Shown here: positions 1-64,000 of the stretch, piece by piece
Layout: each line of letters starts with the position of its first letter
How positions within the stretch are numbered: position 1 is the first letter of the stretch
Assembly: GCF_026967795.1 (NCBI RefSeq)
Contig: NZ_JAPVBH010000006.1
Coordinates: forward strand, 1 to 64,000
DNA: 64,000 nucleotides
Direction of reading: 5' to 3'
From: Modestobacter sp. VKM Ac-2986
GTDB taxonomy: Bacteria > Actinomycetota > Actinomycetes > Mycobacteriales > Geodermatophilaceae
Position numbers and translations under genes: made by a program
The notes under the pieces: generated by a model
What the model saw: only the letters and a program-made list of their open reading frames with translations
What the model was told of the DNA's origin: nothing
Database searches by the model: none

Positions 1-2
1 TG

Positions 3-221
3 CGGGTCGGGCCGGTGGAGCTGCGCGAGTCGCAGGTGATGAAGCTGTCCCGGCTGGCCGAGGGCGCCACCTACAAGGAGGCCGTGCGCACCGTGTCGAT
101 CAAGGCCCCCGTCGGGCCCGACCGCCGCACCCCGCTGCGGGACGTCGCCCTGCTGGAGAAGCTGCACACGCTGCTCACCGCCGTCCTCGCCCAGCCGGTA
201 GCCGTCGCCGCTTCCCGCTGA
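3..221 (+). CDS. mfd: Mfd transcription-repair coupling factor, C-terminal end (partial)
   Basis: Only the last ~72 codons are in the window; the reading frame is open to the left edge and stops at a TGA. Mfd is the ATP-dependent translocase that removes stalled RNA polymerase and recruits UvrA. The visible tail contains a stretch (residues reading AVRTVSIKAP followed by PLRDVALLEKL) that resembles the extreme C-terminal segment of actinobacterial Mfd, after the TRCF domain. The next conserved gene, mazG, follows mfd in Mycobacterium (Rv1020-Rv1021), which supports the call. No catalytic motif is in the visible part, so the name rests on the tail similarity and synteny. Confidence 0.7.
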   Translation, partial: RVGPVELRESQVMKLSRLAEGATYKEAVRTVSIKAPVGPDRRTPLRDVALLEKLHTLLTAVLAQPVAVAASR

Positions 222-721
222 GGGTCCTGGGCTCACTCCCGCAGCCGAGGGCCCTCGCCGGTGGGGGAGCAGGTTCGGCGCTGGGTGACCAGTCGGCCAC
301 CCCGGCGGACGACGGGCCGGTGACGGCCCGTCCAGGGGCGACCGGTGCGTCCCGGTCGATCCGCATGACCACGTGGTGGGCGCCGCGGTGGACCGGCCGA
401 TGGCGACGAGCTGGTCGGTCCCGCTGGTGCACGGTCCGGCGGGACCACGGCACGACCGGCGCGACGCCGGGGCGCCGCCCGCCCGGCCGGACGGCGTCCA
501 CGGGCCGGTGCGCGTCGGGTCGTCCCGCGTCGGCTCGAGGTGGCGGCGTCGCCCGACCGGGTGAACTCAGCACCTCGGAGGGCTGAGCGGAGGCCCGCAT
601 CGTGGGGCGACCGGGGGCAGTCGCGTGACGATCGACCCACGCGCTCGAGGACTCATCCGGAGATCGGGCGGCCGCTGCGCGTCGGCGTGCGAGCTGCCGA
701 CACGGGAGATCGAGGTGCCAG
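222..721. other. Intergenic stretch between mfd and GH16 gene
   Basis: About 500 bases without a convincing gene. The open frames on both strands here are Arg/Pro/Gly-rich and typical of chance open frames in very GC-rich DNA. The right end carries a GAGG Shine-Dalgarno-like site (713-716) in front of a CTG codon at 722 that may start the GH16 gene. Confidence 0.5.
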
Positions 722-766
722 CTGAAGACCAGTGATCGGGTCACCCACCGGCGTCGTGCGCTGCAC

Positions 767-1642
767 GTGGTCTGTGCCGTCGGCGTGCTGCTGACGACGG
801 TCGGCAGCCTGGCGGTCACCAGCCAGCTCCTGGACGGCGGGGCGGCCGGGGCCGGCGCCCAGGCCGCAGCCCCGGCCCCGGCCCCGGCCCCGGCACCCCC
901 GGCTCCAGTGGTGCCTCTCGACGGTCCTCCCGGCCTCCGGTCCGACTGGACCCCGGTCTTCGTCGACGAGTTCGACGGCCCGGTCATCGACGCGTCGAAG
1001 TGGCGCTCGAACCGTTACGGCGGGGAGACGAACGACGGGGCGTTCAACCCCGAGATCGAGGACGCCTACTACTCACCGGGCAACGTCAGCGTCGTGGACG
1101 GCACGGCCGCCCTGACCATCCAGCCGGATCCGCGCACCGTGGACGGGGTCGAGTACACCCACTCGTCCGGGTGCATGACGACACAGGGCAACTTCCTCGC
1201 GCAGGACGGTGACTACATAGAGGCGCGCATCTGGATCCCGATCGGGGACGGTCTCTGGCCCGCGTTCTGGACCGTCCCGGACGACAGATGGCCCCCGGAG
1301 ATCGACATCATGGAGTACTTCGACACCTCGATCCTGCGGCCCCCGGCCTTCGTCTACCACTTCCCGGGACCCGTCGGCATGAGGGGCGAGCACTCGATCC
1401 AGCCGTACGGCGACGCAGCCGTCGACTACCGCGACTCGTGGCACACGTACGGACTGCTCCGGACGCAGGGGCGGGTGGTGCCCTACCTCGACGGTGTCGC
1501 CTACCCCGAGGCGGGTGTGTCGGCAGGGGTGGACGACCTGCCGCAGTTCCTCACGCTCAACCTCGCGATGTACACCGACCGAGCGCCGACGCCGGGGACG
1601 CAGATGCGGATCGACTGGGTGCGGGTCTGGCGACCGAGCTGA
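767..1642 (+). CDS. Secreted glycoside hydrolase family 16 protein
   Basis: Likely secreted endo-beta-glucanase or related GH16 enzyme cleaving beta-1,3/1,4 glycans. The GH16 catalytic signature ExDxxE is visible as EIDIMEY around residue 180, with the nucleophile and acid/base glutamates in place. The N-terminus is a hydrophobic signal segment followed by a low-complexity Ala-Pro linker. From GTG 767 the product is 291 aa. That start gives a signal peptide with no basic n-region; reading from the in-frame CTG at 722 adds MKTSDRVTHRRRALH, a classic basic n-region, with GAGG 6 nt upstream, so the true start may be CTG 722. The gene stands alone between mfd and mazG and interrupts the mycobacterial order. 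Confidence 0.85.
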   Translation: MVCAVGVLLTTVGSLAVTSQLLDGGAAGAGAQAAAPAPAPAPAPPAPVVPLDGPPGLRSDWTPVFVDEFDGPVIDASKWRSNRYGGETNDGAFNPEIEDAYYSPGNVSVVDGTAALTIQPDPRTVDGVEYTHSSGCMTTQGNFLAQDGDYIEARIWIPIGDGLWPAFWTVPDDRWPPEIDIMEYFDTSILRPPAFVYHFPGPVGMRGEHSIQPYGDAAVDYRDSWHTYGLLRTQGRVVPYLDGVAYPEAGVSAGVDDLPQFLTLNLAMYTDRAPTPGTQMRIDWVRVWRPS

Positions 1643-1725
1643 GGCCGTGAGCGGCGTCGCGGCCGTGGTGCACGGAGCGGGACCTGCGGCGGGCGCTGTC
1701 CGGGAGGGCAGCGGAGACTGAGGGG

Positions 1726-2637
1726 GTGCCGGCACCCACCTTCGTCACCGTCAGCCCTCGACTGCCCGGGCTCCTCGGCCCTGCAGCCTGGCAGCTGGTC
1801 TCCGCAGCCGACCGGCTGGTCGCGCTGCCGGGGGCGGTCGCCACGGCGGAGGCGCTCCGTGTCGCGGGGACGTCCGTCACCGACCTCGCCTCCCTCGCCG
1901 AGGTGCCCGCCGGCGCGGTCTGCCTGCTCACCCCGGCCGAGGTCCCCGAGGGCGCGACGGTCCTCGCCGGCGCCCCCGAGCCACCCGGCGCCCGGCTGCT
2001 GGACGTCGTCGCGGTGATGGACCGGCTGCGCTCACCCGGCGGCTGCCCCTGGGACGCCGAGCAGACCCACGCCTCGCTGCGCGGTTACCTGCTGGAGGAG
2101 GCGCACGAGGCCTACGACGCCATCGTCGAGGAGGACCCGGTCGGCATGCGCGAGGAGCTCGGCGACGTGCTGCTGCAGGTCGCGTTCCACGCCCGGGTGG
2201 CCCAGGAGGCGCCCTTCGGCGTCCCCTTCGACGTCGACGACGTCGCCGGTGACCTGGTCGAGAAGCTGGTGCGCCGGCACCCGCACGTGTTCGCCGACGC
2301 CGGGCCCCGGGACGTCGCCCAGGTCGAGGCCGGCTGGGACGAGATCAAGAAGACCGAGAAGCAGCGCCGCTCGCCGACCGAGGGCGTCTCCCGCTCGCAG
2401 CCGGCCACCTCCTGGGGCGCCGCACTGGCCGGCCGGGCCGCGCGGGCCGGGCTGCCGACCCCGCCGGCCGCCGAGCTGACCGCGACCGACGCCGCCGAGC
2501 TGGGGGAGCAGCTGCTCGGCATCGTCGTCGCCGCCCGGGAGCGCGGCTGGGACGCCGAGGACGCGCTGCGCACCGCCGTCCGCCGGTACGCCGACGCCCT
2601 GGACGCCGCCGCCCACGCCCGCACCCCGGAGGCGTAG
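1726..2637 (+). CDS. mazG: MazG nucleoside triphosphate pyrophosphohydrolase
   Basis: Hydrolyses (d)NTPs to NMP and PPi, house-cleaning damaged or excess nucleotides. Residues ~85-200 carry the MazG core: a CPWDAEQTH motif, then LLEEAHEAYDA and REELGDVLLQV, whose paired Glu and Asp residues bind Mg2+. An N-terminal extension of ~85 residues is present, as in other actinobacterial MazG proteins. The GTG start at 1726 lies 6 nt after a GAGACT hexamer (1714-1719), suggesting a leaderless transcript. Order mfd-mazG-(x)-eno matches Mycobacterium. 303 aa. Confidence 0.93.
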   Translation: MPAPTFVTVSPRLPGLLGPAAWQLVSAADRLVALPGAVATAEALRVAGTSVTDLASLAEVPAGAVCLLTPAEVPEGATVLAGAPEPPGARLLDVVAVMDRLRSPGGCPWDAEQTHASLRGYLLEEAHEAYDAIVEEDPVGMREELGDVLLQVAFHARVAQEAPFGVPFDVDDVAGDLVEKLVRRHPHVFADAGPRDVAQVEAGWDEIKKTEKQRRSPTEGVSRSQPATSWGAALAGRAARAGLPTPPAAELTATDAAELGEQLLGIVVAARERGWDAEDALRTAVRRYADALDAAAHARTPEA

Positions 2638-2775
2638 GGCCCTGCCTCGCCCGGCTGTGGGTGAGCACACGGCCGGGACGGGGGCCACGCCCAGCAGCGG
2701 CACCTAACGTGGAGCGTTCCGGCCAACGGCGTGCCCGGTCCTCCCGCCCGCGCCACCGCCAGGAGCTGCTGCCGC

Positions 2776-4047
2776 ATGCCCGTGTCCTCCCCGTTCGTCC
2801 TCGCCGCCGACGACACCGTCTCCGAGGTGCTGCCGCAGTCCACCTGGCTGCTGCTCCTGGTCGTGGTCGGCGCCGCGCTGGCCGCCTGGCTGGTCGCGGT
2901 GGCCATCGGCACCGTCGTCCGCCGCTTCGCCGGCCGCAGCACGGCCGTCGCCGACCTGTCCCGGCGCGGACGCCGTCCGCTGCGGGTGCTGCTGGTGCTC
3001 GTCGCGGTCACGGTGGTGCTGGACTCGGCGACCCGCGTCGGGGAGTGGCGCGACGTCGTCGTCCGGGTGCTGGGGCTGGCGCTGATCGCGGTGGTCGCCT
3101 GGCTGGTCGCGGTGGCCGCCTTCGTCGTGGAGGACCTCGCGCTGGCCCGCTACGACGTCGACGTCGTGGACAACCGGCACGCCCGCCGGGTGCGCACCCA
3201 GGTCACGCTGGTGCGCCGGCTGACCGTGGCGGTGCTGGCCCTGCTGGCGATCGCCGGGATGCTGCTCACCTTCCCCGCGGCCCGGGCGGCCGGCACCTCG
3301 ATCCTGGCCAGCGCCGGGGTGCTGTCGGTCGTGGCGGGTCTGGCCGCGCAGACCTCGCTGGCCAACGTGTTCGCCGGGCTGCAGCTGGCCTTCACCGACG
3401 CCATCCGGGTCGACGACGTCGTGGTCGTGCAGGAGGAGTGGGGGCGGATCGAGGAGATCACGCTGACCTACGTCGTCGTCCACGTCTGGGACGACCGCCG
3501 GCTGGTGCTGCCCTCCACGTACTTCACGACGACGCCCTTCCAGAACTGGACCCGCACCGAGTCCGCGGTCCTGGGCTCGATCGAGATCGACGTCGACTGG
3601 ACGACGCCGTTCGACGAGATGCGCACCGCCCTGGACCGGATGCTGGAGGAGAACAACCTCTGGGACGAACGGGTCAAGGTCCTGCAGGTGACCGACGCGG
3701 TGGGCTCGGTGATCCGGGTCCGGGTGCTGGTCAGCGCCAAGGACGGGCCGACCCTGTTCGACCTGCGCTGCCAGGTGCGCGAGGCGCTGGTGGTCTGGCT
3801 GCAGCGCGAGCACGGCGCCTCGCTGCCGCGGGTCCGCACCGAGGGCGTGGGCGGCTTCGGCGTCGAGCGCGTCCCGGCTCCCGCGTCGCCGGGGTCCACG
3901 GACGCCGTCACCTCACCCAACGCCGGCCTGTTCACCGGCAGCGTCGAGGCCCGGGAGCGGTCGAGGGCCTTCGCCGGCCCCAGCCCCGAGGAGCTCGCCG
4001 AACGGTCCCGCAACACCGCCGAGTCCAGGGACGACCGGCCCGCCTGA
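2776..4047 (+). CDS. MscS-family mechanosensitive channel protein
   Basis: Small-conductance mechanosensitive channel-type inner-membrane protein, about 423 aa from ATG 2776, chosen because AGGAG (2761-2765) lies 10 nt upstream; an upstream GTG at 2731 is also in frame. Three to four N-terminal hydrophobic helices occupy roughly residues 15-170. The pore-lining helix and beta-domain follow (SVVAGLAAQTSLANVFAGLQ, then DAIRVDDVVVV and LVLPSTYF), which are characteristic MscS motifs. The C-terminal ~60 residues are a hydrophilic tail with charged Arg/Glu stretches. It ends 14 nt from the convergent membrane-protein gene. Ion specificity cannot be judged from sequence. Confidence 0.9.
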   Translation: MPVSSPFVLAADDTVSEVLPQSTWLLLLVVVGAALAAWLVAVAIGTVVRRFAGRSTAVADLSRRGRRPLRVLLVLVAVTVVLDSATRVGEWRDVVVRVLGLALIAVVAWLVAVAAFVVEDLALARYDVDVVDNRHARRVRTQVTLVRRLTVAVLALLAIAGMLLTFPAARAAGTSILASAGVLSVVAGLAAQTSLANVFAGLQLAFTDAIRVDDVVVVQEEWGRIEEITLTYVVVHVWDDRRLVLPSTYFTTTPFQNWTRTESAVLGSIEIDVDWTTPFDEMRTALDRMLEENNLWDERVKVLQVTDAVGSVIRVRVLVSAKDGPTLFDLRCQVREALVVWLQREHGASLPRVRTEGVGGFGVERVPAPASPGSTDAVTSPNAGLFTGSVEARERSRAFAGPSPEELAERSRNTAESRDDRPA

Positions 4048-4061
4048 CCGGGGTCCTTCAA

Positions 4062-6394
<2,333 letters not shown>

Positions 6395-6401
6395 TCCCCG
6401 T

Positions 6402-6929
6402 ATGAGCACCGCCCGCACCCGTCGCGCCCGGCCCGGTGGCTCCCGCCGCCGGACCTCGTCGCGGCCGGTGCGGGCGGGCTCGCGCGGTGCCGCCGACAGC
6501 CGGCCCGGCCGGCGCACCACCCGCAACCCGGCGCGCACCACGCCGGTCAGCCGGGGACCGCGGTTCACCGGCCGCACGGTGCTGCTCGCCGCGACCGTGC
6601 TGCTGCTGGCGCTGACCCTCGCCGGGCCGCTGCGGCAGTACGTCGCCGGCCGCCAGCAGCTGGCCGAGCTGGCCGCCGAGCAGTCCGCGCTGTCCCAGCG
6701 CGCCGCCGACCTGCAGGCGCAGCTGGACCAGCGCACCGACCCCGCCTACATCGAGCAGCAGGCCCGCGAGCGGCTCACCCTCGTGCCGCCGGGCAGCCGG
6801 CTGGTCATCGTCGGGGACGACGGCGGCCCCGGTGACACGGCCGAGGTGCCCACCGGTGTGCCCGACCCCGGCGCCCCGCTGCCCTGGTACGAGGCGCTGC
6901 TGGACTCGGTGGCCCGAGCCGACGGCTGA
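6402..6929 (+). CDS. ftsB: FtsB/DivIC-type septum formation initiator protein
   Basis: Single-pass divisome protein that joins FtsL/FtsQ-type partners at the septum. 175 aa: a basic, Arg-rich cytoplasmic tail (residues 1-55), one transmembrane helix (~58-78), then a short coiled coil (QQLAELAAEQSALSQRAADL) and the family signature PAYIEQQARERLTLVPPGS. It starts 7 nt after eno, so the two are probably co-transcribed, as in Mycobacterium (Rv1023-Rv1024). The ATG at 6402 replaces a longer frame that overlaps eno. Confidence 0.88.
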   Translation: MSTARTRRARPGGSRRRTSSRPVRAGSRGAADSRPGRRTTRNPARTTPVSRGPRFTGRTVLLAATVLLLALTLAGPLRQYVAGRQQLAELAAEQSALSQRAADLQAQLDQRTDPAYIEQQARERLTLVPPGSRLVIVGDDGGPGDTAEVPTGVPDPGAPLPWYEALLDSVARADG

Positions 6930-6941
6930 CGGACCCCGTTG

Positions 6942-6986
6942 CCCCCCACCACGGGCGAGCTCGCGGCGGGACCCTGCAACGGGGCC
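6942..6986 (+). repeat. Intergenic hairpin repeat, copy A
   Basis: A 45-nt block between ftsB and the DUF501 gene. It aligns without gaps to 20716-20760 at about 37 of 45 positions, and its right half recurs inverted at 13859-13889. The copy is folded by an outer 9-bp stem (6934-6942 with 6976-6984), so it can act as a terminator-like hairpin. Confidence 0.7.
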
Positions 6987-7033
6987 GGAGGGGCCGTGTG
7001 CGAGGCGCAGTCGCTGTCACGCAGACTCGGGGT

Positions 7034-7612
7034 GTGAGCGAGCGCCCGACCGGAGAAGTGAGCAGCCCCGACGGCCCCGGGCCGGTGGTGGCCCCGCCGT
7101 CCCCGCCGGTCACCGAGGAGGAGCGCGCCGTCGTCGGCCGCCAGCTCGGCCGTCCGCCGCGGGCCCTGGTCGGGGTGGCGCACCGCTGCCCGTGCGGCCA
7201 GCCCGACGTCGTCGAGACCTCGCCCCGGCTGGAGGACGGCACCCCGTTCCCCACGCTGTACTACCTGACCTGCCCGCGGGCGACCGCCGCGGCCAGCCGG
7301 CTGGAGTCCGCCGGCCGGATGCGGGAGTGGCAGGAGGAGCTGGGCCGAGACCCCGAGCTCGCCGCCGCCTACCTCGCCGCCCACGAGAGCTTCCTGGCCA
7401 CCCGCGACGCCCGGGACGTGCTGCCCACCCGGGCCACCGCCGGCGGCATGCCCGACCGGGTCAAGTGCCTGCACGCCCTCGCCGGCCATGCCCTGGCCGC
7501 CGGCCCGGGGGTGAACCCCATCGGTGACCGTGCGGTCGCCGAGATGGGGGAGTGGTGGGCCGCCGGCCCGTGCGCCCAGCCCAGCCCCACCGACCCGGAG
7601 GACGTGCGATGA
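7034..7612 (+). CDS. DUF501 family protein
   Basis: Conserved actinobacterial protein of unknown function lying between ftsB and ppx, as Rv1025 does in Mycobacterium. 192 aa from GTG 7034; an upstream GTG (6998) is in frame, but CAGACT at 7022-7027 lies exactly 6 nt before 7034, matching the leaderless spacing of neighbours. The conserved core has RPPRALVGVAHRCPCGQPDVVET, FPTLYYLTCPR and the C-terminal GGMPDRVKCLHALAGHALAAGPGVNPIGD, with Cys and His residues that could bind metal. Its stop overlaps the ppx start by ATGA, so translation is coupled. Confidence 0.85.
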   Translation: MSERPTGEVSSPDGPGPVVAPPSPPVTEEERAVVGRQLGRPPRALVGVAHRCPCGQPDVVETSPRLEDGTPFPTLYYLTCPRATAAASRLESAGRMREWQEELGRDPELAAAYLAAHESFLATRDARDVLPTRATAGGMPDRVKCLHALAGHALAAGPGVNPIGDRAVAEMGEWWAAGPCAQPSPTDPEDVR

Positions 7613-8529
7613 GGGTCGCTGCCATCGACTGCGGCACCAACTCCATCCGGCTGCTGGTCGCCGACGTCCCGCCCGAGGGCCCGGCGACCGACCTGCTGCG
7701 CCGGATGGAGGTGGTCCGGCTCGGCCAGGGCGTCGACGCCACCGGCCGGCTCGCCCCGGAGGCGATCGAGCGCACCCGCCTGGTGCTGGCCGAGTACGCC
7801 GCGCAGGCCCGCGAGCTCGGTGCCGAGCGGGTGCGGATGGTCGCCACCAGCGCCAGCCGGGACGCCGCCAACCGGGCCGACTTCGAGCAGATGGTGCTGA
7901 CCACCCTCGGCCAGCTGCCCGACGTGGTCCCCGGGGTGGAGGAGGCTGGGCTGTCCTTCCTCGGCGCCACCGCGTCGCTGACCGGGATCACCGCGCCGTA
8001 CCTGGTCGTGGACATCGGCGGCGGGTCGACGGAGTTCGTCCTCGGTGACGCCGAGGGGGTGCGGGCCGCCCGCTCGGTCGACATCGGCTGCGTGCGGCTC
8101 ACCGAGCGGCACCTGCGCAGCGACCCGCCGCCGCCGGACGAGGTGCAGGGCGCCGAGGCCGACATCCGGGCCGCGCTCGCGCTGGTCGCCGCCGAGGTGC
8201 CGGTGGGGGAGACGGTGACCCTGGTCGGGGTGGCCGGCACGGTCACCACCGTGGCCGCGCTCGCCCTCGGGCTGCCCGCCTACGACCCGGACGCCATCCA
8301 CGGCTCGCGCATCCCGGTCGCCGCCGTCCGCTCGGTCGCCGCAGGGCTGCTCACCGCGACCCGCGCCAAGCGGGCCGCGTACCCGGTCATGCACCCCGGC
8401 CGGGTCGACGTCATCGGCGCGGGCTCGCTGATCCTGCGGGTGGTCATGGACGCCTTCGACCTCGACGAGGTCGTCGTCAGCGAGCACGACATCCTCGACG
8501 GCATCGCCCTCCGCCTCGCCCGCGACTGA
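7609..8529 (+). CDS. ppx: Ppx/GppA family exopolyphosphatase
   Basis: Actin-like ATPase-fold enzyme that removes terminal phosphates from polyphosphate or hydrolyses pppGpp. 306 aa, the short form lacking the C-terminal HD region, as in mycobacterial Rv1026. Seen: the N-terminal phosphate-1 loop AAIDCGTNSIRLLVAD, the VATSASRDAANR region with catalytic-side Arg/Asp, the phosphate-2 loop VVDIGGGSTEFVLG, and GVAGTVTTVAAL. ATG 7609 overlaps the previous stop. A strong bidirectional terminator follows. Confidence 0.92.
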   Translation: MRVAAIDCGTNSIRLLVADVPPEGPATDLLRRMEVVRLGQGVDATGRLAPEAIERTRLVLAEYAAQARELGAERVRMVATSASRDAANRADFEQMVLTTLGQLPDVVPGVEEAGLSFLGATASLTGITAPYLVVDIGGGSTEFVLGDAEGVRAARSVDIGCVRLTERHLRSDPPPPDEVQGAEADIRAALALVAAEVPVGETVTLVGVAGTVTTVAALALGLPAYDPDAIHGSRIPVAAVRSVAAGLLTATRAKRAAYPVMHPGRVDVIGAGSLILRVVMDAFDLDEVVVSEHDILDGIALRLARD

Positions 8530-8536
8530 CCACCCT

Positions 8537-8566
8537 GTGGGGCCGTGTTCGCGAACACGGCCCCAC
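8537..8566. terminator. Bidirectional terminator hairpin
   Basis: A 30-bp perfect palindrome (GTGGGGCCGTGTTCG followed by its complement) lies between the convergent ppx and DUF4235 genes. No T-tract is needed or seen, as is common in actinobacteria. Confidence 0.8.
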
Positions 8567-8574
8567 CGGGTGCT

Positions 8575-8883
8575 TCAGGCGGCGCTGTCGGCGTTCATGT
8601 CCGGGGGCAGCTCGCCGGTGATCGCCTCGTAGACCGCGGTGGCCGCGCGCGCGGCCACCAGCCGGCCGGCCGCCACGAGGACGCCGGAGACCGCGGCCCA
8701 GGCGAGCGCCTCGCCCCAGCCGACGCCGGGGGCGGCCGGGTTCTTCGGCGGCGGGTAGCCCCGCACCTTCTCCCACGCCATGTCGGCGAGCTTCTTGACC
8801 ACGATCCCGGTCGGGACGGCCAGCCCGAGCCCGAGGAGCTTGTAGAGCCCGGGCTCCTTCTCCGCCTGCTTCTTCTTCGCCAC
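8575..8883 (-). CDS. DUF4235 small membrane protein
   Basis: 102 aa from GTG 8883, beginning with a Lys-rich VAKKKQAEKE stretch. Two hydrophobic segments (LLGLGLAVPTGIVVKKLAD and GEALAWAAVSGVLVAAGRLVAARA) flank a short loop, the usual DUF4235 layout. Function unknown. It is convergent with ppx and divergent from the uracil-DNA glycosylase gene. Much longer readings upstream run through the glycosylase promoter and are not credible. Confidence 0.75.
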   Translation of the reverse strand: MAKKKQAEKEPGLYKLLGLGLAVPTGIVVKKLADMAWEKVRGYPPPKNPAAPGVGWGEALAWAAVSGVLVAAGRLVAARAATAVYEAITGELPPDMNADSAA

Positions 8884-8944
8884 GACCCGATCCTGCCCCA
8901 GGGGGCCTGCGGCGCGCCCACCGGTCGCGTGCTCTGCTGGTGCC

Positions 8945-9724
8945 ATGGCACGCGACGCCGACGGCTTCCCGGTCACCCGCAGCGCCGGCGGGGTGCGGCG
9001 CGGGGCCGCCGGGTCCCGGGAGCTCGCCGTCCTCGACGAGCGCATCTCCGGCTGCCGCGCCTGTCCCCGGCTGGTCGCCTGGCGCGAGGAGGTCGCCGAG
9101 GTCAAGCGGGCCTCGTTCCGCGACGAGGAGTACTGGGGCCGCCCGGTGCCCGGCCTCGGGCCGGCCGACGCCCGGATCGCCGTCGTCGGGCTGGCGCCGG
9201 CCGCGCACGGCGGGAACCGCACCGGCCGGGTGTTCACCGGTGACCGCAGCGGCGACTGGATCTTCGCCGCGCTGTGGCGGGCCGGGTTGGCCAACCAGCC
9301 GACCTCGGTCCACAAGGACGACGGGCTGGCCCTCACCGACGTCCGGGTGTGCGCCGCCGTCCGCTGCGCCCCGCCGGCCAACGCCCCGACGCCGGAGGAG
9401 CGGGACACCTGCTCGCCGTGGCTGGCCCGCGAGCTGGCGCTGCTGCCCCGGCTGCGGGTGGTCGTCGTCCTCGGTGGGTTCGGCTGGCAGGCGCTGTGGC
9501 CGGTGCTGGCCGAGGCGGGGGTGCCGCTGCCCCGGCCGCGGCCGGCCTTCGGGCACGGGGTCGAGGTGTCGCTGACCGGACCGAACGGGCCGCTGACCCT
9601 GCTGGGCAGCTACCACGTCAGCCAGCAGAACACCTTCACCGGCAAGCTGACCGAGCCGATGCTCGACGCCGTCCTCGGCCGCGCGACGGAGCTGGCAAGC
9701 TCACGCACCGACGAGCCCTCGTAG
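8945..9724 (+). CDS. Uracil-DNA glycosylase, family 5 (UdgB-like)
   Basis: Base-excision repair enzyme removing uracil and related bases from DNA. 259 aa. Motif 1 is GLAPAAHGGNRTGRVFTGDRSGDW; lack of the catalytic Asp of family 4 and the Ala-His pair are typical of family 5. Motif 3 is GSYHVSQQNTFTGKLT. Cysteines at CRACPRL near the N-terminus and CAAVRCAPP plus DTCSPW later fit a 4Fe-4S cluster. The last ten bases overlap the predicted tRNA (9715-9788) on the same strand, an uncommon arrangement. Confidence 0.93.
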   Translation: MARDADGFPVTRSAGGVRRGAAGSRELAVLDERISGCRACPRLVAWREEVAEVKRASFRDEEYWGRPVPGLGPADARIAVVGLAPAAHGGNRTGRVFTGDRSGDWIFAALWRAGLANQPTSVHKDDGLALTDVRVCAAVRCAPPANAPTPEERDTCSPWLARELALLPRLRVVVVLGGFGWQALWPVLAEAGVPLPRPRPAFGHGVEVSLTGPNGPLTLLGSYHVSQQNTFTGKLTEPMLDAVLGRATELASSRTDEPS

Positions 9725-9788
9725 CCCAATCGGCAGAGGCAGGCCCCTTAAAAGGGTCCCAGTGTCGGTTCGAACCCGACCGGGGGCA
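9715..9788 (+). tRNA. tRNA with UAA (Leu) anticodon, short variable loop
   Basis: A 74-nt cloverleaf can be folded: a 7-bp acceptor stem (GCCCTCG with CGGGGGC, one T-G pair), a weak 3-bp D stem, a 5-bp anticodon stem with loop CTTAAAA (anticodon TAA, positions 34-36), and a perfect T arm GTCGG-TTCGAAC-CCGAC. The discriminator is A73, as for leucine, and CCA is not encoded. Bacterial leucine tRNAs are normally class II with a long variable arm; this one has only about 5 nt. It begins inside the last codons of the uracil-DNA glycosylase gene. Confidence 0.75.
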
Positions 9789-9903
9789 CTCGTCCGGGTG
9801 ACCGGGGCGGGGCGGGAACTAGCCGCCCCCACGTGGCGTTGGAACAGACAGCGTGGGGCGTACACAGCCCCACGGCCCGACCAGTCACCTCGAGGAGATG
9901 ACG

Positions 9904-10728
9904 ATGCCCAGCAGCAACCCGGCCTTCAGCCGGGGCTTCGCCGCGGCCGGCAACAGCCCGTACGCCGGCTGGGGCGCAGGCCCGCAGCCGACCACCGGCG
10001 GAGCGCCCACCCAGTACGACCCGTACGGCAAGCCGGTCCAGTCGCCGTACGCCGCGACCGACCGCGCCTACATGACGATGGACGACGTCGTCACCAAGAC
10101 CGGCATCAGCTTCCTGGTGACGGTGCTGTCCGCCGCCGCCACCTGGGCGCTCCTGCCCCAGGGCCTGGCCTGGGGCCTGGCACTGCCGTCGGTGCTGGTC
10201 GCGTTCGTGCTCGGCATGGTGATCTCGTTCAAGCAGATCGCCAACCCGGCCGCGACGCTGGCCTACGGCATCCTGTACGGCGTCGCGCTCGGCGCCATCA
10301 GCGAGGCCTTCAACGACATCTACCCCGGCATCGTCATGCAGGCGCTCATCGGCACGTTCGGCGTCTTCGCCGGCATGCTGGTCGTCTACAAGACCGGCGC
10401 CATCCGGGTCACCCCGAAGCTGACCCGCTGGGTCGTCGGCGCCCTCGTCGGTGCCCTCGTGCTCACGCTGGTCAACGTCGTGGTCGGCCTCTTCACCGAC
10501 GGTGACCCGCTGAACCTGCGCGACGGCGGCCCGGTCGCCATCGGCTTCAGCCTGCTGATGATCGGCATCGCGGCGTTCATGCTGCTGCTGGACTTCGACG
10601 CCGCCGACGAGGCCATCCGCCGCGGCGCCCCGCCGAAGTTCGCCTGGTACATCGCCTTCGGCCTGCTCGTCACGGTCGTCTGGCTGTACATGGAGATCCT
10701 GCGTCTCCTGTCGTACTTCCGCGAGTGA
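9904..10728 (+). CDS. Bax inhibitor-1/YccA family membrane protein
   Basis: 274-aa integral membrane protein. After a Gly/Pro/Ala-rich cytoplasmic N-terminus of ~60 residues come seven hydrophobic helices, ending with the conserved pattern LDFDAADEAIRRGAPPKFAWYIAFGLL, whose acidic residues correspond to the pH-sensing di-aspartyl area of BI-1 proteins. YEILRLLSYF-like tail (MEILRLLSYFRE) is also family-typical. Start ATG 9904 has GAGGAG 6 nt upstream (9892-9897); an in-frame ATG at 9898 abuts that site. The family leaks calcium or affects membrane-protein turnover; role here unknown. Confidence 0.9.
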   Translation: MPSSNPAFSRGFAAAGNSPYAGWGAGPQPTTGGAPTQYDPYGKPVQSPYAATDRAYMTMDDVVTKTGISFLVTVLSAAATWALLPQGLAWGLALPSVLVAFVLGMVISFKQIANPAATLAYGILYGVALGAISEAFNDIYPGIVMQALIGTFGVFAGMLVVYKTGAIRVTPKLTRWVVGALVGALVLTLVNVVVGLFTDGDPLNLRDGGPVAIGFSLLMIGIAAFMLLLDFDAADEAIRRGAPPKFAWYIAFGLLVTVVWLYMEILRLLSYFRE

Positions 10729-10746
10729 GCTGACCCAGCACCAACC

Positions 10747-10786
10747 GACCGTGGCCCGGTCCCCGCGAGGGGGCCGGGCCACGGTC
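10747..10786. terminator. Terminator hairpin after the BI-1 gene
   Basis: A perfect 13-bp stem (10747-10759 with 10774-10786) and a 14-nt loop lie 18 nt after the stop codon, between convergent genes. Confidence 0.8.
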
Positions 10787-10850
10787 GTGTCCGGGGCTGT
10801 TCGTGTCCGGGGCTGTTCGTGTCCGGACGACGTCGTGTCCGGACGACGCC
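10787..10850. repeat. Four tandem 16-bp repeats
   Basis: Four contiguous 16-nt units begin with GTGTCCGG: units 1 and 2 are identical (GTGTCCGGGGCTGTTC), units 3 and 4 differ from each other at one base (GTGTCCGGACGACGTC or GCC). They sit directly between the terminator and the 3' end of the SGNH hydrolase gene. Confidence 0.85.
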
Positions 10851-10855
10851 GCGGC

Positions 10856-11872
10856 TCAGGAGCCGACGGGCTCGGTGGGCACCTGGTCGGCGTCGGCCAC
10901 CGTGATCTCCGTCGGTGCCCGGCGGCGCAGCCGCGCCCACGGCCCACGCGGGCCGCTCTCGGACCCGCGCACCTCGGTGGGCTGCACCTCGGTGCCGGTG
11001 CGCCCGGCGGCCTTGGCGGCGGCCTGCGCGATCGGGCGCACGGTGTTGCGCCGCAGCCGCAGACCGCGGTCCAGCGCGGCCGGCCAGACGCCGAGGGAGT
11101 CGGCGACCGAGGGCAGCAGCACGGCTGCCGCGGCGGCGTACCCGGCCGCCGAGGGGTGGAACTCGTCGCTGCTGAACATCGCCCGGTCACTGGCGAACGC
11201 CGGGCCGAGCACCGAGCCGAGGGAGACGGTGCGGCCGCCGGCGGCCACCACCGCGATGGTCTGCGCGGCCGCCAGGTTGCGGCTCCACCGGCGGGCCAGC
11301 AGTCGCAGCGGCTGGCGGATGGGCCGGATCGTGCCCAGGTCCGGGCAGGTGCCCACGACGACCTTGCACCCCGACTCCTCGAGCCGGCGCACCGCGTCGG
11401 CCAGGTGCGCGACGGAGACGGCAGGGCGGGTGCGGCTGGTGACGTCGTTGGCGCCGATCATGACCACCGCGACGTCGGGACGCTCGGCCAGCGCCAGGTC
11501 CACCTGGGCGTCGAGCCTGCTCGAGGTCGCCCCGGACACCGCGAACTTCACCAGCCGGACGGGGCGCTCGGCCAGCTCGGCCAGCGCCGAGGCGACCAGC
11601 ACGCCGGGGGTCTCGGCGGCGCGCTCCACCCCGAGCCCGACCGCGCTGGAGTCACCCAGCACCGCCAGCACGATCGGGGTGCCCGGCCCGCGGCCGTAGC
11701 GGCCGTTGCCGGTGGGCGGGTCGGCCTGGGTGCGGTGGGACTGCACCGTGCGGCGGGCCGCCCGGGCCTCCTGGCGCAGCAGCGTCACCAGTGCCGCACC
11801 GGCCAGGCCGACACCGCCGCCGCCGTAGACGGCCCCGGTCGCCAGCCTGCGGGCCCTGCTCGCTCGCGTCAC
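10856..11872 (-). CDS. SGNH/GDSL-family hydrolase with N-terminal membrane anchor
   Basis: Likely cell-surface esterase or lipase. From GTG 11872 the product is 338 aa: a basic start (VTRASRARR), one hydrophobic helix, a linker, then SGNH block I GDSSAVGLG with the catalytic Ser, block III GANDVT, and block V DEFHPSAAGY supplying the Asp-His pair. The frame is open up to GTG 11935, but that codon overlaps a TAACGT -10-like element, so 11872 is preferred. Divergent from the DUF2252 gene. Substrate cannot be predicted. Confidence 0.85.
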   Translation of the reverse strand: MTRASRARRLATGAVYGGGGVGLAGAALVTLLRQEARAARRTVQSHRTQADPPTGNGRYGRGPGTPIVLAVLGDSSAVGLGVERAAETPGVLVASALAELAERPVRLVKFAVSGATSSRLDAQVDLALAERPDVAVVMIGANDVTSRTRPAVSVAHLADAVRRLEESGCKVVVGTCPDLGTIRPIRQPLRLLARRWSRNLAAAQTIAVVAAGGRTVSLGSVLGPAFASDRAMFSSDEFHPSAAGYAAAAAVLLPSVADSLGVWPAALDRGLRLRRNTVRPIAQAAAKAAGRTGTEVQPTEVRGSESGPRGPWARLRRRAPTEITVADADQVPTEPVGS

Positions 11873-11948
11873 GCGGTCCCGCCCCTCTGCACCGGCCCCA
11901 CCGTCGCGTCCTGCGCGTGGGGCACCGTCTCCCACGTTAGTTGCCCCC

Positions 11949-11954
11949 TAGCGT
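11949..11954 (+). promoter_or_regulatory. Putative -10 element of the DUF2252 gene (leaderless)
   Basis: TAGCGT ends 6 nt before the GTG start at 11961. On the other strand TAACGT lies a few bases away and could serve the SGNH hydrolase, giving a compact divergent promoter. Confidence 0.5.
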
Positions 11955-11960
11955 GGAGCC

Positions 11961-13328
11961 GTGGCCGACCGAGCTGATCTCACCCCTCCGAACGAGCGCA
12001 CCGACGACGTCGCCCGCAGCCAGCAGATCATCGACGTCCTGGTCGACGCCTTCTCCGATCTCATGGCCGCCGACGCGGACGCCTTCCGGACCAAGTTCCG
12101 CAAGATGGCCGCCGACCCGTTCGCGTTCTACCGCGGCTCGGCCTGCCTGTTCTACGCCGACATGGCGACGCTGGAGGACCGCTGGAGTGACGAGCGGACG
12201 TCGCGGGTGTGGATCCAGGGCGACCTGCACGCCGAGAACTTCGGCACCTACATGGACGGCGAGGGCCGCATCGTCTTCGACGTCAACGACTTCGACGAGG
12301 CCTACCTGGGGCACCTCAGCTGGGACCTGCGCCGCTTCGCCGCCAGCTTCGCCCTGCTCGCCTGGCGCAAGGCGCTGGGCGACGACGTCATCGGCGAGCT
12401 GCTCGAGGTGTTCCTCGGCTCCTACCTCGACCAGGTCGAGGCCTTCACCCGCTCCGACGAGGACCGATCCTTCGCCCTGACCCGGGACAACACGCAGGGC
12501 GCGGTGCACGAGGTGGTCCTGGCGACGACCGCCCGCACGCGCATCGGGCTGCTGGACCGGCTGACCGTCGTCGAGCGCTACGAGCGACGGTTCGCCGACC
12601 TGCCCCGCAACCGCCGGCTGGAGGACGACGAGCGGGCCGAGGTGCTGGCCGCGCTGGACCGCTGGCAGGGCACGGTGCACCCGCCCCGGCGCCGGCACGA
12701 CGTCGCCTACGGGGTGAAGGACGTCGTCGGCACCGGCGGCTTCGGCATCGGCAGCGCGGGGCTGCCGGCCTACACGGTGCTCATCGAGGGCTACGACCAG
12801 GCGCTGGAGAACGACGTCGTCCTCTCGCTCAAGCAGGGCAACGTCGCCGCGCCCAGCCGGGTCGTCCGCGACCCGGAGATCAGCTCCTACTTCGAGCACC
12901 ACGGCCACCGGACGGCGGTGAGCCAGCGGGCGCTGCAGGCCAACGCCTCACAGTTCCTGGGGCACACCGAGATCGGCGGGGTCGGCTTCGTGGTGCAGGA
13001 GCTCTCGCCCTACGAGAGCGACCTGGACTGGGAGGACCTGACCGAGCCCGCGGAGATCACCACGGTGCTGACCCAGCTGGGCCGGGCGACGGCGAAGCTG
13101 CACTGCGTGGGCGACGCCGACAGCGACCACACGATGGTGCCGTTCCAGACCGAGGAGGCGCTCACGGAGCTCCTCGGCGGCCGGCGCGAGGAGTTCGTGG
13201 CCGACATGGTCGCCTTCGCGCACTCCTACGCGCGGCGGACCCAGGACGACCACCGGCTGTTCGTCGACGCGTTCCGGGCCGGGCGGATCCCGGGGATCAG
13301 CTCCAGCGGGGCCCACCCGACGCGCTGA
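11961..13328 (+). CDS. DUF2252 family protein (kinase-like fold)
   Basis: 455-aa cytoplasmic protein of the DUF2252 family. Residues ~50-110 contain FYRGSACLFYADM, WIQGDLHAENFGTY and FDVNDFDEAYLG, which resemble the catalytic HGDxxxxN and DFD loops of aminoglycoside-phosphotransferase-type kinases. The GDLHAENF and DVNDFD spacing suggests an active phosphotransferase fold, but the substrate is unknown. GTG start follows the TAGCGT hexamer by 6 nt. It ends 6 nt before the convergent acetyltransferase gene. Confidence 0.85.
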   Translation: MADRADLTPPNERTDDVARSQQIIDVLVDAFSDLMAADADAFRTKFRKMAADPFAFYRGSACLFYADMATLEDRWSDERTSRVWIQGDLHAENFGTYMDGEGRIVFDVNDFDEAYLGHLSWDLRRFAASFALLAWRKALGDDVIGELLEVFLGSYLDQVEAFTRSDEDRSFALTRDNTQGAVHEVVLATTARTRIGLLDRLTVVERYERRFADLPRNRRLEDDERAEVLAALDRWQGTVHPPRRRHDVAYGVKDVVGTGGFGIGSAGLPAYTVLIEGYDQALENDVVLSLKQGNVAAPSRVVRDPEISSYFEHHGHRTAVSQRALQANASQFLGHTEIGGVGFVVQELSPYESDLDWEDLTEPAEITTVLTQLGRATAKLHCVGDADSDHTMVPFQTEEALTELLGGRREEFVADMVAFAHSYARRTQDDHRLFVDAFRAGRIPGISSSGAHPTR

Positions 13329-13334
13329 CCCCGC

Positions 13335-13799
13335 TCAGCGGATCGGCAGCTCGATGACCATCCCGCGGTGCGGGCCGACCGGACGCAGGTCGTACTCCTC
13401 GGTGACGCTGGTGAAGCCGATCCGCTCGTAGAAGCCGACGGCGGCACCGCGGGCGTCGCACCACACCAGCTGGCCACCGCGGGCCGCCACCCGGGACAGG
13501 CCCTCGGCGACCAGGGCCCGGCCCACGCCGAGCCCGCGCACCCGCGGGTCGGTGGCCATGCCACGCAGCTGCCAGGAACCCTCACCCTCCCGCCACGGGC
13601 AGTCGCGCGGGTGGAAGCGGACGACGCCGACGACCTCGCCGTCCTCGAGCCGGGCGGCCAGGTGGACCGTGTACGGGGCGTCGTCCTCGTCGATCTCGGC
13701 GGGCCGGCCCTGGCGCAGCTCCTGGACGCGCAGCGGGTAGGTGGTCGCTGCGTCGACCTGCTCGATCGTGATCGTCCCGGTGGGTGCCTCGGTGCTCAC
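13335..13799 (-). CDS. GNAT family N-acetyltransferase
   Basis: Acyl-CoA-dependent N-acetyltransferase of unknown substrate, 154 aa from GTG 13799. GGGAGG lies 9 nt upstream; the in-frame ATG at 13808 abuts that site and the 13850 start is upstream of it, so 13799 is chosen. The acetyl-CoA loop is RGMATDPRVRGLGVGRALV (Q/RxxGxG/A type), followed by the C-terminal FYERIGFTSVTEEYDL motif. Small relatives of this layout are often annotated ElaA-like, but the match is only general. Confidence 0.9.
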   Translation of the reverse strand: MSTEAPTGTITIEQVDAATTYPLRVQELRQGRPAEIDEDDAPYTVHLAARLEDGEVVGVVRFHPRDCPWREGEGSWQLRGMATDPRVRGLGVGRALVAEGLSRVAARGGQLVWCDARGAAVGFYERIGFTSVTEEYDLRPVGPHRGMVIELPIR

Positions 13800-13858
13800 G
13801 CCGTCCATCCTCCCCGATGCGCCGCCGGTGGCCCGGGTGAGCCGGGCCACCGGCGGTC

Positions 13859-13937
13859 GGCCCCGCTGCAGGGTCCCGCCGCGAGTGGGAGGACCCCGTC
13901 CTCCTCACCACTCGCGAGCTCGCGGCGAGCCTCGGGA
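13859..13937 (-). repeat. Intergenic hairpin repeat, copy B (inverted)
   Basis: Bases 13859-13889 are the reverse complement of the right half of the repeat at 6942-6986: 27 of 28 positions agree over the block CTCGCGGCGGGACCCTGC plus flank. The following bases contain a GGAGGAC/GTCCTCC hairpin and a CTCGCGAGCTCGCGG palindrome. Located between the acetyltransferase and the VWA gene. Confidence 0.65.
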
Positions 13938-13963
13938 CGCGGCCGGGGCAGCGGGTCCTCCGA

Positions 13964-15961
13964 CTAGCGGCCGCGGCGGCCCTTGCGGGCCTGGAGGTAG
14001 TCGGCCACCACGTACTCGCCGAGCCGGTCGCTGGAGGGCTGGAACACCCGCCCACCGGCCCGCGCGGTGATGTCGTGCACGAACTCGACCAGCCCCGGCT
14101 CCGGGTCCAGGGCGAAGACGTTCATCGTCGCGCCCGAGCGGGCCACCTTCTCCACCTCGGCGACCGTGCGGGCGATCGTCTCCGGCATCGGCGGCCAGCA
14201 GAAGTACGGCGTCCCGTCGTCCTCCAGGTGGGCGGTCGGCTCGCCGTCGGTGACCACCAGGACCACCGGCTCGGCGTCCCGGTGCCGGGCCAGGAACCGG
14301 CGGGCCAGCATCAGCCCGTGCTGCAGGTTGGTGCCCTGCAGGGTGTCGACGCTGAGCTCGGCCAGCTCCTCGGGGCGCAGCACCTGCGCGGTGGAGGAGA
14401 ACCCGATGATCTCGATGGCGTCCTGCGGGAAGCGGGTGGTGACCAGCGAGTGCAGCGCCATCGCGGTGGACTTCGCGTCGCCCCACGTGCCGCGCAGCGC
14501 CATCGAGTAGGACAGGTCGACCAGCAGCGCGACCGCTGCCCCGGTGCGGCGCTCGGTCTCGACCACCTCGAAGTCCTCGACGGCGATCTGCACCTTCCGC
14601 TGCCCGTCCTCCCGCGGCGTGCCGGCGCTGCGCAGGACGGCGTTGCGCACCGTCCGGACGACGTCGAGGGGCTGCTCGTCGCCGAACCGCCACTCCCGCG
14701 AGGCCCCGGTCAGCTCACCGGTGGCGCCGGCGTCGGCGACGTCGTGCTCGCCGCGGCCGGTGGACGCGAGCTTCGCGAACACCCGCCGCAGCGCCGTGGC
14801 GCCCAGCCGGCGGACCGCCTTGGGCGACAGCTCCAGCTTGCCGTCGCTGCGGTTGAGGTAGCCCTGCCGCTCGAGCTCGCGCTCCAGCTGGCGCAGTGCG
14901 GCCAGGTCGTCGACGGCCGAGCGGCCCAGCGCCTGCTCCAGCAGCTCCTCGTCGACGTCGGCCAGCGAGGCGCCGGCGTAGCCCTGCGACAGCTGCTGGC
15001 TCAGCGCCTCCAGGTCCGCCAGCTCAGCGACGGCGCTGGTGGCGTCGCCCATGCCCAGCCCCTGCTCGCCGTCGGGCACCGGACCGCCCTGACCCCACGG
15101 CAGGTCGGGGCGGGCCTGCCGCAGCGCGTCGTTGAGGTGCGCCATCTCGCTCTGCAGACCCAGGTCGCCCATCGCCTGGCCCATGAGGTCCTGCAGCTCG
15201 GCGCGCTGCTCCGGCGACAGCCCGGCCATCATCCGCTGCTGGGCGGCGGCCCGGCGGGCGAGTGAGTCGATCAGCTCCTCGACCGACTCGGGGGAGTCGG
15301 GGAAGAACTCCCCGTGCTTCTCCATGAAGTCGGCGAACTGCTGGTCGGTGTCCTCGCCCCGGTTGTGCGCGTCGACCAGCGCGGACAGGTCGGCGACCAT
15401 GTCCTTGACCGCCTGCATGCCGGCGCCGTCGCCGTCCTGCATCTGCTGCAGCGCCTGCTTCATCCCCTGGAACTGGCTGTCCAGGACCTCCTGCTGGAGC
15501 AGGTCCTTGATCTGCTGGTAGGCCTGCGCGGCCTCCGGCGAGCGCCACTGCTTGTCCTTCAGCGCCCGCACCGCACCGGCGGTGTCCTCGGGCAGGGCGT
15601 CCAGCTCCTGCTCGGCCAGCCGGGCGGCGTCGTCGGGGTCGGGGAACAGCGCCGTCCGCTCGGCCTCGACCGCGCGGTCCAGCAGCTCCCGGACCTCCTC
15701 CAGCGTGCCGTCCATCCGGCCGGCCTGGCGGGCCTGCTTGAGCCGGTCGCGGACGGTGCGCCGCAGCTGGTCCAGGCCGCGGCGGCCGTCGACGCCGCGG
15801 CGCAGCAGGTCGCGCATCGCCTCCCGGACGCCGGCACCGGCGAGCACCTGGTCGCCGATCTCGTCGACCGCGGCGGCCACGTCGTAGGGCGGGGCCAGCG
15901 GGTCGGGCCCGCCGGCCCACCTGCCGTACCGGTACCCCTTCGGCCTGCGATGTCCCGGCAC
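13964..15961 (-). CDS. VWA-domain protein (MoxR-associated, chelatase-like)
   Basis: 665-aa protein with a long helical, Gln/Glu/Asp-rich N-terminal region (residues ~20-440) and a C-terminal von Willebrand A domain (~460-640). The MIDAS metal site is visible as DLSYSM (DxSxS), TNLQHGL gives the conserved Thr, and VVTDGEPT the Asp. It starts 1 nt after the stop codon of the upstream AAA+ gene, so the two form a MoxR-VWA (chelatase-type) unit: an ATPase plus a metal-dependent partner, thought to act as a chaperone or metal-insertion pair. Target unknown. Confidence 0.88.
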   Translation of the reverse strand: MPGHRRPKGYRYGRWAGGPDPLAPPYDVAAAVDEIGDQVLAGAGVREAMRDLLRRGVDGRRGLDQLRRTVRDRLKQARQAGRMDGTLEEVRELLDRAVEAERTALFPDPDDAARLAEQELDALPEDTAGAVRALKDKQWRSPEAAQAYQQIKDLLQQEVLDSQFQGMKQALQQMQDGDGAGMQAVKDMVADLSALVDAHNRGEDTDQQFADFMEKHGEFFPDSPESVEELIDSLARRAAAQQRMMAGLSPEQRAELQDLMGQAMGDLGLQSEMAHLNDALRQARPDLPWGQGGPVPDGEQGLGMGDATSAVAELADLEALSQQLSQGYAGASLADVDEELLEQALGRSAVDDLAALRQLERELERQGYLNRSDGKLELSPKAVRRLGATALRRVFAKLASTGRGEHDVADAGATGELTGASREWRFGDEQPLDVVRTVRNAVLRSAGTPREDGQRKVQIAVEDFEVVETERRTGAAVALLVDLSYSMALRGTWGDAKSTAMALHSLVTTRFPQDAIEIIGFSSTAQVLRPEELAELSVDTLQGTNLQHGLMLARRFLARHRDAEPVVLVVTDGEPTAHLEDDGTPYFCWPPMPETIARTVAEVEKVARSGATMNVFALDPEPGLVEFVHDITARAGGRVFQPSSDRLGEYVVADYLQARKGRRGR

Positions 15962-15962
15962 G

Positions 15963-17474
15963 TCAGGCCCCGTAGACCGTGCGCGAGCCGTCGGTGTCCT
16001 TGGCCAGCCGCCGGGTCAGCCACAGCCCCTCGAGCGCGAACTCGACGGCGGCCGCGGCCTGCTCGGCGGACTCCTCGCCCTCGGGCACCCCGAGCCGGCC
16101 CAGCAGCTGGGCCAGGTTCGGCACGGTGCCCAGCTGGCCGAGCAGCCGGGTGGCCGGCACCAGGTCGCCGGACTCGACGGTGTCGCCGCCGGTGAAGTGC
16201 TCCTGCAGGCCGGTCAGGTCCAGCCCGCCGCAGCGGGCGCGGAAGGTCTGCGCGGTGGCCTGCCGGAGCAGGTGCTCGAGCACCTCCAGGTCCCGGTCGT
16301 CGTCGCTGTCGGAGCCGGAGTCGGCGAACTCGACCTTGCCGCGGCTGGCCGGGACGATGCTGGGCAGGTCGACGACCCGGGCCACCGGTCGTGCCTCGCC
16401 GGCCACCGCGGCCCGCCGGACGGCGGAGGCCGCGACGGTCTCCAGGCCGGCGATGGCGAACCGGGCGCTGACGCCCGAGCGCTGGTCGACGTGACTGGAC
16501 TCGCGCACCAGCCGGGTGAACCGGGCGACGATCTCCACCAGGTGCTCGGGCACCAGCGGGGTGTCCAGGGCGTCGTTGCTGAGCCAGGAGGTCTGCGCCT
16601 CCTGGTGCAGCAGCCGGATCTCGTCGGCGAGCTCCACGGGGTAGTGCGTGCGCACCTCGGCGCCGAAGCGGTCCTTGAGCGGGGTGATGATCCGCCCGCG
16701 GTTGGTGTAGTCCTCGGGGTTGGCGCTGGCGACCAGGAGCAGGTCCAGCGGCAGCCGCACGCGGTAGCCGCGGATCTGGATGTCGCGCTCCTCGAGCACG
16801 TTGAGCAGCGCCACCTGGATGCGCTCGGCCAGGTCGGGCAGCTCGTTGATGCTGAAGATGCCGCGGTTGGTGCGCGGCACCAGGCCGTAGTGGACCGTCT
16901 CGGGGTCGCCCAGGGTGCGGCCCTCGGCGACCTTGATCGGGTCGACGTCACCGATGAGGTCGCCGACGCTGGTGTCGGGGGTGGCCAGCTTCTCGCCGAA
17001 GCGCTCGCTGCGGTGCTGCCAGCCCACCGGGGTCGCGTCACCGTGCTCGGCGACCTGGCGGTGCCCCCAGACGCTGATCGGGGCCAGCGGGTGCTCGTTG
17101 AGCTCGCTGCCGGCGAGCACCGGCGTCCACTCGTCGAGCAGGCCGACCAGGGTGCGGATGAGGCGGGTCTTGCCCTGCCCGCGCTCGCCGAGCAGGACCA
17201 GGTCGTGGCCGGCGATGAGGGCGCGCTCGACCTCGGGGACGACGGTGTCCTCGAACCCGACGATGCCGGGCAGGGTGGGCTCACCGGCGGCGAGCCGGGC
17301 GAGCAGGTTGGCGCGCAGCTCGGCCTTGACCGGCCGGGCGGTGACCCCGGTGGCGCGGAGCTCACCGAGGGTCGTGGGAGCGGGAGGGGTGGGGGACTGC
17401 GAGGTCTGCTGCGGTGCGGCGTCCGTCACCTCGACCACGGTACGACGCAGGAGTGACAGTCGGGTGTCCGTCAC
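15963..17474 (-). CDS. MoxR/magnesium-chelatase-like AAA+ ATPase
   Basis: 503-aa AAA+ ATPase, partner of the VWA protein downstream. Walker A is GERGQGKTRLIRTL (~residue 97), and the NELPDLAERIQVALLNVLEERDI stretch is the Walker B/ChlI-type insert region; sensor 1 is LLLVASANPEDY, with FGAEVRTHYP following. The C-terminal ~200 residues are a helical lid and family-specific tail. The start is uncertain: GTG 17474 and GTG 17429 are both in frame, and neither has a clear Shine-Dalgarno sequence. Divergent from ilvA. Confidence 0.88.
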   Translation of the reverse strand: MTDTRLSLLRRTVVEVTDAAPQQTSQSPTPPAPTTLGELRATGVTARPVKAELRANLLARLAAGEPTLPGIVGFEDTVVPEVERALIAGHDLVLLGERGQGKTRLIRTLVGLLDEWTPVLAGSELNEHPLAPISVWGHRQVAEHGDATPVGWQHRSERFGEKLATPDTSVGDLIGDVDPIKVAEGRTLGDPETVHYGLVPRTNRGIFSINELPDLAERIQVALLNVLEERDIQIRGYRVRLPLDLLLVASANPEDYTNRGRIITPLKDRFGAEVRTHYPVELADEIRLLHQEAQTSWLSNDALDTPLVPEHLVEIVARFTRLVRESSHVDQRSGVSARFAIAGLETVAASAVRRAAVAGEARPVARVVDLPSIVPASRGKVEFADSGSDSDDDRDLEVLEHLLRQATAQTFRARCGGLDLTGLQEHFTGGDTVESGDLVPATRLLGQLGTVPNLAQLLGRLGVPEGEESAEQAAAAVEFALEGLWLTRRLAKDTDGSRTVYGA

Positions 17475-17506
17475 GTGTGCGCCCGCCGGGCTGGGAGGAT
17501 CGCGCC

Positions 17507-18733
17507 GTGGTCGCCCCGAGTGCAGTGCCCCTGGTCAGCGGAGCCGACGTCGAGGCGGCCGCCGCGCTGCTGGCCGGCGTCGTCCGCCGCACCCCGCTGG
17601 AGCACTCGCGGGCGCTGGCCGACCGGGTCGGCGGTCCGGTGTGGCTCAAGTGCGAGAACCTGCAGCGGGCCGGCTCGTTCAAGATCCGCGGCGCCTACAC
17701 CCGGATCGCCCGGCTCACCGACGCCGAGCGCGCCCGCGGCGTCGTCGCCGCCAGCGCCGGCAACCACGCCCAGGGCGTCGCGCTGGCCGCCCGCGAGCTG
17801 GGTGCGGCGGCGACGGTCTTCATGCCCGAGAGCGCGCCGCTGCCCAAGGTGGCCGCCACCCGCGGGTACGGCGCGGAGGCCCGGCTCGGTGGGGCGACGC
17901 TGACCGAGGCGATGGTCTCGGCGGTCGAGTTCGCCGCCGCCACCGGCAAGGTCTTCATCCACCCCTTCGACCACCCCGACGTCATCGCCGGGCAGGGCAC
18001 CGTGGGCCTGGAGGTCCTCGAGCAGTGCCCCGAGGTCGCCACGGTCGTCGTCTGCACCGGCGGCGGTGGGCTGGTGTCGGGGATGGCGGCCGCGGTCAAG
18101 GCCCGCCGTCCCGACGTCCGGGTCGTCGCGGTGCAGGCGGCTGCGGCCGCCGCCTTCCCCGCGTCGCTGGCCGCCGGGCACCCGGTGCAGCTGGCCGCGA
18201 TGGCCACCATGGCCGACGGCATCGCCGTCGCGGCCCCCGGCGACCTCACCCTGGCCCACGTCGCCGGCCTGGTGGACGACGTCGTGACGGTGACCGAGGG
18301 CGACCTGTCCCGGGCGCTGCTGTTCTGCCTCGAGCGGGCCAAGTTGGTCGTCGAGCCGGCCGGGGTCGCCGCGGTCGCCGCCGTCCTCGCCGACCCCGGT
18401 GCCTTCGCCCCGCCGGTGGTCGCGGTCGTCTCCGGCGGCAACATCGACCCGGTGCTGATGATGAAGGTCGTCCAGCACGGCATGACCGCCGCCGGCCGCT
18501 ACCTGTCGCTGCGGGTGACGGTGCCCGACCGGCCCGGCTCGCTGGCCGGGCTGCTGCGCGAGCTGGCCGGCCTGCGCGCCAACGTGCTCTCCGTCGAGCA
18601 CGAGCGGACGACGCCGGCGCTCGACCTCGGTGAGGTGCTAGTGGGCGTCCACCTGGAGACCCAGGGCCCCGACCACGCCACCGCCGTGCTGGCCGCGCTG
18701 TCGGCCGCCGGCTACCCGGTGAGCGTCGACTGA
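17507..18733 (+). CDS. ilvA: Threonine ammonia-lyase (dehydratase) with ACT domain
   Basis: PLP enzyme deaminating threonine to 2-oxobutanoate for isoleucine synthesis (or catabolism). 408 aa from GTG 17507. The PLP lysine is in SFKIRGAYTR, the phosphate-binding loop is CTGGGGLVSG, and SAGNHAQGVA is the substrate loop. A C-terminal ACT-like regulatory segment follows (~residues 330-408, LRVTVPDRPGSLAGLLRELA). The GGAGGAT before the start can serve as a Shine-Dalgarno site or, with 6-nt spacing, as a leaderless -10 (GAGGAT). Biosynthetic and catabolic forms cannot be separated here. Confidence 0.92.
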   Translation: MVAPSAVPLVSGADVEAAAALLAGVVRRTPLEHSRALADRVGGPVWLKCENLQRAGSFKIRGAYTRIARLTDAERARGVVAASAGNHAQGVALAARELGAAATVFMPESAPLPKVAATRGYGAEARLGGATLTEAMVSAVEFAAATGKVFIHPFDHPDVIAGQGTVGLEVLEQCPEVATVVVCTGGGGLVSGMAAAVKARRPDVRVVAVQAAAAAAFPASLAAGHPVQLAAMATMADGIAVAAPGDLTLAHVAGLVDDVVTVTEGDLSRALLFCLERAKLVVEPAGVAAVAAVLADPGAFAPPVVAVVSGGNIDPVLMMKVVQHGMTAAGRYLSLRVTVPDRPGSLAGLLRELAGLRANVLSVEHERTTPALDLGEVLVGVHLETQGPDHATAVLAALSAAGYPVSVD

Positions 18734-18885
18734 CCCACCGATGAGTTCCCCCGGCGGCGCCGGTCTCCACCTCCGACCCGCCGCCGCGCCCGGTGGCGGG
18801 GAGCCGTGCGTCGTCGGAGGAGTGCTCATGCAACGGACCCACCGGGTCTGCCGGGAAACCCCTGGGAACTGTCGGCGGGGGGCCC

Positions 18886-18891
18886 TACCGT
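18886..18891 (+). promoter_or_regulatory. Putative -10 element of the ABC exporter (leaderless)
   Basis: TACCGT ends 7 nt before the ATG at 18899 with no Shine-Dalgarno site between. Confidence 0.45.
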
Positions 18892-18898
18892 GCGCGGC

Positions 18899-19900
18899 AT
18901 GAACAACGCCGTCGTCGTCGAGGGGCTGGTCAAGCGCTTCGGGGAGAACACCGCGCTCGGTGGGGTCGACCTCACCGTGTCCGAGGGCACCGTCCTCGGG
19001 CTGCTGGGACCCAACGGGGCGGGCAAGACCACCGTCGTCCGGATCCTCAGCACCCTGCTGCGGCCCGACGGGGGCCGCGCCGAGGTCAACGGCCTCGACG
19101 TCGTGACCCAGGCCGGCCAGGTGCGCGCCACGATCGGGCTCACCGGCCAGTACGCCGCCGTCGACGAGTACCTGACCGGCCGGGAGAACCTGGAGATGGT
19201 CGGACGGCTGTACCGGCTCAGCGGCAAGGAGTCCCGCACCCGCGCCGGGGAGCTGCTGGAGCGCTTCGACCTCGTCGACGCCGCCGGGCGCCCGGCGAAG
19301 ACCTACTCGGGGGGCATGCGCCGCCGGCTCGACATCGCCGCCTCGCTGATCGCCCGGCCGCGGGTGCTGTTCCTCGACGAGCCCACCACCGGGCTCGACC
19401 CGCGCAGCCGGCTGGGCATGTGGGAGTTCATCGCCGACCTGGTCCACGACGGGACGACGATCCTGCTCACCACCCAGTACCTGGAGGAGGCCGACCGCCT
19501 CGCCGACCGGATGGTGGTCATCGACCGCGGCCGGGTCATCGCCCGTGGCACCGCCGACGAGCTCAAGGCCCAGGTCGGCGGCGAGCGGCTGGAGCTCACC
19601 GTGCGCACCGCCGAGCAGCTGGCGGCGGTGGGCGAGGCGCTGCGGCCGCTGGCGCACGGCGAGCCGCAGGCCGACCCGCAGACCCGGCGGCTGTCGGTGC
19701 CGGTCACCGGCGGCACCGACACCCTGGCCGAGGCGCTCCGCCGGCTGTCCGGTGTCCGGGCCGAGATCCTCGACATCGGGCTGCGCCGACCCGACCTGGA
19801 CGACGTCTTCCTCACCCTCACCGGCCACAGCGCCGAGGACGCCCAGCCGGCCGCCGAGACCACCGAGCACGACACCGTCAGCGCAGGAGCCCCCCGATGA
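18899..19900 (+). CDS. ABC transporter ATP-binding protein, DrrA-like
   Basis: 333-aa ATPase of a daunorubicin-resistance type exporter. Walker A GPNGAGKTTVVRIL, signature YSGGMRRRLDIAASL, Walker B VLFLDEPTTGLD and the H-like switch TTQYLEEADRLADR are intact. The C-terminal ~90 residues form the DrrA-type extension with the GLRRPDLDDVFLTLTG motif. The ATG at 18899 is chosen over longer frames for conserved start and promoter spacing. It overlaps the permease start by ATGA; the two form an operon. Exported substrate unknown. Confidence 0.93.
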   Translation: MNNAVVVEGLVKRFGENTALGGVDLTVSEGTVLGLLGPNGAGKTTVVRILSTLLRPDGGRAEVNGLDVVTQAGQVRATIGLTGQYAAVDEYLTGRENLEMVGRLYRLSGKESRTRAGELLERFDLVDAAGRPAKTYSGGMRRRLDIAASLIARPRVLFLDEPTTGLDPRSRLGMWEFIADLVHDGTTILLTTQYLEEADRLADRMVVIDRGRVIARGTADELKAQVGGERLELTVRTAEQLAAVGEALRPLAHGEPQADPQTRRLSVPVTGGTDTLAEALRRLSGVRAEILDIGLRRPDLDDVFLTLTGHSAEDAQPAAETTEHDTVSAGAPR

Positions 19901-20700
19901 CCACCCTGGCCGAGACCGTCTCCGACAGCATCGTCATCACCCGGCGCAACCTGATCAAGGTCAAGCGGGTGCCCGACCTGATCGTCGCCGCGACCCTCTC
20001 GCCGATCATGTTCGTGGTGCTCTTCCGGTACGTCTTCGGTGGCGCGATCGAGCTGCCCGACGGCATCACCTACGCCGAGTTCCTGCTGCCCGGGATCTTC
20101 GCCCAGACGGTCATCTTCGGGTCCACGATCACCGGGGCGAGCCTCGCCGACGACATGCAGAAGGGGCTCATCGACCGGTTCCGGTCGCTGCCCATGTCGC
20201 GCTCGGCGGTGCTGATCGGTCGCACGGTCGCCGACCTGGGGCTCAACGCCTTCTCCATCATGGTGATGGCGGTGACCGGGCTGCTCGTGGGCTGGCGGAT
20301 CAACAGCTCGATCGCCGAGGCGATCGGTGGGTTCCTCATCCTGCTGGTGTTCGCCTACGCCATCTCCTGGCTCATGGCGCTGGTCGGCCTGCTGGTGCGC
20401 ACGCCCGAGGTCGTCAACAACGCCAGCTTCATCGTGATCTTCCCGCTGACGTTCGTCGCCAACACGTTCGTGCCGCTGGAGAGCTTCCCGACGGCCCTGC
20501 GGCGCTTCGCCGAGTGGAACCCGGTCTCCACGGTGACCCAGGCCTCTCGTGAGCTGTTCGGCAACATCCCGGCGAGTGCACCGGAGCCCGCGGCCTGGTC
20601 GCTGCAGAACCCGGTGCTCTACACGCTGCTGTGGGCGGTGGCGATCCTGGCGGTGTTCATCCCGCTGTCGGTGCGGGCGTACCTCCGCAGCACCCGCTGA
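19897..20700 (+). CDS. ABC-2 type transporter permease, DrrB-like
   Basis: 267-aa membrane component with six predicted helices, paired by ATGA overlap with the ATPase before it. The start region MTTLAETVSDSIVITRRNLIKVKRVPD precedes the first helix; FRSLPMSRSAVLIGR is the ABC-2 family coupling region, and FAEWNPVSTVTQASRELFG the conserved motif before the last helix. It is likely a dimeric exporter of hydrophobic compounds. A hairpin repeat follows the stop codon. Confidence 0.92.
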   Translation: MTTLAETVSDSIVITRRNLIKVKRVPDLIVAATLSPIMFVVLFRYVFGGAIELPDGITYAEFLLPGIFAQTVIFGSTITGASLADDMQKGLIDRFRSLPMSRSAVLIGRTVADLGLNAFSIMVMAVTGLLVGWRINSSIAEAIGGFLILLVFAYAISWLMALVGLLVRTPEVVNNASFIVIFPLTFVANTFVPLESFPTALRRFAEWNPVSTVTQASRELFGNIPASAPEPAAWSLQNPVLYTLLWAVAILAVFIPLSVRAYLRSTR

Positions 20701-20715
20701 GCAGGGGCCTCCTCG

Positions 20716-20760
20716 CCCCCCACCACGCGCAGGCTCGTGGCGGGCCCCTGCGAGGAGGCC
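20716..20760 (+). repeat. Intergenic hairpin repeat, copy C
   Basis: Gapless match of about 37/45 to 6942-6986. The copy sits inside a hairpin whose outer arms GGGGCCTCCTCG and CGAGGAGGCC pair closely, placed just after the ABC permease, so it probably ends that transcript. Confidence 0.7.
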
Positions 20761-20818
20761 GACCCCGGCCGGTCGTCCAGGTGACGGCCGGCCGGGGTGC
20801 GGGACGAAGATGGGGACG

Positions 20819-22897
20819 ATGAGCACCGCTGAACCGGCTGCGACGCCGGCACCCGAGACCCTGTCCCCGGCCAACCCGTTCGCGGCCCCCTCGACGCTGC
20901 CCTACGAGCTGCCGCCCTTCGCCGACATCACCCTCGAGCACTGCCGCGAGGCGCTGGTGGCCGGGATGGCGGCCCAGCGGGCCGAGGTCGCCGCGCTGCT
21001 CGCCGACCCGGCCGCGCCCACCTTCGACAACACCGTGGTCGCCCTCGAGCGCTCCGGTGCGCTGCTGGGCCGGGCCGAGGCCGTCTTCTGGAACCTCTCC
21101 TCGTCGATGTCCAGCGACGAGCTGCGCGGGATCGAGCGCGAGGTGGCGCCGCTGTCGGCCGCGCACTCCGACGCGCTGCGGCTGGACCCGGCGCTGTTCG
21201 CCCGGATCGACGCCGTGCACGCCGGCCGGCACGAGGCGGGGCTGGACGACGAGCAGCTGCGCCTGGTCGAGCGGTACCACCTGGACTTCGTGCTCGCCGG
21301 GGCCGGACTCGACGACGCCGGGCGCGAGCAGCTCCGCGAGCTCAACCAGCGGCTGTCGGAGCTGTCGACCACCTTCGGGCAGAACCTGGTCGTGGCCACC
21401 GAGGCCGCCGCGGTGCTGGTCACCGACGCCGCCCAGCTCGACGGTCTGAGCCCGGCCGAGGTCGAGGCCGCGGCCGGGGCGGCCACCGAGCGCGGGCAGG
21501 AGGGCTTCCTGCTCACCCTGGTGCTGCCCTCGGGTCAGCCGGCGATGGCCAAGCTGCGCGACCGGGAGCTGCGACACCGGCTGCACGAGGCCTCGCTGAC
21601 CCGCGCCTCGGCCGGTGAGCACGACAACGGGCCGATCGCCGCGGAGATGGCCCACCTGCGCGCCGTCCGCGCCCGGCTGCTGGGCTTCGACACCCACGCC
21701 GACCTGATCGCCGCCGACCAGACCGCCCGCACGTCGGCCGCCGTCGACGAGCTGCTCGGTGCACTGGTCACCCCGGCGATGGCCAACGCGCGCGCCGAGG
21801 CCGAGGTGCTCGCCGAGCTCGCCGCCGCCGACGGCGTCGAGCTGGCCGCCTGGGACTGGGCGTACTACTCCGAGCGGGTGCGCGCCGAGCGCTACGCCGT
21901 CGACAGCGGTGCCCTGCGCCCGTGGTTCGAGCTGGACCGGGTGCTCGTCGACGGTGTGTTCCGTGCCGCCGAGCTGCTCTACGGCTGCACGTTCACCCCG
22001 CGCCCGGACCTGCAGGGCTACCACCCCGACGTCCGGGTCTGGGAGGTCTTCGGCGCCGACGGTGCAGCGGTCGGGCTCTACCTCGGCGACTTCTTCGCCC
22101 GCGACGGCAAGCGCGGCGGGGCCTGGATGAGCTCCTTCGTCGACCAGTCGGAGCTGCTGGGCACCCGCCCGGTCGTCTTCAACTGCCTCAACGTCACCCG
22201 GGCCGCGGCCGGTCAGCCCACGCTGCTGACCATGGACGAGGTCACCACCCTCTTCCACGAGTTCGGACACGCGCTGCACGGGCTCTTCTCCGCCGTCACC
22301 TACCCGCGGTTCTCCGGCACCAGCGTGCCGCGGGACTTCGTGGAGTACCCGAGCCAGGTCAACGAGATGTGGGCGCTGTGGCCGGAGGTGCTCTCGCACT
22401 ACGCCCGGCACGTGGAGACCGGCGAGCCGCTCGCCCAGGACGCCGTCGACGCGATGGAGGCCGCCGCGCTGTGGGGCGAGGGCTTCGCCACCGTCGAGTA
22501 CCTGGGCGCCACGCTGCTGGACCAGGCCTGGCACCGGCTCACCCCCGACACCGAGGTCACCGACGCGCAGGCGTTCGAGGCCCGGGCGCTCGCCGACGCC
22601 GGCGTCGCCTTCGACCTGGTGCCCCCGCGCTACCGGACGACGTACTTCCAGCACGTCTTCGCCGGCGGCTACTCGGCCGGCTACTACTCCTACATCTGGT
22701 CGGAGGTGCTCGACGCCGACACCGTGGAGTGGTTCAAGGAGAACGGCGGGCTGCGCCGGGAGAACGGCGACGTCTTCCGCGGCCGGCTGCTGTCCCGTGG
22801 CGGCTCGGTCGACCCGCTGGGCGCCTTCCGCGCCGTGCGCGGCCGGGACGCCGACACCGGCCCGCTGCTCCGCCGCCGCGGCCTCACCCCGGCCTGA
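20819..22897 (+). CDS. M3 family zinc metallopeptidase (oligopeptidase)
   Basis: 692-aa cytosolic oligopeptidase of the thimet/Dcp group, degrading short peptides. The zinc motif HEFGH is at LFHEFGHALHGLFSAV (~residue 479), and the third ligand Glu lies about 28 residues later in SQVNEMWALWPE. C-terminal QHVFAGGYSAGYYSYIWSEVLDAD carries the Tyr/His substrate residues of the family. Two ATGs at 20810 and 20819; 20819 has a GAAGAT hexamer 7 nt upstream as in neighbours. The stop is followed by a perfect terminator. Confidence 0.95.
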   Translation: MSTAEPAATPAPETLSPANPFAAPSTLPYELPPFADITLEHCREALVAGMAAQRAEVAALLADPAAPTFDNTVVALERSGALLGRAEAVFWNLSSSMSSDELRGIEREVAPLSAAHSDALRLDPALFARIDAVHAGRHEAGLDDEQLRLVERYHLDFVLAGAGLDDAGREQLRELNQRLSELSTTFGQNLVVATEAAAVLVTDAAQLDGLSPAEVEAAAGAATERGQEGFLLTLVLPSGQPAMAKLRDRELRHRLHEASLTRASAGEHDNGPIAAEMAHLRAVRARLLGFDTHADLIAADQTARTSAAVDELLGALVTPAMANARAEAEVLAELAAADGVELAAWDWAYYSERVRAERYAVDSGALRPWFELDRVLVDGVFRAAELLYGCTFTPRPDLQGYHPDVRVWEVFGADGAAVGLYLGDFFARDGKRGGAWMSSFVDQSELLGTRPVVFNCLNVTRAAAGQPTLLTMDEVTTLFHEFGHALHGLFSAVTYPRFSGTSVPRDFVEYPSQVNEMWALWPEVLSHYARHVETGEPLAQDAVDAMEAAALWGEGFATVEYLGATLLDQAWHRLTPDTEVTDAQAFEARALADAGVAFDLVPPRYRTTYFQHVFAGGYSAGYYSYIWSEVLDADTVEWFKENGGLRRENGDVFRGRLLSRGGSVDPLGAFRAVRGRDADTGPLLRRRGLTPA

Positions 22898-22902
22898 CGT
22901 GG

Positions 22903-22935
22903 GTGGGCTCCGCGGACGACGTCCGCGGAGCCCAC
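22903..22935. terminator. Bidirectional terminator hairpin
   Basis: Perfect 15-bp stem (22903-22917 with 22921-22935) and a 3-nt loop between the convergent M3 peptidase and lipoprotein genes. Confidence 0.85.
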
Positions 22936-22979
22936 CGCCGTCCCACCTGCGCCCGGGCAGGACCGCCTGCGGGGAGGGG

Positions 22980-23210
22980 TCAGTACATGTCGTCGACGTA
23001 CTCCGGCGCCTCGCCGGCCGGGAAGTCCTCGTAACCGGGCGGGGGCTGCTCGCCGTCCGGCGCGCAGGCGAGACCGGAGTCCGAGGGGTCCACGGTGCGC
23101 ACCGGGTGCTCGCCGGAACTGCAGACGCGCTCCCGGTAGGAGCAGCCGCTCGCGCCCGCCGCCGTGAGCACGAGCAGCGGGACCAGCAGGGTCGTCAGGC
23201 GCCTCGACAC
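22980..23210 (-). CDS. Small secreted lipoprotein (SCO0607-like)
   Basis: 76 aa. A basic n-region (MSRR), a hydrophobic core and the lipobox ASGC (cleavage before Cys23) mark a lipoprotein. The mature part CSYRERVCSSGEHPV, then GLACAPDGEQPPPGYEDFPAGEAPEYVDDMY, matches the pattern I recall for SCO0607-type lipoproteins: two more Cys and a PPxGY...PEYVDD tail. Function unknown. Confidence 0.78.
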   Translation of the reverse strand: MSRRLTTLLVPLLVLTAAGASGCSYRERVCSSGEHPVRTVDPSDSGLACAPDGEQPPPGYEDFPAGEAPEYVDDMY

Positions 23211-23249
23211 GACGCGCAGCCTACGGAGCCGGCCCGGCGCCCGGGGGCC

Positions 23250-23594
23250 TCAGAGCCAGGGGAGCTCGAGCACCAGGTCCAGGTCGTCGGGCGCGGCGCC
23301 GTCCCGCACCAGGCGGTTGGGCTGGCGGTGGCCGCAGGCGGTGCAGCGGTGCACCACCTGCCAGCCCTTGCCCGACTTCTCCACCAGGCCGATCGGCTCC
23401 ATCAGCTGCCGGCACTCGCTGGCCCGGTCCCCGGGCAGCTCGTCGACGTGCAGCGACCACAGGCACCACGGGCAGTGGTTGCGGTAGTGGCCGTCGGTGT
23501 TGGCCGGCACCAGCGTCGAGCAGTGCCCGCAGACGAAGTCGGTGTTCTCCGCCCGCCGCCCGCGGGCCCGCCCGCCGTCCACCGTGCTGGTCAC
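23250..23594 (-). CDS. RNHCP-domain zinc-ribbon protein
   Basis: 114-aa small protein with two CxxC pairs: FVCGHC and HCPWCLWS, with another pair CTACGH near the C-terminus, and the family-naming motif RNHCPWCLWSLHVD. Probably binds zinc and nucleic acid or ribosome parts; function unproven. It starts 8 nt after greA and is likely in its operon. Confidence 0.85.
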   Translation of the reverse strand: MTSTVDGGRARGRRAENTDFVCGHCSTLVPANTDGHYRNHCPWCLWSLHVDELPGDRASECRQLMEPIGLVEKSGKGWQVVHRCTACGHRQPNRLVRDGAAPDDLDLVLELPWL

Positions 23595-23602
23595 GCGCTC
23601 GC

Positions 23603-24109
23603 TCAGGGGACGAACGGCTCGACGGCCAGGACCTTGACCGAGATCGTCTTGCCGTTGGGCGCGGTGTAGGTGACCGTCTCGTCCGGCGCGGCACCGATGA
23701 TGGCCGCGCCCAGGGCCGACTCGGGGGAGTAGACGGTGAGGTCGGTCGTGCCGGCGATCTCGCGCGAGCCCAGCAGGAACTTCTCGGTGTCGTCCTCGTC
23801 GCCGTCGAAGGCGATGGTGATGACCGTGCCGAGCGCGGCGTTGGTGGCCTCGGTGGGCGCGGCGCCGACCTGGGCCTTGCGCAGCAGGTCGGTGAGCTGG
23901 CGGATGCGGCCCTCGGCCTTGCCCTGCTCCTCGCGCGCCGCGTGGTAGCCGCCGTTCTCCTTGAGGTCGCCCTCCTCGCGGCGGTCGTTGATCTCCTTGG
24001 CCATGGCCGGGCGGTTTGCGATCAGCTGGTCGAGCTCGGCCCGCAGCCGGTCATGGGCCTCCTGGGTCAACCAGACGCCCTGGTCCTGCTGGTCGGTGGG
24101 GGATCCCAC
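23603..24109 (-). CDS. greA: Transcription elongation factor GreA
   Basis: Binds the RNA polymerase secondary channel and stimulates cleavage of backtracked transcripts. 168 aa from GTG 24109, with GGAG 7 nt upstream. The N-terminal coiled coil (residues ~15-85) has the acidic tip [21 protein letters not shown] with its conserved Asp and Glu, followed by the FKBP-like C-domain ([21 protein letters not shown]). A long upstream extension of the frame is not conserved-looking. greA next to mca is the mycobacterial order. Confidence 0.96.
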
Positions 24110-24347
24110 GGATGACTCCCGGTGCTCATGAGGCGACCCCCGGCGACGGGGGTCCTCTCTGGTCAATCCGGGCAACCTAACACCGGCAGGTGGCCGTGTG
24201 CAGCCGTCCACAGGACGCCGACGTGGCGCGGGGCACACCAGGGGAGGCCCGGGTGCCCGGCCGGAGGGCCCGGGGGAGGGGGATGATGGGAGGCCAGCAG
24301 CACGGCATCGTCGGGCACGGGCCCGACGGGCGCAGCGAGGAGAGATC

Positions 24348-25235
24348 GTGACCGAACCGGACCAGTTGCGCCTGCTCGCGGTGCACGCCCACCCCGACGA
24401 CGAGTCGAGCAAGGGCGCCGCGACCATGGCCAAGTACGTCGCCGAGGGCGCCCGCGTCCTGGTGGCCACCTGCACCGGTGGTGAGCGTGGCTCGGTGCTC
24501 AACCCGGCGATGGACCGCCCCGAGGTGTGGGAGCGGATGACCGAGATCCGCGCCGCGGAGATGGACCGCGCCCGCGAGATCCTCGGCGTCGAGCAGGAGT
24601 TCCTCGGCTTCGTCGACTCCGGCCTGCCTGAGGGCGACCCGCTGCCGCCGCTGCCGGAGGGCTGCTTCGCGCTGGTGCCCCTCGAGGAGGCCGCCGCGCC
24701 GCTGGTCGAGCTGATCCGCCGCTTCAAGCCGCAGGTGATGACCACCTACGACGAGCGCGGTGGCTACCCGCACCCCGACCACATCAAGACCCACGAGGTC
24801 TCGATGTACGCCTTCGAGGCCGCCGCCGACCCCGACCGGTACCCCGACCTGGGCGAGCCGTGGCAGGTCAGCAAGGTCTACTACCAGATGGGCTTCACCC
24901 TCCCGCGCACGAAGGCGCTGCACGAGGCGGTGCTGGCCACCGGCGGTGAGTCGCCGTACACGGAGTGGCTGGCCAACTGGGACCCGGCCAACGACATCTC
25001 CCACCGGGTGACCACGCGGGTGCCGTGCGCCGAGTACTTCCCGGTGCGGGACGCCGCGCTGATCGCCCACGCCACGCAGATCGACCCGACCGGGCGCTGG
25101 TTCTCCGTGCCGCTGGACCTGCAGACCCAGACCTGGCCGACCGAGGACTACGAGCTGGTGCGCTCGGTGGTCGACGCCTCGACGCCCGAGGACGACCTGT
25201 TCGCCGGCGTCCGCACCTCCGAGCGCGTCTCGTGA
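24348..25235 (+). CDS. mca: Mycothiol S-conjugate amidase Mca
   Basis: Zinc amidase that cleaves mycothiol-toxin conjugates to mercapturic acids for export; a marker of mycothiol-producing actinobacteria. 295 aa from GTG 24348, with GAGGAG 5 nt upstream. Zinc ligands AHPDDE (residues ~13-17) and PHPDH (His) later match the LmbE/PIG-L deacetylase fold; [17 protein letters not shown] and [10 protein letters not shown] fit Mca rather than MshB. It overlaps the next small gene by GTGA. Confidence 0.95.
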
Positions 25236-25573
25236 CCGAGGCGTGGACGGTCCTGGCCGCCGCCCAGCAGCAGGTGCCCGAGGACGTCGGCAAGGCCGGC
25301 CCGCTGGGGCTGCTGATGATGGTCCTGCTGCTCATCGTTGTGCTGTTCCTGGGCCGGTCGATGGGCCGGCACATCAAGAAGGTCCCGGTCAGCTTCGACC
25401 CGGCCGACCAGCCGGTCTCGGTGCCCGACAGCCCCGCGGAGCTGATCGACGGCCCGCAGCCGCGGCAGGTCCCGCAGCCGGGGCAGGAGCTGCTGGACAC
25501 CCTGCGCCGGGCACCGCTGGCCATCGAGCCGCCGCGCCCCGGGGACGACGGCCGGCCGCAGCCCCGGGGCTGA
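25232..25573 (+). CDS. Small single-pass membrane protein (Rv1083-like)
   Basis: 113 aa: short N-terminal extracellular part, one transmembrane helix (~residues 27-45), then a Pro-rich cytoplasmic tail. GTG 25232 overlaps the stop of mca, so the two are coupled, as Rv1082-Rv1083 are in Mycobacterium. Function unknown. Confidence 0.75.
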
Positions 25574-25594
25574 CGGCCGGCCGCGCCCTGCGGC

Positions 25595-26155
25595 CTACCA
25601 GCGGTGCGCCACGTCGATGACCAGTCGGTCACCGGCGGCGCCGGGGAGCACGGACACCCGGAAGGGCAGTGTCGCGCGGGTCCCGACGGCGAGGGTGGTG
25701 TAGCCCTCGAAGCTCCCCGCCCAGGCCACCTGGCGGAGCGTGCGGTAGCCGGTCACCGGCACGACCGAGCGCTCGTCGGCCACGCGCACGGTCGGCCGGC
25801 CGGCCGCGTCGTACGCCGGTGCGTGCACCACGACCTGCAGCGCGGCGCCGCCGAGGACGGGCACCGGCGTGCCCGAGCCGTCCCGGTGCACGACCGGGAC
25901 GTAGCGGACGTCGTACCCGCCGAGCGGGCGGCCGCGGAGGTCGACCACCAGACGGTCGAAGCAGGCGTGCTGGCCGGCGCGGACACCGGTCACGGCGACG
26001 CCGGCCGAGGTGCCGGCGTCTCTCTCGGGGGTCGAGCCCCAGGTGATGCCGCAGTAGGAGGCGGCGGCCGTGGCCGGGCCGGTGAGGCCCAGCACGGACC
26101 CCGCGCTCACGGCGAGGACGAGCAGGAGACGGGACAGGGGACGGGGACGGTTCAT
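25595..26155 (-). CDS. Secreted AMIN-like domain protein
   Basis: 186 aa. Signal peptide MNRPRPLSRLLLVLAVSAGS with cleavage near ATAAAS; start ATG 26155 has AGGAGG 6 nt upstream. The mature domain is a beta sandwich with FDRLVVDLRGRPLGGYDVRYVP and VPVTGYRTLRQVAWAGSFEG, matching the AMIN-like domain of actinobacterial secreted (lipo)proteins, which may bind cell-wall polymers. Two Cys (YCGITW, HACFDRL) could form a disulfide. Confidence 0.8.
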   Translation of the reverse strand: MNRPRPLSRLLLVLAVSAGSVLGLTGPATAAASYCGITWGSTPERDAGTSAGVAVTGVRAGQHACFDRLVVDLRGRPLGGYDVRYVPVVHRDGSGTPVPVLGGAALQVVVHAPAYDAAGRPTVRVADERSVVPVTGYRTLRQVAWAGSFEGYTTLAVGTRATLPFRVSVLPGAAGDRLVIDVAHRW

Positions 26156-26363
26156 GGCGGACCTCCTGGTGTGATGTGCGCCACAGAGAGCGTCCTGCGA
26201 CACGCCGGTCGGCACCAGATCCCGAGGGACACAGCGACCGCCGAACTCGCGCGTGCCCGTTGGTCACTTCTCGTCGTCGTTGTCCAGCGCCACCGTCCGG
26301 GGTGGCCGCGGCGCCGTGGGCGGCGGTCCGCTCAGAGCGCAACGGCGGGAGGGTGCAGCGGCT

Positions 26364-26378
26364 GATTACATGATTACA
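26364..26378 (+). promoter_or_regulatory. Tandem GATTACA repeat, putative operator
   Basis: GATTACA occurs twice with an 8-nt period (26364-26370, 26372-26378), 32 nt before the GTG of the next gene. It is strikingly AT-rich for this window and overlaps the likely promoter. Confidence 0.45.
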
Positions 26379-26410
26379 GTCGGGTCGTCCGCATCCCTGA
26401 GGAGGAACCC

Positions 26411-26989
26411 GTGCACGCACACCACCGTTTCCCGCCCGAGGGCTTCCCCGGTCGTGGCCGGGCCCGTGGCCGGTCCGCCGACGCCCCGCCGCCGGTCGAG
26501 CGCGCCGAGGTCGCCGGCTGGTTCGCCGGCCGGCTGCCCGACGGGTGGTTCACCGGACCGGTCGAGCTGAGCATCGACCGCGACGAGATCACCGTCGTCG
26601 GCGCCGTCCCCGAGCCCGACGCCGGCGACGGCGACCCGACCGCCGCCCGCGCCGGCCGCATCGCCCGCTTCCGCGAGCAGACCCGCGGCCAGCGGATGGA
26701 GATCGCCGACGCCGCCCAGGCCCGCTACGGCCGGTCGGTCGCCTGGGGCGCCACCTGTGGCGACGTCCGCGAGGTGTTCACCACCCTGTCGGTGCCGGTG
26801 ATGACCCGGCTGCGCCAGCCCGAGCGGATGGTCCTGGACACCCTGGTCGACGCCGGGGTCGCCCGGTCCCGGTCGGAGGCGCTGGTCTGGGCCGTCCGGC
26901 TGGTCGGTGAGCACAGCGACGACTGGCTGACCGAGCTGCGCGAGGCCATGGCCCACGTCGAGGAGGTCCGCGCCCGCGGGCCCCGCTGA
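26411..26989 (+). CDS. Hypothetical protein with possible RHH-like C-terminus
   Basis: 192 aa from GTG 26411, with a strong GAGGAGG 5 nt upstream. I do not recognise the family. The N-terminus is Pro/Arg/Gly-rich; the middle has WFAGRLPDGWFTGPVELSID and RIARFREQTRGQRMEIAD. The C-terminal part (MTRLRQPERMVLDTLVDAGV, then ARSRSEALVWAVRLV) has the strand-helix-turn-helix spacing of ribbon-helix-helix proteins. No toxin partner is adjacent; a geranylgeranyl reductase follows. Could be an autoregulator given the repeat upstream. Confidence 0.6.
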   Translation: MHAHHRFPPEGFPGRGRARGRSADAPPPVERAEVAGWFAGRLPDGWFTGPVELSIDRDEITVVGAVPEPDAGDGDPTAARAGRIARFREQTRGQRMEIADAAQARYGRSVAWGATCGDVREVFTTLSVPVMTRLRQPERMVLDTLVDAGVARSRSEALVWAVRLVGEHSDDWLTELREAMAHVEEVRARGPR

Positions 26990-27031
26990 CGGTCCGCCGG
27001 GCCCGTCGCCGGGCAGGGGACACTGGACCGC

Positions 27032-28282
27032 GTGCCTGAGACCGCAGACCCGACCGACACCGACGTGCTCGTGGTCGGTGCCGGTCCGGCCGGCTCCGCG
27101 GCCGCGGCCTGGGCCGCCCGGGACGGCGCCGACGTCGTCCTGGCCGACGCCGCCGTGTTCCCCCGGGACAAGACCTGCGGCGACGGGCTGACCCCGCGGG
27201 CGATCGCCGAGCTGGACCTGCTGGGGCTCGGCGACTGGGTCCGCGGGCACGCCCGCAACCGGGGCCTGCGCGCGTCCGGCTTCGGCCAGGAGCTGCTGCT
27301 GCCCTGGCCCGGCGGTGCGCTGCCCGACCACGGTGGCGCGGTGCCGCGGACGCAGCTCGACGCCCGCATCCGGCAGGTCGCGCTGGACTCCGGGGCCGCG
27401 CCGCTGGAGGGCGCCCGGGCCGTGGACGTCGAGCGCGAGGGCGACCGGGTGTCCGCGGTGGTGTTCCGCCGTCCCGACGACACGACGACGACGGTGCGCT
27501 GCCGGAAGCTGGTCGTGGCCGACGGCGTCCGCTCGCCGCTGGGCAGGGTGCTGGGCCGGGAGTGGCACCAGGACACCGCCTACGGCGTCGCCGCCCGCGG
27601 CTACGTGACCAGCGGCCGCAGCGACGACGAGTGGATCTCCTCCCACCTGGAGCTCCGCGGCGCCGAGGGGGAGCTGCTGTCGGGCTACGGCTGGGTCTTC
27701 CCGCTGGGCGCCGCGGCAGGCGAGGTGAACGTCGGGGTCGGCACGCTGGCCACCGGGAAGCGCCCGGCCGAGGTGCGGCTGCGCAGCCTGCTGGAGCTCT
27801 ACACCGACCAGCGGCGCCAGGAGTGGCAGATCGAGGGCGCGGTGCGGGCCCCGGCGTCCGCGCTGCTGCCGATGGGCGGGGCCGTGTCCGGGGTGGCCGG
27901 GCGCAACTGGGCGCTGGTCGGCGACGCCGCCGGGTGCGTCAACCCGCTCAACGGCGAGGGCATCGACTACGGCCTGGAGACCGGCCGCGAGGTGGTCGGG
28001 CTGTTCGGCGAGGACGACTGGTCGCAGGCCTGGCCGGCGACCCTGCGCCGGCACTACGGCGAGGCGTTCTCCATCGCCCGCCGGCTGGCCGGGCTGCTCA
28101 CCGTGCCGCGGCTGCTCCCGGCGGCCGGCCCGGTGGGCATGCGGTCGAAGGTGCTGATGACCGTCGCGCTGCGGGTGATGGGCAACCTGGTCACCGAGTC
28201 CGACCGGGACGTCGTCGCCCGCGCCTGGCGGCTGGCCGGCCGCGCCTCCCTGCGCCTGGACCACCGCCCGCCCTTCACCTGA
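27032..28282 (+). CDS. Geranylgeranyl reductase family FAD enzyme (MenJ-like)
   Basis: FAD-dependent reductase, probably partially saturating the menaquinone isoprenoid tail as MenJ does in Mycobacterium. 416 aa. Dinucleotide site VLVVGAGPAGSAAAAWAARDGADVVLAD at the N-terminus, then DKTCGDGLTPRA (family CGxG-type motif), and the C-terminal FAD motif WALVGDAAGCVNPLNGEGIDYGLETG. GACACT at 27019-27024 lies 7 nt before the GTG, fitting a leaderless start. Substrate is inferred, not proven. Confidence 0.88.
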   Translation: MPETADPTDTDVLVVGAGPAGSAAAAWAARDGADVVLADAAVFPRDKTCGDGLTPRAIAELDLLGLGDWVRGHARNRGLRASGFGQELLLPWPGGALPDHGGAVPRTQLDARIRQVALDSGAAPLEGARAVDVEREGDRVSAVVFRRPDDTTTTVRCRKLVVADGVRSPLGRVLGREWHQDTAYGVAARGYVTSGRSDDEWISSHLELRGAEGELLSGYGWVFPLGAAAGEVNVGVGTLATGKRPAEVRLRSLLELYTDQRRQEWQIEGAVRAPASALLPMGGAVSGVAGRNWALVGDAAGCVNPLNGEGIDYGLETGREVVGLFGEDDWSQAWPATLRRHYGEAFSIARRLAGLLTVPRLLPAAGPVGMRSKVLMTVALRVMGNLVTESDRDVVARAWRLAGRASLRLDHRPPFT

Positions 28283-28300
28283 TCAGGGCAGGATCGCGCC

Positions 28301-28789
28301 GTGCGGATCGCGGGGGTGCTGGGTCGTGTCGGTGCCGAGGGCGTCGACCACGGCCTGACCCTCGCCGCCCCCGTCGACGACGTCTGGGCCGCGCTGGTGG
28401 AGCCCGACCGGGCCGCCGCCTGGCTGGGCCGCCTCGAGCCGGGGCCGCAGCGGGCCGGTGACCGGTTCGCCGTCCGGCACGACGGGACGACGACGTCGGA
28501 GCACACGGTGGTGACCTGGGCACCGGGCCGCCGGCTGGAGCTGACCTGGGAGTTCCCCGGCGAGCAGCCCAGCCGCCTGGCCGTCGCGCTCGCCCCGACG
28601 GCCGCCGGGACCCGGCTCGCCCTGCGGCACACCGGTCTCGAGGACCCGGTCGCCTACGCGGCCGGCTGGCACCGGCATCTGGAGCACCTCGGAGCGCACC
28701 TGGCCGGCGCGCAGGGCCCGCCGGCCTGGGCCGGCTACGACGAGCTGGTCGAGCGCTACCGGGTCGTTCAGACGAAGGGCGAGTTGTAG
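28301..28789 (+). CDS. SRPBCC (AHSA1/START-like) domain protein
   Basis: 162 aa lipid- or ligand-binding helix-grip protein: VDHGLTLAAPVDDVWAALVEPDRAAAWLG, then VVTWAPGRRLELTW and the AAGTRLALRHTGL strand, and a C-terminal helix WHRHLEHLGAHLAG. The GTG start follows CAGGAT by 6 nt. The last 22 bases overlap the 3' end of the convergent hemolysin III gene. Function unknown. Confidence 0.85.
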   Translation: MRIAGVLGRVGAEGVDHGLTLAAPVDDVWAALVEPDRAAAWLGRLEPGPQRAGDRFAVRHDGTTTSEHTVVTWAPGRRLELTWEFPGEQPSRLAVALAPTAAGTRLALRHTGLEDPVAYAAGWHRHLEHLGAHLAGAQGPPAWAGYDELVERYRVVQTKGEL

Positions 28790-29595
28790 AGCGTGAAGTA
28801 GACGGCGATGTAGTGGCAGGTGGCGGCCACGATGGTCATCGCGTGGAAGACCTCGTGGTAGCCGAACGTGCCCGGCCACGGGTTGGGGCGCTTCATCGCG
28901 TAGGCGACCGCACCGATGCTGTAGAGCACGCCGCCGACGGCCAGCAGCACCATCGCCGTGACGCCCACCAGACGCACGATGTCGACCAGCACGAACACCG
29001 CCGCCCAGCCCAGGACCAGGTAGATCGGCACCCCGAGCCAGCGCGGGGCGTGCGGCCAGACCACCTTGAGCGCCACACCGAGGGCGGCACCGGTCCAGAC
29101 CGCGGCGAGCAGCCACCAGCCGGTCGGCTCGGGGACCGCCAGGAAGGCGAAGGGCGTGTACGTGCCGGCGATGAACAGGAAGATCATCGAGTGGTCGGCG
29201 CGTTTCATCAGCTTCCAGCCGCGCGGTGACCACCGCCGCCGGTGGTAGGTGGCGCTGACGCCGAAGAGCCCGAGGATGGTCAGGCAGTAGAGGGCCACCG
29301 GCCACCCGGCCCGCGCGCCCTGGACGAACGCGAGCGGGATGAGCACCGCCCCGGCGACGATCGCGCCGAAGAAGGCGAACAGGTGCAGCCAGCCGCGCAT
29401 CCGCGGCCGGGTGTCGGGGTGGTCGTAGTCGGCGTCGCCGTAGTCGGTGAGCAGGTGGTCGCCCTGGTGGGTGACGCCCTCGACCCGCTCGCCCTCCTCG
29501 CGGACGGCGGTCAGCGCCTGGCCGAGCGGTGCCTCGAGCTCGGCGCCGTCAGCGGTGACCCGGACGTCGTCCCCGCTGTCTGAGGAGGAGGTCAT
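28768..29595 (-). CDS. Hemolysin III family (YqfA/PAQR-like) membrane protein
   Basis: 275-aa seven-helix membrane protein after a ~65-residue acidic cytoplasmic N-terminus. Family motifs: GLFGVSATYHRRRW with the Ser and His of the first metal site, KRADHSMIFLFIAGTYTPF, and the C-terminal FGYHEVFHAMTIVAATCHYIAVY, whose histidines complete a probable zinc site. Equivalent to Rv1085c next to the Z-prenyl synthase. Ends inside the convergent SRPBCC gene by 22 nt. Confidence 0.92.
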   Translation of the reverse strand: MTSSSDSGDDVRVTADGAELEAPLGQALTAVREEGERVEGVTHQGDHLLTDYGDADYDHPDTRPRMRGWLHLFAFFGAIVAGAVLIPLAFVQGARAGWPVALYCLTILGLFGVSATYHRRRWSPRGWKLMKRADHSMIFLFIAGTYTPFAFLAVPEPTGWWLLAAVWTGAALGVALKVVWPHAPRWLGVPIYLVLGWAAVFVLVDIVRLVGVTAMVLLAVGGVLYSIGAVAYAMKRPNPWPGTFGYHEVFHAMTIVAATCHYIAVYFTLYNSPFV

Positions 29596-29698
29596 GACCC
29601 GAGGTTAGGCAGCGCGCTGGGTGCCGTCACCCCGAGCGCCCTGTGAGGTCGCCGGGAGCCGCGCCGGGCCGCCGCCAGCCGTCCGGGCGCCGGGGACC

Positions 29699-29704
29699 TA
29701 CTGT
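29699..29704 (+). promoter_or_regulatory. Putative -10 element of the prenyl transferase (leaderless)
   Basis: TACTGT ends 6 nt before the GTG at 29711, with no Shine-Dalgarno site. Confidence 0.5.
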
Positions 29705-29710
29705 GACCAC

Positions 29711-30490
29711 GTGGGGCTGCGCCAGGAGATCCGGGACGCGCTCACGGTCGTCTACGAGCACCGGCTGGCCCGCGGTCTGGTGGGCGCCGACACGCCGCGG
29801 CACGTGGGCGTGATCATCGACGGCAACCGCCGCTGGGCCAAGGCGATCGGCCTGGAGGACGTCAGCGAGGGACACCGCCGCGGCGCGGACAAGATCGCCG
29901 ACCTGCTCACCTGGTGCGACGAGGCCGGGGTCGAGGTGGTCACCCTCTTCCTGCTCTCCACCGACAACCTCACCCGCCCCGAGCCCGAGCTCACCCCGCT
30001 GCTGCGGATCATCGAGGGCGTCGCGCAGGACCTCGCCGGCTCCGCACGGCGCTGGCACCTGCGCGCGGTCGGCGCCCTGGAGCTGCTGCCGCCGGAGACC
30101 GTCGCCGTCCTGACCCAGGCCGAGCACGACACCCGCGACCGGCCCGGCGCCACGGTCAACCTCGCGGTCGGCTACGGCGGGCGGCGCGAGATCGCCGACG
30201 CCGTCCGCTCGCTGCTGGCCGAGCACGTCGAGCGCGGGACGACGCTGCCGGAGCTGATCGAGGTGCTGGACGTCGAGCACATCGCCGAGCACCTCTACAC
30301 CCGCGGCCAGCCCGACCCCGACCTGGTGATCCGCACCAGCGGCGAGCAGCGGCTGTCGGGCTTCCTGACCTGGCAGACCGCGCACTCGGAGTTCTACTTC
30401 ACCGACGTCTACTGGCCGGAGTTCCGCCGGGTCGACTTCCTGCGCGCCCTGCGGGCCTACGCCGCCCGGCACCGCCGCTTCGGCAGCTGA
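29711..30490 (+). CDS. Short-chain (2Z)-isoprenyl diphosphate synthase
   Basis: cis-Prenyltransferase of the UppS family; the context (Rv1086 ortholog position) suggests a Z,E-farnesyl diphosphate synthase feeding decaprenyl/undecaprenyl phosphate synthesis for the cell wall. 259 aa. Motifs: IIDGNRRWAKA with the catalytic Asp, GADKIADLLTWC, VNLAVGYGGRREI, and DPDLVIRTSGEQRLSGFLTWQ with the diphosphate-binding Arg pair. A decaprenyl-forming role cannot be excluded from sequence. Confidence 0.93.
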   Translation: MGLRQEIRDALTVVYEHRLARGLVGADTPRHVGVIIDGNRRWAKAIGLEDVSEGHRRGADKIADLLTWCDEAGVEVVTLFLLSTDNLTRPEPELTPLLRIIEGVAQDLAGSARRWHLRAVGALELLPPETVAVLTQAEHDTRDRPGATVNLAVGYGGRREIADAVRSLLAEHVERGTTLPELIEVLDVEHIAEHLYTRGQPDPDLVIRTSGEQRLSGFLTWQTAHSEFYFTDVYWPEFRRVDFLRALRAYAARHRRFGS

Positions 30491-30534
30491 GGGCCCTGCC
30501 CGGGCCCGGCCCGACCGGCTGGGAGACTGCAGGC

Positions 30535-31752
30535 ATGGCAGCCGGTGCGGTCGACGTCCCCCTGGAGTACGTGCGGCTGGGGCTGCGCTTCGACCGGCTC
30601 GAGCCCGGGTTCGTCGACGCCTACACCGGTGACCCGCGGGTGCGGGCCCGGGTGGCCGACGAGCCGGCGCCCACCGCGCCGCAGCTGCGCGACCAGGCCC
30701 GCGGGCTGCTGGCCGAGCTCGACTCCGCGGCCCTGCCGGCCGGGCGCACGGCGTTCCTGCGCGGGCAGCTGACCGGCCTGGAGTGCTCGGCCCGCAAGCT
30801 GGGCGGGGAGCCGGTCGGCTTCATCGACGAGGTCGAGGCCTACTTCCAGGTGCGGGTCACCCTCGGCGACCCGGCCGAGTACGCCGCCGCGCACGCCGAG
30901 CTGGAGCAGTTGCTGCCCGGCAGCGGCACCCTGTCCGAGCGCTACGCGGTGCACCGCCGGCGCGAGGAGTGCCCGCCGGCGAAGCTGGGGACGGCGGTGC
31001 ACGCGCTGTCCTCGGCGCTGCGGGACCGGGTCCGGGCGCAGTACGGGCTGCCCGAGGCCGAGACGGTGACCTACGAGGTGGTCACCGACAAGCCGTGGTC
31101 GGGCTTCAACTACTACGAGGGCGACTTCCACTCGCGGGTGGCGATCAACGCCGACCTGCCGCACCGGCTGAGCCAGCTGCCGCACCTGGTCGCCCACGAG
31201 GCCTACCCCGGCCACCACACCGAGCACTGCCGCAAGGAGATGGGCCTGGTCGAGCGCCAGCACCACGTCGAGCACACCGTCTTCCTGGTCAACACCCCCG
31301 AGTGCCTGATGGCCGAGGGGCTGGCCGACCTGGGCGTCGAGGCCGCGATCGGCGAGGGCTGGGGCCCGTGGGCCGCCGAGGTGCTCGGCGACCTGGGCCT
31401 GCGCCTCGACGGGCACCTGGCCGAGCGGATCGCCGCCGCCGCGGCCCCGCTGAACCGGGTCCGCCAGGACGCCGCGATCCTGCTGCACGACCGGCACGCC
31501 GACCCCGACGTGGTCACCGCCCACCTGCAGCGCTGGGGCCTGGTCAGCCACGACCGGGCGGTGCAGCAGCTGCGCTTCCTCACCGACCCGCTGTGGCGGG
31601 CCTACATCTCCACCTACGTCGAGGGCTACGACCTGCTCGCCGCGTGGCTGGCCGCCCGGCCGGCCGGGCAGCCGGTGGCCGACCGGTTCCTGCGCCTGCT
31701 CGACGAGCCGCTGACCCCGGCCGGGGTCGGCGCCGAGCTCGCGGCCGGGTGA
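30535..31752 (+). CDS. DUF885-like zinc metallopeptidase
   Basis: 405-aa protein with a gluzincin zinc motif HEAYPGHHTEH (~residue 222) and a downstream Glu in the CLMAEGLADLGVEA helix, as in DUF885 peptidases. The rest is helical, with NYYEGDFHSRVAINADLP before the zinc helix. Shorter than canonical DUF885 proteins (~550 aa). ATG 30535 is 6 nt after GAGACT. It overlaps the next small membrane protein gene by GTGA. Confidence 0.8.
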   Translation: MAAGAVDVPLEYVRLGLRFDRLEPGFVDAYTGDPRVRARVADEPAPTAPQLRDQARGLLAELDSAALPAGRTAFLRGQLTGLECSARKLGGEPVGFIDEVEAYFQVRVTLGDPAEYAAAHAELEQLLPGSGTLSERYAVHRRREECPPAKLGTAVHALSSALRDRVRAQYGLPEAETVTYEVVTDKPWSGFNYYEGDFHSRVAINADLPHRLSQLPHLVAHEAYPGHHTEHCRKEMGLVERQHHVEHTVFLVNTPECLMAEGLADLGVEAAIGEGWGPWAAEVLGDLGLRLDGHLAERIAAAAAPLNRVRQDAAILLHDRHADPDVVTAHLQRWGLVSHDRAVQQLRFLTDPLWRAYISTYVEGYDLLAAWLAARPAGQPVADRFLRLLDEPLTPAGVGAELAAG

Positions 31753-31925
31753 CGCGCCGGACGGCGGGGGAGCGGCGCACGCTGGGCCTGTGGACGGCGG
31801 GCTGGCTGCTGCTCTTCCTCCTCATCGGGCTGCTGTGGGTCGGGGACGCGTCCCTGATGTGGCCGGTGCTGTTCGTGCCGGTGGTCTGGGCGGCGGTCGC
31901 GCTCCGGCCACGCCGGGACGGCTGA
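31749..31925 (+). CDS. Small two-helix membrane protein
   Basis: 58 aa with a basic N-terminus (VTRRTAGERR), two hydrophobic helices (WTAGWLLLFLLIGLLW and MWPVLFVPVVWAAVAL) and an Arg-rich end. GTG 31749 overlaps the preceding peptidase stop, implying coupling. No known family. Confidence 0.65.
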   Translation: MTRRTAGERRTLGLWTAGWLLLFLLIGLLWVGDASLMWPVLFVPVVWAAVALRPRRDG

Positions 31926-31968
31926 ACACGGTCGACTTCCGTCGGTGCCCGGGTGGACACTGCGCGGC

Positions 31969-32957
<989 letters not shown>

Positions 32958-32961
<4 letters not shown>

Positions 32962-33746
32962 CCGGCACCACCACGAGTGCGCTGGCGACCAGCAACCTGG
33001 CCCGCGACACCTACACCGTCTTCGCCCGGGCCATGCGGATGTCGCTGCGCAACCCGGCCTGGCTGGTGATCAGCCTGATGCAGCCTGTCCTCTACATCCT
33101 GCTGTTCGGCCCGCTGCTGGAGCCGCTGTCCGGGCAGCTGGGCGGCTCCAACGCCTACCAGGTGTTCGTCCCCGGCATCCTCGTGCAGCTGGGCATCTTC
33201 GGGGCGCTGTTCGTCGGGTTCGGCCTGATCGCCGAGTACCGGGCCGGCGTCATCGAGAGCCAGCGGGTCACCCCGGCCAGCCGCACCGCGCTGCTGCTCG
33301 GGCGGGTGCTGCGCGACGTCGTCGTCCTGCTGGTGCAGGGCACGCTGTTGGTGCTGGTCGCCATCCCGCTGGGGCTGCGGGCGCCGCTGGTCGGCGTCGT
33401 CCTCACGCTGGTGGTCATCGGCCTGCTGGGCGCGGCGTTCGCGTCGGTGTCCTACGCGCTGGCCCTGACGCTGAAGAGCGAGGACGCGTTCGCCCCGCTG
33501 CTCAACGCCGTCGTCCTGCCGGTGCTGCTGCTGTCGGGCATCCTGTTGCCGATGACGCTGGCCCCGGGCTGGCTGCAGGCGGTCAGCGACGTGAACCCGC
33601 TCAAGCACGTCGTGGAGGGCACCCGGTCGTTGTTCGACGGCGACTACTCCAGCGGCACCGTGTGGTGGGGCCTCGGGCTGACGGTGGCGATGGGCGTGGC
33701 CGGGTGGTGGTTCGGCGTCCGACGTTTCCGGCAGGAGTCCAGCTGA
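32958..33746 (+). CDS. ABC-2 type transporter permease, DrrB-like (second system)
   Basis: 262 aa, six hydrophobic helices, coupled to the ATPase by ATGA. Motifs VFVPGILVQLGIFGALFVGFG, ESQRVTPASRTALLLGRVLRD and DVNPLKHVVEGTRSLFDGDY are typical of DrrB permeases. Small hairpins (33752-33767, 33767-33780) follow the stop. Substrate unknown. Confidence 0.92.
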
Positions 33747-33864
33747 CGAACTGACGCCCTCGCGTCACACGTTCGCGTGTCAACGGGGTGCTCCTGTCGG
33801 TGGCAGGGCCTAGCGTCCGCGGTGGAGGACGAGCTCACCTCGTCGTCCACGGGAGGCCCGGTTG

Positions 33865-33972
33865 GTGCGACTCAGGTTGTTCACCAAGGGGGCCGCGTCC
33901 CGGCCCCAGCGCCGGGACCCGGCCACCCTCGAGCCGGGGCGCGCCGTGCGCCCCACGGGAGTCGACTCGTGA
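33865..33972 (+). CDS. Small ORF overlapping phoH start (PhoAT-like candidate)
   Basis: A 35-codon ORF from GTG 33865 reads [20 protein letters not shown], then ends in RPTGVDS with its TGA inside the GTGA that starts phoH. GGGAGG lies 8 nt upstream, an ideal ribosome site. In mycobacteria phoH2 is preceded by a small overlapping gene, phoAT, proposed as the antitoxin of a PhoAT-PhoH2 pair. The position and overlap match that arrangement; I cannot judge sequence homology. The peptide is very basic. Confidence 0.55.
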
Positions 33973-35264
33973 CCACTCGCCGCACGTTCGTCCTCGACAC
34001 CTCCGTCCTGCTCTCCGACCCGGGCGCGCTGCTGCGCTTCGAGGGGCACGACGTGGTGCTGCCCCTGGTGGTCATCAGCGAGCTGGAGGCCAAGCGCGAC
34101 CACCCCGAACTCGGGTGGTTCGCCCGGCAGACGCTGCGCGCCCTCGACGACCTGCGGGTCCTGCACGGCCGGCTCGACGCCCCCGTCCCGGTCGGTGACG
34201 CCGGCAGCACGCTGCACGTCGAGCTCAACCACAGCGACGCGTCGGTGCTGCCCGCCGGCTTCCGCAACGACAGCAACGACAGCCGGATCATGGTCGTGGC
34301 GCTCAACCTCCGCGCGGACGGCAAGGACGTCTGCCTGGTCACCAAGGACGTGCCGCTGCGGGTCAAGGCCGCCGCCCTGGGCCTGGAGACCGACGAGTAC
34401 CGGGCGCTGGGCGCCGTCGACGCCGGCTGGACCGGGATGGCCGAGCTGGGGCTGGCGGAGGAGGAGATCCAGGCCCTCTACGAGCACGGGACGGCGCACG
34501 TCCCGGCCGCCGCCGAGCTGCCCACCCACACCGGGCTGGTGCTGATGAGCGGCCGCGGTTCCGCCTTGGGGCGGGTGGCCCCGGACAAGTCGGTGCGGCT
34601 GGTGCGCGGTGACCGCGACGCCTTCGGGCTGCACGGCCGCTCGGCCGAGCAGCGGATCGCCCTGGACCTGCTGCTGGACCCCGAGATCGGCATCGTGTCG
34701 ATGGGCGGGCGCGCCGGCACCGGCAAGTCCGCGCTCGCGCTGTGCGCCGGACTGGAGTCGGTGATGGAGCGCCGGGCGCACAAGAAGGTCGTCATCTTCC
34801 GGCCGCTGTACGCCGTCGGCGGGCAGGAGCTGGGTTACCTGCCCGGCGGTGGCGAGGAGAAGATGGCGCCTTGGGCGCAGGCGGTCTTCGACACCCTCGG
34901 CGCGCTGGTGTCCGCCGCCGTGCTGGAGGAGATCATCGCCCGCGGGCTGATCGAGGTGCTGCCGCTGACCCACATCCGCGGCCGGTCGCTGCACGACTCG
35001 TTCGTGATCGTCGACGAGGCGCAGTCGCTCGAGCGCGGGGTGCTGCTGACCGTGCTGTCGCGGCTGGGCACCAACTCCCGCGTCGTCCTCACCCACGACG
35101 TCGCCCAGCGGGACAACCTCCGCGTCGGCCGCCACGACGGCGTGACCGCCGTGATCGAGGCGCTGAAGGGACACCCCCTGTTCGCCCACGTCACCCTCAC
35201 CCGCTCCGAGCGCTCCCCGATCGCCGCCCTGGTGACGGAGATGCTGGAGGACCTCCCGCTCTGA
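33969..35264 (+). CDS. phoH2: PhoH2: PIN-domain/PhoH ATPase fusion
   Basis: Couples a PIN ribonuclease domain to a PhoH helicase-like ATPase, cutting RNA in an ATP-dependent manner. 431 aa. The PIN domain (1-140) shows acidic residues in [13 protein letters not shown], the NDSNDSRI Asp and LVTKDVPLR. The PhoH domain (~180-431) shows Walker [17 protein letters not shown] and Walker [28 protein letters not shown] 33969 is coupled to the small ORF upstream. Ortholog position of Rv1095. A long hairpin follows the stop. Confidence 0.95.
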
Positions 35265-35269
35265 CCACG

Positions 35270-35338
35270 TTGCACGCACTCCGGTCGCTGTGCACGTGGT
35301 GCAGCCCGTGCACAGCGACCGAAGAGCGTGCAGTGCGG
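35270..35338 (+). repeat. 69-bp direct repeat, copy 1 (long hairpin)
   Basis: The 69-nt block folds as a 26-nt arm (35271-35296) and its near-complement (35307-35332, 24 of 26 paired) around a 10-nt loop. The core 35290-35338 matches 36367-36415 at about 39 of 49 bases with identical spacing. Also serves as terminator between convergent phoH and the AbiEi/DUF559 gene. Confidence 0.7.
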
Positions 35339-35339
35339 G

Positions 35340-36263
35340 TCAGCGAGCGCGATCGAGGGCGCGGGTCCACCGGGCGATCAGGGCGCCCGGTGTGGCGAGC
35401 TCCGCCCACACCCAGCGGACCACGCCACGTCCCTCGTCCCGGAGGGCGTCCTCTCGGCGCTTCTCCTCGAACACGGCATCCCCGGGATGCTGGCCGGGGC
35501 TTAGCAGGCGCCCGTACTTGACCCGCCCGTCGAACTCCCCGACGACGTCGTGCTCCCGCCAGCCGAAGTCGCACCGGCCGATCAGCGTCCCGTCGGGCCG
35601 CCGGACCTCCACCTGCAGGTCCGGGAGTGGCAGACCGGCGTCCAGCATGAGCGCACGGCTGCGGCTCTCGCCCACGCTCTCGCTCCTGCGGTCAGCAGCC
35701 AGCACCACCCGGCGTGCCGACCGGCTGCCACGGGTGCCGGCCCCGGCATCGAGTGCGGCGCGCAGCTCCTCGGGCGACGTCAGATCGCGTGCCAGGGCTG
35801 CGTCCGCGACGGCCAGGGCGGCCGGGAAGGGGACCGCTCGGGCGATGTCCAGGACCGTCCGGGCGACGCTGGTGACCGCGGTCCCGTCGACCAGGACGAC
35901 GTCCTCGGGTGCCAGACGAGCGACGTGTGACCGGAGCCTGCCCTCGTCACCGCTGCGGGCCGGTGGCTGCCGGGTCACGTGCACCTGGCGGAGCGGCAGC
36001 CCCCACAGCGGCAGGTCGTGCAGGACAGCGGCCGACACGTGACTGACCACAGCAGGCACCCGGAGCCCGGCCAGGGTCGCGCGGACCATCAGTTGGTGCT
36101 GGAGCCTCGGGCCGGGCTGGGCTGGCCCGACCAGATAGGCCCCGCGTTGCAGCACCGACCACTCGCCTCGCCTACGCCGTCGGCGTATCTCGTCGTCGAC
36201 CAGACCGGCGTCGAGGGCCTGGCGGCGCAGGACGAGGAACGGGGGCTCGGCAGAGGGACTCAC
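35340..36263 (-). CDS. AbiEi-type N-terminal / DUF559-like nuclease protein
   Basis: About 307 aa from GTG 36263; an ATG at 36347 is also in frame and coincides with the edge of the right-hand repeat. The N-terminus (LRRQALDAGLVDDEIRRRRRRGEW...RGAYL) is the winged-helix-like AbiEi antitoxin domain; the C-terminal part has the PD-(D/E)XK-like residues CDFGW, GEFDGRVKYGR and KRREDALRDEGRGVVRW of DUF559/Vsr-type nucleases. No AbiEii toxin is adjacent. Composition is as GC-rich as its surroundings. It is bracketed exactly by two 69-bp direct repeats. Confidence 0.75.
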   Translation of the reverse strand: MSPSAEPPFLVLRRQALDAGLVDDEIRRRRRRGEWSVLQRGAYLVGPAQPGPRLQHQLMVRATLAGLRVPAVVSHVSAAVLHDLPLWGLPLRQVHVTRQPPARSGDEGRLRSHVARLAPEDVVLVDGTAVTSVARTVLDIARAVPFPAALAVADAALARDLTSPEELRAALDAGAGTRGSRSARRVVLAADRRSESVGESRSRALMLDAGLPLPDLQVEVRRPDGTLIGRCDFGWREHDVVGEFDGRVKYGRLLSPGQHPGDAVFEEKRREDALRDEGRGVVRWVWAELATPGALIARWTRALDRAR

Positions 36264-36346
36264 CGCCGCAGCCTCACCCGGCGACCGGTGCGGCGGGCCG
36301 GGGGACGACGGTCTGTGGACGGCGGGCCGCGCTGTGGACCGGCTCA

Positions 36347-36415
36347 TTGCTCGCCGTTCGCGCGCGGTGCACGTGCTGCAGCGCGGGCAACGGGGAAGAA
36401 GACCGTGCAGTGCGG
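36347..36415 (+). repeat. 69-bp direct repeat, copy 2
   Basis: Same length, orientation and internal spacing as 35270-35338: a TTGC start, GTGCACGTG-TGCAGC core and GTGCAGTGCGG end. Its stem is less perfect than in copy 1. It lies just upstream of the AbiEi/DUF559 gene. Confidence 0.65.
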
Positions 36416-36451
36416 CCGGCGGACACCGGTGCCCGGCAGAGCGGCTGTGGA

Positions 36452-36706
36452 TCAGGCGGTGGGGGCGGGTTCGCCGTCTGCGGGGGCGGTGGCGGGGTGG
36501 GTGCCCGTGCGGCTGGGCCTGACCGGGGGCGGCGGGGTGCTGGCCCAGCGCAGCAGCGCCACCACCGCCCAGCCGGCGGCCAGGCACCACGGCAGCCGGG
36601 TCAGGACGTCGTCGGCGCTGAAGTCGCCGCGCAGTGCCAGCAGGAGGACCGGGACGGCCAGCACGAAGCCGGTCATCACGACGTCCCACCGGAACGGGCT
36701 GATCAT
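36452..36706 (-). CDS. Small membrane protein after the flhF-like gene
   Basis: 84 aa with two hydrophobic helices (VVMTGFVLAVPVLLLALRG and LPWCLAAGWAVVALLRWA) and a Pro/Thr-rich tail. ATG 36706 overlaps the flhF-like stop by ATGA, so it ends the flagellar operon. No family recognised; a flagellar or membrane-assembly role is only inferred from position. Confidence 0.65.
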   Translation of the reverse strand: MISPFRWDVVMTGFVLAVPVLLLALRGDFSADDVLTRLPWCLAAGWAVVALLRWASTPPPPVRPSRTGTHPATAPADGEPAPTA

Positions 36707-39700
36707 GCGCCCATCTCCTCCAGGCGCTCGCACAGCAGGGAGGCCCAGCGGTGGGCGGTGGCGCGGGCGCCGTCGACCAGCGCGACCGGCACGTCCACGT
36801 GACCGAGCACGGAGGCCGGGTCGGCGGTGGCGTCGGTGTCCTGCACGATCACGGCGTCGACGCGGGGGAGCGCGTCCAGCCACGGCACGAGGTCCTCGGG
36901 CTTGCGGGTGGAGTCCATGACCGCCCAGACGGTGGCCGGTGCCCACACCGAGAGCATGTGCTCCAGCCACGGGCCGCCCGAGGTCCGCAGCGGGGCATCG
37001 ACGGCGACGATGGTGACGGTGTCGCTCGTGGCGGTGCGGCGGCGCTCGAGGGCGGTCTCCAGCGAGGTGATGCGGCTGGTGCTCTGCGCCATGCCGGCCA
37101 GCGCGCCGGCGGCGGCCCACTGCACGTCCTCGGGCTCCAGGCGCAGCGACAGGGCCAGCGAGCGGGCCGCGGCGAAGGTCTCCGCGCCCGGGCCGACGAC
37201 CATGATCACGTCGCCGGGCTCGGCCACCACGTAGGGCGCGGGGGCCAGGTGCTCGGTCAGCGTCCGGGTCAGGGCCGCGTAGACGCCGCGGGTGGCGGCG
37301 TCGGCGGAGAAGTCCGGGCCGAGCATGACGTCGGGGACGCCGAGGGTCAGCAGCTGGAGCTCGAGCTCTTCCGGGCCGGTCATCGCGAAGGGGGCCAGCG
37401 CGGTGGACGGCGCCGGGACCAGCCGGGTGACGGTGGCCAGCGTGGTCCCGGTCTCCTCCGCGGAGGGCAGGGCCGTCGCCGGACGGGACGCCGGGGCGAT
37501 GGACACCGGGGCGGTCGCCTGGTGCGGACGGGCGGTCACCGCGGGCCGCGTGGTGGCCGGCACCGGGGGCCGGCCGCGGCGCACCGGGGGCACGCCGGGA
37601 CGCCCCAGCAGCGCCGGGCGGCCCGACCCGCCGAGCGCCTGCGGCATGAGGGACAGCGCCGGGAAGGCCGTGGTCGCGTCGAGGGGCAGCGGTGCCGGGT
37701 CGCTGGCGGTACGGGCCAGCGTCACCGGGACGGCGGACCGCTGCTGCTCGGGCGTGCGTGCGTCCATGTGGCGGACCTCCTCGGCCGGGGACTCGTCGAC
37801 GACGACGGCGTCCACGACCATGGTCTGGGCGGCGGCCACCTGGGCGGCGCGCTGGGCGACACGGGCGTCGCTGGCGTAAGCGGTGCCGCGCTGGGCGGCG
37901 ACCCGGTGGGAACCGGTGTCGTAGGCGCTGGGCGCGGTGGTGTCGCAGGCCCACGGCTCGGGGACGTCGCGGACGCGGTCCTCGGCCAGGGCGTCGGGGA
38001 AGCGGTGACGCCCGCGGCCGGAACCGTTGGCCGCCAGCACCTCCTCGAGCAGGTCGGCGAGCTCCTCGTCGGCGGTGCGCACCGACTCGACCATCGACAG
38101 CGCCGGCACGTCCACCTTGACGGGCGCGACCAGCGCGGCCACCTCCGCCCGGACAGCCGCGGCACGCGCAGCCTCGATGCGGGCAGCCTCGACACGCGCG
38201 GCCTCGATGCGGACGGCGTCGATGCGGACGGCCTCGGCAGCTTCGGCCTCGGCCTGCAGCCGGGCGGCCTCGACGCGCACGGCCTCACGGTGGGCGGCCT
38301 CGAGGCGGGCAGCCTCGGCGCGGGCGGCTTCGATGCGCGCCGCCTCGATGCGCGTCGCCTCGATGCGCGCGGCTTCGATGCGCGCTGCCTCGATCCGGAC
38401 GGCCTCGAGCTCGGCCTGACGGCGAGCTGCCTCGACGGCCGCCTCGGCCTGGAGCCGGGCAGCCTCGGCGCGGGCGGCCTCGGCGGCCTCCGCCTCGGCC
38501 TGCAGCCGGGCGGCCTCGATGCGGACGGCCTCCGCGCGAGCGGCCTCAGCGGCCTGCGCCTCGGCCTGGCGGCGGGCGGCCTCGGCAGCCTCCAGCTCGG
38601 CCTGCAGCCGAGCGGCCTCGAGACGCTCGGCCTCGAGCCGGGCCGCCTCAAGACGCACGGCCTCGAGCCGGGCGGCCTCGATGCGGGCGGCCTCGGCGGC
38701 CTCCGCCTCGGCCTGCAGCCGCGCAGCCTCGAGACGCTCGGCCTCGACGCGCTCTGCCTTGAGCCGAGCGGCCTCCACCCGGGCAGCCTCCAGCCGGGCG
38801 GCCTCGACACGGGCAGCTTCGATGCGGGCGGCCTCGGCGGCCTCCGCCTCGGCCTGCAACCGCGCGGCCTCGAGGCGCTCGGCCTCGAGACGCTCGGCCT
38901 CGACACGGGCGGCCTCGACACGGGCGGCCTCGACACGGGCGGCCTCCAGCCGGGCAGCCTCCACGCGGGCAGCTTCGATGCGAGCGGCCTCAAGACGCGC
39001 GGCCTCGAAACGCGCGGCCTCGAGACGCGCGGCCTCGAGACGGGCGGCCTCGAGACGGGCGGCCTCCTCGGCCTCGGCCTGCACCTGGGCGGCCTCCGCC
39101 GCGACGGCAGCGGCCGCGGCGGCCTCCGCGGCGGCGCGGGTCCGGGCGGCCTCGGTGCGGGCGGCTTCGACACGGGCGGACTCGACACGGGCGGACTCGA
39201 CGCGGGCCGACTCCGCTGCAGCGGCCCGGGCCTGCTGACGTGCGGCCTCGGCGGCGGCTGCCTCGACCCGGGCGGCGGCGGTGCGGGCTGCCTCGGCAGC
39301 GGCCGCCTCGACGGCGGCGGCCTCCGCGAGGGCGGCGGACTCCTCGGCGGCCTCAGCGGCGGCCACCTCCGCAGCCACCTCCGCGGCGGCCTGGACCGGG
39401 CTGGAGGCCACCATCCGGGTCAGCGCAGCGGCGAACGGGGAGGGACGCACGGGCTCCTCGACGGCCGGCTCGGCCGCCGGGCGCTGGGCCCGCAGCTCCT
39501 CCGCCGACAGCATCAGGGTCGCCTTGGCGGGAGCGAACGGCTTGGGCGCGGCGGCACCACGCCGGCCGGCAGCGGCTGCAGCGGCGGCGGTCCGCCCCGG
39601 GGAGCGGGGCGCGGACCGGACCGGTGCCGGCTCGTCGATCCACTCGTCGACCCACTCGGGGGTGGCGGCGCGGGCGGCGGCGACGGCCCGCGCCGGGCTG

Positions 39701-40122
39701 GCGACCCGGTCGGCGGCGATCCGGTCGGCGGCGAGGGCGCGGGCGGTCACCGGGCGGCGGGCCGGCTCGGCCGGGGCGGCGGTGGCGCCGGCCCGGTCGT
39801 ACAGCGCAACCTCTGGTGTCTGCGGGGCGGCCGCACCGAGGAGCTCGGCGAGCTCGGCCATCCGGTCGTCCAGGGACGGCGCGGCGGCCGGGCGGGGGGT
39901 GCGGGCGGCGTCCTGGGGCACGGCGGACGCGGCGGCTGCACCGGCGTCCGTGGCCTTGGGGACCTCCACCTCGGCGATGAACCGCTCGTTGGTGAAGAAG
40001 CCGAACATCCCGCCGGAACGGATGCGGCGCACCCCGACGACGCGGGCCGAGGGCCCGAACTGCTCACGCGCGGCGGCGATGGCCTCGTCACGCGTGGCGG
40101 CCTCAACGGACTGCGTAGGCAC
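36703..40122 (-). CDS. FlhF-like protein with degenerate GTPase and EAARx repeats
   Basis: 1139 aa, about 2.5 times normal FlhF. The N-terminal ~55 residues (VEAATRDEAIAAAREQFGPS and the following strand) match the FlhF N domain; the C-terminal ~280 residues follow the NG-domain outline (GDVIMVVGPGAETFAAARSLAL, TVTIVAVDAPLRTSG, AVMDSTRKPEDL). The P-loop Gly-Lys-Thr is absent and the DTAGR and TKLD motifs are altered, so GTP binding is doubtful. Residues ~247-657 are almost pure EAAR(L/V/I) pentapeptides, predicted to be one long charged helix. It overlaps flhA by 20 nt, the usual place of flhF. Confidence 0.8.
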   Translation of the reverse strand: MPTQSVEAATRDEAIAAAREQFGPSARVVGVRRIRSGGMFGFFTNERFIAEVEVPKATDAGAAAASAVPQDAARTPRPAAAPSLDDRMAELAELLGAAAPQTPEVALYDRAGATAAPAEPARRPVTARALAADRIAADRVASPARAVAAARAATPEWVDEWIDEPAPVRSAPRSPGRTAAAAAAAGRRGAAAPKPFAPAKATLMLSAEELRAQRPAAEPAVEEPVRPSPFAAALTRMVASSPVQAAAEVAAEVAAAEAAEESAALAEAAAVEAAAAEAARTAAARVEAAAAEAARQQARAAAAESARVESARVESARVEAARTEAARTRAAAEAAAAAAVAAEAAQVQAEAEEAARLEAARLEAARLEAARFEAARLEAARIEAARVEAARLEAARVEAARVEAARVEAERLEAERLEAARLQAEAEAAEAARIEAARVEAARLEAARVEAARLKAERVEAERLEAARLQAEAEAAEAARIEAARLEAVRLEAARLEAERLEAARLQAELEAAEAARRQAEAQAAEAARAEAVRIEAARLQAEAEAAEAARAEAARLQAEAAVEAARRQAELEAVRIEAARIEAARIEATRIEAARIEAARAEAARLEAAHREAVRVEAARLQAEAEAAEAVRIDAVRIEAARVEAARIEAARAAAVRAEVAALVAPVKVDVPALSMVESVRTADEELADLLEEVLAANGSGRGRHRFPDALAEDRVRDVPEPWACDTTAPSAYDTGSHRVAAQRGTAYASDARVAQRAAQVAAAQTMVVDAVVVDESPAEEVRHMDARTPEQQRSAVPVTLARTASDPAPLPLDATTAFPALSLMPQALGGSGRPALLGRPGVPPVRRGRPPVPATTRPAVTARPHQATAPVSIAPASRPATALPSAEETGTTLATVTRLVPAPSTALAPFAMTGPEELELQLLTLGVPDVMLGPDFSADAATRGVYAALTRTLTEHLAPAPYVVAEPGDVIMVVGPGAETFAAARSLALSLRLEPEDVQWAAAGALAGMAQSTSRITSLETALERRRTATSDTVTIVAVDAPLRTSGGPWLEHMLSVWAPATVWAVMDSTRKPEDLVPWLDALPRVDAVIVQDTDATADPASVLGHVDVPVALVDGARATAHRWASLLCERLEEMGA
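38150..39380 (-). repeat. 15-bp coding repeat array within the flhF-like gene
   Basis: Dozens of imperfect 15-nt units, each encoding E-A-A-R-x on the minus strand, run almost without break. All six frames stay open here because of the repeat, which produces large spurious ORFs on both strands. Confidence 0.85.
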
Positions 40123-42151
40123 CGCTCACCACTCCCAGGGACTCGATCTGTGCTGTGCGGGACACCTCGTTGTAGGAGATGACCGACAACCGGGGCAGGA
40201 CCTGGCGGACCAGGCGGGACAGTGCGGCGCGGACCTGCGGGGAGCAGACCAGCACGGGGGAGAGGTTGAGCCGTTCGGCGTCCTCGAGGAGGTCGGTGCA
40301 GCCACGGACCAGGACGTCGACGGTGTGGCCGTCCAGGGCCAGCACCTGACCGCCCTCGGTCTGCCGCACCGACTCCAGGAGCCGCTGCTCGAACGAGGGG
40401 TCCAGGGTGATCACGTGCAGCCGCTCGTCCTCGGTGACGTAGGGGTGACTGATCGCCGCACCCAGCGCGTTGCGCACGGCCTCGACCAGGCCGTCGAGGT
40501 CGGTGGAGACCTTCGCCCGCAGCGACAGCGCCTCGAAGATGCGCACCAGGTCGCGGATGGAGACGTTCTCCTCCAGCAGCGCCTGGAGCACCTGCTGCAC
40601 CTGCCCGAGGCTCAGCAGTGCGGGGGTGAGCTCGTCGGCGACGGCGGGGTGCGAGCGGCGGACCATCTCCACCAGCACCTTGACGTCCTCGCGGCCCAGC
40701 AGGGCGGAGGCGTTCTGCCGGACGACCTCGGCCAGGTGCGTGGTGATGACCGAGGAGCGGTCGACCACCGTGGCGCCGGCCATCTCGGCCTGCCGCTGCA
40801 GCTCGGCGGGCACCCACTTGGCGGCCAGCCCGAAGACCGGCTCGCGGGTGGCCTTGCCGGGCAGCCCGTCGAGGTGGTCGCCGATCGCCAGCACGGTGCC
40901 GGCGGGCGAGGAGCCCTTGGCCGCCGGGACGCCGTTGAGCCAGATGACGTACTGCGAGGCGGGCAGGTCGAGGTTGTCGCGGGTGCGGACCAGCGGGATG
41001 ACCAGGCCGGTCTCCATGGCGACCTTGCGGCGCAGCGCCTTGACGCGGTCCAGCAGGTCGCCGCCGCGGGCGGTGTCGACCAGCTCGACGAGGTCGAAGG
41101 CGACCTCGAGCTCCAGCGGGTCGACCCGCATCCGGTCGGCGATCGCCTCGGGGGAGTCCGGCTGCGGCTCGGCTGCGCCCTGTGCCGCGGCCGCGGCCTC
41201 GGCGTCCTCGTCGACCTCGGGCTCCTCGGTCATGCGTGCGGCGAGGACGAGGAAGAGGCCACCGACGAGCAGGAAGGGGAGCTTCGGCAGGCCGGGGATC
41301 AGGCACAGGCCGAGGGAGGCGCCGCCGGCGATGCGCACCGGCATCTTGAACCGGCCGAGCTGGGCCATCAGGTCGCTGCCCATGTCGCCGTCGGTGGCCG
41401 ACCGGGTCACGATGATGCCGGTGGCGGTGGACATCAGCAGGGCCGGGATCATCGACACCAGGCCGTCGCCCACGGTCAGCAGCGAGAACGTCGTCACGGC
41501 CTCGGCCGGCGCCATCCCGCGCTGGATCACCCCGATGGCGAAGCCACCGATGAGGTTCACCAGGGTCACGATGATCCCGGCGATGGCGTCGCCCTTGACG
41601 AACTTGGACGCACCGTCCATCGAGCCGTAGAAGTCGGCCTCGGCGGTGACCTCGTGGCGGCGCCTGCGCGCCTGCGCCTCGTTGATCAGGCCGGCGTTGA
41701 GGTCCGCGTCGATGGCCATCTGCTTGCCGGGCATCGCGTCGAGGGTGAAGCGGGCGCCGACCTCGGCGACGCGGCCGGCACCGTTGGTGATCACCACGAA
41801 CTGCACGACGGTCAGGATGATGAAGATGACCATGCCGACGACCAGCGAGCCGCCGATGACGATGTGGCCGAAGGCCTCGATCACCTTGCCGGCGTAGCCG
41901 TCGGTGAGCACCAGCCGGGTCGAGGACACGTTCAGCGAGAGCCGGAACAGCGTCGCGACCAGGAGCAGCGAGGGGAAGACGGCGAAGTCCAGCGGCCGCC
42001 GGATCTGCATGGCGACCAGCAGGACCAGCAGCGAGATCGCCAGGTTCAGGCCGATCAGCAGGTCCATCAGCGCAGCGGGCAGCGGCACCACCAGCATGAG
42101 GACGATGGCGACGACTCCGATGGGTACTGCCGCCTTGGCCAGCTTGCCCAT
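40103..42151 (-). CDS. flhA: Flagellar type III export protein FlhA
   Basis: Central gate of the flagellar export apparatus, in the inner membrane with a large cytoplasmic nonamer ring. 682 aa from ATG 42151, GAGG 4 nt upstream. Eight hydrophobic helices lie within residues ~1-320; the FHIPEP signature is RFTLDAMPGKQMAIDADLNAG (~residue 140-160). The cytoplasmic domain (~350-682) has IRDLVRIFEAL and the TVDVLV/LVCSPQVRAALSRLV regions. The long N-terminal reading to 42316 is not conserved-looking. Confidence 0.97.
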   Translation of the reverse strand: MGKLAKAAVPIGVVAIVLMLVVPLPAALMDLLIGLNLAISLLVLLVAMQIRRPLDFAVFPSLLLVATLFRLSLNVSSTRLVLTDGYAGKVIEAFGHIVIGGSLVVGMVIFIILTVVQFVVITNGAGRVAEVGARFTLDAMPGKQMAIDADLNAGLINEAQARRRRHEVTAEADFYGSMDGASKFVKGDAIAGIIVTLVNLIGGFAIGVIQRGMAPAEAVTTFSLLTVGDGLVSMIPALLMSTATGIIVTRSATDGDMGSDLMAQLGRFKMPVRIAGGASLGLCLIPGLPKLPFLLVGGLFLVLAARMTEEPEVDEDAEAAAAAQGAAEPQPDSPEAIADRMRVDPLELEVAFDLVELVDTARGGDLLDRVKALRRKVAMETGLVIPLVRTRDNLDLPASQYVIWLNGVPAAKGSSPAGTVLAIGDHLDGLPGKATREPVFGLAAKWVPAELQRQAEMAGATVVDRSSVITTHLAEVVRQNASALLGREDVKVLVEMVRRSHPAVADELTPALLSLGQVQQVLQALLEENVSIRDLVRIFEALSLRAKVSTDLDGLVEAVRNALGAAISHPYVTEDERLHVITLDPSFEQRLLESVRQTEGGQVLALDGHTVDVLVRGCTDLLEDAERLNLSPVLVCSPQVRAALSRLVRQVLPRLSVISYNEVSRTAQIESLGVVSGAYAVR

Positions 42152-42335
42152 GGGACCTCGTTCCTGTGCCGCTGAGGTGCCGGTGCGCTCCTCACCGACC
42201 TTCTCGGCAGCCGTGGGAACGGTCCGTACCGCTGGGCCGGACGCGGGCAGCCCGCAGACCCCGCTGGTCACACCCGGCCCCACCGGCCCCGCGGCGGTGG
42301 TGGGGGAGTGACCCACGGGTCAGGAGGGTCCTTCC

Positions 42336-43472
42336 TCAGCGGCGGCGGCGGCCCGCCTTGGGCAGGTCCTCGACGGCCGGGGCCTCGAAGCCGGGGCGGT
42401 GGACGCCGCCGCGCACCCCCTTGGCGGACAGGTGCATGACGAAGGCGAGCACCCGGGCGACGGCGGTGAACAGCTGGGCGGGCACCTCCTGGCCGACCTC
42501 GCAGGAGCCGTGCAGGGCCCGGGCCAGCGGGATGTCCTGCACCATCGGCACCCGGCACTCCTCGGCCCGCGCGCGCAGCTTCGCCGCCACCTCGCCGGCC
42601 CCCTTGGCGACCACCCGGGGAGCGCCGCGGAGCGGGTCGTACTTCAGCGCCACCGCCACGTGCGTGGGGTTGACCAGCAGCACGTCGGCGTCGGCGACCT
42701 CGGACATCATCCGGTTGCGCGACATCGCCATCTGGGTCGCCCGCCGCTGGGCCTTCACGTGCGGGTCGCCCTCGGCCTGCTTGTTCTCCTGCTTGATCTC
42801 GGTGTGGCTCATCTTGAGCTGCTTCATCATCTTCTTGCGGACGACGACGTAGTCGGCGACCGCGATGGCCAGGCCGGTGATGCCGACGACCCGGAACATC
42901 AGCACCGCCGAGTCGGTGAAGGTGCGGGTCACCTCCGACAGCGGCAGGGCGCCGGAGGCGGCGACCAGCTCCTGCGCCCGGTCCGAGGTCACGACGATGA
43001 CGACGGTCAGCGCGACCGTCTTGATGATCCCCTTGGCCGCCTCCCACAGGCCCTGGGTGCCGAACATCCGCTTGATCCCGGGGAAGGGGTTCAGCTTCTT
43101 CAGCGTCGGCTTCATGCTCTTGGTGGCGAAGGTGACGCCGCCCTGGGCCGCCGAGGAGAGCGTGCCGATCAGCATCATGGCCAGCGCCGTGGGCAGCAGG
43201 GCGAACATGAAGACGCTCAGCGCCTGCCCGAGCAGCGCCGAGATGGCGGCCGGTTCCGGGTTGCCGGCGATGGCACCGATCTGGACGAACAGGGTCTGGA
43301 CCTCGCCGAAGCCCTTCTCCACCAGCATCGGCAGCAGCACGCTGGCCGCCGCCGTCCCCAGCCAGGTGCCCAGCTCCTGGGTCCTGGGGATCTGCCCGTC
43401 CTTGCGGGCCTTCCTGAGCTTCTCCGGTGTCGGCTTCTCTGTCTTCTCACCGCCCGGTCCGTCCTTGGCCAT
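42336..43472 (-). CDS. flhB: Flagellar export switch protein FlhB
   Basis: Controls substrate switching from hook to filament. 378 aa: N-terminal TEKPTPEKLRKARKDGQIPRTQE, four helices, and a cytoplasmic domain with the self-cleaving NPTH sequence in DVLLVNPTHVAVALKYDP (~residue 275), which is intact. It follows FliR closely; a 184-nt gap separates it from flhA. Confidence 0.97.
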   Translation of the reverse strand: MAKDGPGGEKTEKPTPEKLRKARKDGQIPRTQELGTWLGTAAASVLLPMLVEKGFGEVQTLFVQIGAIAGNPEPAAISALLGQALSVFMFALLPTALAMMLIGTLSSAAQGGVTFATKSMKPTLKKLNPFPGIKRMFGTQGLWEAAKGIIKTVALTVVIVVTSDRAQELVAASGALPLSEVTRTFTDSAVLMFRVVGITGLAIAVADYVVVRKKMMKQLKMSHTEIKQENKQAEGDPHVKAQRRATQMAMSRNRMMSEVADADVLLVNPTHVAVALKYDPLRGAPRVVAKGAGEVAAKLRARAEECRVPMVQDIPLARALHGSCEVGQEVPAQLFTAVARVLAFVMHLSAKGVRGGVHRPGFEAPAVEDLPKAGRRRR

Positions 43473-43502
43473 CAGTCACCTCCTCCCGGGTGGTCGCGCA
43501 CG

Positions 43503-44267
43503 TCAGCCGCTGCGCAGCGAGGTGATGGCCTCGAGCGCGTTGTCCATCAGGCCGTCGAGGGCGGAGGGCAGCAGCGGGAAGGTCAACCCGAGCATGGTCA
43601 GGGTGATCATGATCTTGACCGGGAAGCCCAGCGAGAAGATGTTCAGCGCGGGCGCGGCCTTGGACAGCAGCGCCAGGGCGACGTCGGCCAGCATCAGGAC
43701 GGCGACCATCGGCCCGGCGATCTGCACGGCGGCCAGGAACATCATCGAGAACGCCGTCAGCATCACCGGCCCGAGCTGCTCGGCCGGCAGCGAGCCGCCG
43801 AGGGGCAGCCCCTGGTAAGAGGTGACGAACCCGCGCACCAGCAGCATGTGCGCGCCGCTGGTGAACAGCAGGGTGATCGCCAGCAGGTGGTGCAGCCGGC
43901 CGATCACGCCGTGCGAGCTGAGCGACAGCGGGTCGTAGGCCGGCTGCATGGTGAAGCCGCCGGTCACGTCGATGAGGTCGCCGGCCAGCTGCACGGCGGC
44001 GAAGAACAGCTGGACGATGAAGCCCAGCGCCGCGCCGATGACCGCCTCGGTGATCGCCGTGACGACCAGGAACCCGGCGGTCACCTCCGGCACGGTGCCG
44101 ACGATGTGCGGGAAGGCGACCAGCGACAGCGCCAGGGCGAGCGCGGCCTTGGCCGGCTTGGGGATGCTGCCGGAGTTGAACGGCGGTGCCATGACGATGA
44201 ACCCGGTGGCCCGCGCACTGGCGAGCAGCAGCGCCGCCAGCGTGGCCGAGGGGACAGACAGGTCCAT
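43503..44267 (-). CDS. fliR: Flagellar export protein FliR
   Basis: 254-aa membrane component of the export gate, with six hydrophobic helices. Conserved features include PPFNSGSIPKPAKAALALALS near the start and GGFTMQPAYDP followed by a long loop. It forms the FliPQR core with the two genes just upstream. Confidence 0.93.
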   Translation of the reverse strand: MDLSVPSATLAALLLASARATGFIVMAPPFNSGSIPKPAKAALALALSLVAFPHIVGTVPEVTAGFLVVTAITEAVIGAALGFIVQLFFAAVQLAGDLIDVTGGFTMQPAYDPLSLSSHGVIGRLHHLLAITLLFTSGAHMLLVRGFVTSYQGLPLGGSLPAEQLGPVMLTAFSMMFLAAVQIAGPMVAVLMLADVALALLSKAAPALNIFSLGFPVKIMITLTMLGLTFPLLPSALDGLMDNALEAITSLRSG

Positions 44268-44274
44268 CGTGACC

Positions 44275-44550
44275 TCAGGTCCGGCCGAGCAACCGCGGCA
44301 ACGACTCGAACAGCTGGTTGGTGAAGGAGACCAGCTCCGCCAGCACCCAGTTGCCGGTCACCAGCAGCACGATGGCCACCGCGATGATCTTCGGGACGAA
44401 GGAGAGGGTGGGCTCCTGGATCTGGGTCGCCGCCTGGAACAGCGAGATCAGGAAGCCGACGAGCAGCGCGGTCAGCAGCACCGGGGCGGCCACCTTGGCC
44501 CCGAGGATCATGGTCTTGACGGCGATGTCGGTGACGTCCGCGTCGCTCAT
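44275..44550 (-). CDS. fliQ: Flagellar export protein FliQ
   Basis: 91 aa, two transmembrane helices; APVLLTALLVGFLISLFQAATQIQE is the family signature. ATG 44550 overlaps the fliP stop by ATGA; longer readings are rejected. Confidence 0.95.
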   Translation of the reverse strand: MSDADVTDIAVKTMILGAKVAAPVLLTALLVGFLISLFQAATQIQEPTLSFVPKIIAVAIVLLVTGNWVLAELVSFTNQLFESLPRLLGRT

Positions 44551-45380
44551 GCGTAGGACCCCACGAGGGCCGAGGCGATCAGCGACCACCCGTCGACGAC
44601 CACGAACAGCAGCAGCTTGAACGGCAGCGACACGACCGTCGGCGGGACCATCATCATGCCCATCGCCATCAGTGCGGCGCTGACCAGCATGTCCAGCACC
44701 AGGAACGGGATGAACACGACCAGCCCGATGATGAAGGCGCTCTTGAGCTCGGAGAACACGAACGCCGGCACCAGGGTCAGCATGCTCACCGACGCCTCGT
44801 CGGCCGGCCGCTCCTCACCCGACAGCCCGATCATCATCTTGAGCTCGTCGTCGCGGGTGTTGTCCAGCAGGAAGGTCTTCAGCGGCGCGACGCCGCTGTC
44901 GTAGGCGGCCGAGGCCGAGATGGAGCCGTCGAGGTAGGGCTGCACGGCGACGTCGTTGATGTCGCCGAACACCGGCCCCATCACGAAGATCGTCAAGAAC
45001 AGCGCGATCCCGGTCAGCACCTGGTTCGGCGGCGAGGTGGGCAGGCCCAGTGCGTTGCGGGTCAGCGCCAGCACCACGAGGATCTTGGTGAACGAGGTGA
45101 CCAGCAGCAGCGCCGAGGGCGCGATCGACAGCACGGTGATCGCCAGGATCAGGGTCACCGCGCTGCTGGGGCTGTCCCCGCCGATGGAGATGTCCAGGCC
45201 GCCGCCGTCGACGACGGGGGCGACCGGCTCGCTGGGCGCGACGGGTGCGGTCGGGGCGGCGAGTGCGGGCCCGGCGAGCGCGAACAGGGCGCCGGTGACG
45301 GCCAGCATCAGCAGCGGCATCAGCCACGAGAGGCGGCGGACGCGGTGGGCGGCGGCCGGCATCCCGAGGGAGGTGGCCAT
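44547..45380 (-). CDS. fliP: Flagellar export protein FliP
   Basis: 277-aa core of the export gate. A cleavable signal segment (LSWLMPLLMLAVTGALFALA) precedes the mature protein, as usual for FliP. Signatures SFTKILVVLALTRNALGLPTSPPNQVLTGIALFLT and FIPFLVLDMLVSAALMAMGMMMVPP are intact. Start overlaps the fliO stop by one base. Confidence 0.97.
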   Translation of the reverse strand: MATSLGMPAAAHRVRRLSWLMPLLMLAVTGALFALAGPALAAPTAPVAPSEPVAPVVDGGGLDISIGGDSPSSAVTLILAITVLSIAPSALLLVTSFTKILVVLALTRNALGLPTSPPNQVLTGIALFLTIFVMGPVFGDINDVAVQPYLDGSISASAAYDSGVAPLKTFLLDNTRDDELKMMIGLSGEERPADEASVSMLTLVPAFVFSELKSAFIIGLVVFIPFLVLDMLVSAALMAMGMMMVPPTVVSLPFKLLLFVVVDGWSLIASALVGSYA

Positions 45381-45805
45381 CAGTGGCGCACCGTCCGCTC
45401 GCGCAGCTCCTGCACGACCGACGTCCAGGTGCTCTTGTCCAGGACCGAGCCGGCCAGCGCGCCCGGGCCCGTGGGCACCGGGATCCGCCGGGTCATCGGC
45501 ACCGGCTCACCGTCGGTGCTGGCCTTGGCCGGCCCGAGCTGGGCGGCCAGCGCGGCCTGCAGCTCCTCGTCCTCCACCTCGGCCAGCAGGGTGACCTGCT
45601 CCTCGGTCGAGCCGACGACCAGCACCCGGCCGGCCACGCGCAGCACCGAGACGGTGCTGGCACGGCCCATCCGCTGCCGCGCGACGACCTCGATGACGCC
45701 GGTGGCACCGCCGAGCCCGCGCTTCTGCGCCAGCTTGCTCGCGTAGAACAGCACCCCGGCGATGAGCCCCAGGCACAGCACCAGGCGGATGACCATCCAC
45801 GTCAT
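45380..45805 (-). CDS. fliO: Flagellar biosynthetic protein FliO
   Basis: 141-aa single-pass protein that stabilises FliP. A helix at the N-terminus (IRLVLCLGLIAGVLFYASKL) is followed by VVARQRMGRASTVSVLRVAGRVLVVG, the FliO/MopB domain. The tail is Pro-rich. ATG 45805 overlaps the stop of the small repeat-encoded ORF upstream. Confidence 0.88.
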   Translation of the reverse strand: MTWMVIRLVLCLGLIAGVLFYASKLAQKRGLGGATGVIEVVARQRMGRASTVSVLRVAGRVLVVGSTEEQVTLLAEVEDEELQAALAAQLGPAKASTDGEPVPMTRRIPVPTGPGALAGSVLDKSTWTSVVQELRERTVRH

Positions 45806-45885
45806 GACTCGACTCCGAGCTCGTTCCGCTCCTCGGTCGCTGGCGCTCCCTGCGATGCTCGCTCGCTCATCGTCTTCGTGGTCAT
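45802..45885 (-). CDS. 27-aa ORF between fliN and fliO carrying the 46-bp repeat
   Basis: ATG 45885 overlaps the fliN stop by ATGA and its TGA overlaps the fliO start by ATGA. The product MTTKTMSERASQGAPATEER continues NELGVES. Its core ERASQGAPATEERNE is identical to that of the ORF before fliG. It could be a real small peptide or just a reading frame that keeps ribosomes flowing from fliN to fliO. Confidence 0.5.
   Translation of the reverse strand: MTTKTMSERASQGAPATEERNELGVES
45819..45864 (-). repeat. 46-bp exact repeat, copy 1 (before fliO)
   Basis: Identical over 46 bases to 58316-58361 and in the same orientation. It ends 13 nt before the fliO start codon. On the minus strand it begins GAGCGAGCATCGCAGG. 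Confidence 0.9.
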
Positions 45886-46622
45886 GCGCCCGGCGCCCCG
45901 TACTCGCCGGAGTCGGTCACGATCTCGCTGATCCGCAGCCCGAAGTCCTCGTCCACGACCACGATCTCGCCGCGGGCGATGAGCGTGCCGTTGACCAGCA
46001 GGTCGGCCGGTGCGCCTGCGGCCCGGTCCAGCTCGATGACCTCGCCCGGGTGCAGGGAGAGCAGCTCGGCGACCGTCATCCGCGTGCGGCCGATCTCGAC
46101 GGTGACCTCCATGGCCACGTTGCGCAGCAGGTCCAGGCTGCCGCGCCGCTCGCGCGGACGGGGCAGGGTGACCTGCAGGGCGAGCGTCGCGCAGATCTCG
46201 TTGCCCTGCAGCAGCGGGACGGCGAGGAAGACGCCCTTGTCGCGCAGGCCGTCGAGTGCGGGGACGACGTCCTCGACCCGCTCGGCGGCGACCCGGACCT
46301 TGCCCAGCGCGGCGGCGGCGGCCTCGAGCGCGGGGCGCAGCGCGGTCGCGACGTCCATGGCGCCGACGGGGGAGTTGGTCAGCGCGCTGACGATCTCCTC
46401 CGAGAGCACCAGCACGATGTCGCCGCTGACCTCGCCGCCCAGTGCGGCGGTGACGGCCGCGCCGGGGGCCGGGGGCAGCGGGACCGCCTCCGGGTCGGCG
46501 ACGGCGTCCCCGGCGCGCAGGTCCAGCTCGGCGGGCATGGCCGCCGCTGCGGCCTGCGCGGCGGCGGCGACCGCGGCGGCGATGGTGTCGGAGTCGGACG
46601 GGGTGCTGAAGGCGGTGGTCAT
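45882..46622 (-). CDS. fliN: Flagellar motor switch protein FliN (with N-terminal domain)
   Basis: 246 aa, twice the size of enterobacterial FliN. The C-terminal ~80 residues are the SpoA/FliN domain (NVAMEVTVEIGRTRMTVAEL through VNGTLIARGEIVVVDEDFGLRI). The N-terminal ~150 residues resemble the FliY/CheC-type region (ALGGEVSGDIVLVLSEEIVSALT and AVPLLQGNEICATLALQV) but without an evident phosphatase motif. Overlaps fliM by ATGA. Confidence 0.9.
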   Translation of the reverse strand: MTTAFSTPSDSDTIAAAVAAAAQAAAAAMPAELDLRAGDAVADPEAVPLPPAPGAAVTAALGGEVSGDIVLVLSEEIVSALTNSPVGAMDVATALRPALEAAAAALGKVRVAAERVEDVVPALDGLRDKGVFLAVPLLQGNEICATLALQVTLPRPRERRGSLDLLRNVAMEVTVEIGRTRMTVAELLSLHPGEVIELDRAAGAPADLLVNGTLIARGEIVVVDEDFGLRISEIVTDSGEYGAPGA

Positions 46623-47593
46623 GGTCGATCCTGTTCGCCGGTGCCGGTGTCGGGGACGATCTCGGCGGCCAGACGGCGCCGGTGGTTGCTCGGGAGTGCC
46701 TGGGCGAAGACCACGTCGTTGGTCGTGACCTCCAGCGGGGAGTCCTGCGCGTGCCGCAGCAGCAGGACGTCGCCCTCGGCCAGCGACAGCAGGTCGCCGG
46801 AGGGCACGACGATCGGGTTGAACCGCACGCTGACGTCGACGGGGACGTCGTTGAGCCGCTCGGTCAGCGCCTCGAAGGCGCGCTGCCGCTTGTGCCGCGC
46901 GGACTCCGACAGCTGCGGGGACGCCGCGTTGGTCAGCGACGGCGCGAAGGCGGCGAAGGGCAGCACGAGGGTGGCCTCGGGCTCGCGCTCGCCGATGCGC
47001 AGGCTGTAGGACCCGACCATGACCGTCTCGGACCCCGAGGCGGCCTGGGCCAGTTGCGGGTTGTACTCGACGCCGTCGACGACCGGCTGCAGTGGCGTGA
47101 TGTGCGCGAAGGCCTCGGCCAGCTCGCCGAGCAGCCGGTCGAGGAGGTGGCCGGTGATGGCGCTCTCCATGCCGGTCATCGGCCGGACGGGCTGCTCGCC
47201 CTCGCCGGACCCGCCGAGCATGTGGTCGACGATCGCCATCGCCGTCTCCAGCGGGTAGGCCAGCAGGCCCTTGCCCGGGAGCGGCTCCAGGGTGAAGACG
47301 GCGAGGAAGTAGGACGGCGGCAGGGTGGCGATGTAGTCGTCGTAGGAGAACTGCTCGATGCCGACGAGCTCCATCCGGGCCCCGGTGCGCAGCATCGAGG
47401 TCAGGGTGGTGGTCGCCTGGCGGGCGAAGTTCTCCTGCGCGATCTGCAGGATGCGGACGTGCTCACGGGAGAGCTTCGTCGGGCGGCGGAAGTCGTACGT
47501 GCGCGGTACGCGACGGCGCGAGCGCCCCTGCCCCTCCGGGCTCCGGGGGGCAGGGACGCTGGGCGCGTCGGCCGCGATGTCGGACAGGCTCAC
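46619..47593 (-). CDS. fliM: Flagellar motor switch protein FliM
   Basis: C-ring protein, 324 aa from GTG 47593, GAGG 6 nt upstream; an ATG at 47605 is also in frame. VPRTYDFRRPTKLSREHVRILQIAQENFARQ begins the conserved core, DHMLGGSGEG is the middle-domain GGXG, and the C-terminal SpoA domain has LNDVPVDVSVRFN and LLRHAQDSPLEVTTND. The N-terminal CheY-binding LSQDEIDALL motif is not present. Confidence 0.95.
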   Translation of the reverse strand: MSLSDIAADAPSVPAPRSPEGQGRSRRRVPRTYDFRRPTKLSREHVRILQIAQENFARQATTTLTSMLRTGARMELVGIEQFSYDDYIATLPPSYFLAVFTLEPLPGKGLLAYPLETAMAIVDHMLGGSGEGEQPVRPMTGMESAITGHLLDRLLGELAEAFAHITPLQPVVDGVEYNPQLAQAASGSETVMVGSYSLRIGEREPEATLVLPFAAFAPSLTNAASPQLSESARHKRQRAFEALTERLNDVPVDVSVRFNPIVVPSGDLLSLAEGDVLLLRHAQDSPLEVTTNDVVFAQALPSNHRRRLAAEIVPDTGTGEQDRP

Positions 47594-47720
47594 GCATGTC
47601 CTCATCGGCGGGGCCCGGGGGGACCCTGACCGCCGGGGACCAGCCGGCACCGGGGAACCGGCACCGGCTGGTACGGGAGCGCCCCGGTGGGGGTGAAGCG
47701 TCAGGAGTGGTGCTGGCCGG

Positions 47721-47771
47721 CCCCCTCGCAGGGGCCCGGCACGAGCTGGCGAGTGCCGGGGGGCGAGGGGG
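47721..47771 (-). terminator. Hairpin between fliL and fliM
   Basis: CCCCCTCG (47721-47728) and CCGGCAC (47736-47742) pair with GTGCCGG (47753-47759) and CGAGGGGG (47764-47771). It lies just downstream of fliL on the transcribed strand and separates the motAB-fliL unit from fliM. Confidence 0.65.
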
Positions 47772-47779
47772 TCCTTCGT

Positions 47780-48262
47780 CTACTGGGTGACGTAGCTCGT
47801 GTACCAGATCTCGTAGACGTCGCCGTGGTAGGCCTCGATGACGGCCTCCTCGAAGTGGGCCTTCATCGCCTCGCGGTTGTTCTGCACGTCGGGCAGGGCC
47901 GCACCGGAGAACTGCGAGATGGCGATGTCCATGGCCTTGGAGCCGTCGGGCTTGGCGCCGGCGCCGTGCCCGCCGCCGGCGTGCAGGTCGTAGGCGGCCG
48001 ACATCTGGAGGGTGAAGCCCAGCTTGAGGTAGCTGCCGCCGGCGAGGTTGATCGCCACCGGCTCGACGGCGAGCACCACGGTGCCGGCCTCGGGGGCGGG
48101 CTCCGCCTCGGCCTCGCCACTGCCGCTGAAGACGAAGAAGTACGCCGCCGCACCGATCGCCAGGACGGCGACCAGCCCGATGATCAGCAGCTTCTTCTTG
48201 CCGCCCTTCGTGCCCTCCTCGTCCGCGGGCTTGGCGTCCTTCGTGGTCCTGTCCTTGCTCAT
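47780..48262 (-). CDS. fliL: Flagellar basal body-associated protein FliL
   Basis: 160 aa with a Lys-rich cytoplasmic start (MSKDRTTKDAKPADEEGTKG), one helix (~25-45) and the periplasmic FliL domain with LAVEPVAINLAGGSYLKLGFTLQM. It supports stator function. Start ATG 48262 overlaps the motB stop by ATGA. Confidence 0.9.
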   Translation of the reverse strand: MSKDRTTKDAKPADEEGTKGGKKKLLIIGLVAVLAIGAAAYFFVFSGSGEAEAEPAPEAGTVVLAVEPVAINLAGGSYLKLGFTLQMSAAYDLHAGGGHGAGAKPDGSKAMDIAISQFSGAALPDVQNNREAMKAHFEEAVIEAYHGDVYEIWYTSYVTQ

Positions 48263-49287
48263 CCGTGTCCTCCCTCGGAGTCGGTGGTGCCGTGACCTGC
48301 GTCTTCGGTGGTGCTGACCGTGGTGGCCCCCTGCGTGCCCGCGGCCGGTGCGGCGGTGCCGTCCTGTGCCGCCGCCTCCAGCCCGGGGAGCAGGGCGTTG
48401 GCCCCGGGGGACGCGGTGGACGCCACGACGATGTCCACCCGCCGGTTGACGGTGACGAAGCTGGGGTCGCTGTCGGGGACCAGCGGCCGGGTGCTGCCGT
48501 AGCCGGCCGCCGACATCCGGTCCTCGGCGAGGCCGTCGGCCTCGGACAGGTGCCGCAGCACCGTGGTGGCGCGGATCGCCGACAGCTCCCAGTTCGACGG
48601 CCAAGGGCCGCCGCGGGTGACCGGCAGCGAGTTGGCGTGCCCCTCGACGCGGAGCGGGTTGGGCAGCGCGGACAGCCCGGGCGCCAGCGCGTCCAGCACC
48701 GTCTTCCCGGCGGGCAGCAGCACGGCGGACTCCGGCTCGAAGAGCACCGGGTCGGAGACCACCCGCACGACCAGACCGCGTTCGTCGATGACGAACTCCG
48801 CCGACCCGGCCTGGCCGGCCGCGGCGACCGCGGCCGCCAGGGCCTCACGTGCCGCCGCCAGCTGGTCGTAGACCGCCTTCGCCTCCGCGGCGGTCCGCTC
48901 CGCCTGGTCGGCGGCGACCGCCTCGGCGGCCGCGGCCTCGGCCGCGGTCTGCGCGGTGCCGTCGATCGCGGCCTCCTGGGCGACCTGGACCGGCTTGAGC
49001 GGGCTGTCGTTCTCCGTCGGGGCGTCGATGGCGGCGCCGTCGTTGAGGATGGTGACCGGCGCCCCGCCGCCCTCGCGGGCGCCCTCGGCGAAGGCGGTGA
49101 ACTTCGCCGCGTCGATGGAGCTCATCGCGTACAGCACCACGAACAGCACGAACAGCAGCGTCATCATGTCGAAGCCGGACACCAGCCACCGTTCGTGGTT
49201 CTCGTGCTCCTCGTGCTCCTCGTGCTTCTTGGCCCGGCCGCCGTGGCCGCCGTGACCGCCCTTCCCGCTCTTGCCGGTCTTGCTCAT
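48259..49287 (-). CDS. motB: Flagellar stator protein MotB
   Basis: 342 aa. The single helix carries the proton-binding Asp in FDMMTLLFVLFVVLYAMSS (~residue 40), followed by the plug region and the C-terminal OmpA/peptidoglycan domain (VRVVSDPVLFEPESAVLLPA and VEGHANSLP). The cytoplasmic N-terminus is unusually His/Glu-rich (KKHEEHEEHENHERW). Overlaps motA and fliL by 4 nt. Confidence 0.95.
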   Translation of the reverse strand: MSKTGKSGKGGHGGHGGRAKKHEEHEEHENHERWLVSGFDMMTLLFVLFVVLYAMSSIDAAKFTAFAEGAREGGGAPVTILNDGAAIDAPTENDSPLKPVQVAQEAAIDGTAQTAAEAAAAEAVAADQAERTAAEAKAVYDQLAAAREALAAAVAAAGQAGSAEFVIDERGLVVRVVSDPVLFEPESAVLLPAGKTVLDALAPGLSALPNPLRVEGHANSLPVTRGGPWPSNWELSAIRATTVLRHLSEADGLAEDRMSAAGYGSTRPLVPDSDPSFVTVNRRVDIVVASTASPGANALLPGLEAAAQDGTAAPAAGTQGATTVSTTEDAGHGTTDSEGGHG

Positions 49288-50054
49288 GCCGCCTCGCGCT
49301 CCTGCTCACTGGGCGGCACGAGGGAGGTGAGCTTGGCCCGCACGGTGCGCGGGCTGGTGCCGGCCTGGATCTCGGCGATGCCCTCGACGAGCAGCTCCAT
49401 CTGGGCGGCCTCCAGCGCGCTGACGCGCAGGATCTTGGCGCCCATCGGCAGGAACCAGAAGTTGGCCGCCATGACGCCCCACAGGGTGGCGATGAACGCC
49501 GCGGAGACCATCGGGCCCAGCGCCTCGGGGTTGCTGAGGCTGCCCATGACGTTCATCAGGCCGACGATGCAGCCGAGGATGCCGATGGTCGGCGCGTAGC
49601 CGCCCATGTTGTTCATGAACTTGGCGGCGACCTTGTCCTCGGTCTTCTTGGCCGTGATCTCGCCCTCGAGGATGGTGCGCAGGTCCTCGGGGTCGGTGCC
49701 GTCGATGCTCATCTGCAGACCGCGCTTGAGGAACGGCGACTCGATCTTCTTGACCTCGGCCTCGAGGGCCAGCAGGCCTTCCTTGCGGGCCTTCTCGGCC
49801 AGGCTGACCAGGACCTGGATCTGCTCGGTGGCCGGCGGCACCTTGCCCGGCACCAGGGCCATCTTGAACCAGGTCGGGATCTTCTTCAGGTCGGCCATCG
49901 TCTGGCTGGCCAGCGCGGCCCCGAAGGTCGCGATGATGACCAGGATGATCGCCGGGAGGAAGATCAGCGACGTGGGGTCGGCGCCCTCCAGGACCATGAA
50001 GACGAAGAAGGCGACCAGGGAGATGACGAACCCGATCAGGGTGGCGGGGTCCAT
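49284..50054 (-). CDS. motA: Flagellar stator protein MotA
   Basis: 256-aa four-helix stator protein forming the ion channel with MotB. Motifs: MDPATLIGFVISLVAFFVFM at the start, the cytoplasmic loop with EKARKEGLLALE and KRGLQMSIDGTDPEDLR, and the C-terminal GGYAPTIGILGCIVGLMNVM with proline conserved. Overlaps motB by ATGA; a 3-nt gap separates it from flbD. Confidence 0.96.
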   Translation of the reverse strand: MDPATLIGFVISLVAFFVFMVLEGADPTSLIFLPAIILVIIATFGAALASQTMADLKKIPTWFKMALVPGKVPPATEQIQVLVSLAEKARKEGLLALEAEVKKIESPFLKRGLQMSIDGTDPEDLRTILEGEITAKKTEDKVAAKFMNNMGGYAPTIGILGCIVGLMNVMGSLSNPEALGPMVSAAFIATLWGVMAANFWFLPMGAKILRVSALEAAQMELLVEGIAEIQAGTSPRTVRAKLTSLVPPSEQEREAA

Positions 50055-50057
50055 GGG

Positions 50058-50345
50058 TCAGCGCTCGTCTCGGCTCGGGAAGGGCACGACCGAGGCGTTC
50101 TCGGTCCCCTTCAGATCTGTGGTCGTGGGCGGGCGGTACTCACCGCGGTCCATCTGGAAGGCGACCGCCTGGATGCCCGCGCGGTAGTCGCGGACCTCGC
50201 GGACGACCTGGTCGACGGTCTCGGTGACGACGTACTTGGTGTCGTCCCGGAGCGTGACCACGGTGTCGGGGTGGCCCTCTACGCGCTGGATCAGCTCGGC
50301 GTTGAGCACGAAGTGCTCGCCGTTGAGGCGCGTCAGACGGATCAC
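50058..50345 (-). CDS. flbD: FlbD-like small flagellar protein
   Basis: 95 aa. MIRLTRLNGEHFVLNAELIQ is the FlbD domain found before motA in many Gram-positive bacteria (unrelated to the Caulobacter regulator). The tail is Arg/Pro-rich. Role probably in motor or operon function, unproven. Confidence 0.9.
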   Translation of the reverse strand: MIRLTRLNGEHFVLNAELIQRVEGHPDTVVTLRDDTKYVVTETVDQVVREVRDYRAGIQAVAFQMDRGEYRPPTTTDLKGTENASVVPFPSRDER

Positions 50346-50437
50346 GGGGGAGCTCCTGGGGTCGGGGCGACGGCTGCCGGTGCGGGCGTCGTCGCCGTCG
50401 CACTGGTGTCATCGGGAGGTGGTGCGGGGTGCTTGAG

Positions 50438-50480
50438 CCCGGCGGCCCGATCCCCCCGCGGGGGTGAGCGGGCCGCCGGG
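50438..50480 (-). terminator. Terminator hairpin after flgE
   Basis: A 12-bp perfect stem (50438-50449 with 50469-50480), 19-nt loop, directly downstream of flgE on the transcribed strand, before flbD. Confidence 0.75.
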
Positions 50481-50488
50481 GCCGGTCA

Positions 50489-51709
50489 TCAGCGCTTGAG
50501 CTGGACCAGGTCCTGCAGGATCTCGTCGGAGGTGGTGATCACGCGGCTGTTGGCCTGGAAGCCGCGCTGGGCCACGATCAGGCCGGTGAACTCCTCGGCC
50601 AGGTCGACGTTGGACATCTCCAGCGCCCCGGCCGACAGGGAGCCGCGCCCGCCGGTGCCGGCCGCGCCGATCAGCGGGTTGCCGGCGTTGCCGGCCGCGC
50701 GGAAGGAGCTGTTGCCGGCCTTCTCCAGCCCGCCGGGGTTGGTGAAGGTGGCCAGGGCAAGCTTGCCGAGGGACTGCTTGAGCCCGTTGGAGTAGGTGCC
50801 GACGATCGTGCCGTCGTTGCTGAGCGAGTAGCCCTGCAGGACGCCCATCGCCGAGCCGCTGTCCTCGGTGGTCTTCGCCGCGGCGTCGTTCTTGCCGCCG
50901 AACTGGGTCAGGTTCGCCAGGTCGACGGTCACGGGGCCGGACGGGCCGGTGAGGGTGAGGGGGGCCTGACCGGCGGGCAGCGTGCCGTCCGCGTTGAAGG
51001 TGATGGTGGGGGGGTTGGAGGCCATCGGCACCGGCGAGCCGGAGAAGGCGTCGGCGAACTCCACCGACCAGGTGTTCGCCCCTGCCAGCTTGGTCATGGT
51101 GACGCTGACCGGGTGGGCGTTGCCCAGGTCGTCGTAGACGCTGATCTGCGAGGTGACCGGGGTGGTCGACCCCGCCGCGGACAGGTTGCCGCCGAGCGCG
51201 AAGCCGGTGGTGGCGACCGGGGCGAGCACCTGGCCGGAGGGGATCCGCAGGTCACCGATCGGGCCGTTGACGTCGACGGTGCCGTCGGCGCCCGCCGTCC
51301 AGCCCTGCAGCTTCGCCCCGTCGGGGGTGACCAGGTTGCCCACGCCGTCCAGGTCGAAGGACCCGGCGCGGGTGAACAGGTTCTCGTTGCCCTGCTTGGT
51401 GACGAAGAAGCCGTCGCCGCTGATCATGAAGTCGCTGGCGCGGCCGGTGTTCTGGGTCGAGCCCTGACCGAAGTTCGTGGTGATGCCGGCGACCTTGACG
51501 CCCAGGCCGACCTGCGCCGGGTTGGTGCCGGCGGTGTCGCCCTGCGGCGAGGACCCGTTGCGCAGCACCTGCGACAGGGTGTCCTCGAAGACGGTCTGGC
51601 TGCCCTTGAAGCCGACGGTGTTGACGTTGGCGATGTTGTTGCCGGCGACGTCGAGCTTGGTCTGGTGGGCGCGCAGGCCGGAGATGGCCGAGAACATGGA
51701 ACGCAGCAC
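50489..51709 (-). CDS. flgE: Flagellar hook protein FlgE
   Basis: 406 aa. N-terminal rod/hook motif FSAISGLRAHQTKLDVAGNNIANVNTVGFKGS and C-terminal ALEMSNVDLAEEFTGLIVAQRGFQANSRVITTSDEILQDLVQLKR are the terminal helices of the hook core. The middle is a variable hook domain. Follows flgD after a short gap. Confidence 0.95.
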   Translation of the reverse strand: MLRSMFSAISGLRAHQTKLDVAGNNIANVNTVGFKGSQTVFEDTLSQVLRNGSSPQGDTAGTNPAQVGLGVKVAGITTNFGQGSTQNTGRASDFMISGDGFFVTKQGNENLFTRAGSFDLDGVGNLVTPDGAKLQGWTAGADGTVDVNGPIGDLRIPSGQVLAPVATTGFALGGNLSAAGSTTPVTSQISVYDDLGNAHPVSVTMTKLAGANTWSVEFADAFSGSPVPMASNPPTITFNADGTLPAGQAPLTLTGPSGPVTVDLANLTQFGGKNDAAAKTTEDSGSAMGVLQGYSLSNDGTIVGTYSNGLKQSLGKLALATFTNPGGLEKAGNSSFRAAGNAGNPLIGAAGTGGRGSLSAGALEMSNVDLAEEFTGLIVAQRGFQANSRVITTSDEILQDLVQLKR

Positions 51710-51766
51710 GGGAGGACTCCTCGTGGTCGGTGAGCGGGGTGGTGGGCGGGCGCGGCGGCCCCGGGG

Positions 51767-52249
51767 TCAGCCGGCGGGCGGCGTGGTGCTGGACGGCGTG
51801 CTCGCCGGGGGGGTGGTGACGGGGGTGGCCACCTCGGCGACGGTGATCTCGGTGATCCGGCCCAGCGGCACGGACTTGCCCCCGACGATCGCCTGGGGCT
51901 CGGAGCCGGCGGCGACGAGCACGGAGGACACCGCGCCGGTGAGCGTGGTCCCGGTGTCGTCGGTGTAGGCGACGTGCTTGCCCACCAGCGCACCGGCGCT
52001 CAGCGAGCGCTGCAGGGTCAGCAGCTCGGCGTTCTGGGCCGCGATCTCCTCGAGCTTCTCCACCTGGGTGAAGGTCGCGGTCTGGGCCATGAACTCGCTG
52101 CTGCTGGTCGGGTTGCTGGGGTCCTGGAAGCGCATCTGGGCGACCAGGAGCTTGAGGAAGGTGTCCTTGCCCATCTGGTCGGCGCGGTCGGCGCTGGGGC
52201 TGGCGGTCTGCGTCGGGGTGCCGACGGTGCCGGTGATCGGGGTGGTCAT
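51767..52249 (-). CDS. flgD: Hook assembly cap protein FlgD
   Basis: 160 aa. GKDTFLKLLVAQMRFQDPSNPTSSSEFMAQTATFTQVEKLEEI is the conserved FlgD N-domain; the C-terminal part is short and Pro/Thr-rich. It caps the growing hook. Confidence 0.92.
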   Translation of the reverse strand: MTTPITGTVGTPTQTASPSADRADQMGKDTFLKLLVAQMRFQDPSNPTSSSEFMAQTATFTQVEKLEEIAAQNAELLTLQRSLSAGALVGKHVAYTDDTGTTLTGAVSSVLVAAGSEPQAIVGGKSVPLGRITEITVAEVATPVTTPPASTPSSTTPPAG

Positions 52250-52264
52250 CGAGCGGCCTCCTGG

Positions 52265-53635
52265 TCAGACGCGGACGTCCACGCCGGACGACGTGGACGT
52301 GTCGGTGGTCGGGGTGCCGGTGGTCAGGTGCTCCGGAGCAGCTCCCCAGGCGCGGCCGCGGGGGGCCTGCTGGCCGGGCTGGCCCGCGCCCTGCTGCCCG
52401 GCGCGGGCGTCCAGCAGCTGCTGCTGGGCCGAGCGCGAGCCGGCGCCGCCGTCGCCGGGGGCGGTGCCCACCTCGAGCGAGTTCAGCGAGAGGCCGGCGC
52501 CCTCGAGGTCGCGGCGCAGGTCGGGCAGGGCGTCGAGCAGGGCCCGCCGGCTCGCGTCGTGCGCGCCGAGCAGGGAGAGGTCGAGCGCGCCGTCGGTGAC
52601 GGTCACCGCGACGGTGACCGGGCCGAGGTCGTCGGGGGTGACGACGACGGTCATCGTCTGGCTGCCGTCGGGGGCGTGGCGCAGCACCGCGAGGTGCCGG
52701 CCCAGCTGCTCGGCGACGGGCGGCTGCGGGACGGGGACGGCGGGGGTCGCCGCAGCGGCCGGCGCGGTGGACGCGGCCGGTGCCGCAGCGCCCAGGGTGA
52801 ACGCCGGCTCGGTGTCGACGGTGACCGCGGGCGCCTCGGCTGCGGGCGCGGCCGGGGCGGTGGGCTCGTCCGACGAGCCGTCGGGGGTGCCGGCGGAGGT
52901 GCCCGCCCACGCCGGGGGCGGGAGCAGCAGCGGGGTCACCTCGCCGGCCGGCGAGGTACCGGGCCCGGTGCCCGGGCCGGAGGTGGTGACCGGCGCCGGG
53001 TCGAGGACGACGGTGAGGGCGGGGAGTGCGGGGTCCTGGTCGACGGCGGCAGCCGGGTCGGCGGGGACACCGGCCCCCGGCTGCGGGACGGCTGGGCCGG
53101 TCGCCGGGACGGGCAGCGGGGGAACGGTGAGCGCGGGGACGGGCAGCGTGGCGGCCGGCAGCTCGCCGGTGGGGCCGGCCACGGTGGCCGCGACGACGAC
53201 GGCGGCGGGCAGGGCCGCGGCGGGGTCGGCGACCTCCCCGGCGGGCGCGGTGGCCACCGGGGCCGCGGCGGCCAGCAGCGCCCACAGGCCCGGCGGCAGC
53301 GGGACGGGGACGGCGGCGTCGGTCGCGGGCTCGGTGTCCTCCGCGGGTCGCTCGCCGTCCGCGGGGTCGGTCGTGGTGGCGTCGGTGGCCGGCGTTGTCG
53401 CGTCGTCCCGGACCGGGGTGCGGTCCGTCGCGTCGGTCGTGGCGCGGTCGCTGCGGGCGCGGGCGCGGGCCGCGTCGTCGGCGCGGCTGTCGCGGGGGGT
53501 GTCGCGGCTGGTCTGCAGGGCGCTGTCGAGCGCGCTGGCGAAGGCCGGGGCGCTGTCCGGGGACGAGGACGCCGCATGGCGGGCGCCGGCGCGGGTCGCG
53601 GCCGGCACCGGGGGGAGGACCGAGGGAGCTGTCAT
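52265..53635 (-). CDS. fliK: FliK-like hook-length control protein
   Basis: 456 aa; ATG 53635 overlaps the previous stop by ATGA. The first ~330 residues are Ala/Pro-rich and low-complexity, as in FliK rulers. The C-terminal ~110 residues form the conserved domain with RHAPDGSQTMTVVVTPDDLGPVTVAVTVTDGALDLSLLG and RRALLDALPDLRRDLEGAGL. Terminates hook growth with FlhB. The low-complexity part differs in length across species. Confidence 0.88.
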   Translation of the reverse strand: MTAPSVLPPVPAATRAGARHAASSSPDSAPAFASALDSALQTSRDTPRDSRADDAARARARSDRATTDATDRTPVRDDATTPATDATTTDPADGERPAEDTEPATDAAVPVPLPPGLWALLAAAAPVATAPAGEVADPAAALPAAVVVAATVAGPTGELPAATLPVPALTVPPLPVPATGPAVPQPGAGVPADPAAAVDQDPALPALTVVLDPAPVTTSGPGTGPGTSPAGEVTPLLLPPPAWAGTSAGTPDGSSDEPTAPAAPAAEAPAVTVDTEPAFTLGAAAPAASTAPAAAATPAVPVPQPPVAEQLGRHLAVLRHAPDGSQTMTVVVTPDDLGPVTVAVTVTDGALDLSLLGAHDASRRALLDALPDLRRDLEGAGLSLNSLEVGTAPGDGGAGSRSAQQQLLDARAGQQGAGQPGQQAPRGRAWGAAPEHLTTGTPTTDTSTSSGVDVRV

Positions 53636-54600
53636 GACCAGGCCTTCGCGGTGTCGGTGACCTTCTGGACGTAGGACTTCGTCTCGCCGTACGGCGGCAC
53701 GCCACCGGCGCGGCTCACCGCACCGGGGCCGGCGTTGTACGCGGCGAGCGCGAGCTCGGTCGAGCCGAACTGCTGCGTGAGGCTGCTGAGGTAGCGGGCC
53801 GCGCCGTCGATGGAGGACGCCGGGTCGCCCGCGTCGACGCCCAGGCTCTTCGCGGTGGCCGGCATGAACTGCATGAGGCCCCGGGCGCCGGCCGGGGAGA
53901 CCGCCGAGCTGTCGAAGCCCGACTCGGTCTTCGCGACCGCGGCCAGCAGCGCGGGGGAGACCCCGTGCCGCGCGCCGGCGGAGGCGAACAGGTCGGCGTA
54001 GGGGAGGCCGGCGAGGGCCCCGCCGCCGGCGGGCGGAGCGGTCGCGGCGGCCGCGCCGTCGGGCAGCACCCGGCGGATGAGGGTCGGGGTGCCGACGTCC
54101 TGCACCTTCACCACCTCGCCCTCCTGGGGCGCGGCGATCATCTTGCCGCCGCCGAGGTAGATGCCCACGTGGTCGATGCCGGCGCGGGAGGACGAGTGGT
54201 CGAACAGGACCAGGTCGCCGGGCTGGGCCTCGGCGAGGGAGGCGACCGGGCGGCCGGCGGTGGCCTGCTGCGCGGAGGTGCGCGGCAGGTCGATGCCCAG
54301 GTCGGCGTAGACCCGCTGGACCAGCCCGGAGCAGTCCAGCCCGGAGGCGTCGGTGCCGCCCCACTTGTAGGGGACGCCGAGGTACTTCGTCGCCGCGCCC
54401 ACGACCTCCGCGCCGGTCCCGGTGTCGGCGCCGGCCGGGGCGGTCGCGGGCGCGGGGGCGGCGGTGGCCGAGGCGGTGCCGGTGAGCCCGGCGGCCGTGG
54501 CGGCGCTGGTCCAGGAGGCGGCCGGCGCCGCGGGCACCGGCGGCAGGAAGCGGGCGTGGATCGCGCTGATCCGGCTCTGGACCGCGGCTAGTCCGTCCAC
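53632..54600 (-). CDS. NlpC/P60 endopeptidase - lytic transglycosylase fusion
   Basis: 322 aa, GTG 54600 with GGAGGAGGAG close upstream and overlapping fliJ by 13 nt. Residues ~70-185: NlpC/P60 domain with catalytic Cys (GLDCSGLVQRVY) and His (IDHVGIYLGGGK). Residues ~205-318: SLT transglycosylase with the catalytic Glu in VAKTESGFDSSAVSPAGARGLMQFMP and the AYNAGPGAV motif. Both catalytic sets look intact. Position in the flgB-flgE operon suggests it opens peptidoglycan for the rod, the role FlgJ has elsewhere. Confidence 0.88.
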   Translation of the reverse strand: MDGLAAVQSRISAIHARFLPPVPAAPAASWTSAATAAGLTGTASATAAPAPATAPAGADTGTGAEVVGAATKYLGVPYKWGGTDASGLDCSGLVQRVYADLGIDLPRTSAQQATAGRPVASLAEAQPGDLVLFDHSSSRAGIDHVGIYLGGGKMIAAPQEGEVVKVQDVGTPTLIRRVLPDGAAAATAPPAGGGALAGLPYADLFASAGARHGVSPALLAAVAKTESGFDSSAVSPAGARGLMQFMPATAKSLGVDAGDPASSIDGAARYLSSLTQQFGSTELALAAYNAGPGAVSRAGGVPPYGETKSYVQKVTDTAKAWS

Positions 54601-55040
54601 GTCTCCTCCTCCTCCGTCGTCCGGGTGCTGTGCGCGCCGGTGACCAGGTCGTCGATCGCCCGGGCCTCGGCCGCGTCGGCGGCTGTCTGCAGTGCGGACA
54701 CGTGCCGCTCCCGCAGGCGTTCCAGGGCCTTGGTGCGCTGCGCGGCGGCTGTCCACCGTGCGCGCACCAGTTCGGCCTGCTCCGCCTGGGCGAGTGCGAG
54801 TGCCCGTGCAGCAGACACATCGGCAGCCGCGGCGGCCGACGCGACCATCGCGGCGATGAACGCACCGCCGGAGGGGTGCGCGGGCAGCGCCCGGGAGGTC
54901 AGGGCGACGGCGGCCCGCTCGGCCCGCTCGGCCGCCTCGGTGGCCTGCTGGGCGGCCTGGGCGGCCGCGAGGGCGGCGGTCCGCTCCTCGGTGCGGCGCA
55001 GCCGGAGCACCGGTTCCAGCCGGAAGGCGGGCTGCTTCAC
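54588..55040 (-). CDS. fliJ: Flagellar export chaperone FliJ
   Basis: 150-aa coiled coil, Ala/Glu/Arg-rich, beginning FRLEPVLRLRRTEERTAALA, the FliJ pattern. It lies between fliI and the murein hydrolase, its usual place. Helps FliI/FlhA use export substrates. Confidence 0.85.
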   Translation of the reverse strand: MKQPAFRLEPVLRLRRTEERTAALAAAQAAQQATEAAERAERAAVALTSRALPAHPSGGAFIAAMVASAAAAADVSAARALALAQAEQAELVRARWTAAAQRTKALERLRERHVSALQTAADAAEARAIDDLVTGAHSTRTTEEEETWTD

Positions 55041-55080
55041 GACGCGGTGCCGGGGTCGCCGGTGGTCCCGCGACGGGGGC

Positions 55081-56388
55081 TCATGCGGCGGTGGCGAGGG
55101 CGTGCAGTCGGGCGAACGCCTCCGGTGGCGGGGTGGCGTCCTCGACCGACTGCCGCAGGAAGGCGTCGATCGCCGGCACCAGCCGGCGGGCGCGGTCCAC
55201 GAGCGGGTCGGTGCCGGTCTGGTAGGCGCCGATCTCGATGAGCTCCCGCACGTCGCGCAGCGCGGCCATCATCCGGCGCACCTCCCGGGCGTCGGTCATC
55301 TGCGCACCCGGCACGATCGTGGTGGCCACCCGGGAGATCGACTCCAGGACGTCGATGGCCGGGAAGTGGCCCTGGGTGGCGAGCTTGCGGGTGAGCACCA
55401 CGTGCCCGTCCAGGATCGACCGGGCGGTGTCGGCGATCGGCTCGTTGTGGTCGTCACCCTCCACCAGCACGGTGTAGAGCCCGGTGATCGACCCGGTGGT
55501 CGACGTCCCGGCCTTCTCCAGCAGCTTGGGCATCATCGCGAAGACGCTCGGCGGGTAGCCGCGGGTGGCCGGCGGCTCACCCGCGGACAGGCCGACCTCG
55601 CGCTGGGCCATGGCGGTGCGGGTGATCGAGTCCATCATCAGCAGCACGTCGCGGCCCTGGTCGCGGAAGCCCTCGGCGATCCGGGTGGCCACGAACGCGG
55701 CCTTGAGCCGCACCAGCGGCGGCTCGTCGGAGGTGGCGACGACGACGACGGTGCGCGCCATGCCCTCCGGGCCCAGGTCCTCCTCGAGGAACTCCCGGAC
55801 TTCCCGCCCGCGCTCGCCGATCAGCCCGATCACCCGGATGTCGGCGTCGGTGCCGCGGGTGATCTGGCTCATCAGGGTCGACTTGCCCACGCCGGAGCCG
55901 GCGAAGATGCCCAGGCGCTGGCCGCGCCCGATCGGGACCAGGGTGTCCAGCGCGCGGACCCCGGTGGCCAGCTGCCGGTCGACCCGGGCGCGGGTCAGCG
56001 CGTTGGGCGTCTCGCTGGTGAGGTCGACGAAGCGGGTGGTGCCGCCCAGCGGCGGTCCGCCGTCCATCGGCCGGCCCAGGCCGTCGAGCACGCGGCCGAG
56101 CAGCTGCTCGCCGACGGGCACCTGCAGCGGCATGCCGGTGGCCCGGACGCGGGCGCCGGAGCGCACCCCGGACAGGTCGCCCAGCGGCATGCAGGTCAGC
56201 CGGTCCTTGCTCAGGGCGACGACCTCGGCCAGCAGCGGCCGCGGCCCGGTGGCCACCTCCACGAGGTCACCGACCGCGGCGGCGACGCCCTCGACGGTGA
56301 GGGTGAGCCCCATCGCGCCGGTCACCATGCCGGTGAGCTGCGGGCGGGCGGCCGCGCGGGCGCGGGTCAGGACCTCGGTGGCGCTCAC
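55081..56388 (-). CDS. fliI: Flagellar export ATPase FliI
   Basis: 435 aa from GTG 56388, overlapping fliH by GTGA. Walker A GIFAGSGVGKST (~residue 165), Walker B DVLLMMDSITRTAMAQREVGLSAGEPPATRGYPPSVF, and RELIEIGAYQTGTDPLVD at the C-terminus. Energises substrate unfolding at the export gate. Complete length for the family. Confidence 0.97.
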   Translation of the reverse strand: MSATEVLTRARAAARPQLTGMVTGAMGLTLTVEGVAAAVGDLVEVATGPRPLLAEVVALSKDRLTCMPLGDLSGVRSGARVRATGMPLQVPVGEQLLGRVLDGLGRPMDGGPPLGGTTRFVDLTSETPNALTRARVDRQLATGVRALDTLVPIGRGQRLGIFAGSGVGKSTLMSQITRGTDADIRVIGLIGERGREVREFLEEDLGPEGMARTVVVVATSDEPPLVRLKAAFVATRIAEGFRDQGRDVLLMMDSITRTAMAQREVGLSAGEPPATRGYPPSVFAMMPKLLEKAGTSTTGSITGLYTVLVEGDDHNEPIADTARSILDGHVVLTRKLATQGHFPAIDVLESISRVATTIVPGAQMTDAREVRRMMAALRDVRELIEIGAYQTGTDPLVDRARRLVPAIDAFLRQSVEDATPPPEAFARLHALATAA

Positions 56389-57251
56389 GGGCGGAGCACC
56401 TCGCGGACCCGCTGGAAGGCCGCCGACAGCTGGGCGTCGACGCGCTGGGTGCCGGCCTCGGCCAGGGCCCCGGCGCGCTCGACGGTCTCGTCGCCGACCA
56501 CGGTGACCGACCCGGGCAGCGAGGCGAGCGCCTCGGCGGGGACCTCGGCGAGGTCGTCGGGGTGCAGCCGCACGCGGACCGGGACGTCGGTGGGACAGAG
56601 GACGAGGGCGCGGCGGACGGCGTCCATGCCGGCGCTGTCGGCGAGGGCGACCTCGCGGCCGAGCAGGTCGCCGACGAGCAGCACGACCATGTCCAGCACG
56701 TCCTCGCGCAGCTGGTCGACGACGGGCACGGCGGTGGCGTCGAGGCGTTCGACCGCAGCGCCCATCGCGGCGGTGGCCGAGGCCAGCCGCCGCTCCCAGC
56801 GGGCCTGCACCGCGGCGAGCCGCTCCTCGGCGGCCTGCTCGGCGGCGCGGACCACGGCCTCGGCGGCGACCAGGCCCTCGGCGTGGCCGGCGGCCCAGCC
56901 GGCGCGGCGGGCCTCCTCGCGCAGCTTGGCCAGCTGCTCGGCGTAGACCTCGCCCAGCCGCAGCCCGACCCGGGTGGTGGAGGCGGCGTCGGCGCGGGCG
57001 GCGGCGTCGGGGACCGGGACCGGGGCGACCCGGACCGGCGGGACGGGCGCCCGGGGCGCGGTGACCGGGGGGACCTCGTCGCGGGGGGCCGGCACCGGCT
57101 CGGCGGTCGGGGCCTGCGGGGCGGCGCCGTCGGTCGCGCCCCGGGGGCCCGAGCGCCGTCCCCACGTCGGGGCGCCCTGCGCCCGCTGGTACGGGACGGC
57201 GTCGGCGGCCGAGGCCCCGCGCAGGAGCAACGTCTCACGCGACGAAGTCAT
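56385..57251 (-). CDS. fliH: Flagellar export regulator FliH
   Basis: 288 aa from ATG 57251, overlapping the fliG end. Pro/Ala-rich N-terminal ~95 residues, then a Glu/Ala coiled coil (EEARRAGWAAGHAEGLVAAEA) and a C-terminal FliH domain with LHPDDLAEVP. Inhibits and localises FliI. Longer than many FliH because of the linker. Confidence 0.88.
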   Translation of the reverse strand: MTSSRETLLLRGASAADAVPYQRAQGAPTWGRRSGPRGATDGAAPQAPTAEPVPAPRDEVPPVTAPRAPVPPVRVAPVPVPDAAARADAASTTRVGLRLGEVYAEQLAKLREEARRAGWAAGHAEGLVAAEAVVRAAEQAAEERLAAVQARWERRLASATAAMGAAVERLDATAVPVVDQLREDVLDMVVLLVGDLLGREVALADSAGMDAVRRALVLCPTDVPVRVRLHPDDLAEVPAEALASLPGSVTVVGDETVERAGALAEAGTQRVDAQLSAAFQRVREVLRP

Positions 57252-58302
57252 CGTCCCCGCCACGCGAGATGGTCAGCACGCCCTGCTCCTCGAGCACGCG
57301 GATGACCGCGACGATCTTGGCCTGGGCCTCCTCGACGGTGCGGGTGCGCACCGGGCCGAGCAGCTCGATCTCCTCCAGGAGGTTCTCCCCGGCACGCTCG
57401 GAGAGGTTGCGGACCACCTTGTCCCGGACGTCCTGCTTGACGCCCTTGAGCGCGGTGGCCAGGTCGTTGGCCTCGACGTCGCGCAGCACCAGCTGCAGCG
57501 ACCGGTCGTCGATCGTGACGATGTCCTCGAAGACGAACATCTGCGAGCGGATCCGCTCGGCGAGCTCGGGGTCGCTCTTCTCCAGCCACTCCAGGATCGA
57601 GCGCTCGGTGGGCCGGGAGGAGCGGTTGATGATCTCGACCAGGGTCTCCACGCCGCCGACGGTGGCCATGTCCTGGTAGGCCAGCAGCGACCCCATCCGG
57701 CGGCCGAGCTCCTCCTCGACCATCCGGACCATCTCCGGGGCGGTGCGGTCCATCATCGCGATCCGGTAGGCGACGTCGGCCTGCTGGTCCGGCGGGAAGC
57801 CCGACAGCACCTCGGCCGACTGCGGCGCGGGCAGGTGGGCGAGCACGAGGGCGACCACCTGCGGGTGCTCGTCCTTGAGGAAGGTGACCAGCTGCCGCAC
57901 GTCGCTGTTGCGCAGCGATGCGAAGGGCAGCTCGGTGTAGACGACGTTGAGCCGGGACAGGATGCCGTCGGCCCGCTCCTCGCCGAGCCCGGCTGCGAGG
58001 ACCTCGCGGGCGAACTCCACGCCGCCGGTGCCCACGAAGCGCCGGGCGTTCATCAGCGTGTGGAACTCGGTGAGGACGTCGTCGACGTCGGCGCCGTCCA
58101 CGCCCTGCAGCCGCATGAGCTCACCGGTCAGCTGCTCGACCTCGGAGGGGCGCAGCTGCGCCAGGACGGCGCCGGCCTCCTCCTTGGACAGCTGGGCGAG
58201 GAACACCGCTGCCTTGCGCAGCCCGGGCAGTTCCCTGCGGGGGACCGCGATCTGGGCGGTCGCCGGCATCCCGACGAGCTGTTCGACGCTGGCGATGCTC
58301 AT
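57235..58302 (-). CDS. fliG: Flagellar motor switch protein FliG
   Basis: Rotor protein that takes torque from MotA. 355 aa: N domain (KAAVFLAQLSKEEAGAVLAQL), middle domain with the EHPQVVALVLAHL motif (~residue 130), and the C-terminal torque helix region with FVFEDIVTIDDRSLQLVLRDVEANDLA. ATG 58302 overlaps the stop of the repeat-encoded small ORF. Confidence 0.97.
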   Translation of the reverse strand: MSIASVEQLVGMPATAQIAVPRRELPGLRKAAVFLAQLSKEEAGAVLAQLRPSEVEQLTGELMRLQGVDGADVDDVLTEFHTLMNARRFVGTGGVEFAREVLAAGLGEERADGILSRLNVVYTELPFASLRNSDVRQLVTFLKDEHPQVVALVLAHLPAPQSAEVLSGFPPDQQADVAYRIAMMDRTAPEMVRMVEEELGRRMGSLLAYQDMATVGGVETLVEIINRSSRPTERSILEWLEKSDPELAERIRSQMFVFEDIVTIDDRSLQLVLRDVEANDLATALKGVKQDVRDKVVRNLSERAGENLLEEIELLGPVRTRTVEEAQAKIVAVIRVLEEQGVLTISRGGDDDFVA

Positions 58303-58388
58303 GGCCGGACCCCGCGCTCGTTCCGCTCCTCGGTCGCTGGCGCTCCCTGCGATGCTCGCTCACGCGGTGTCGTCCCGGCGATGCTCAC
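58299..58388 (-). CDS. 29-aa ORF before fliG carrying the 46-bp repeat
   Basis: GTG 58388 has a perfect AGGAGG 8 nt upstream. It reads MSIAGTTPRERASQGAPATE and on to ERNERGVRP, with TGA overlapping the fliG start by ATGA. The first four residues are the same as FliG (MSIA), so the strong ribosome site may be the original fliG start from which the repeat insertion moved fliG away. Core peptide identical to that before fliO. Confidence 0.5.
   Translation of the reverse strand: MSIAGTTPRERASQGAPATEERNERGVRP
58316..58361 (-). repeat. 46-bp exact repeat, copy 2 (before fliG)
   Basis: Identical over 46 bases to 45819-45864 and in the same orientation. It ends 13 nt before the fliG start codon, exactly the distance seen before fliO. 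Confidence 0.9.
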
Positions 58389-58447
58389 TGCTCAGTCCTC
58401 CTGTCACCGGACGCGTTCGGCGTCCCCTTCTTCCATCGGCAGTCCGG

Positions 58448-58491
58448 GACGCCGACGGGCCGGGTCCGGTCGGACCCGGCCCGTCGGCGTC
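58448..58491 (-). terminator. Perfect 21-bp hairpin between fliF and fliG
   Basis: Two 21-nt arms (58448-58468 and 58471-58491) are exact complements around a 2-nt centre, 6 nt after the fliF stop. No T-tract. It would be expected to reduce transcription into fliG. Confidence 0.75.
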
Positions 58492-58497
58492 GCGGTG

Positions 58498-60054
58498 TCA
58501 CCTCGACTCGGCGAACCAGCCGCGCAGCATGGTGGCGACCTCGTCGGGACGGTCGCTGACCATCTCGGAGATCTCGCCGCGGACCTTCTCCCGCTGCGCG
58601 TTGGCCAGCTGGGCCGCGCGGTCGTCGAGCTCGGGGTCGCGGATGCTCTCGACCTGGATGCGCTCGTAGTCCAGGGGCTCGTCCTCGAGCTCCTCGTACT
58701 CCTCGCGGTTGCGCCGCGAGCGGAGCCAGACGACCAGCACCAGCAGGGCGATGCCCAGCGCGATGCCGCCGGTCTTGATCATCGACCACATCTGGGCGGC
58801 TTCCTCGGCCTCCCGCTCGGCGGCGAGGTCGGCGGCGGCCTGCTCGGCGGCGGAGGTGTCGAAGGCCATCGTGGCCACCGTGATCGCGTCGCCGCGGGCG
58901 ATGTCCAGCCCGATGGCGGTGCTCACCAGGTCCTGCACCTGCTGCTGGTTCAGCCCGCCGGCCGCGGCGGAGTCCATGGCCACCGAGACGGTCAGCCGCT
59001 GCACGTCGCCGGGGGCGTTCTGCACCGTCTCCACCGTCTTGTCGACGGGGTTGTTCGTGGTGGTCGACTCCTTGTTGTAGGCGGAGTCGCCGCCGGGGGT
59101 GCCGGCCGTGTCCTCGGCGCCCAGCACGCCACCGACGGCACCGGCGGTGCCGGTGTACTCCTCGGTGGTGCGGGTCTCCGACGTGGGCACGTTGGCCGGG
59201 TTGTACTGGTAGCTCTCCTTGGTGGTGTCCCGCTTGGAGAAGTCCAGGTCGGCCCGGACGGAGACCACCGACCTCCCCGGCCCGGCGACCCGGTCCAGGA
59301 TCTGCTGGGCGTTGGCCGCCAGCCGGGCCTCGTAGCCCTGCTCGGCCTCGGCCTGGGCGTCGCCCCCGCCACCGGTCACGCCCTCGCCGGCGGCCGACAG
59401 CACGGCTCCTGTGGAGTCCGCGACGGTGACCGCGTCCGGGGCCATGCCCTGGATGCTGGAGGAGACCAGGTGGGTGACGGCGGTGATCTGCTCGCCGCCC
59501 AGCTCCGCGCCCGGAGCCAGGTCCAGCAGCACCGAGGCGGTGGGCTCGCCCTCGTCGGTGGCGAAGACGTCGTCCTTGGGCATCGCGACGTGCACGACCG
59601 CGGACCGCACGCCGTCCAGCGCCTTGAGGGTGGTCGACAGCTCGCCCTCCAGCGCCCGCTGGTAGCTCACCTGCTGCTGGAACTCGCTGGTGGTGATGCC
59701 CTGCTTGTCCAGCAGCGCGTACCCGGTCTCGTTGCCCTCGGGCAGGCCCTTCCCGCTCATCGCCAGGCGCAGGTCGTACACCGCGTCCTGGGCGACCATG
59801 ATCGTCCCGCCCCCGTCGGCCAGCTGGTAGGGCACGCCCTGGGCGGTGAGCTCCTCGACGATCGCCGAGGCGTCGGCCGAGGCCAGGTTGCTGAACAGCG
59901 GCGACAGGGTCGGCGCGGTGATCCAGCGCGTGAAGACAAAGCCGCCGAGCAGCAGACCGGCCAGCAGCAGGCCGATCACGATCTTCTGCCCGACGCTGAT
60001 CGTCGACAGCAGCGTCTTGACCCGGTTCAGCGGGCCGGCGAGGGCGGGGGGCAT
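58498..60054 (-). CDS. fliF: Flagellar MS-ring protein FliF
   Basis: 518 aa. Two helices anchor it: VIGLLLAGLLLGGFVFTRW near the N-terminus and GGIALGIALLVLVVWLRSRR near residue 425. The ring-building region between has YQRALEGELSTTLKALDGVRSAVVHVAMP. The charged C-terminal tail binds FliG. Overlaps the fliE stop by one base. Confidence 0.97.
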   Translation of the reverse strand: MPPALAGPLNRVKTLLSTISVGQKIVIGLLLAGLLLGGFVFTRWITAPTLSPLFSNLASADASAIVEELTAQGVPYQLADGGGTIMVAQDAVYDLRLAMSGKGLPEGNETGYALLDKQGITTSEFQQQVSYQRALEGELSTTLKALDGVRSAVVHVAMPKDDVFATDEGEPTASVLLDLAPGAELGGEQITAVTHLVSSSIQGMAPDAVTVADSTGAVLSAAGEGVTGGGGDAQAEAEQGYEARLAANAQQILDRVAGPGRSVVSVRADLDFSKRDTTKESYQYNPANVPTSETRTTEEYTGTAGAVGGVLGAEDTAGTPGGDSAYNKESTTTNNPVDKTVETVQNAPGDVQRLTVSVAMDSAAAGGLNQQQVQDLVSTAIGLDIARGDAITVATMAFDTSAAEQAAADLAAEREAEEAAQMWSMIKTGGIALGIALLVLVVWLRSRRNREEYEELEDEPLDYERIQVESIRDPELDDRAAQLANAQREKVRGEISEMVSDRPDEVATMLRGWFAESR

Positions 60055-60395
60055 CAGACCGGCATCCTCATGATCTCGGTGAAGGCGGCGACGGCGGAGT
60101 TCTTCAGCGTGACCACGGTGTCGGTGGCCAGGCGGGCCTCGGTGCTGGCGATCATGTAGTCGTGGGCGTCGCGCAGGTCGCCGGTGGCCGCCTTCAGCGC
60201 CAGGCTGTCCACGTTGCCCTGGACGGCGTTGAGCTGGTCGATCTGGCCGGTCAGGACGTCGGCGAACCCGCCGTCGCCGACGGCGGAGGTCGCCGACGGG
60301 CTCATCGAGACGCCGGAGACACCGGACGTCCCGTCGATGTTCGGCGTGGGCATCCCGGCGGTGAACGCGGAGATGGCGGAGATCGGCGAGGTCAT
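60054..60395 (-). CDS. fliE: Flagellar hook-basal body protein FliE
   Basis: 113 aa; residues ~50-113 carry the FliE helices NAVQGNVDSLALKAATGDLRD and MIASTEARLATDTVVTLKNSAVAAFTEIMRMPV, joining the MS ring to the rod. Located between flgC and fliF as usual. Confidence 0.95.
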   Translation of the reverse strand: MTSPISAISAFTAGMPTPNIDGTSGVSGVSMSPSATSAVGDGGFADVLTGQIDQLNAVQGNVDSLALKAATGDLRDAHDYMIASTEARLATDTVVTLKNSAVAAFTEIMRMPV

Positions 60396-60397
60396 GG

Positions 60398-60802
60398 TCA
60401 GCCCTTCCCGAGCTGCAGGGCCATCTGATAGGCCTCGGTGGCGCTCTTGATGGTGGCGAGGTTCGCCTGGTAGCCGCGCTGGGCCATGAGGAGCTGGGTC
60501 ATCTGGTCGCCGAGGTCGATGTCGGGGCGGCGGACGTAGCCCTCGGCGTCGGCCAGCGGGTTGCCCGGCTCGTAGACCATCCGGCCCTCGGCCGAGCCCA
60601 GCTCGGTGCGCGCGACGCGGACGCCGCCCTCACCGGAGCCGTAGTCGACCGCCTGGGCGACGACCATCCGCTCCTGGAAGGCGTCCTCGCCGGCCGGGTT
60701 GACGGTGTTGATGTTGGCGATGTTGTCCGAGACGGCGTCCATCCACTTGCGGTGGACGAACAGCGAGGACCCGGCGATGCCCAGGGTGTCGAAGGCGGCC
60801 AC
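60398..60802 (-). CDS. flgC: Flagellar rod protein FlgC
   Basis: 134 aa. AFDTLGIAGSSLFVHRKWMDAVSDNIANINTV and the C-terminal MTQLLMAQRGYQANLATIKSATEAYQMAL mark a rod protein of proper FlgC length. It is 1 nt from flgB. Confidence 0.96.
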   Translation of the reverse strand: MAAFDTLGIAGSSLFVHRKWMDAVSDNIANINTVNPAGEDAFQERMVVAQAVDYGSGEGGVRVARTELGSAEGRMVYEPGNPLADAEGYVRRPDIDLGDQMTQLLMAQRGYQANLATIKSATEAYQMALQLGKG

Positions 60803-60803
60803 G

Positions 60804-61154
60804 TCACTGCGTCCGGAGTGCGGAGCGGAGGAGGGCGTACTTGCCGTCGAGGGCGCTGATCGACAGCTGGTAGCGCAGGCCGGTCTCGGTGGCGATCACC
60901 GTCTCGGTGTCCAGGTTGACGTTGTTGCCGTCGGTGCGGGTCGGGTCCAGCGAACGGCTCGTCATCGACCGGCCGACCACGGGGGTCTCGCCGTTGGCGA
61001 TCTCGTTCTGCAGGGCCGACTCGAAGTCCACCCGGCCGGCCAGGAAGCCCGGCGTCTGGACGTTGGCGATGTTGTCGGCGGTGACGCGCTGACGCTGCTG
61101 GAGTCCGGTCAGGGACGCGTGCAGCGCGGTCATGGTCGAGTCGGTGATGATCAC
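60804..61154 (-). CDS. flgB: Flagellar rod protein FlgB
   Basis: 116 aa from GTG 61154; an ATG at 61133 is also possible and longer readings enter the promoter region. LHASLTGLQQRQRVTADNIANVQTPGFLAGRVDFE is the rod N-terminus and NVNLDTETVIATETGLRYQLSISAL the conserved C-terminal part. First gene of the flgB-flgE operon. Confidence 0.93.
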   Translation of the reverse strand: MIITDSTMTALHASLTGLQQRQRVTADNIANVQTPGFLAGRVDFESALQNEIANGETPVVGRSMTSRSLDPTRTDGNNVNLDTETVIATETGLRYQLSISALDGKYALLRSALRTQ

Positions 61155-61311
61155 CGGACGCTCGGCAGGGAGCGACGGAGCACGGGGTTCCTCCGGGTAC
61201 GGCGGGACGCGCGCCCAGGGGGTCCTGGGAGCGAGGGGCCGCCGATCCGTGGCGAATGGTGCGTTCCGTGCTCCTGCCTTCTCGGCAGGGCGGGCGCCGA
61301 TCATGACCACA

Positions 61312-61329
61312 TGCACCCGATCGGATGCA
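61312..61329. promoter_or_regulatory. Near-palindromic TGCA-rich site upstream of flgB
   Basis: The 18-nt palindrome TGCACCCGATCGGATGCA (one mismatch) is followed by further TGCA repeats to 61345. It lies ~160 bp before flgB, upstream of its operon and after a terminator, so it may be an operator. Confidence 0.4.
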
Positions 61330-61349
61330 TGCAGTCACACAATGCACAC

Positions 61350-61389
61350 GTCCCCCGGGGCCAAAGTCGCGCTTTTGGCCCCGGGGGAC
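61350..61389 (-). terminator. Terminator after the fliD-fliS-fliT unit
   Basis: Perfect 16-bp stem (61350-61365 with 61374-61389) and 8-nt loop, ending in GGGCCAAA/TTTGGCCC. It separates the fliDST unit from the flgB operon on the transcribed strand. Confidence 0.85.
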
Positions 61390-61416
61390 GGGGGAGTGCG
61401 GTGGGGCTGGTGGGAG

Positions 61417-61791
61417 CTACAGGGCCCGGTCGATGAAGGAGGCGACGGGGCGGGTCGGTGCGTAGGACATCCGGGCGGCCACGTCACGCTGCTTCTGCGA
61501 CTGGGTGATCCGCTCGACCAGGGCCTCGGCGACGGCCAGCTGGTGCTGGAGCAGCCGGGCAGCGCGCTCGCGCAGGTCGTCGGGCAGCGGGCCCAGGTTG
61601 CTCGGGGGGATCCAGTCGGTGGACCGGCGACCCCAGGCGGCGATCTCGTCGGCCCGGCCGCGGGCCAGGGTCGCCTCGGCCTCGAAGACGTCGCCCTCGA
61701 GCGCGTCGAGGACGGCCGGCCAGTTCCGCGCCCCACCGTGGGCGACGGGGGAGTCCCCGACCCGGTTGCGGGAGGCGTGGCCGGCGGTCAT
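61417..61791 (-). CDS. FliT-like small flagellar protein
   Basis: 124 aa, mostly helical (ALEGDVFEAEATLARGRADE, AARLLQHQLAVAEALVERIT). ATG 61791 overlaps the fliS stop by ATGA. The position after fliD and fliS is that of the chaperone FliT; sequence support beyond this is weak, so the name is tentative. Confidence 0.65.
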   Translation of the reverse strand: MTAGHASRNRVGDSPVAHGGARNWPAVLDALEGDVFEAEATLARGRADEIAAWGRRSTDWIPPSNLGPLPDDLRERAARLLQHQLAVAEALVERITQSQKQRDVAARMSYAPTRPVASFIDRAL

Positions 61792-62174
61792 GCGGGGCTC
61801 GAGGCGAGGGAGGCCGCGGCCTCCCGCCACGCGTCGCGCAGCGGCTCGACGATCTTGCGGCAGTCACCCACGCGGCGCAGGTCGCCCTTGACGTTGGCGC
61901 GTACCAGCTCGCCGTGCAGCCAGGTGTAGAGCGCGGACAGGCGGGGACCGCCCTCCCACGACTCGACCTGCAGGCTGGACTGGAGCTCCAGCACGATGTC
62001 CTGGGCGTGCTGGAGCAGGTTGTTGGCCTGCTCGCGGTCGCCGGTGGTCAGTGCCGACTCGGCCCGCTCGAGGTCCAGGGCGAGCCGGTCGTAGAGCATC
62101 ACCAGCAGGCGCTGGGGCGAGGCGGTGCTGACGGCATCGCCGAGGTAGCGGTTCCGCAGGGTGGCGGCACTCAT
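61788..62174 (-). CDS. fliS: Flagellin export chaperone FliS
   Basis: 128 aa; ATG 62174 with GGAGG 7 nt upstream. YLGDAVSTASPQRLLVMLYDRLALDLERAE is the FliS helix signature. Prevents premature flagellin polymerisation. Confidence 0.93.
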   Translation of the reverse strand: MSAATLRNRYLGDAVSTASPQRLLVMLYDRLALDLERAESALTTGDREQANNLLQHAQDIVLELQSSLQVESWEGGPRLSALYTWLHGELVRANVKGDLRRVGDCRKIVEPLRDAWREAAASLASSPA

Positions 62175-62200
62175 CGGGTTTCCTCCGGGGGAGCGGTGGG

Positions 62201-63589
62201 TCAGGAGCTCTTCGACAGGGACGCGAGCTGGGAGGACAGCCAGGACGACTTGCTCTGCAGCGTGCCCAGGGCGGTCTCCATGGCGGTGAACCGTGCGGTG
62301 ATGCTGGCCTCGCGGAGCTCCAGCCGACGGTCCCAGTCCGAGATCTGGCCGGTCAGGCCGGCGGCCCGCTCGTCCTCGCCCTTGGCCCGCAGGGTCAGGA
62401 TGCCGGTCGTGGTGTTGCTCGCCTGCTTGGACAGCTCGAGCAGCCGCTGGGCGACGCCCTGGACGGCGACGGTGTCGTCGGCGTCCCCGGTCGTCCCGTT
62501 CGGCCCGGCGGTGGCGTCGGTCCCGTTGACCAGGGCCTGCACCTTCGCCGGGTCGGCGGCGAGCGCGGCGGTGAACTTCGCGGAGTCGAAGGCGAGCTTG
62601 CCGTCGCGGGTCAGCGAGATGCCCACGGTGGAGGCCGAGGCGCCGCCGATGGACGTGGAGATGGTCGACAGGACCGAGCTGGTCAGCGAGCGCAGCGTGC
62701 TGTCGCCCTTGAGCGCGGCCTTGCTGCCCGCGGCGGTGTCGGTCTGGGTGGCGATCGCGGACAGCACCCCGTTGGCGGCGTCGACGAGCGCCTTCACCTT
62801 GTCGGCGACGGCGCTCGGGTCGCTGGCGACGCCGACGGTGACCGTCGAGCCGTCGACCTTGGCGGCGGTGATGGTCACACCGGGCAGCAGGTCGGTGAAC
62901 ACGTTGCTGGTGGAGCTGGCCGTCAGGCCGCTGCCCAGCGTGAGCTGGGCGTTGCGCCCCTGGTCGTTGAGCAGGAACCCCGTGGCGGGCCCGGAGCCGG
63001 TGACGTCGAAGGCGCCCGCGGCGCCGCCGGTGCTGGCGGTGAGCTGCAGCCGGAACTCGTTCGCCCCCAGCTGGACGACCGACGCGGTGACGCCGGCCTT
63101 CGCGCCGTTGATGGCGGACGCGGCATCGGCGAGCGTGGCGCCGGCGGGGACGGCGATCGAGGTGGCGGCCTGGGTGGCGGAGTTGGTGACGGTCATCGAC
63201 CACGCGGAGCCGTCGGCGGTGGCCGAGGCGGTCCGGGAGCTCCACTGGCTGCCGCTGACCATGCTGTGCGTGCCGGCGAGCGAGCTGACCGTGAAGGTGA
63301 TGGACGAGCCCGGCGTGGCGGTGGTCCCGGCGGTCGCGACGACGTCGGGGCTGGAGCTGCTCGCCTTCGCGGCGGCGAAGGTGGCCGACCTGGTCATGGC
63401 CTCGGCTGCGCTGCGCAGCGCGTCGAACTTGGTGTTGACGGCGCGGTAGGCGGCGGCGTCGGCCTTGACGTCGACCAGCTTGTTCTGCAGCAGCTTCTGC
63501 GGGTTCGCCTCGATCTGCATCAGCTGGCTGATCATCGTGTCGTAGTTGATGCCCGAGATCAGGCCCGTGCTCACGCTCATGCCGGCCAT
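62201..63589 (-). CDS. fliD: Flagellar filament cap protein FliD
   Basis: 462 aa. STGLISGINYDTMISQLMQIEANPQKLLQNKL is the coiled N-terminal segment; a Thr/Ala/Val-rich middle (residues ~90-330) is followed by the C-terminal helices (ITARFTAMETALGTLQSKSSWLSSQLASLS). Caps the growing filament and folds flagellin. Lies after a terminator downstream of flagellin. Confidence 0.93.
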   Translation of the reverse strand: MAGMSVSTGLISGINYDTMISQLMQIEANPQKLLQNKLVDVKADAAAYRAVNTKFDALRSAAEAMTRSATFAAAKASSSSPDVVATAGTTATPGSSITFTVSSLAGTHSMVSGSQWSSRTASATADGSAWSMTVTNSATQAATSIAVPAGATLADAASAINGAKAGVTASVVQLGANEFRLQLTASTGGAAGAFDVTGSGPATGFLLNDQGRNAQLTLGSGLTASSTSNVFTDLLPGVTITAAKVDGSTVTVGVASDPSAVADKVKALVDAANGVLSAIATQTDTAAGSKAALKGDSTLRSLTSSVLSTISTSIGGASASTVGISLTRDGKLAFDSAKFTAALAADPAKVQALVNGTDATAGPNGTTGDADDTVAVQGVAQRLLELSKQASNTTTGILTLRAKGEDERAAGLTGQISDWDRRLELREASITARFTAMETALGTLQSKSSWLSSQLASLSKSS

Positions 63590-63648
63590 GTCGGTTCCTC
63601 TGCTCTCGGGCTCGCGGTGGTGACCTGCGGTGGGGGGGAGGACGCCGA

Positions 63649-63680
63649 TGAGGGGGGAGGCCGTGGGGCCTCCCCCCTCA
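63649..63680 (-). terminator. Terminator after flagellin
   Basis: Perfect 14-bp stem (63649-63662 with 63667-63680), loop GTGG, downstream of the flagellin gene on the transcribed strand. Confidence 0.85.
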
Positions 63681-63709
63681 CCGGGTGGTGCTCAGGTGGT
63701 GCGGGTCGA

Positions 63710-64000
63710 TCAGCCGCGCAGGAGGGAGAGCAGACCCTGCGTGGACTGGTTCGCCTGGGCCAGCATGGCCGTGCCGGCCTGGCTCAGGATCTGGGTCCGG
63801 GAGAAGTTGGTCATCTCCTGGGCCATGTCGGTGTCGCGGATGCGGCTCTCCGACGCAGACAGGTTCTCGACCGTGGCGTTCAGGTTGTTGATCTTGTGCT
63901 CGAGGCGGTTCTGGGTGGCACCCAGCTTGGCGCGCTCGGTGGAGACGGTGCCGATGGCGGTGTTCACGGCGGTGATGGCCGCCGAGGCGCCGGCGGCGGT
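63710..64000 (-). CDS. fliC: Flagellin, C-terminal part (cut by window edge)
   Basis: At least 96 codons are present; the 5' part lies beyond the right edge. NRLEHKINNLNATVENLSAS, ESRIRDTDMAQEMTNFSR and the final AMLAQANQSTQGLLSLLRG are the conserved D0/D1 helices that pack the filament core. Being next to fliD fits a filament operon. Number of flagellin copies cannot be seen. Confidence 0.93.
   Translation of the reverse strand, partial: TAAGASAAITAVNTAIGTVSTERAKLGATQNRLEHKINNLNATVENLSASESRIRDTDMAQEMTNFSRTQILSQAGTAMLAQANQSTQGLLSLLRG

Follow-up and report, generated by a model that had tools for sequence, protein, structure and literature searches.

A conserved FlhF-like pseudo-GTPase with a lineage-specific, predicted helical linker in the flagellar gene cluster of Modestobacter

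Results

The gene that adjoins flhA in the flagellar cluster of the soil bacterium Modestobacter sp. VKM Ac-2986 encodes a protein that is well supported as a descendant of FlhF and as a conserved pseudo-GTPase, here called pseudo-FlhF. We analyzed it in a window of 64,000 nucleotides (contig NZ_JAPVBH010000006.1, positions 1 to 64,000) and in related genomes. The frame described in an initial annotation of the window proved to be real, with exactly the limits given there (Table 1), and it lies on the minus strand, which that annotation had left out; its third-codon GC content is 0.92. The proposed flhF slot also held, as the first 20 nt of pseudo-flhF overlap the end of flhA, and the same offset of -20 is found in 66/66 complete Geodermatophilaceae orthologues. 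The gene stands at the end of a cluster of flagellar genes, among them fliE, fliF, fliG, fliH, flgD, flgE, motA, motB, fliM, fliN, and flhA, together with fliO to fliR and flhB, which were recognized by eye in the list of open reading frames (ORFs). The nearest named genome is that of Modestobacter muralis, with a 96% match over the C-terminal 240 aa of pseudo-FlhF. The possibility that a further, canonical FlhF is encoded at another site in the genome was considered and rejected; the only strong matches were two SRP54-type proteins, which are presumably Ffh and FtsY, and one weak match fell in an 844-aa frame.

Table 1. Positions in the window of pseudo-flhF, its predicted parts, and the genes discussed with it
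Feature	Coordinates	Strand	Remarks
pseudo-flhF gene	36703..40122	(-)	1139 aa, GTG start; adjoins flhA, placement conserved
FID-like N-terminal domain, aa 1-54	39961..40122	(-)	hhalign; profile match to 9en1; AF2
Pro/Ala-rich linker, aa 55-240	39403..39960	(-)	predicted mostly disordered; conserved PSPFAAAL segment near aa 227-234
EAARx array, aa 241-662	38137..39402	(-)	predicted single continuous helix
Second linker, aa 663-915	37378..38136	(-)	mostly disordered; short conserved segments around aa 680-710 and 803-826
Pseudo-NG domain, aa 916-1139	36706..37377	(-)	hhalign, AlphaFold, Foldseek
Degenerate P-loop GPGAETF, aa 977-983	37174..37194	(-)	lacks Walker A Lys/Thr
G3-position motif VDAPLR, aa 1041-1046	36985..37002	(-)	in place of DTAG
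STRKPED, aa 1071-1077	36892..36912	(-)	counterpart of (S)xTTKxxD of canonical FlhF
G4-position segment VQDTDATADP, aa 1093-1102	36817..36846	(-)	in place of TKLDE
flhA	40103..42316	(-)	upstream of pseudo-flhF, 20-nt overlap; FHIPEP E 1.5e-256
84-aa two-TM protein	36452..36706	(-)	ATG overlaps pseudo-flhF stop by 4 nt; no Pfam match
fliG	57235..58302	(-)	predicted partner of the pseudo-FlhF FID

The FliG-interaction domain (FID), or start of the B domain, with which an FlhF begins is recognizable in pseudo-FlhF; residues 1 to 54 align with the canonical FlhF N terminus at an hhalign E value of 9e-16, and the FlhF N-terminal motif reported in the initial annotation is therefore genuine. A mixed profile of canonical and pseudo-FlhF sequences matched the structure of the FlhF FID (9en1) at E 2e-5, a match that weakened to E 0.094 once the canonical rows were removed. 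AlphaFold2 (AF2) places strands at residues 4 to 8, 27 to 36, and 45 to 53 and a helix at 11 to 22, and this strand-helix-strand-strand order over residues 4 to 53 is consistent with the FID as published, which has three antiparallel strands and a single helix (PMC11236974).

Pfam gave nothing above cut-off for the whole protein, the curated FlhF family model (NCBIfam TIGR03499) scored 17.5 bits against a cut-off of 174.15, and pseudo-FlhF is not a member of the FlhF GTPase family as curated. A PDB sequence search with the C-domain alone returned nothing useful, and a wide profile gave no hint at family level other than SRP54, at E 0.29. The profile built from 23 relatives was collinear with canonical FlhF over 191 columns (hhalign probability 65%, E 6e-5), which is modest on its own. 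When the C-domain was modeled with AlphaFold from 44 sequences (pLDDT 77.9, pTM 0.76), the best 50 Foldseek matches listed were all SRP NG GTPases, with E values from 1e-5, and the top structural Z score, 11.2, was to GDP-bound FlhF (8r9r); the C-domain of a second, full-length AlphaFold run again matched SRP NG domains, at E values down to 2e-8. The NG-like outline that had been suggested for this region, with structure prediction named as the check, is thus found as an SRP-type NG fold in the predicted models.

The nucleotide motifs of this domain are degenerate. The P-loop position reads VIMVVGPGAETFAAAR (GPGAETFAA), with the Walker A Lys/Thr missing; the Walker A pattern GxxxxGK[ST] occurs in 0/80 named Geodermatophilaceae loci, so that none of the family orthologues keeps the residues whose absence had been pointed out for the window, and GPG occurs in 80/80. 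The later GTPase motifs are altered as well, as had been claimed, with VDAPLR for DTAG and VQDTDATADP for TKLDE, and TK[LMVI]D is found in 0/80 of the same loci. The conserved residues of the pseudo-NG domain include W, TRK, and DGxRAT; TRK is present in all 80 loci (80/80), and its R and K are kept in nearly all relatives in the class. The TRK lies within STRKPED, the counterpart of a region that lies at the N-G interface in SRP GTPases, where its survival would fit a kept fold.

We sampled 115 Geodermatophilaceae genomes, with the motif counts made on 80 named loci, and found the C-domain in 101/115 and FlhA in 103/115. The dN/dS ratio of the C-domain was 0.25 to 0.33 against six close relatives and 0.46 and 0.66 against two more distant ones, and about 50 C-domain positions are invariant among 44 sequences; judging from the ratios to close relatives, the domain appears to be under purifying selection in the family. 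Two records in these comparisons are irregular. Locus L246 (SPQJ01000039.1), labeled "Bacillus sp. AZ43" (UNVERIFIED_ORG), carries a pseudo-flhF of Geodermatophilaceae type and is probably mislabeled, and in L071 (genome G093) 578 nt separate the flhA stop from the point where the pseudo-flhF frame opens, possibly through a linker frameshift or an assembly error.

At the level of the class, FlhA was found in 44/346 genomes and the C-domain profile matched 20, with the C-domain directly after flhA in 17 of the profile-matched class genomes besides the window. The ORF that follows flhA in flagellated genomes of the class mostly has the FID motif, then a linker and a pseudo-NG domain without GKT, and pseudo-FlhF encoded beside flhA is spread over flagellated Actinomycetes and further classes. 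Some relatives have an eroded C-domain or none, one family (f15) has an FID-only protein after flhA, and no flhF gene follows flhA in flagellated genomes of f29, f36, and one of f39; since flhF has gone from some flagellated genomes, pseudo-FlhF is not universally needed.

Canonical FlhF scored over cut-off in 14/346 genomes of the phylum, none of them in the class of the window, and in 14/14 of these canonical loci flhF adjoins an flhG with the DQAxxLR motif. In the five canonical-FlhF genomes tested, FlhG scored 225 to 435 bits; scores did not exceed 57 bits in the 34 other genomes tested, that of the window included, where the best match was 44.8 bits; none was found in the window. Among the genomes tested, then, FlhG is found only beside canonical FlhF. 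Several families keep GK[ST] in the absence of FlhG, others have a pseudo-NG domain, and others an eroded C-domain. In an unrooted FlhA tree of 61 sequences (FastTree support), a single branch with support of 1.0 has all lineages without Walker A on the same side, for which one ancestral loss of Walker A is the simplest reading; the f51 genomes lack flhF altogether and cluster with the canonical side.

Compared with characterized FlhF (Bacillus subtilis 2px0/2px3, Shewanella putrefaciens 8r9r, and the FID structure 9en1), pseudo-FlhF shares the slot after flhA, the FID-like N terminus, a long variable linker, the NG fold, and a counterpart of (S)xTxKxxD, but it lacks Walker A, DTAG, TKxD, and an FlhG partner, and its linker is much longer. 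Diverged FlhF proteins of other actinobacterial families (f60, f61, f67, f81, f85, and f98) are alike in their FlhF-type N terminus, NG outline, and lack of FlhG, whereas they keep the GK[ST] that is missing here.

The linker contains an array of 41 EAARx units, with as many as 11 in a row, that is broken by LQAEAEAAEAAR-type inserts and lies within 424 residues (243 to 666) among which neither Pro nor Gly occurs. AlphaFold predicts one uninterrupted helix from residue 241 to 662, which would be ~63 nm long if fully extended (0.15 nm per residue). Glu-to-Arg pairs at i+3 number 55, against 13.1 +/- 2.9 in shuffled sequences (four times expectation), like-charge pairs are depleted, and the heptad signal is 0.05 against 0.33 expected, all as expected of a lone helix and not of a coiled coil. 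The 41 EAAR units are encoded by 21 different codon strings, which indicates that the peptide is maintained and not just a DNA repeat. The array thus shows the traits of single alpha-helix (SAH) domains (PMC4183817), namely a charged stretch that lacks Pro and Gly, closely set Glu-Arg pairs at i,i+3 with no heptad (an i,i+3/i+4 salt-bridge pattern), and a predicted uninterrupted helix between two domains; it differs from them in having only 36% charged residues, ~41% Ala, and five-residue repeats, and its helix is predicted.

The long helix is a lineage-specific linker and not a property of the family. Pro/Gly-free stretches of at least 150 residues are present in 18/66 complete Geodermatophilaceae orthologues, in Modestobacter, a Blastococcus/Trujillonella group, and Klenkia, and such linkers have perhaps evolved repeatedly; the other orthologues have different linkers, and total length ranges from 669 to 1659 aa. 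The linkers that replace the helix in relatives are Pro-rich, acidic, or of other kinds, unrelated and of very different length, and where arrays occur their periods are 5, 9, 10, 13, or 25, with an A/E/R/Q alphabet common to all. The EAARx helix of the initial annotation therefore stands as regards the array itself, its E-R spacing, and its prediction as one helix, but a general role for it is not supported, because relatives carry other linkers.

Discussion

The usual account of FlhF is that of a switch, driven by GTP, that governs where flagella are placed. Pseudo-FlhF, found in a large branch of actinobacteria, probably serves instead as a nucleotide-free tether for building flagella, with a mode of action that likely resembles that of the tethering half of FlhF. 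In the form that we favor with moderate confidence, the protein would be unable to use GTP normally and would act as a bivalent tether made of FID, linker, and pseudo-NG domain. The FID would bind FliG, as it does in Shewanella FlhF, and seed assembly of the FliF/FliG ring; the pseudo-NG domain might be a nucleotide-independent docking or self-association module; FlhG would not be needed once there is no GTPase cycle; and the linker would set the reach, with the Modestobacter helix as a stiff spacer of ~63 nm if fully extended. The docking proposal echoes the NG domain of canonical FlhF, which binds a polar landmark regardless of nucleotide: in Shewanella the FID tethers FliG and the NG domain binds the polar protein HubP independently of nucleotide (PMC11236974). 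In Pseudomonas aeruginosa the FlhF G domain directs polar localization, and GTP binding regulates the interaction between FlhF and FliG (PMC12713375), a step that a nucleotide-free version must have changed. Retention of both end domains with loss of the GTP site fits a constitutive tether. Several points stand against this model: HubP serves as a landmark in other bacteria, binding of GTP or of another ligand could occur even in the absence of the Lys, the C-domain is eroded or lost in some relatives and flhF itself in some flagellated genomes, the long helix is not conserved, and dN/dS against distant relatives reaches 0.46 and 0.66. A more specific version, in which FlhF of this actinobacterial branch became a constitutive nucleotide-free scaffold after loss of FlhG and the linkers of some lineages act as a single-helix ruler (~63 nm here) that would fix the distance from an anchor to the FliG/MS-ring nucleation site, is one that we put forward only tentatively and consider rather doubtful.

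Two other explanations concern the C-domain. The protein could be kept for its FID only, as a FliG chaperone or assembly factor, with the pseudo-NG domain a slowly decaying remnant; FlhF stabilizes FliG in E. coli according to the Shewanella study (PMC11236974), and no other part is retained as widely as the FID, which persists in relatives with an eroded C-domain or none (f15 and f86/f55-type). Slow decay is difficult to square with the low dN/dS against close relatives, the ~50 invariant positions, and the retention of the C-domain in most of the class since what appears to have been a single, old loss of Walker A, and we regard this explanation as unlikely. That the C-domain is still a switch, binding GTP or another nucleotide through a remodeled G-x-[GTA]-x-x-[AT] loop, seems to us quite improbable: the loop does retain the first Gly and a pattern recognizable across the class, and the top PDB match of the wide profile was a dinucleotide-type GxGxxA loop (nonsignificant, E 0.045), but the Walker A Lys/Thr is gone, TKxD is absent from 80/80 loci, the FlhG activator is absent from the genomes tested, and the matched fold is that of SRP GTPases, whose nucleotide site depends on the lost residues.

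The remaining alternatives bear on the array and on the gene itself. A five-residue period with aliphatic residues could indicate a pentapeptide-repeat beta-helix or a coiled coil in place of a lone helix, and there are weak Pfam pentapeptide matches (PF00805 and PF13599, E 0.28 and 0.5). These lie far below the cut-offs, scoring 10.4 and 11.7 bits where 20.2 and 38 are required; the periods of 9, 10, 13, or 25 in relatives keep helix propensity and not a pentapeptide register, the heptad signal is low, and AF2 gives a continuous helix. Both forms, very improbable in our estimation, were rejected. The long repetitive plus-strand ORFs at the same place might suggest a frame called on the wrong strand, or the gene might be a decaying pseudogene; with the same operon slot across families and classes, dN/dS well below 1, and clear homology at both ends, we find this scarcely credible, and decay was rejected on the conservation and dN/dS.

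If pseudo-FlhF is indeed a tether, a conserved pseudo-GTPase FlhF with FlhG gone would separate the tethering part of the protein from the GTPase cycle, and the branch without Walker A would be a natural experiment on FlhF function without GTP. The states found form a graded series, from canonical FlhF with FlhG through Walker A without FlhG, pseudo-NG, eroded C-domain, and FID only to loss of the gene, which should be useful for dating and testing each step. A 2023 survey reported that classes without FlgFG (Acidimicrobiia, Nitriliruptoria, and Actinomycetia) lack FlhF (PMC10746217); our results suggest that FlhF is present but cryptic in classes scored in this way, overlooked because its GTPase motifs are gone. 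A literature search for FlhF described as a "pseudoGTPase" found none.

Neighboring genes

The 84-aa two-TM protein encoded after pseudo-flhF is a possible membrane partner of pseudo-FlhF. Many flagellar clusters of actinobacteria have similar two-TM ORFs after flhF, or straight after flhA in genomes that have lost flhF; because the gene outlasts flhF in this way, FlhF cannot be all that it serves, and a role as a dedicated FlhF anchor was rejected. In two relatives from the class (L108 and L115), the ORF that follows pseudo-flhF contains an RRRYxR-type stretch, a sequence pattern suggestive of a PilZ domain. Elsewhere in the window, a 511-aa ORF (61914-63449, plus strand) that shows good codon bias but no Pfam match lies within the flagellar region on the opposite strand, adjoining the C terminus of a flagellin.
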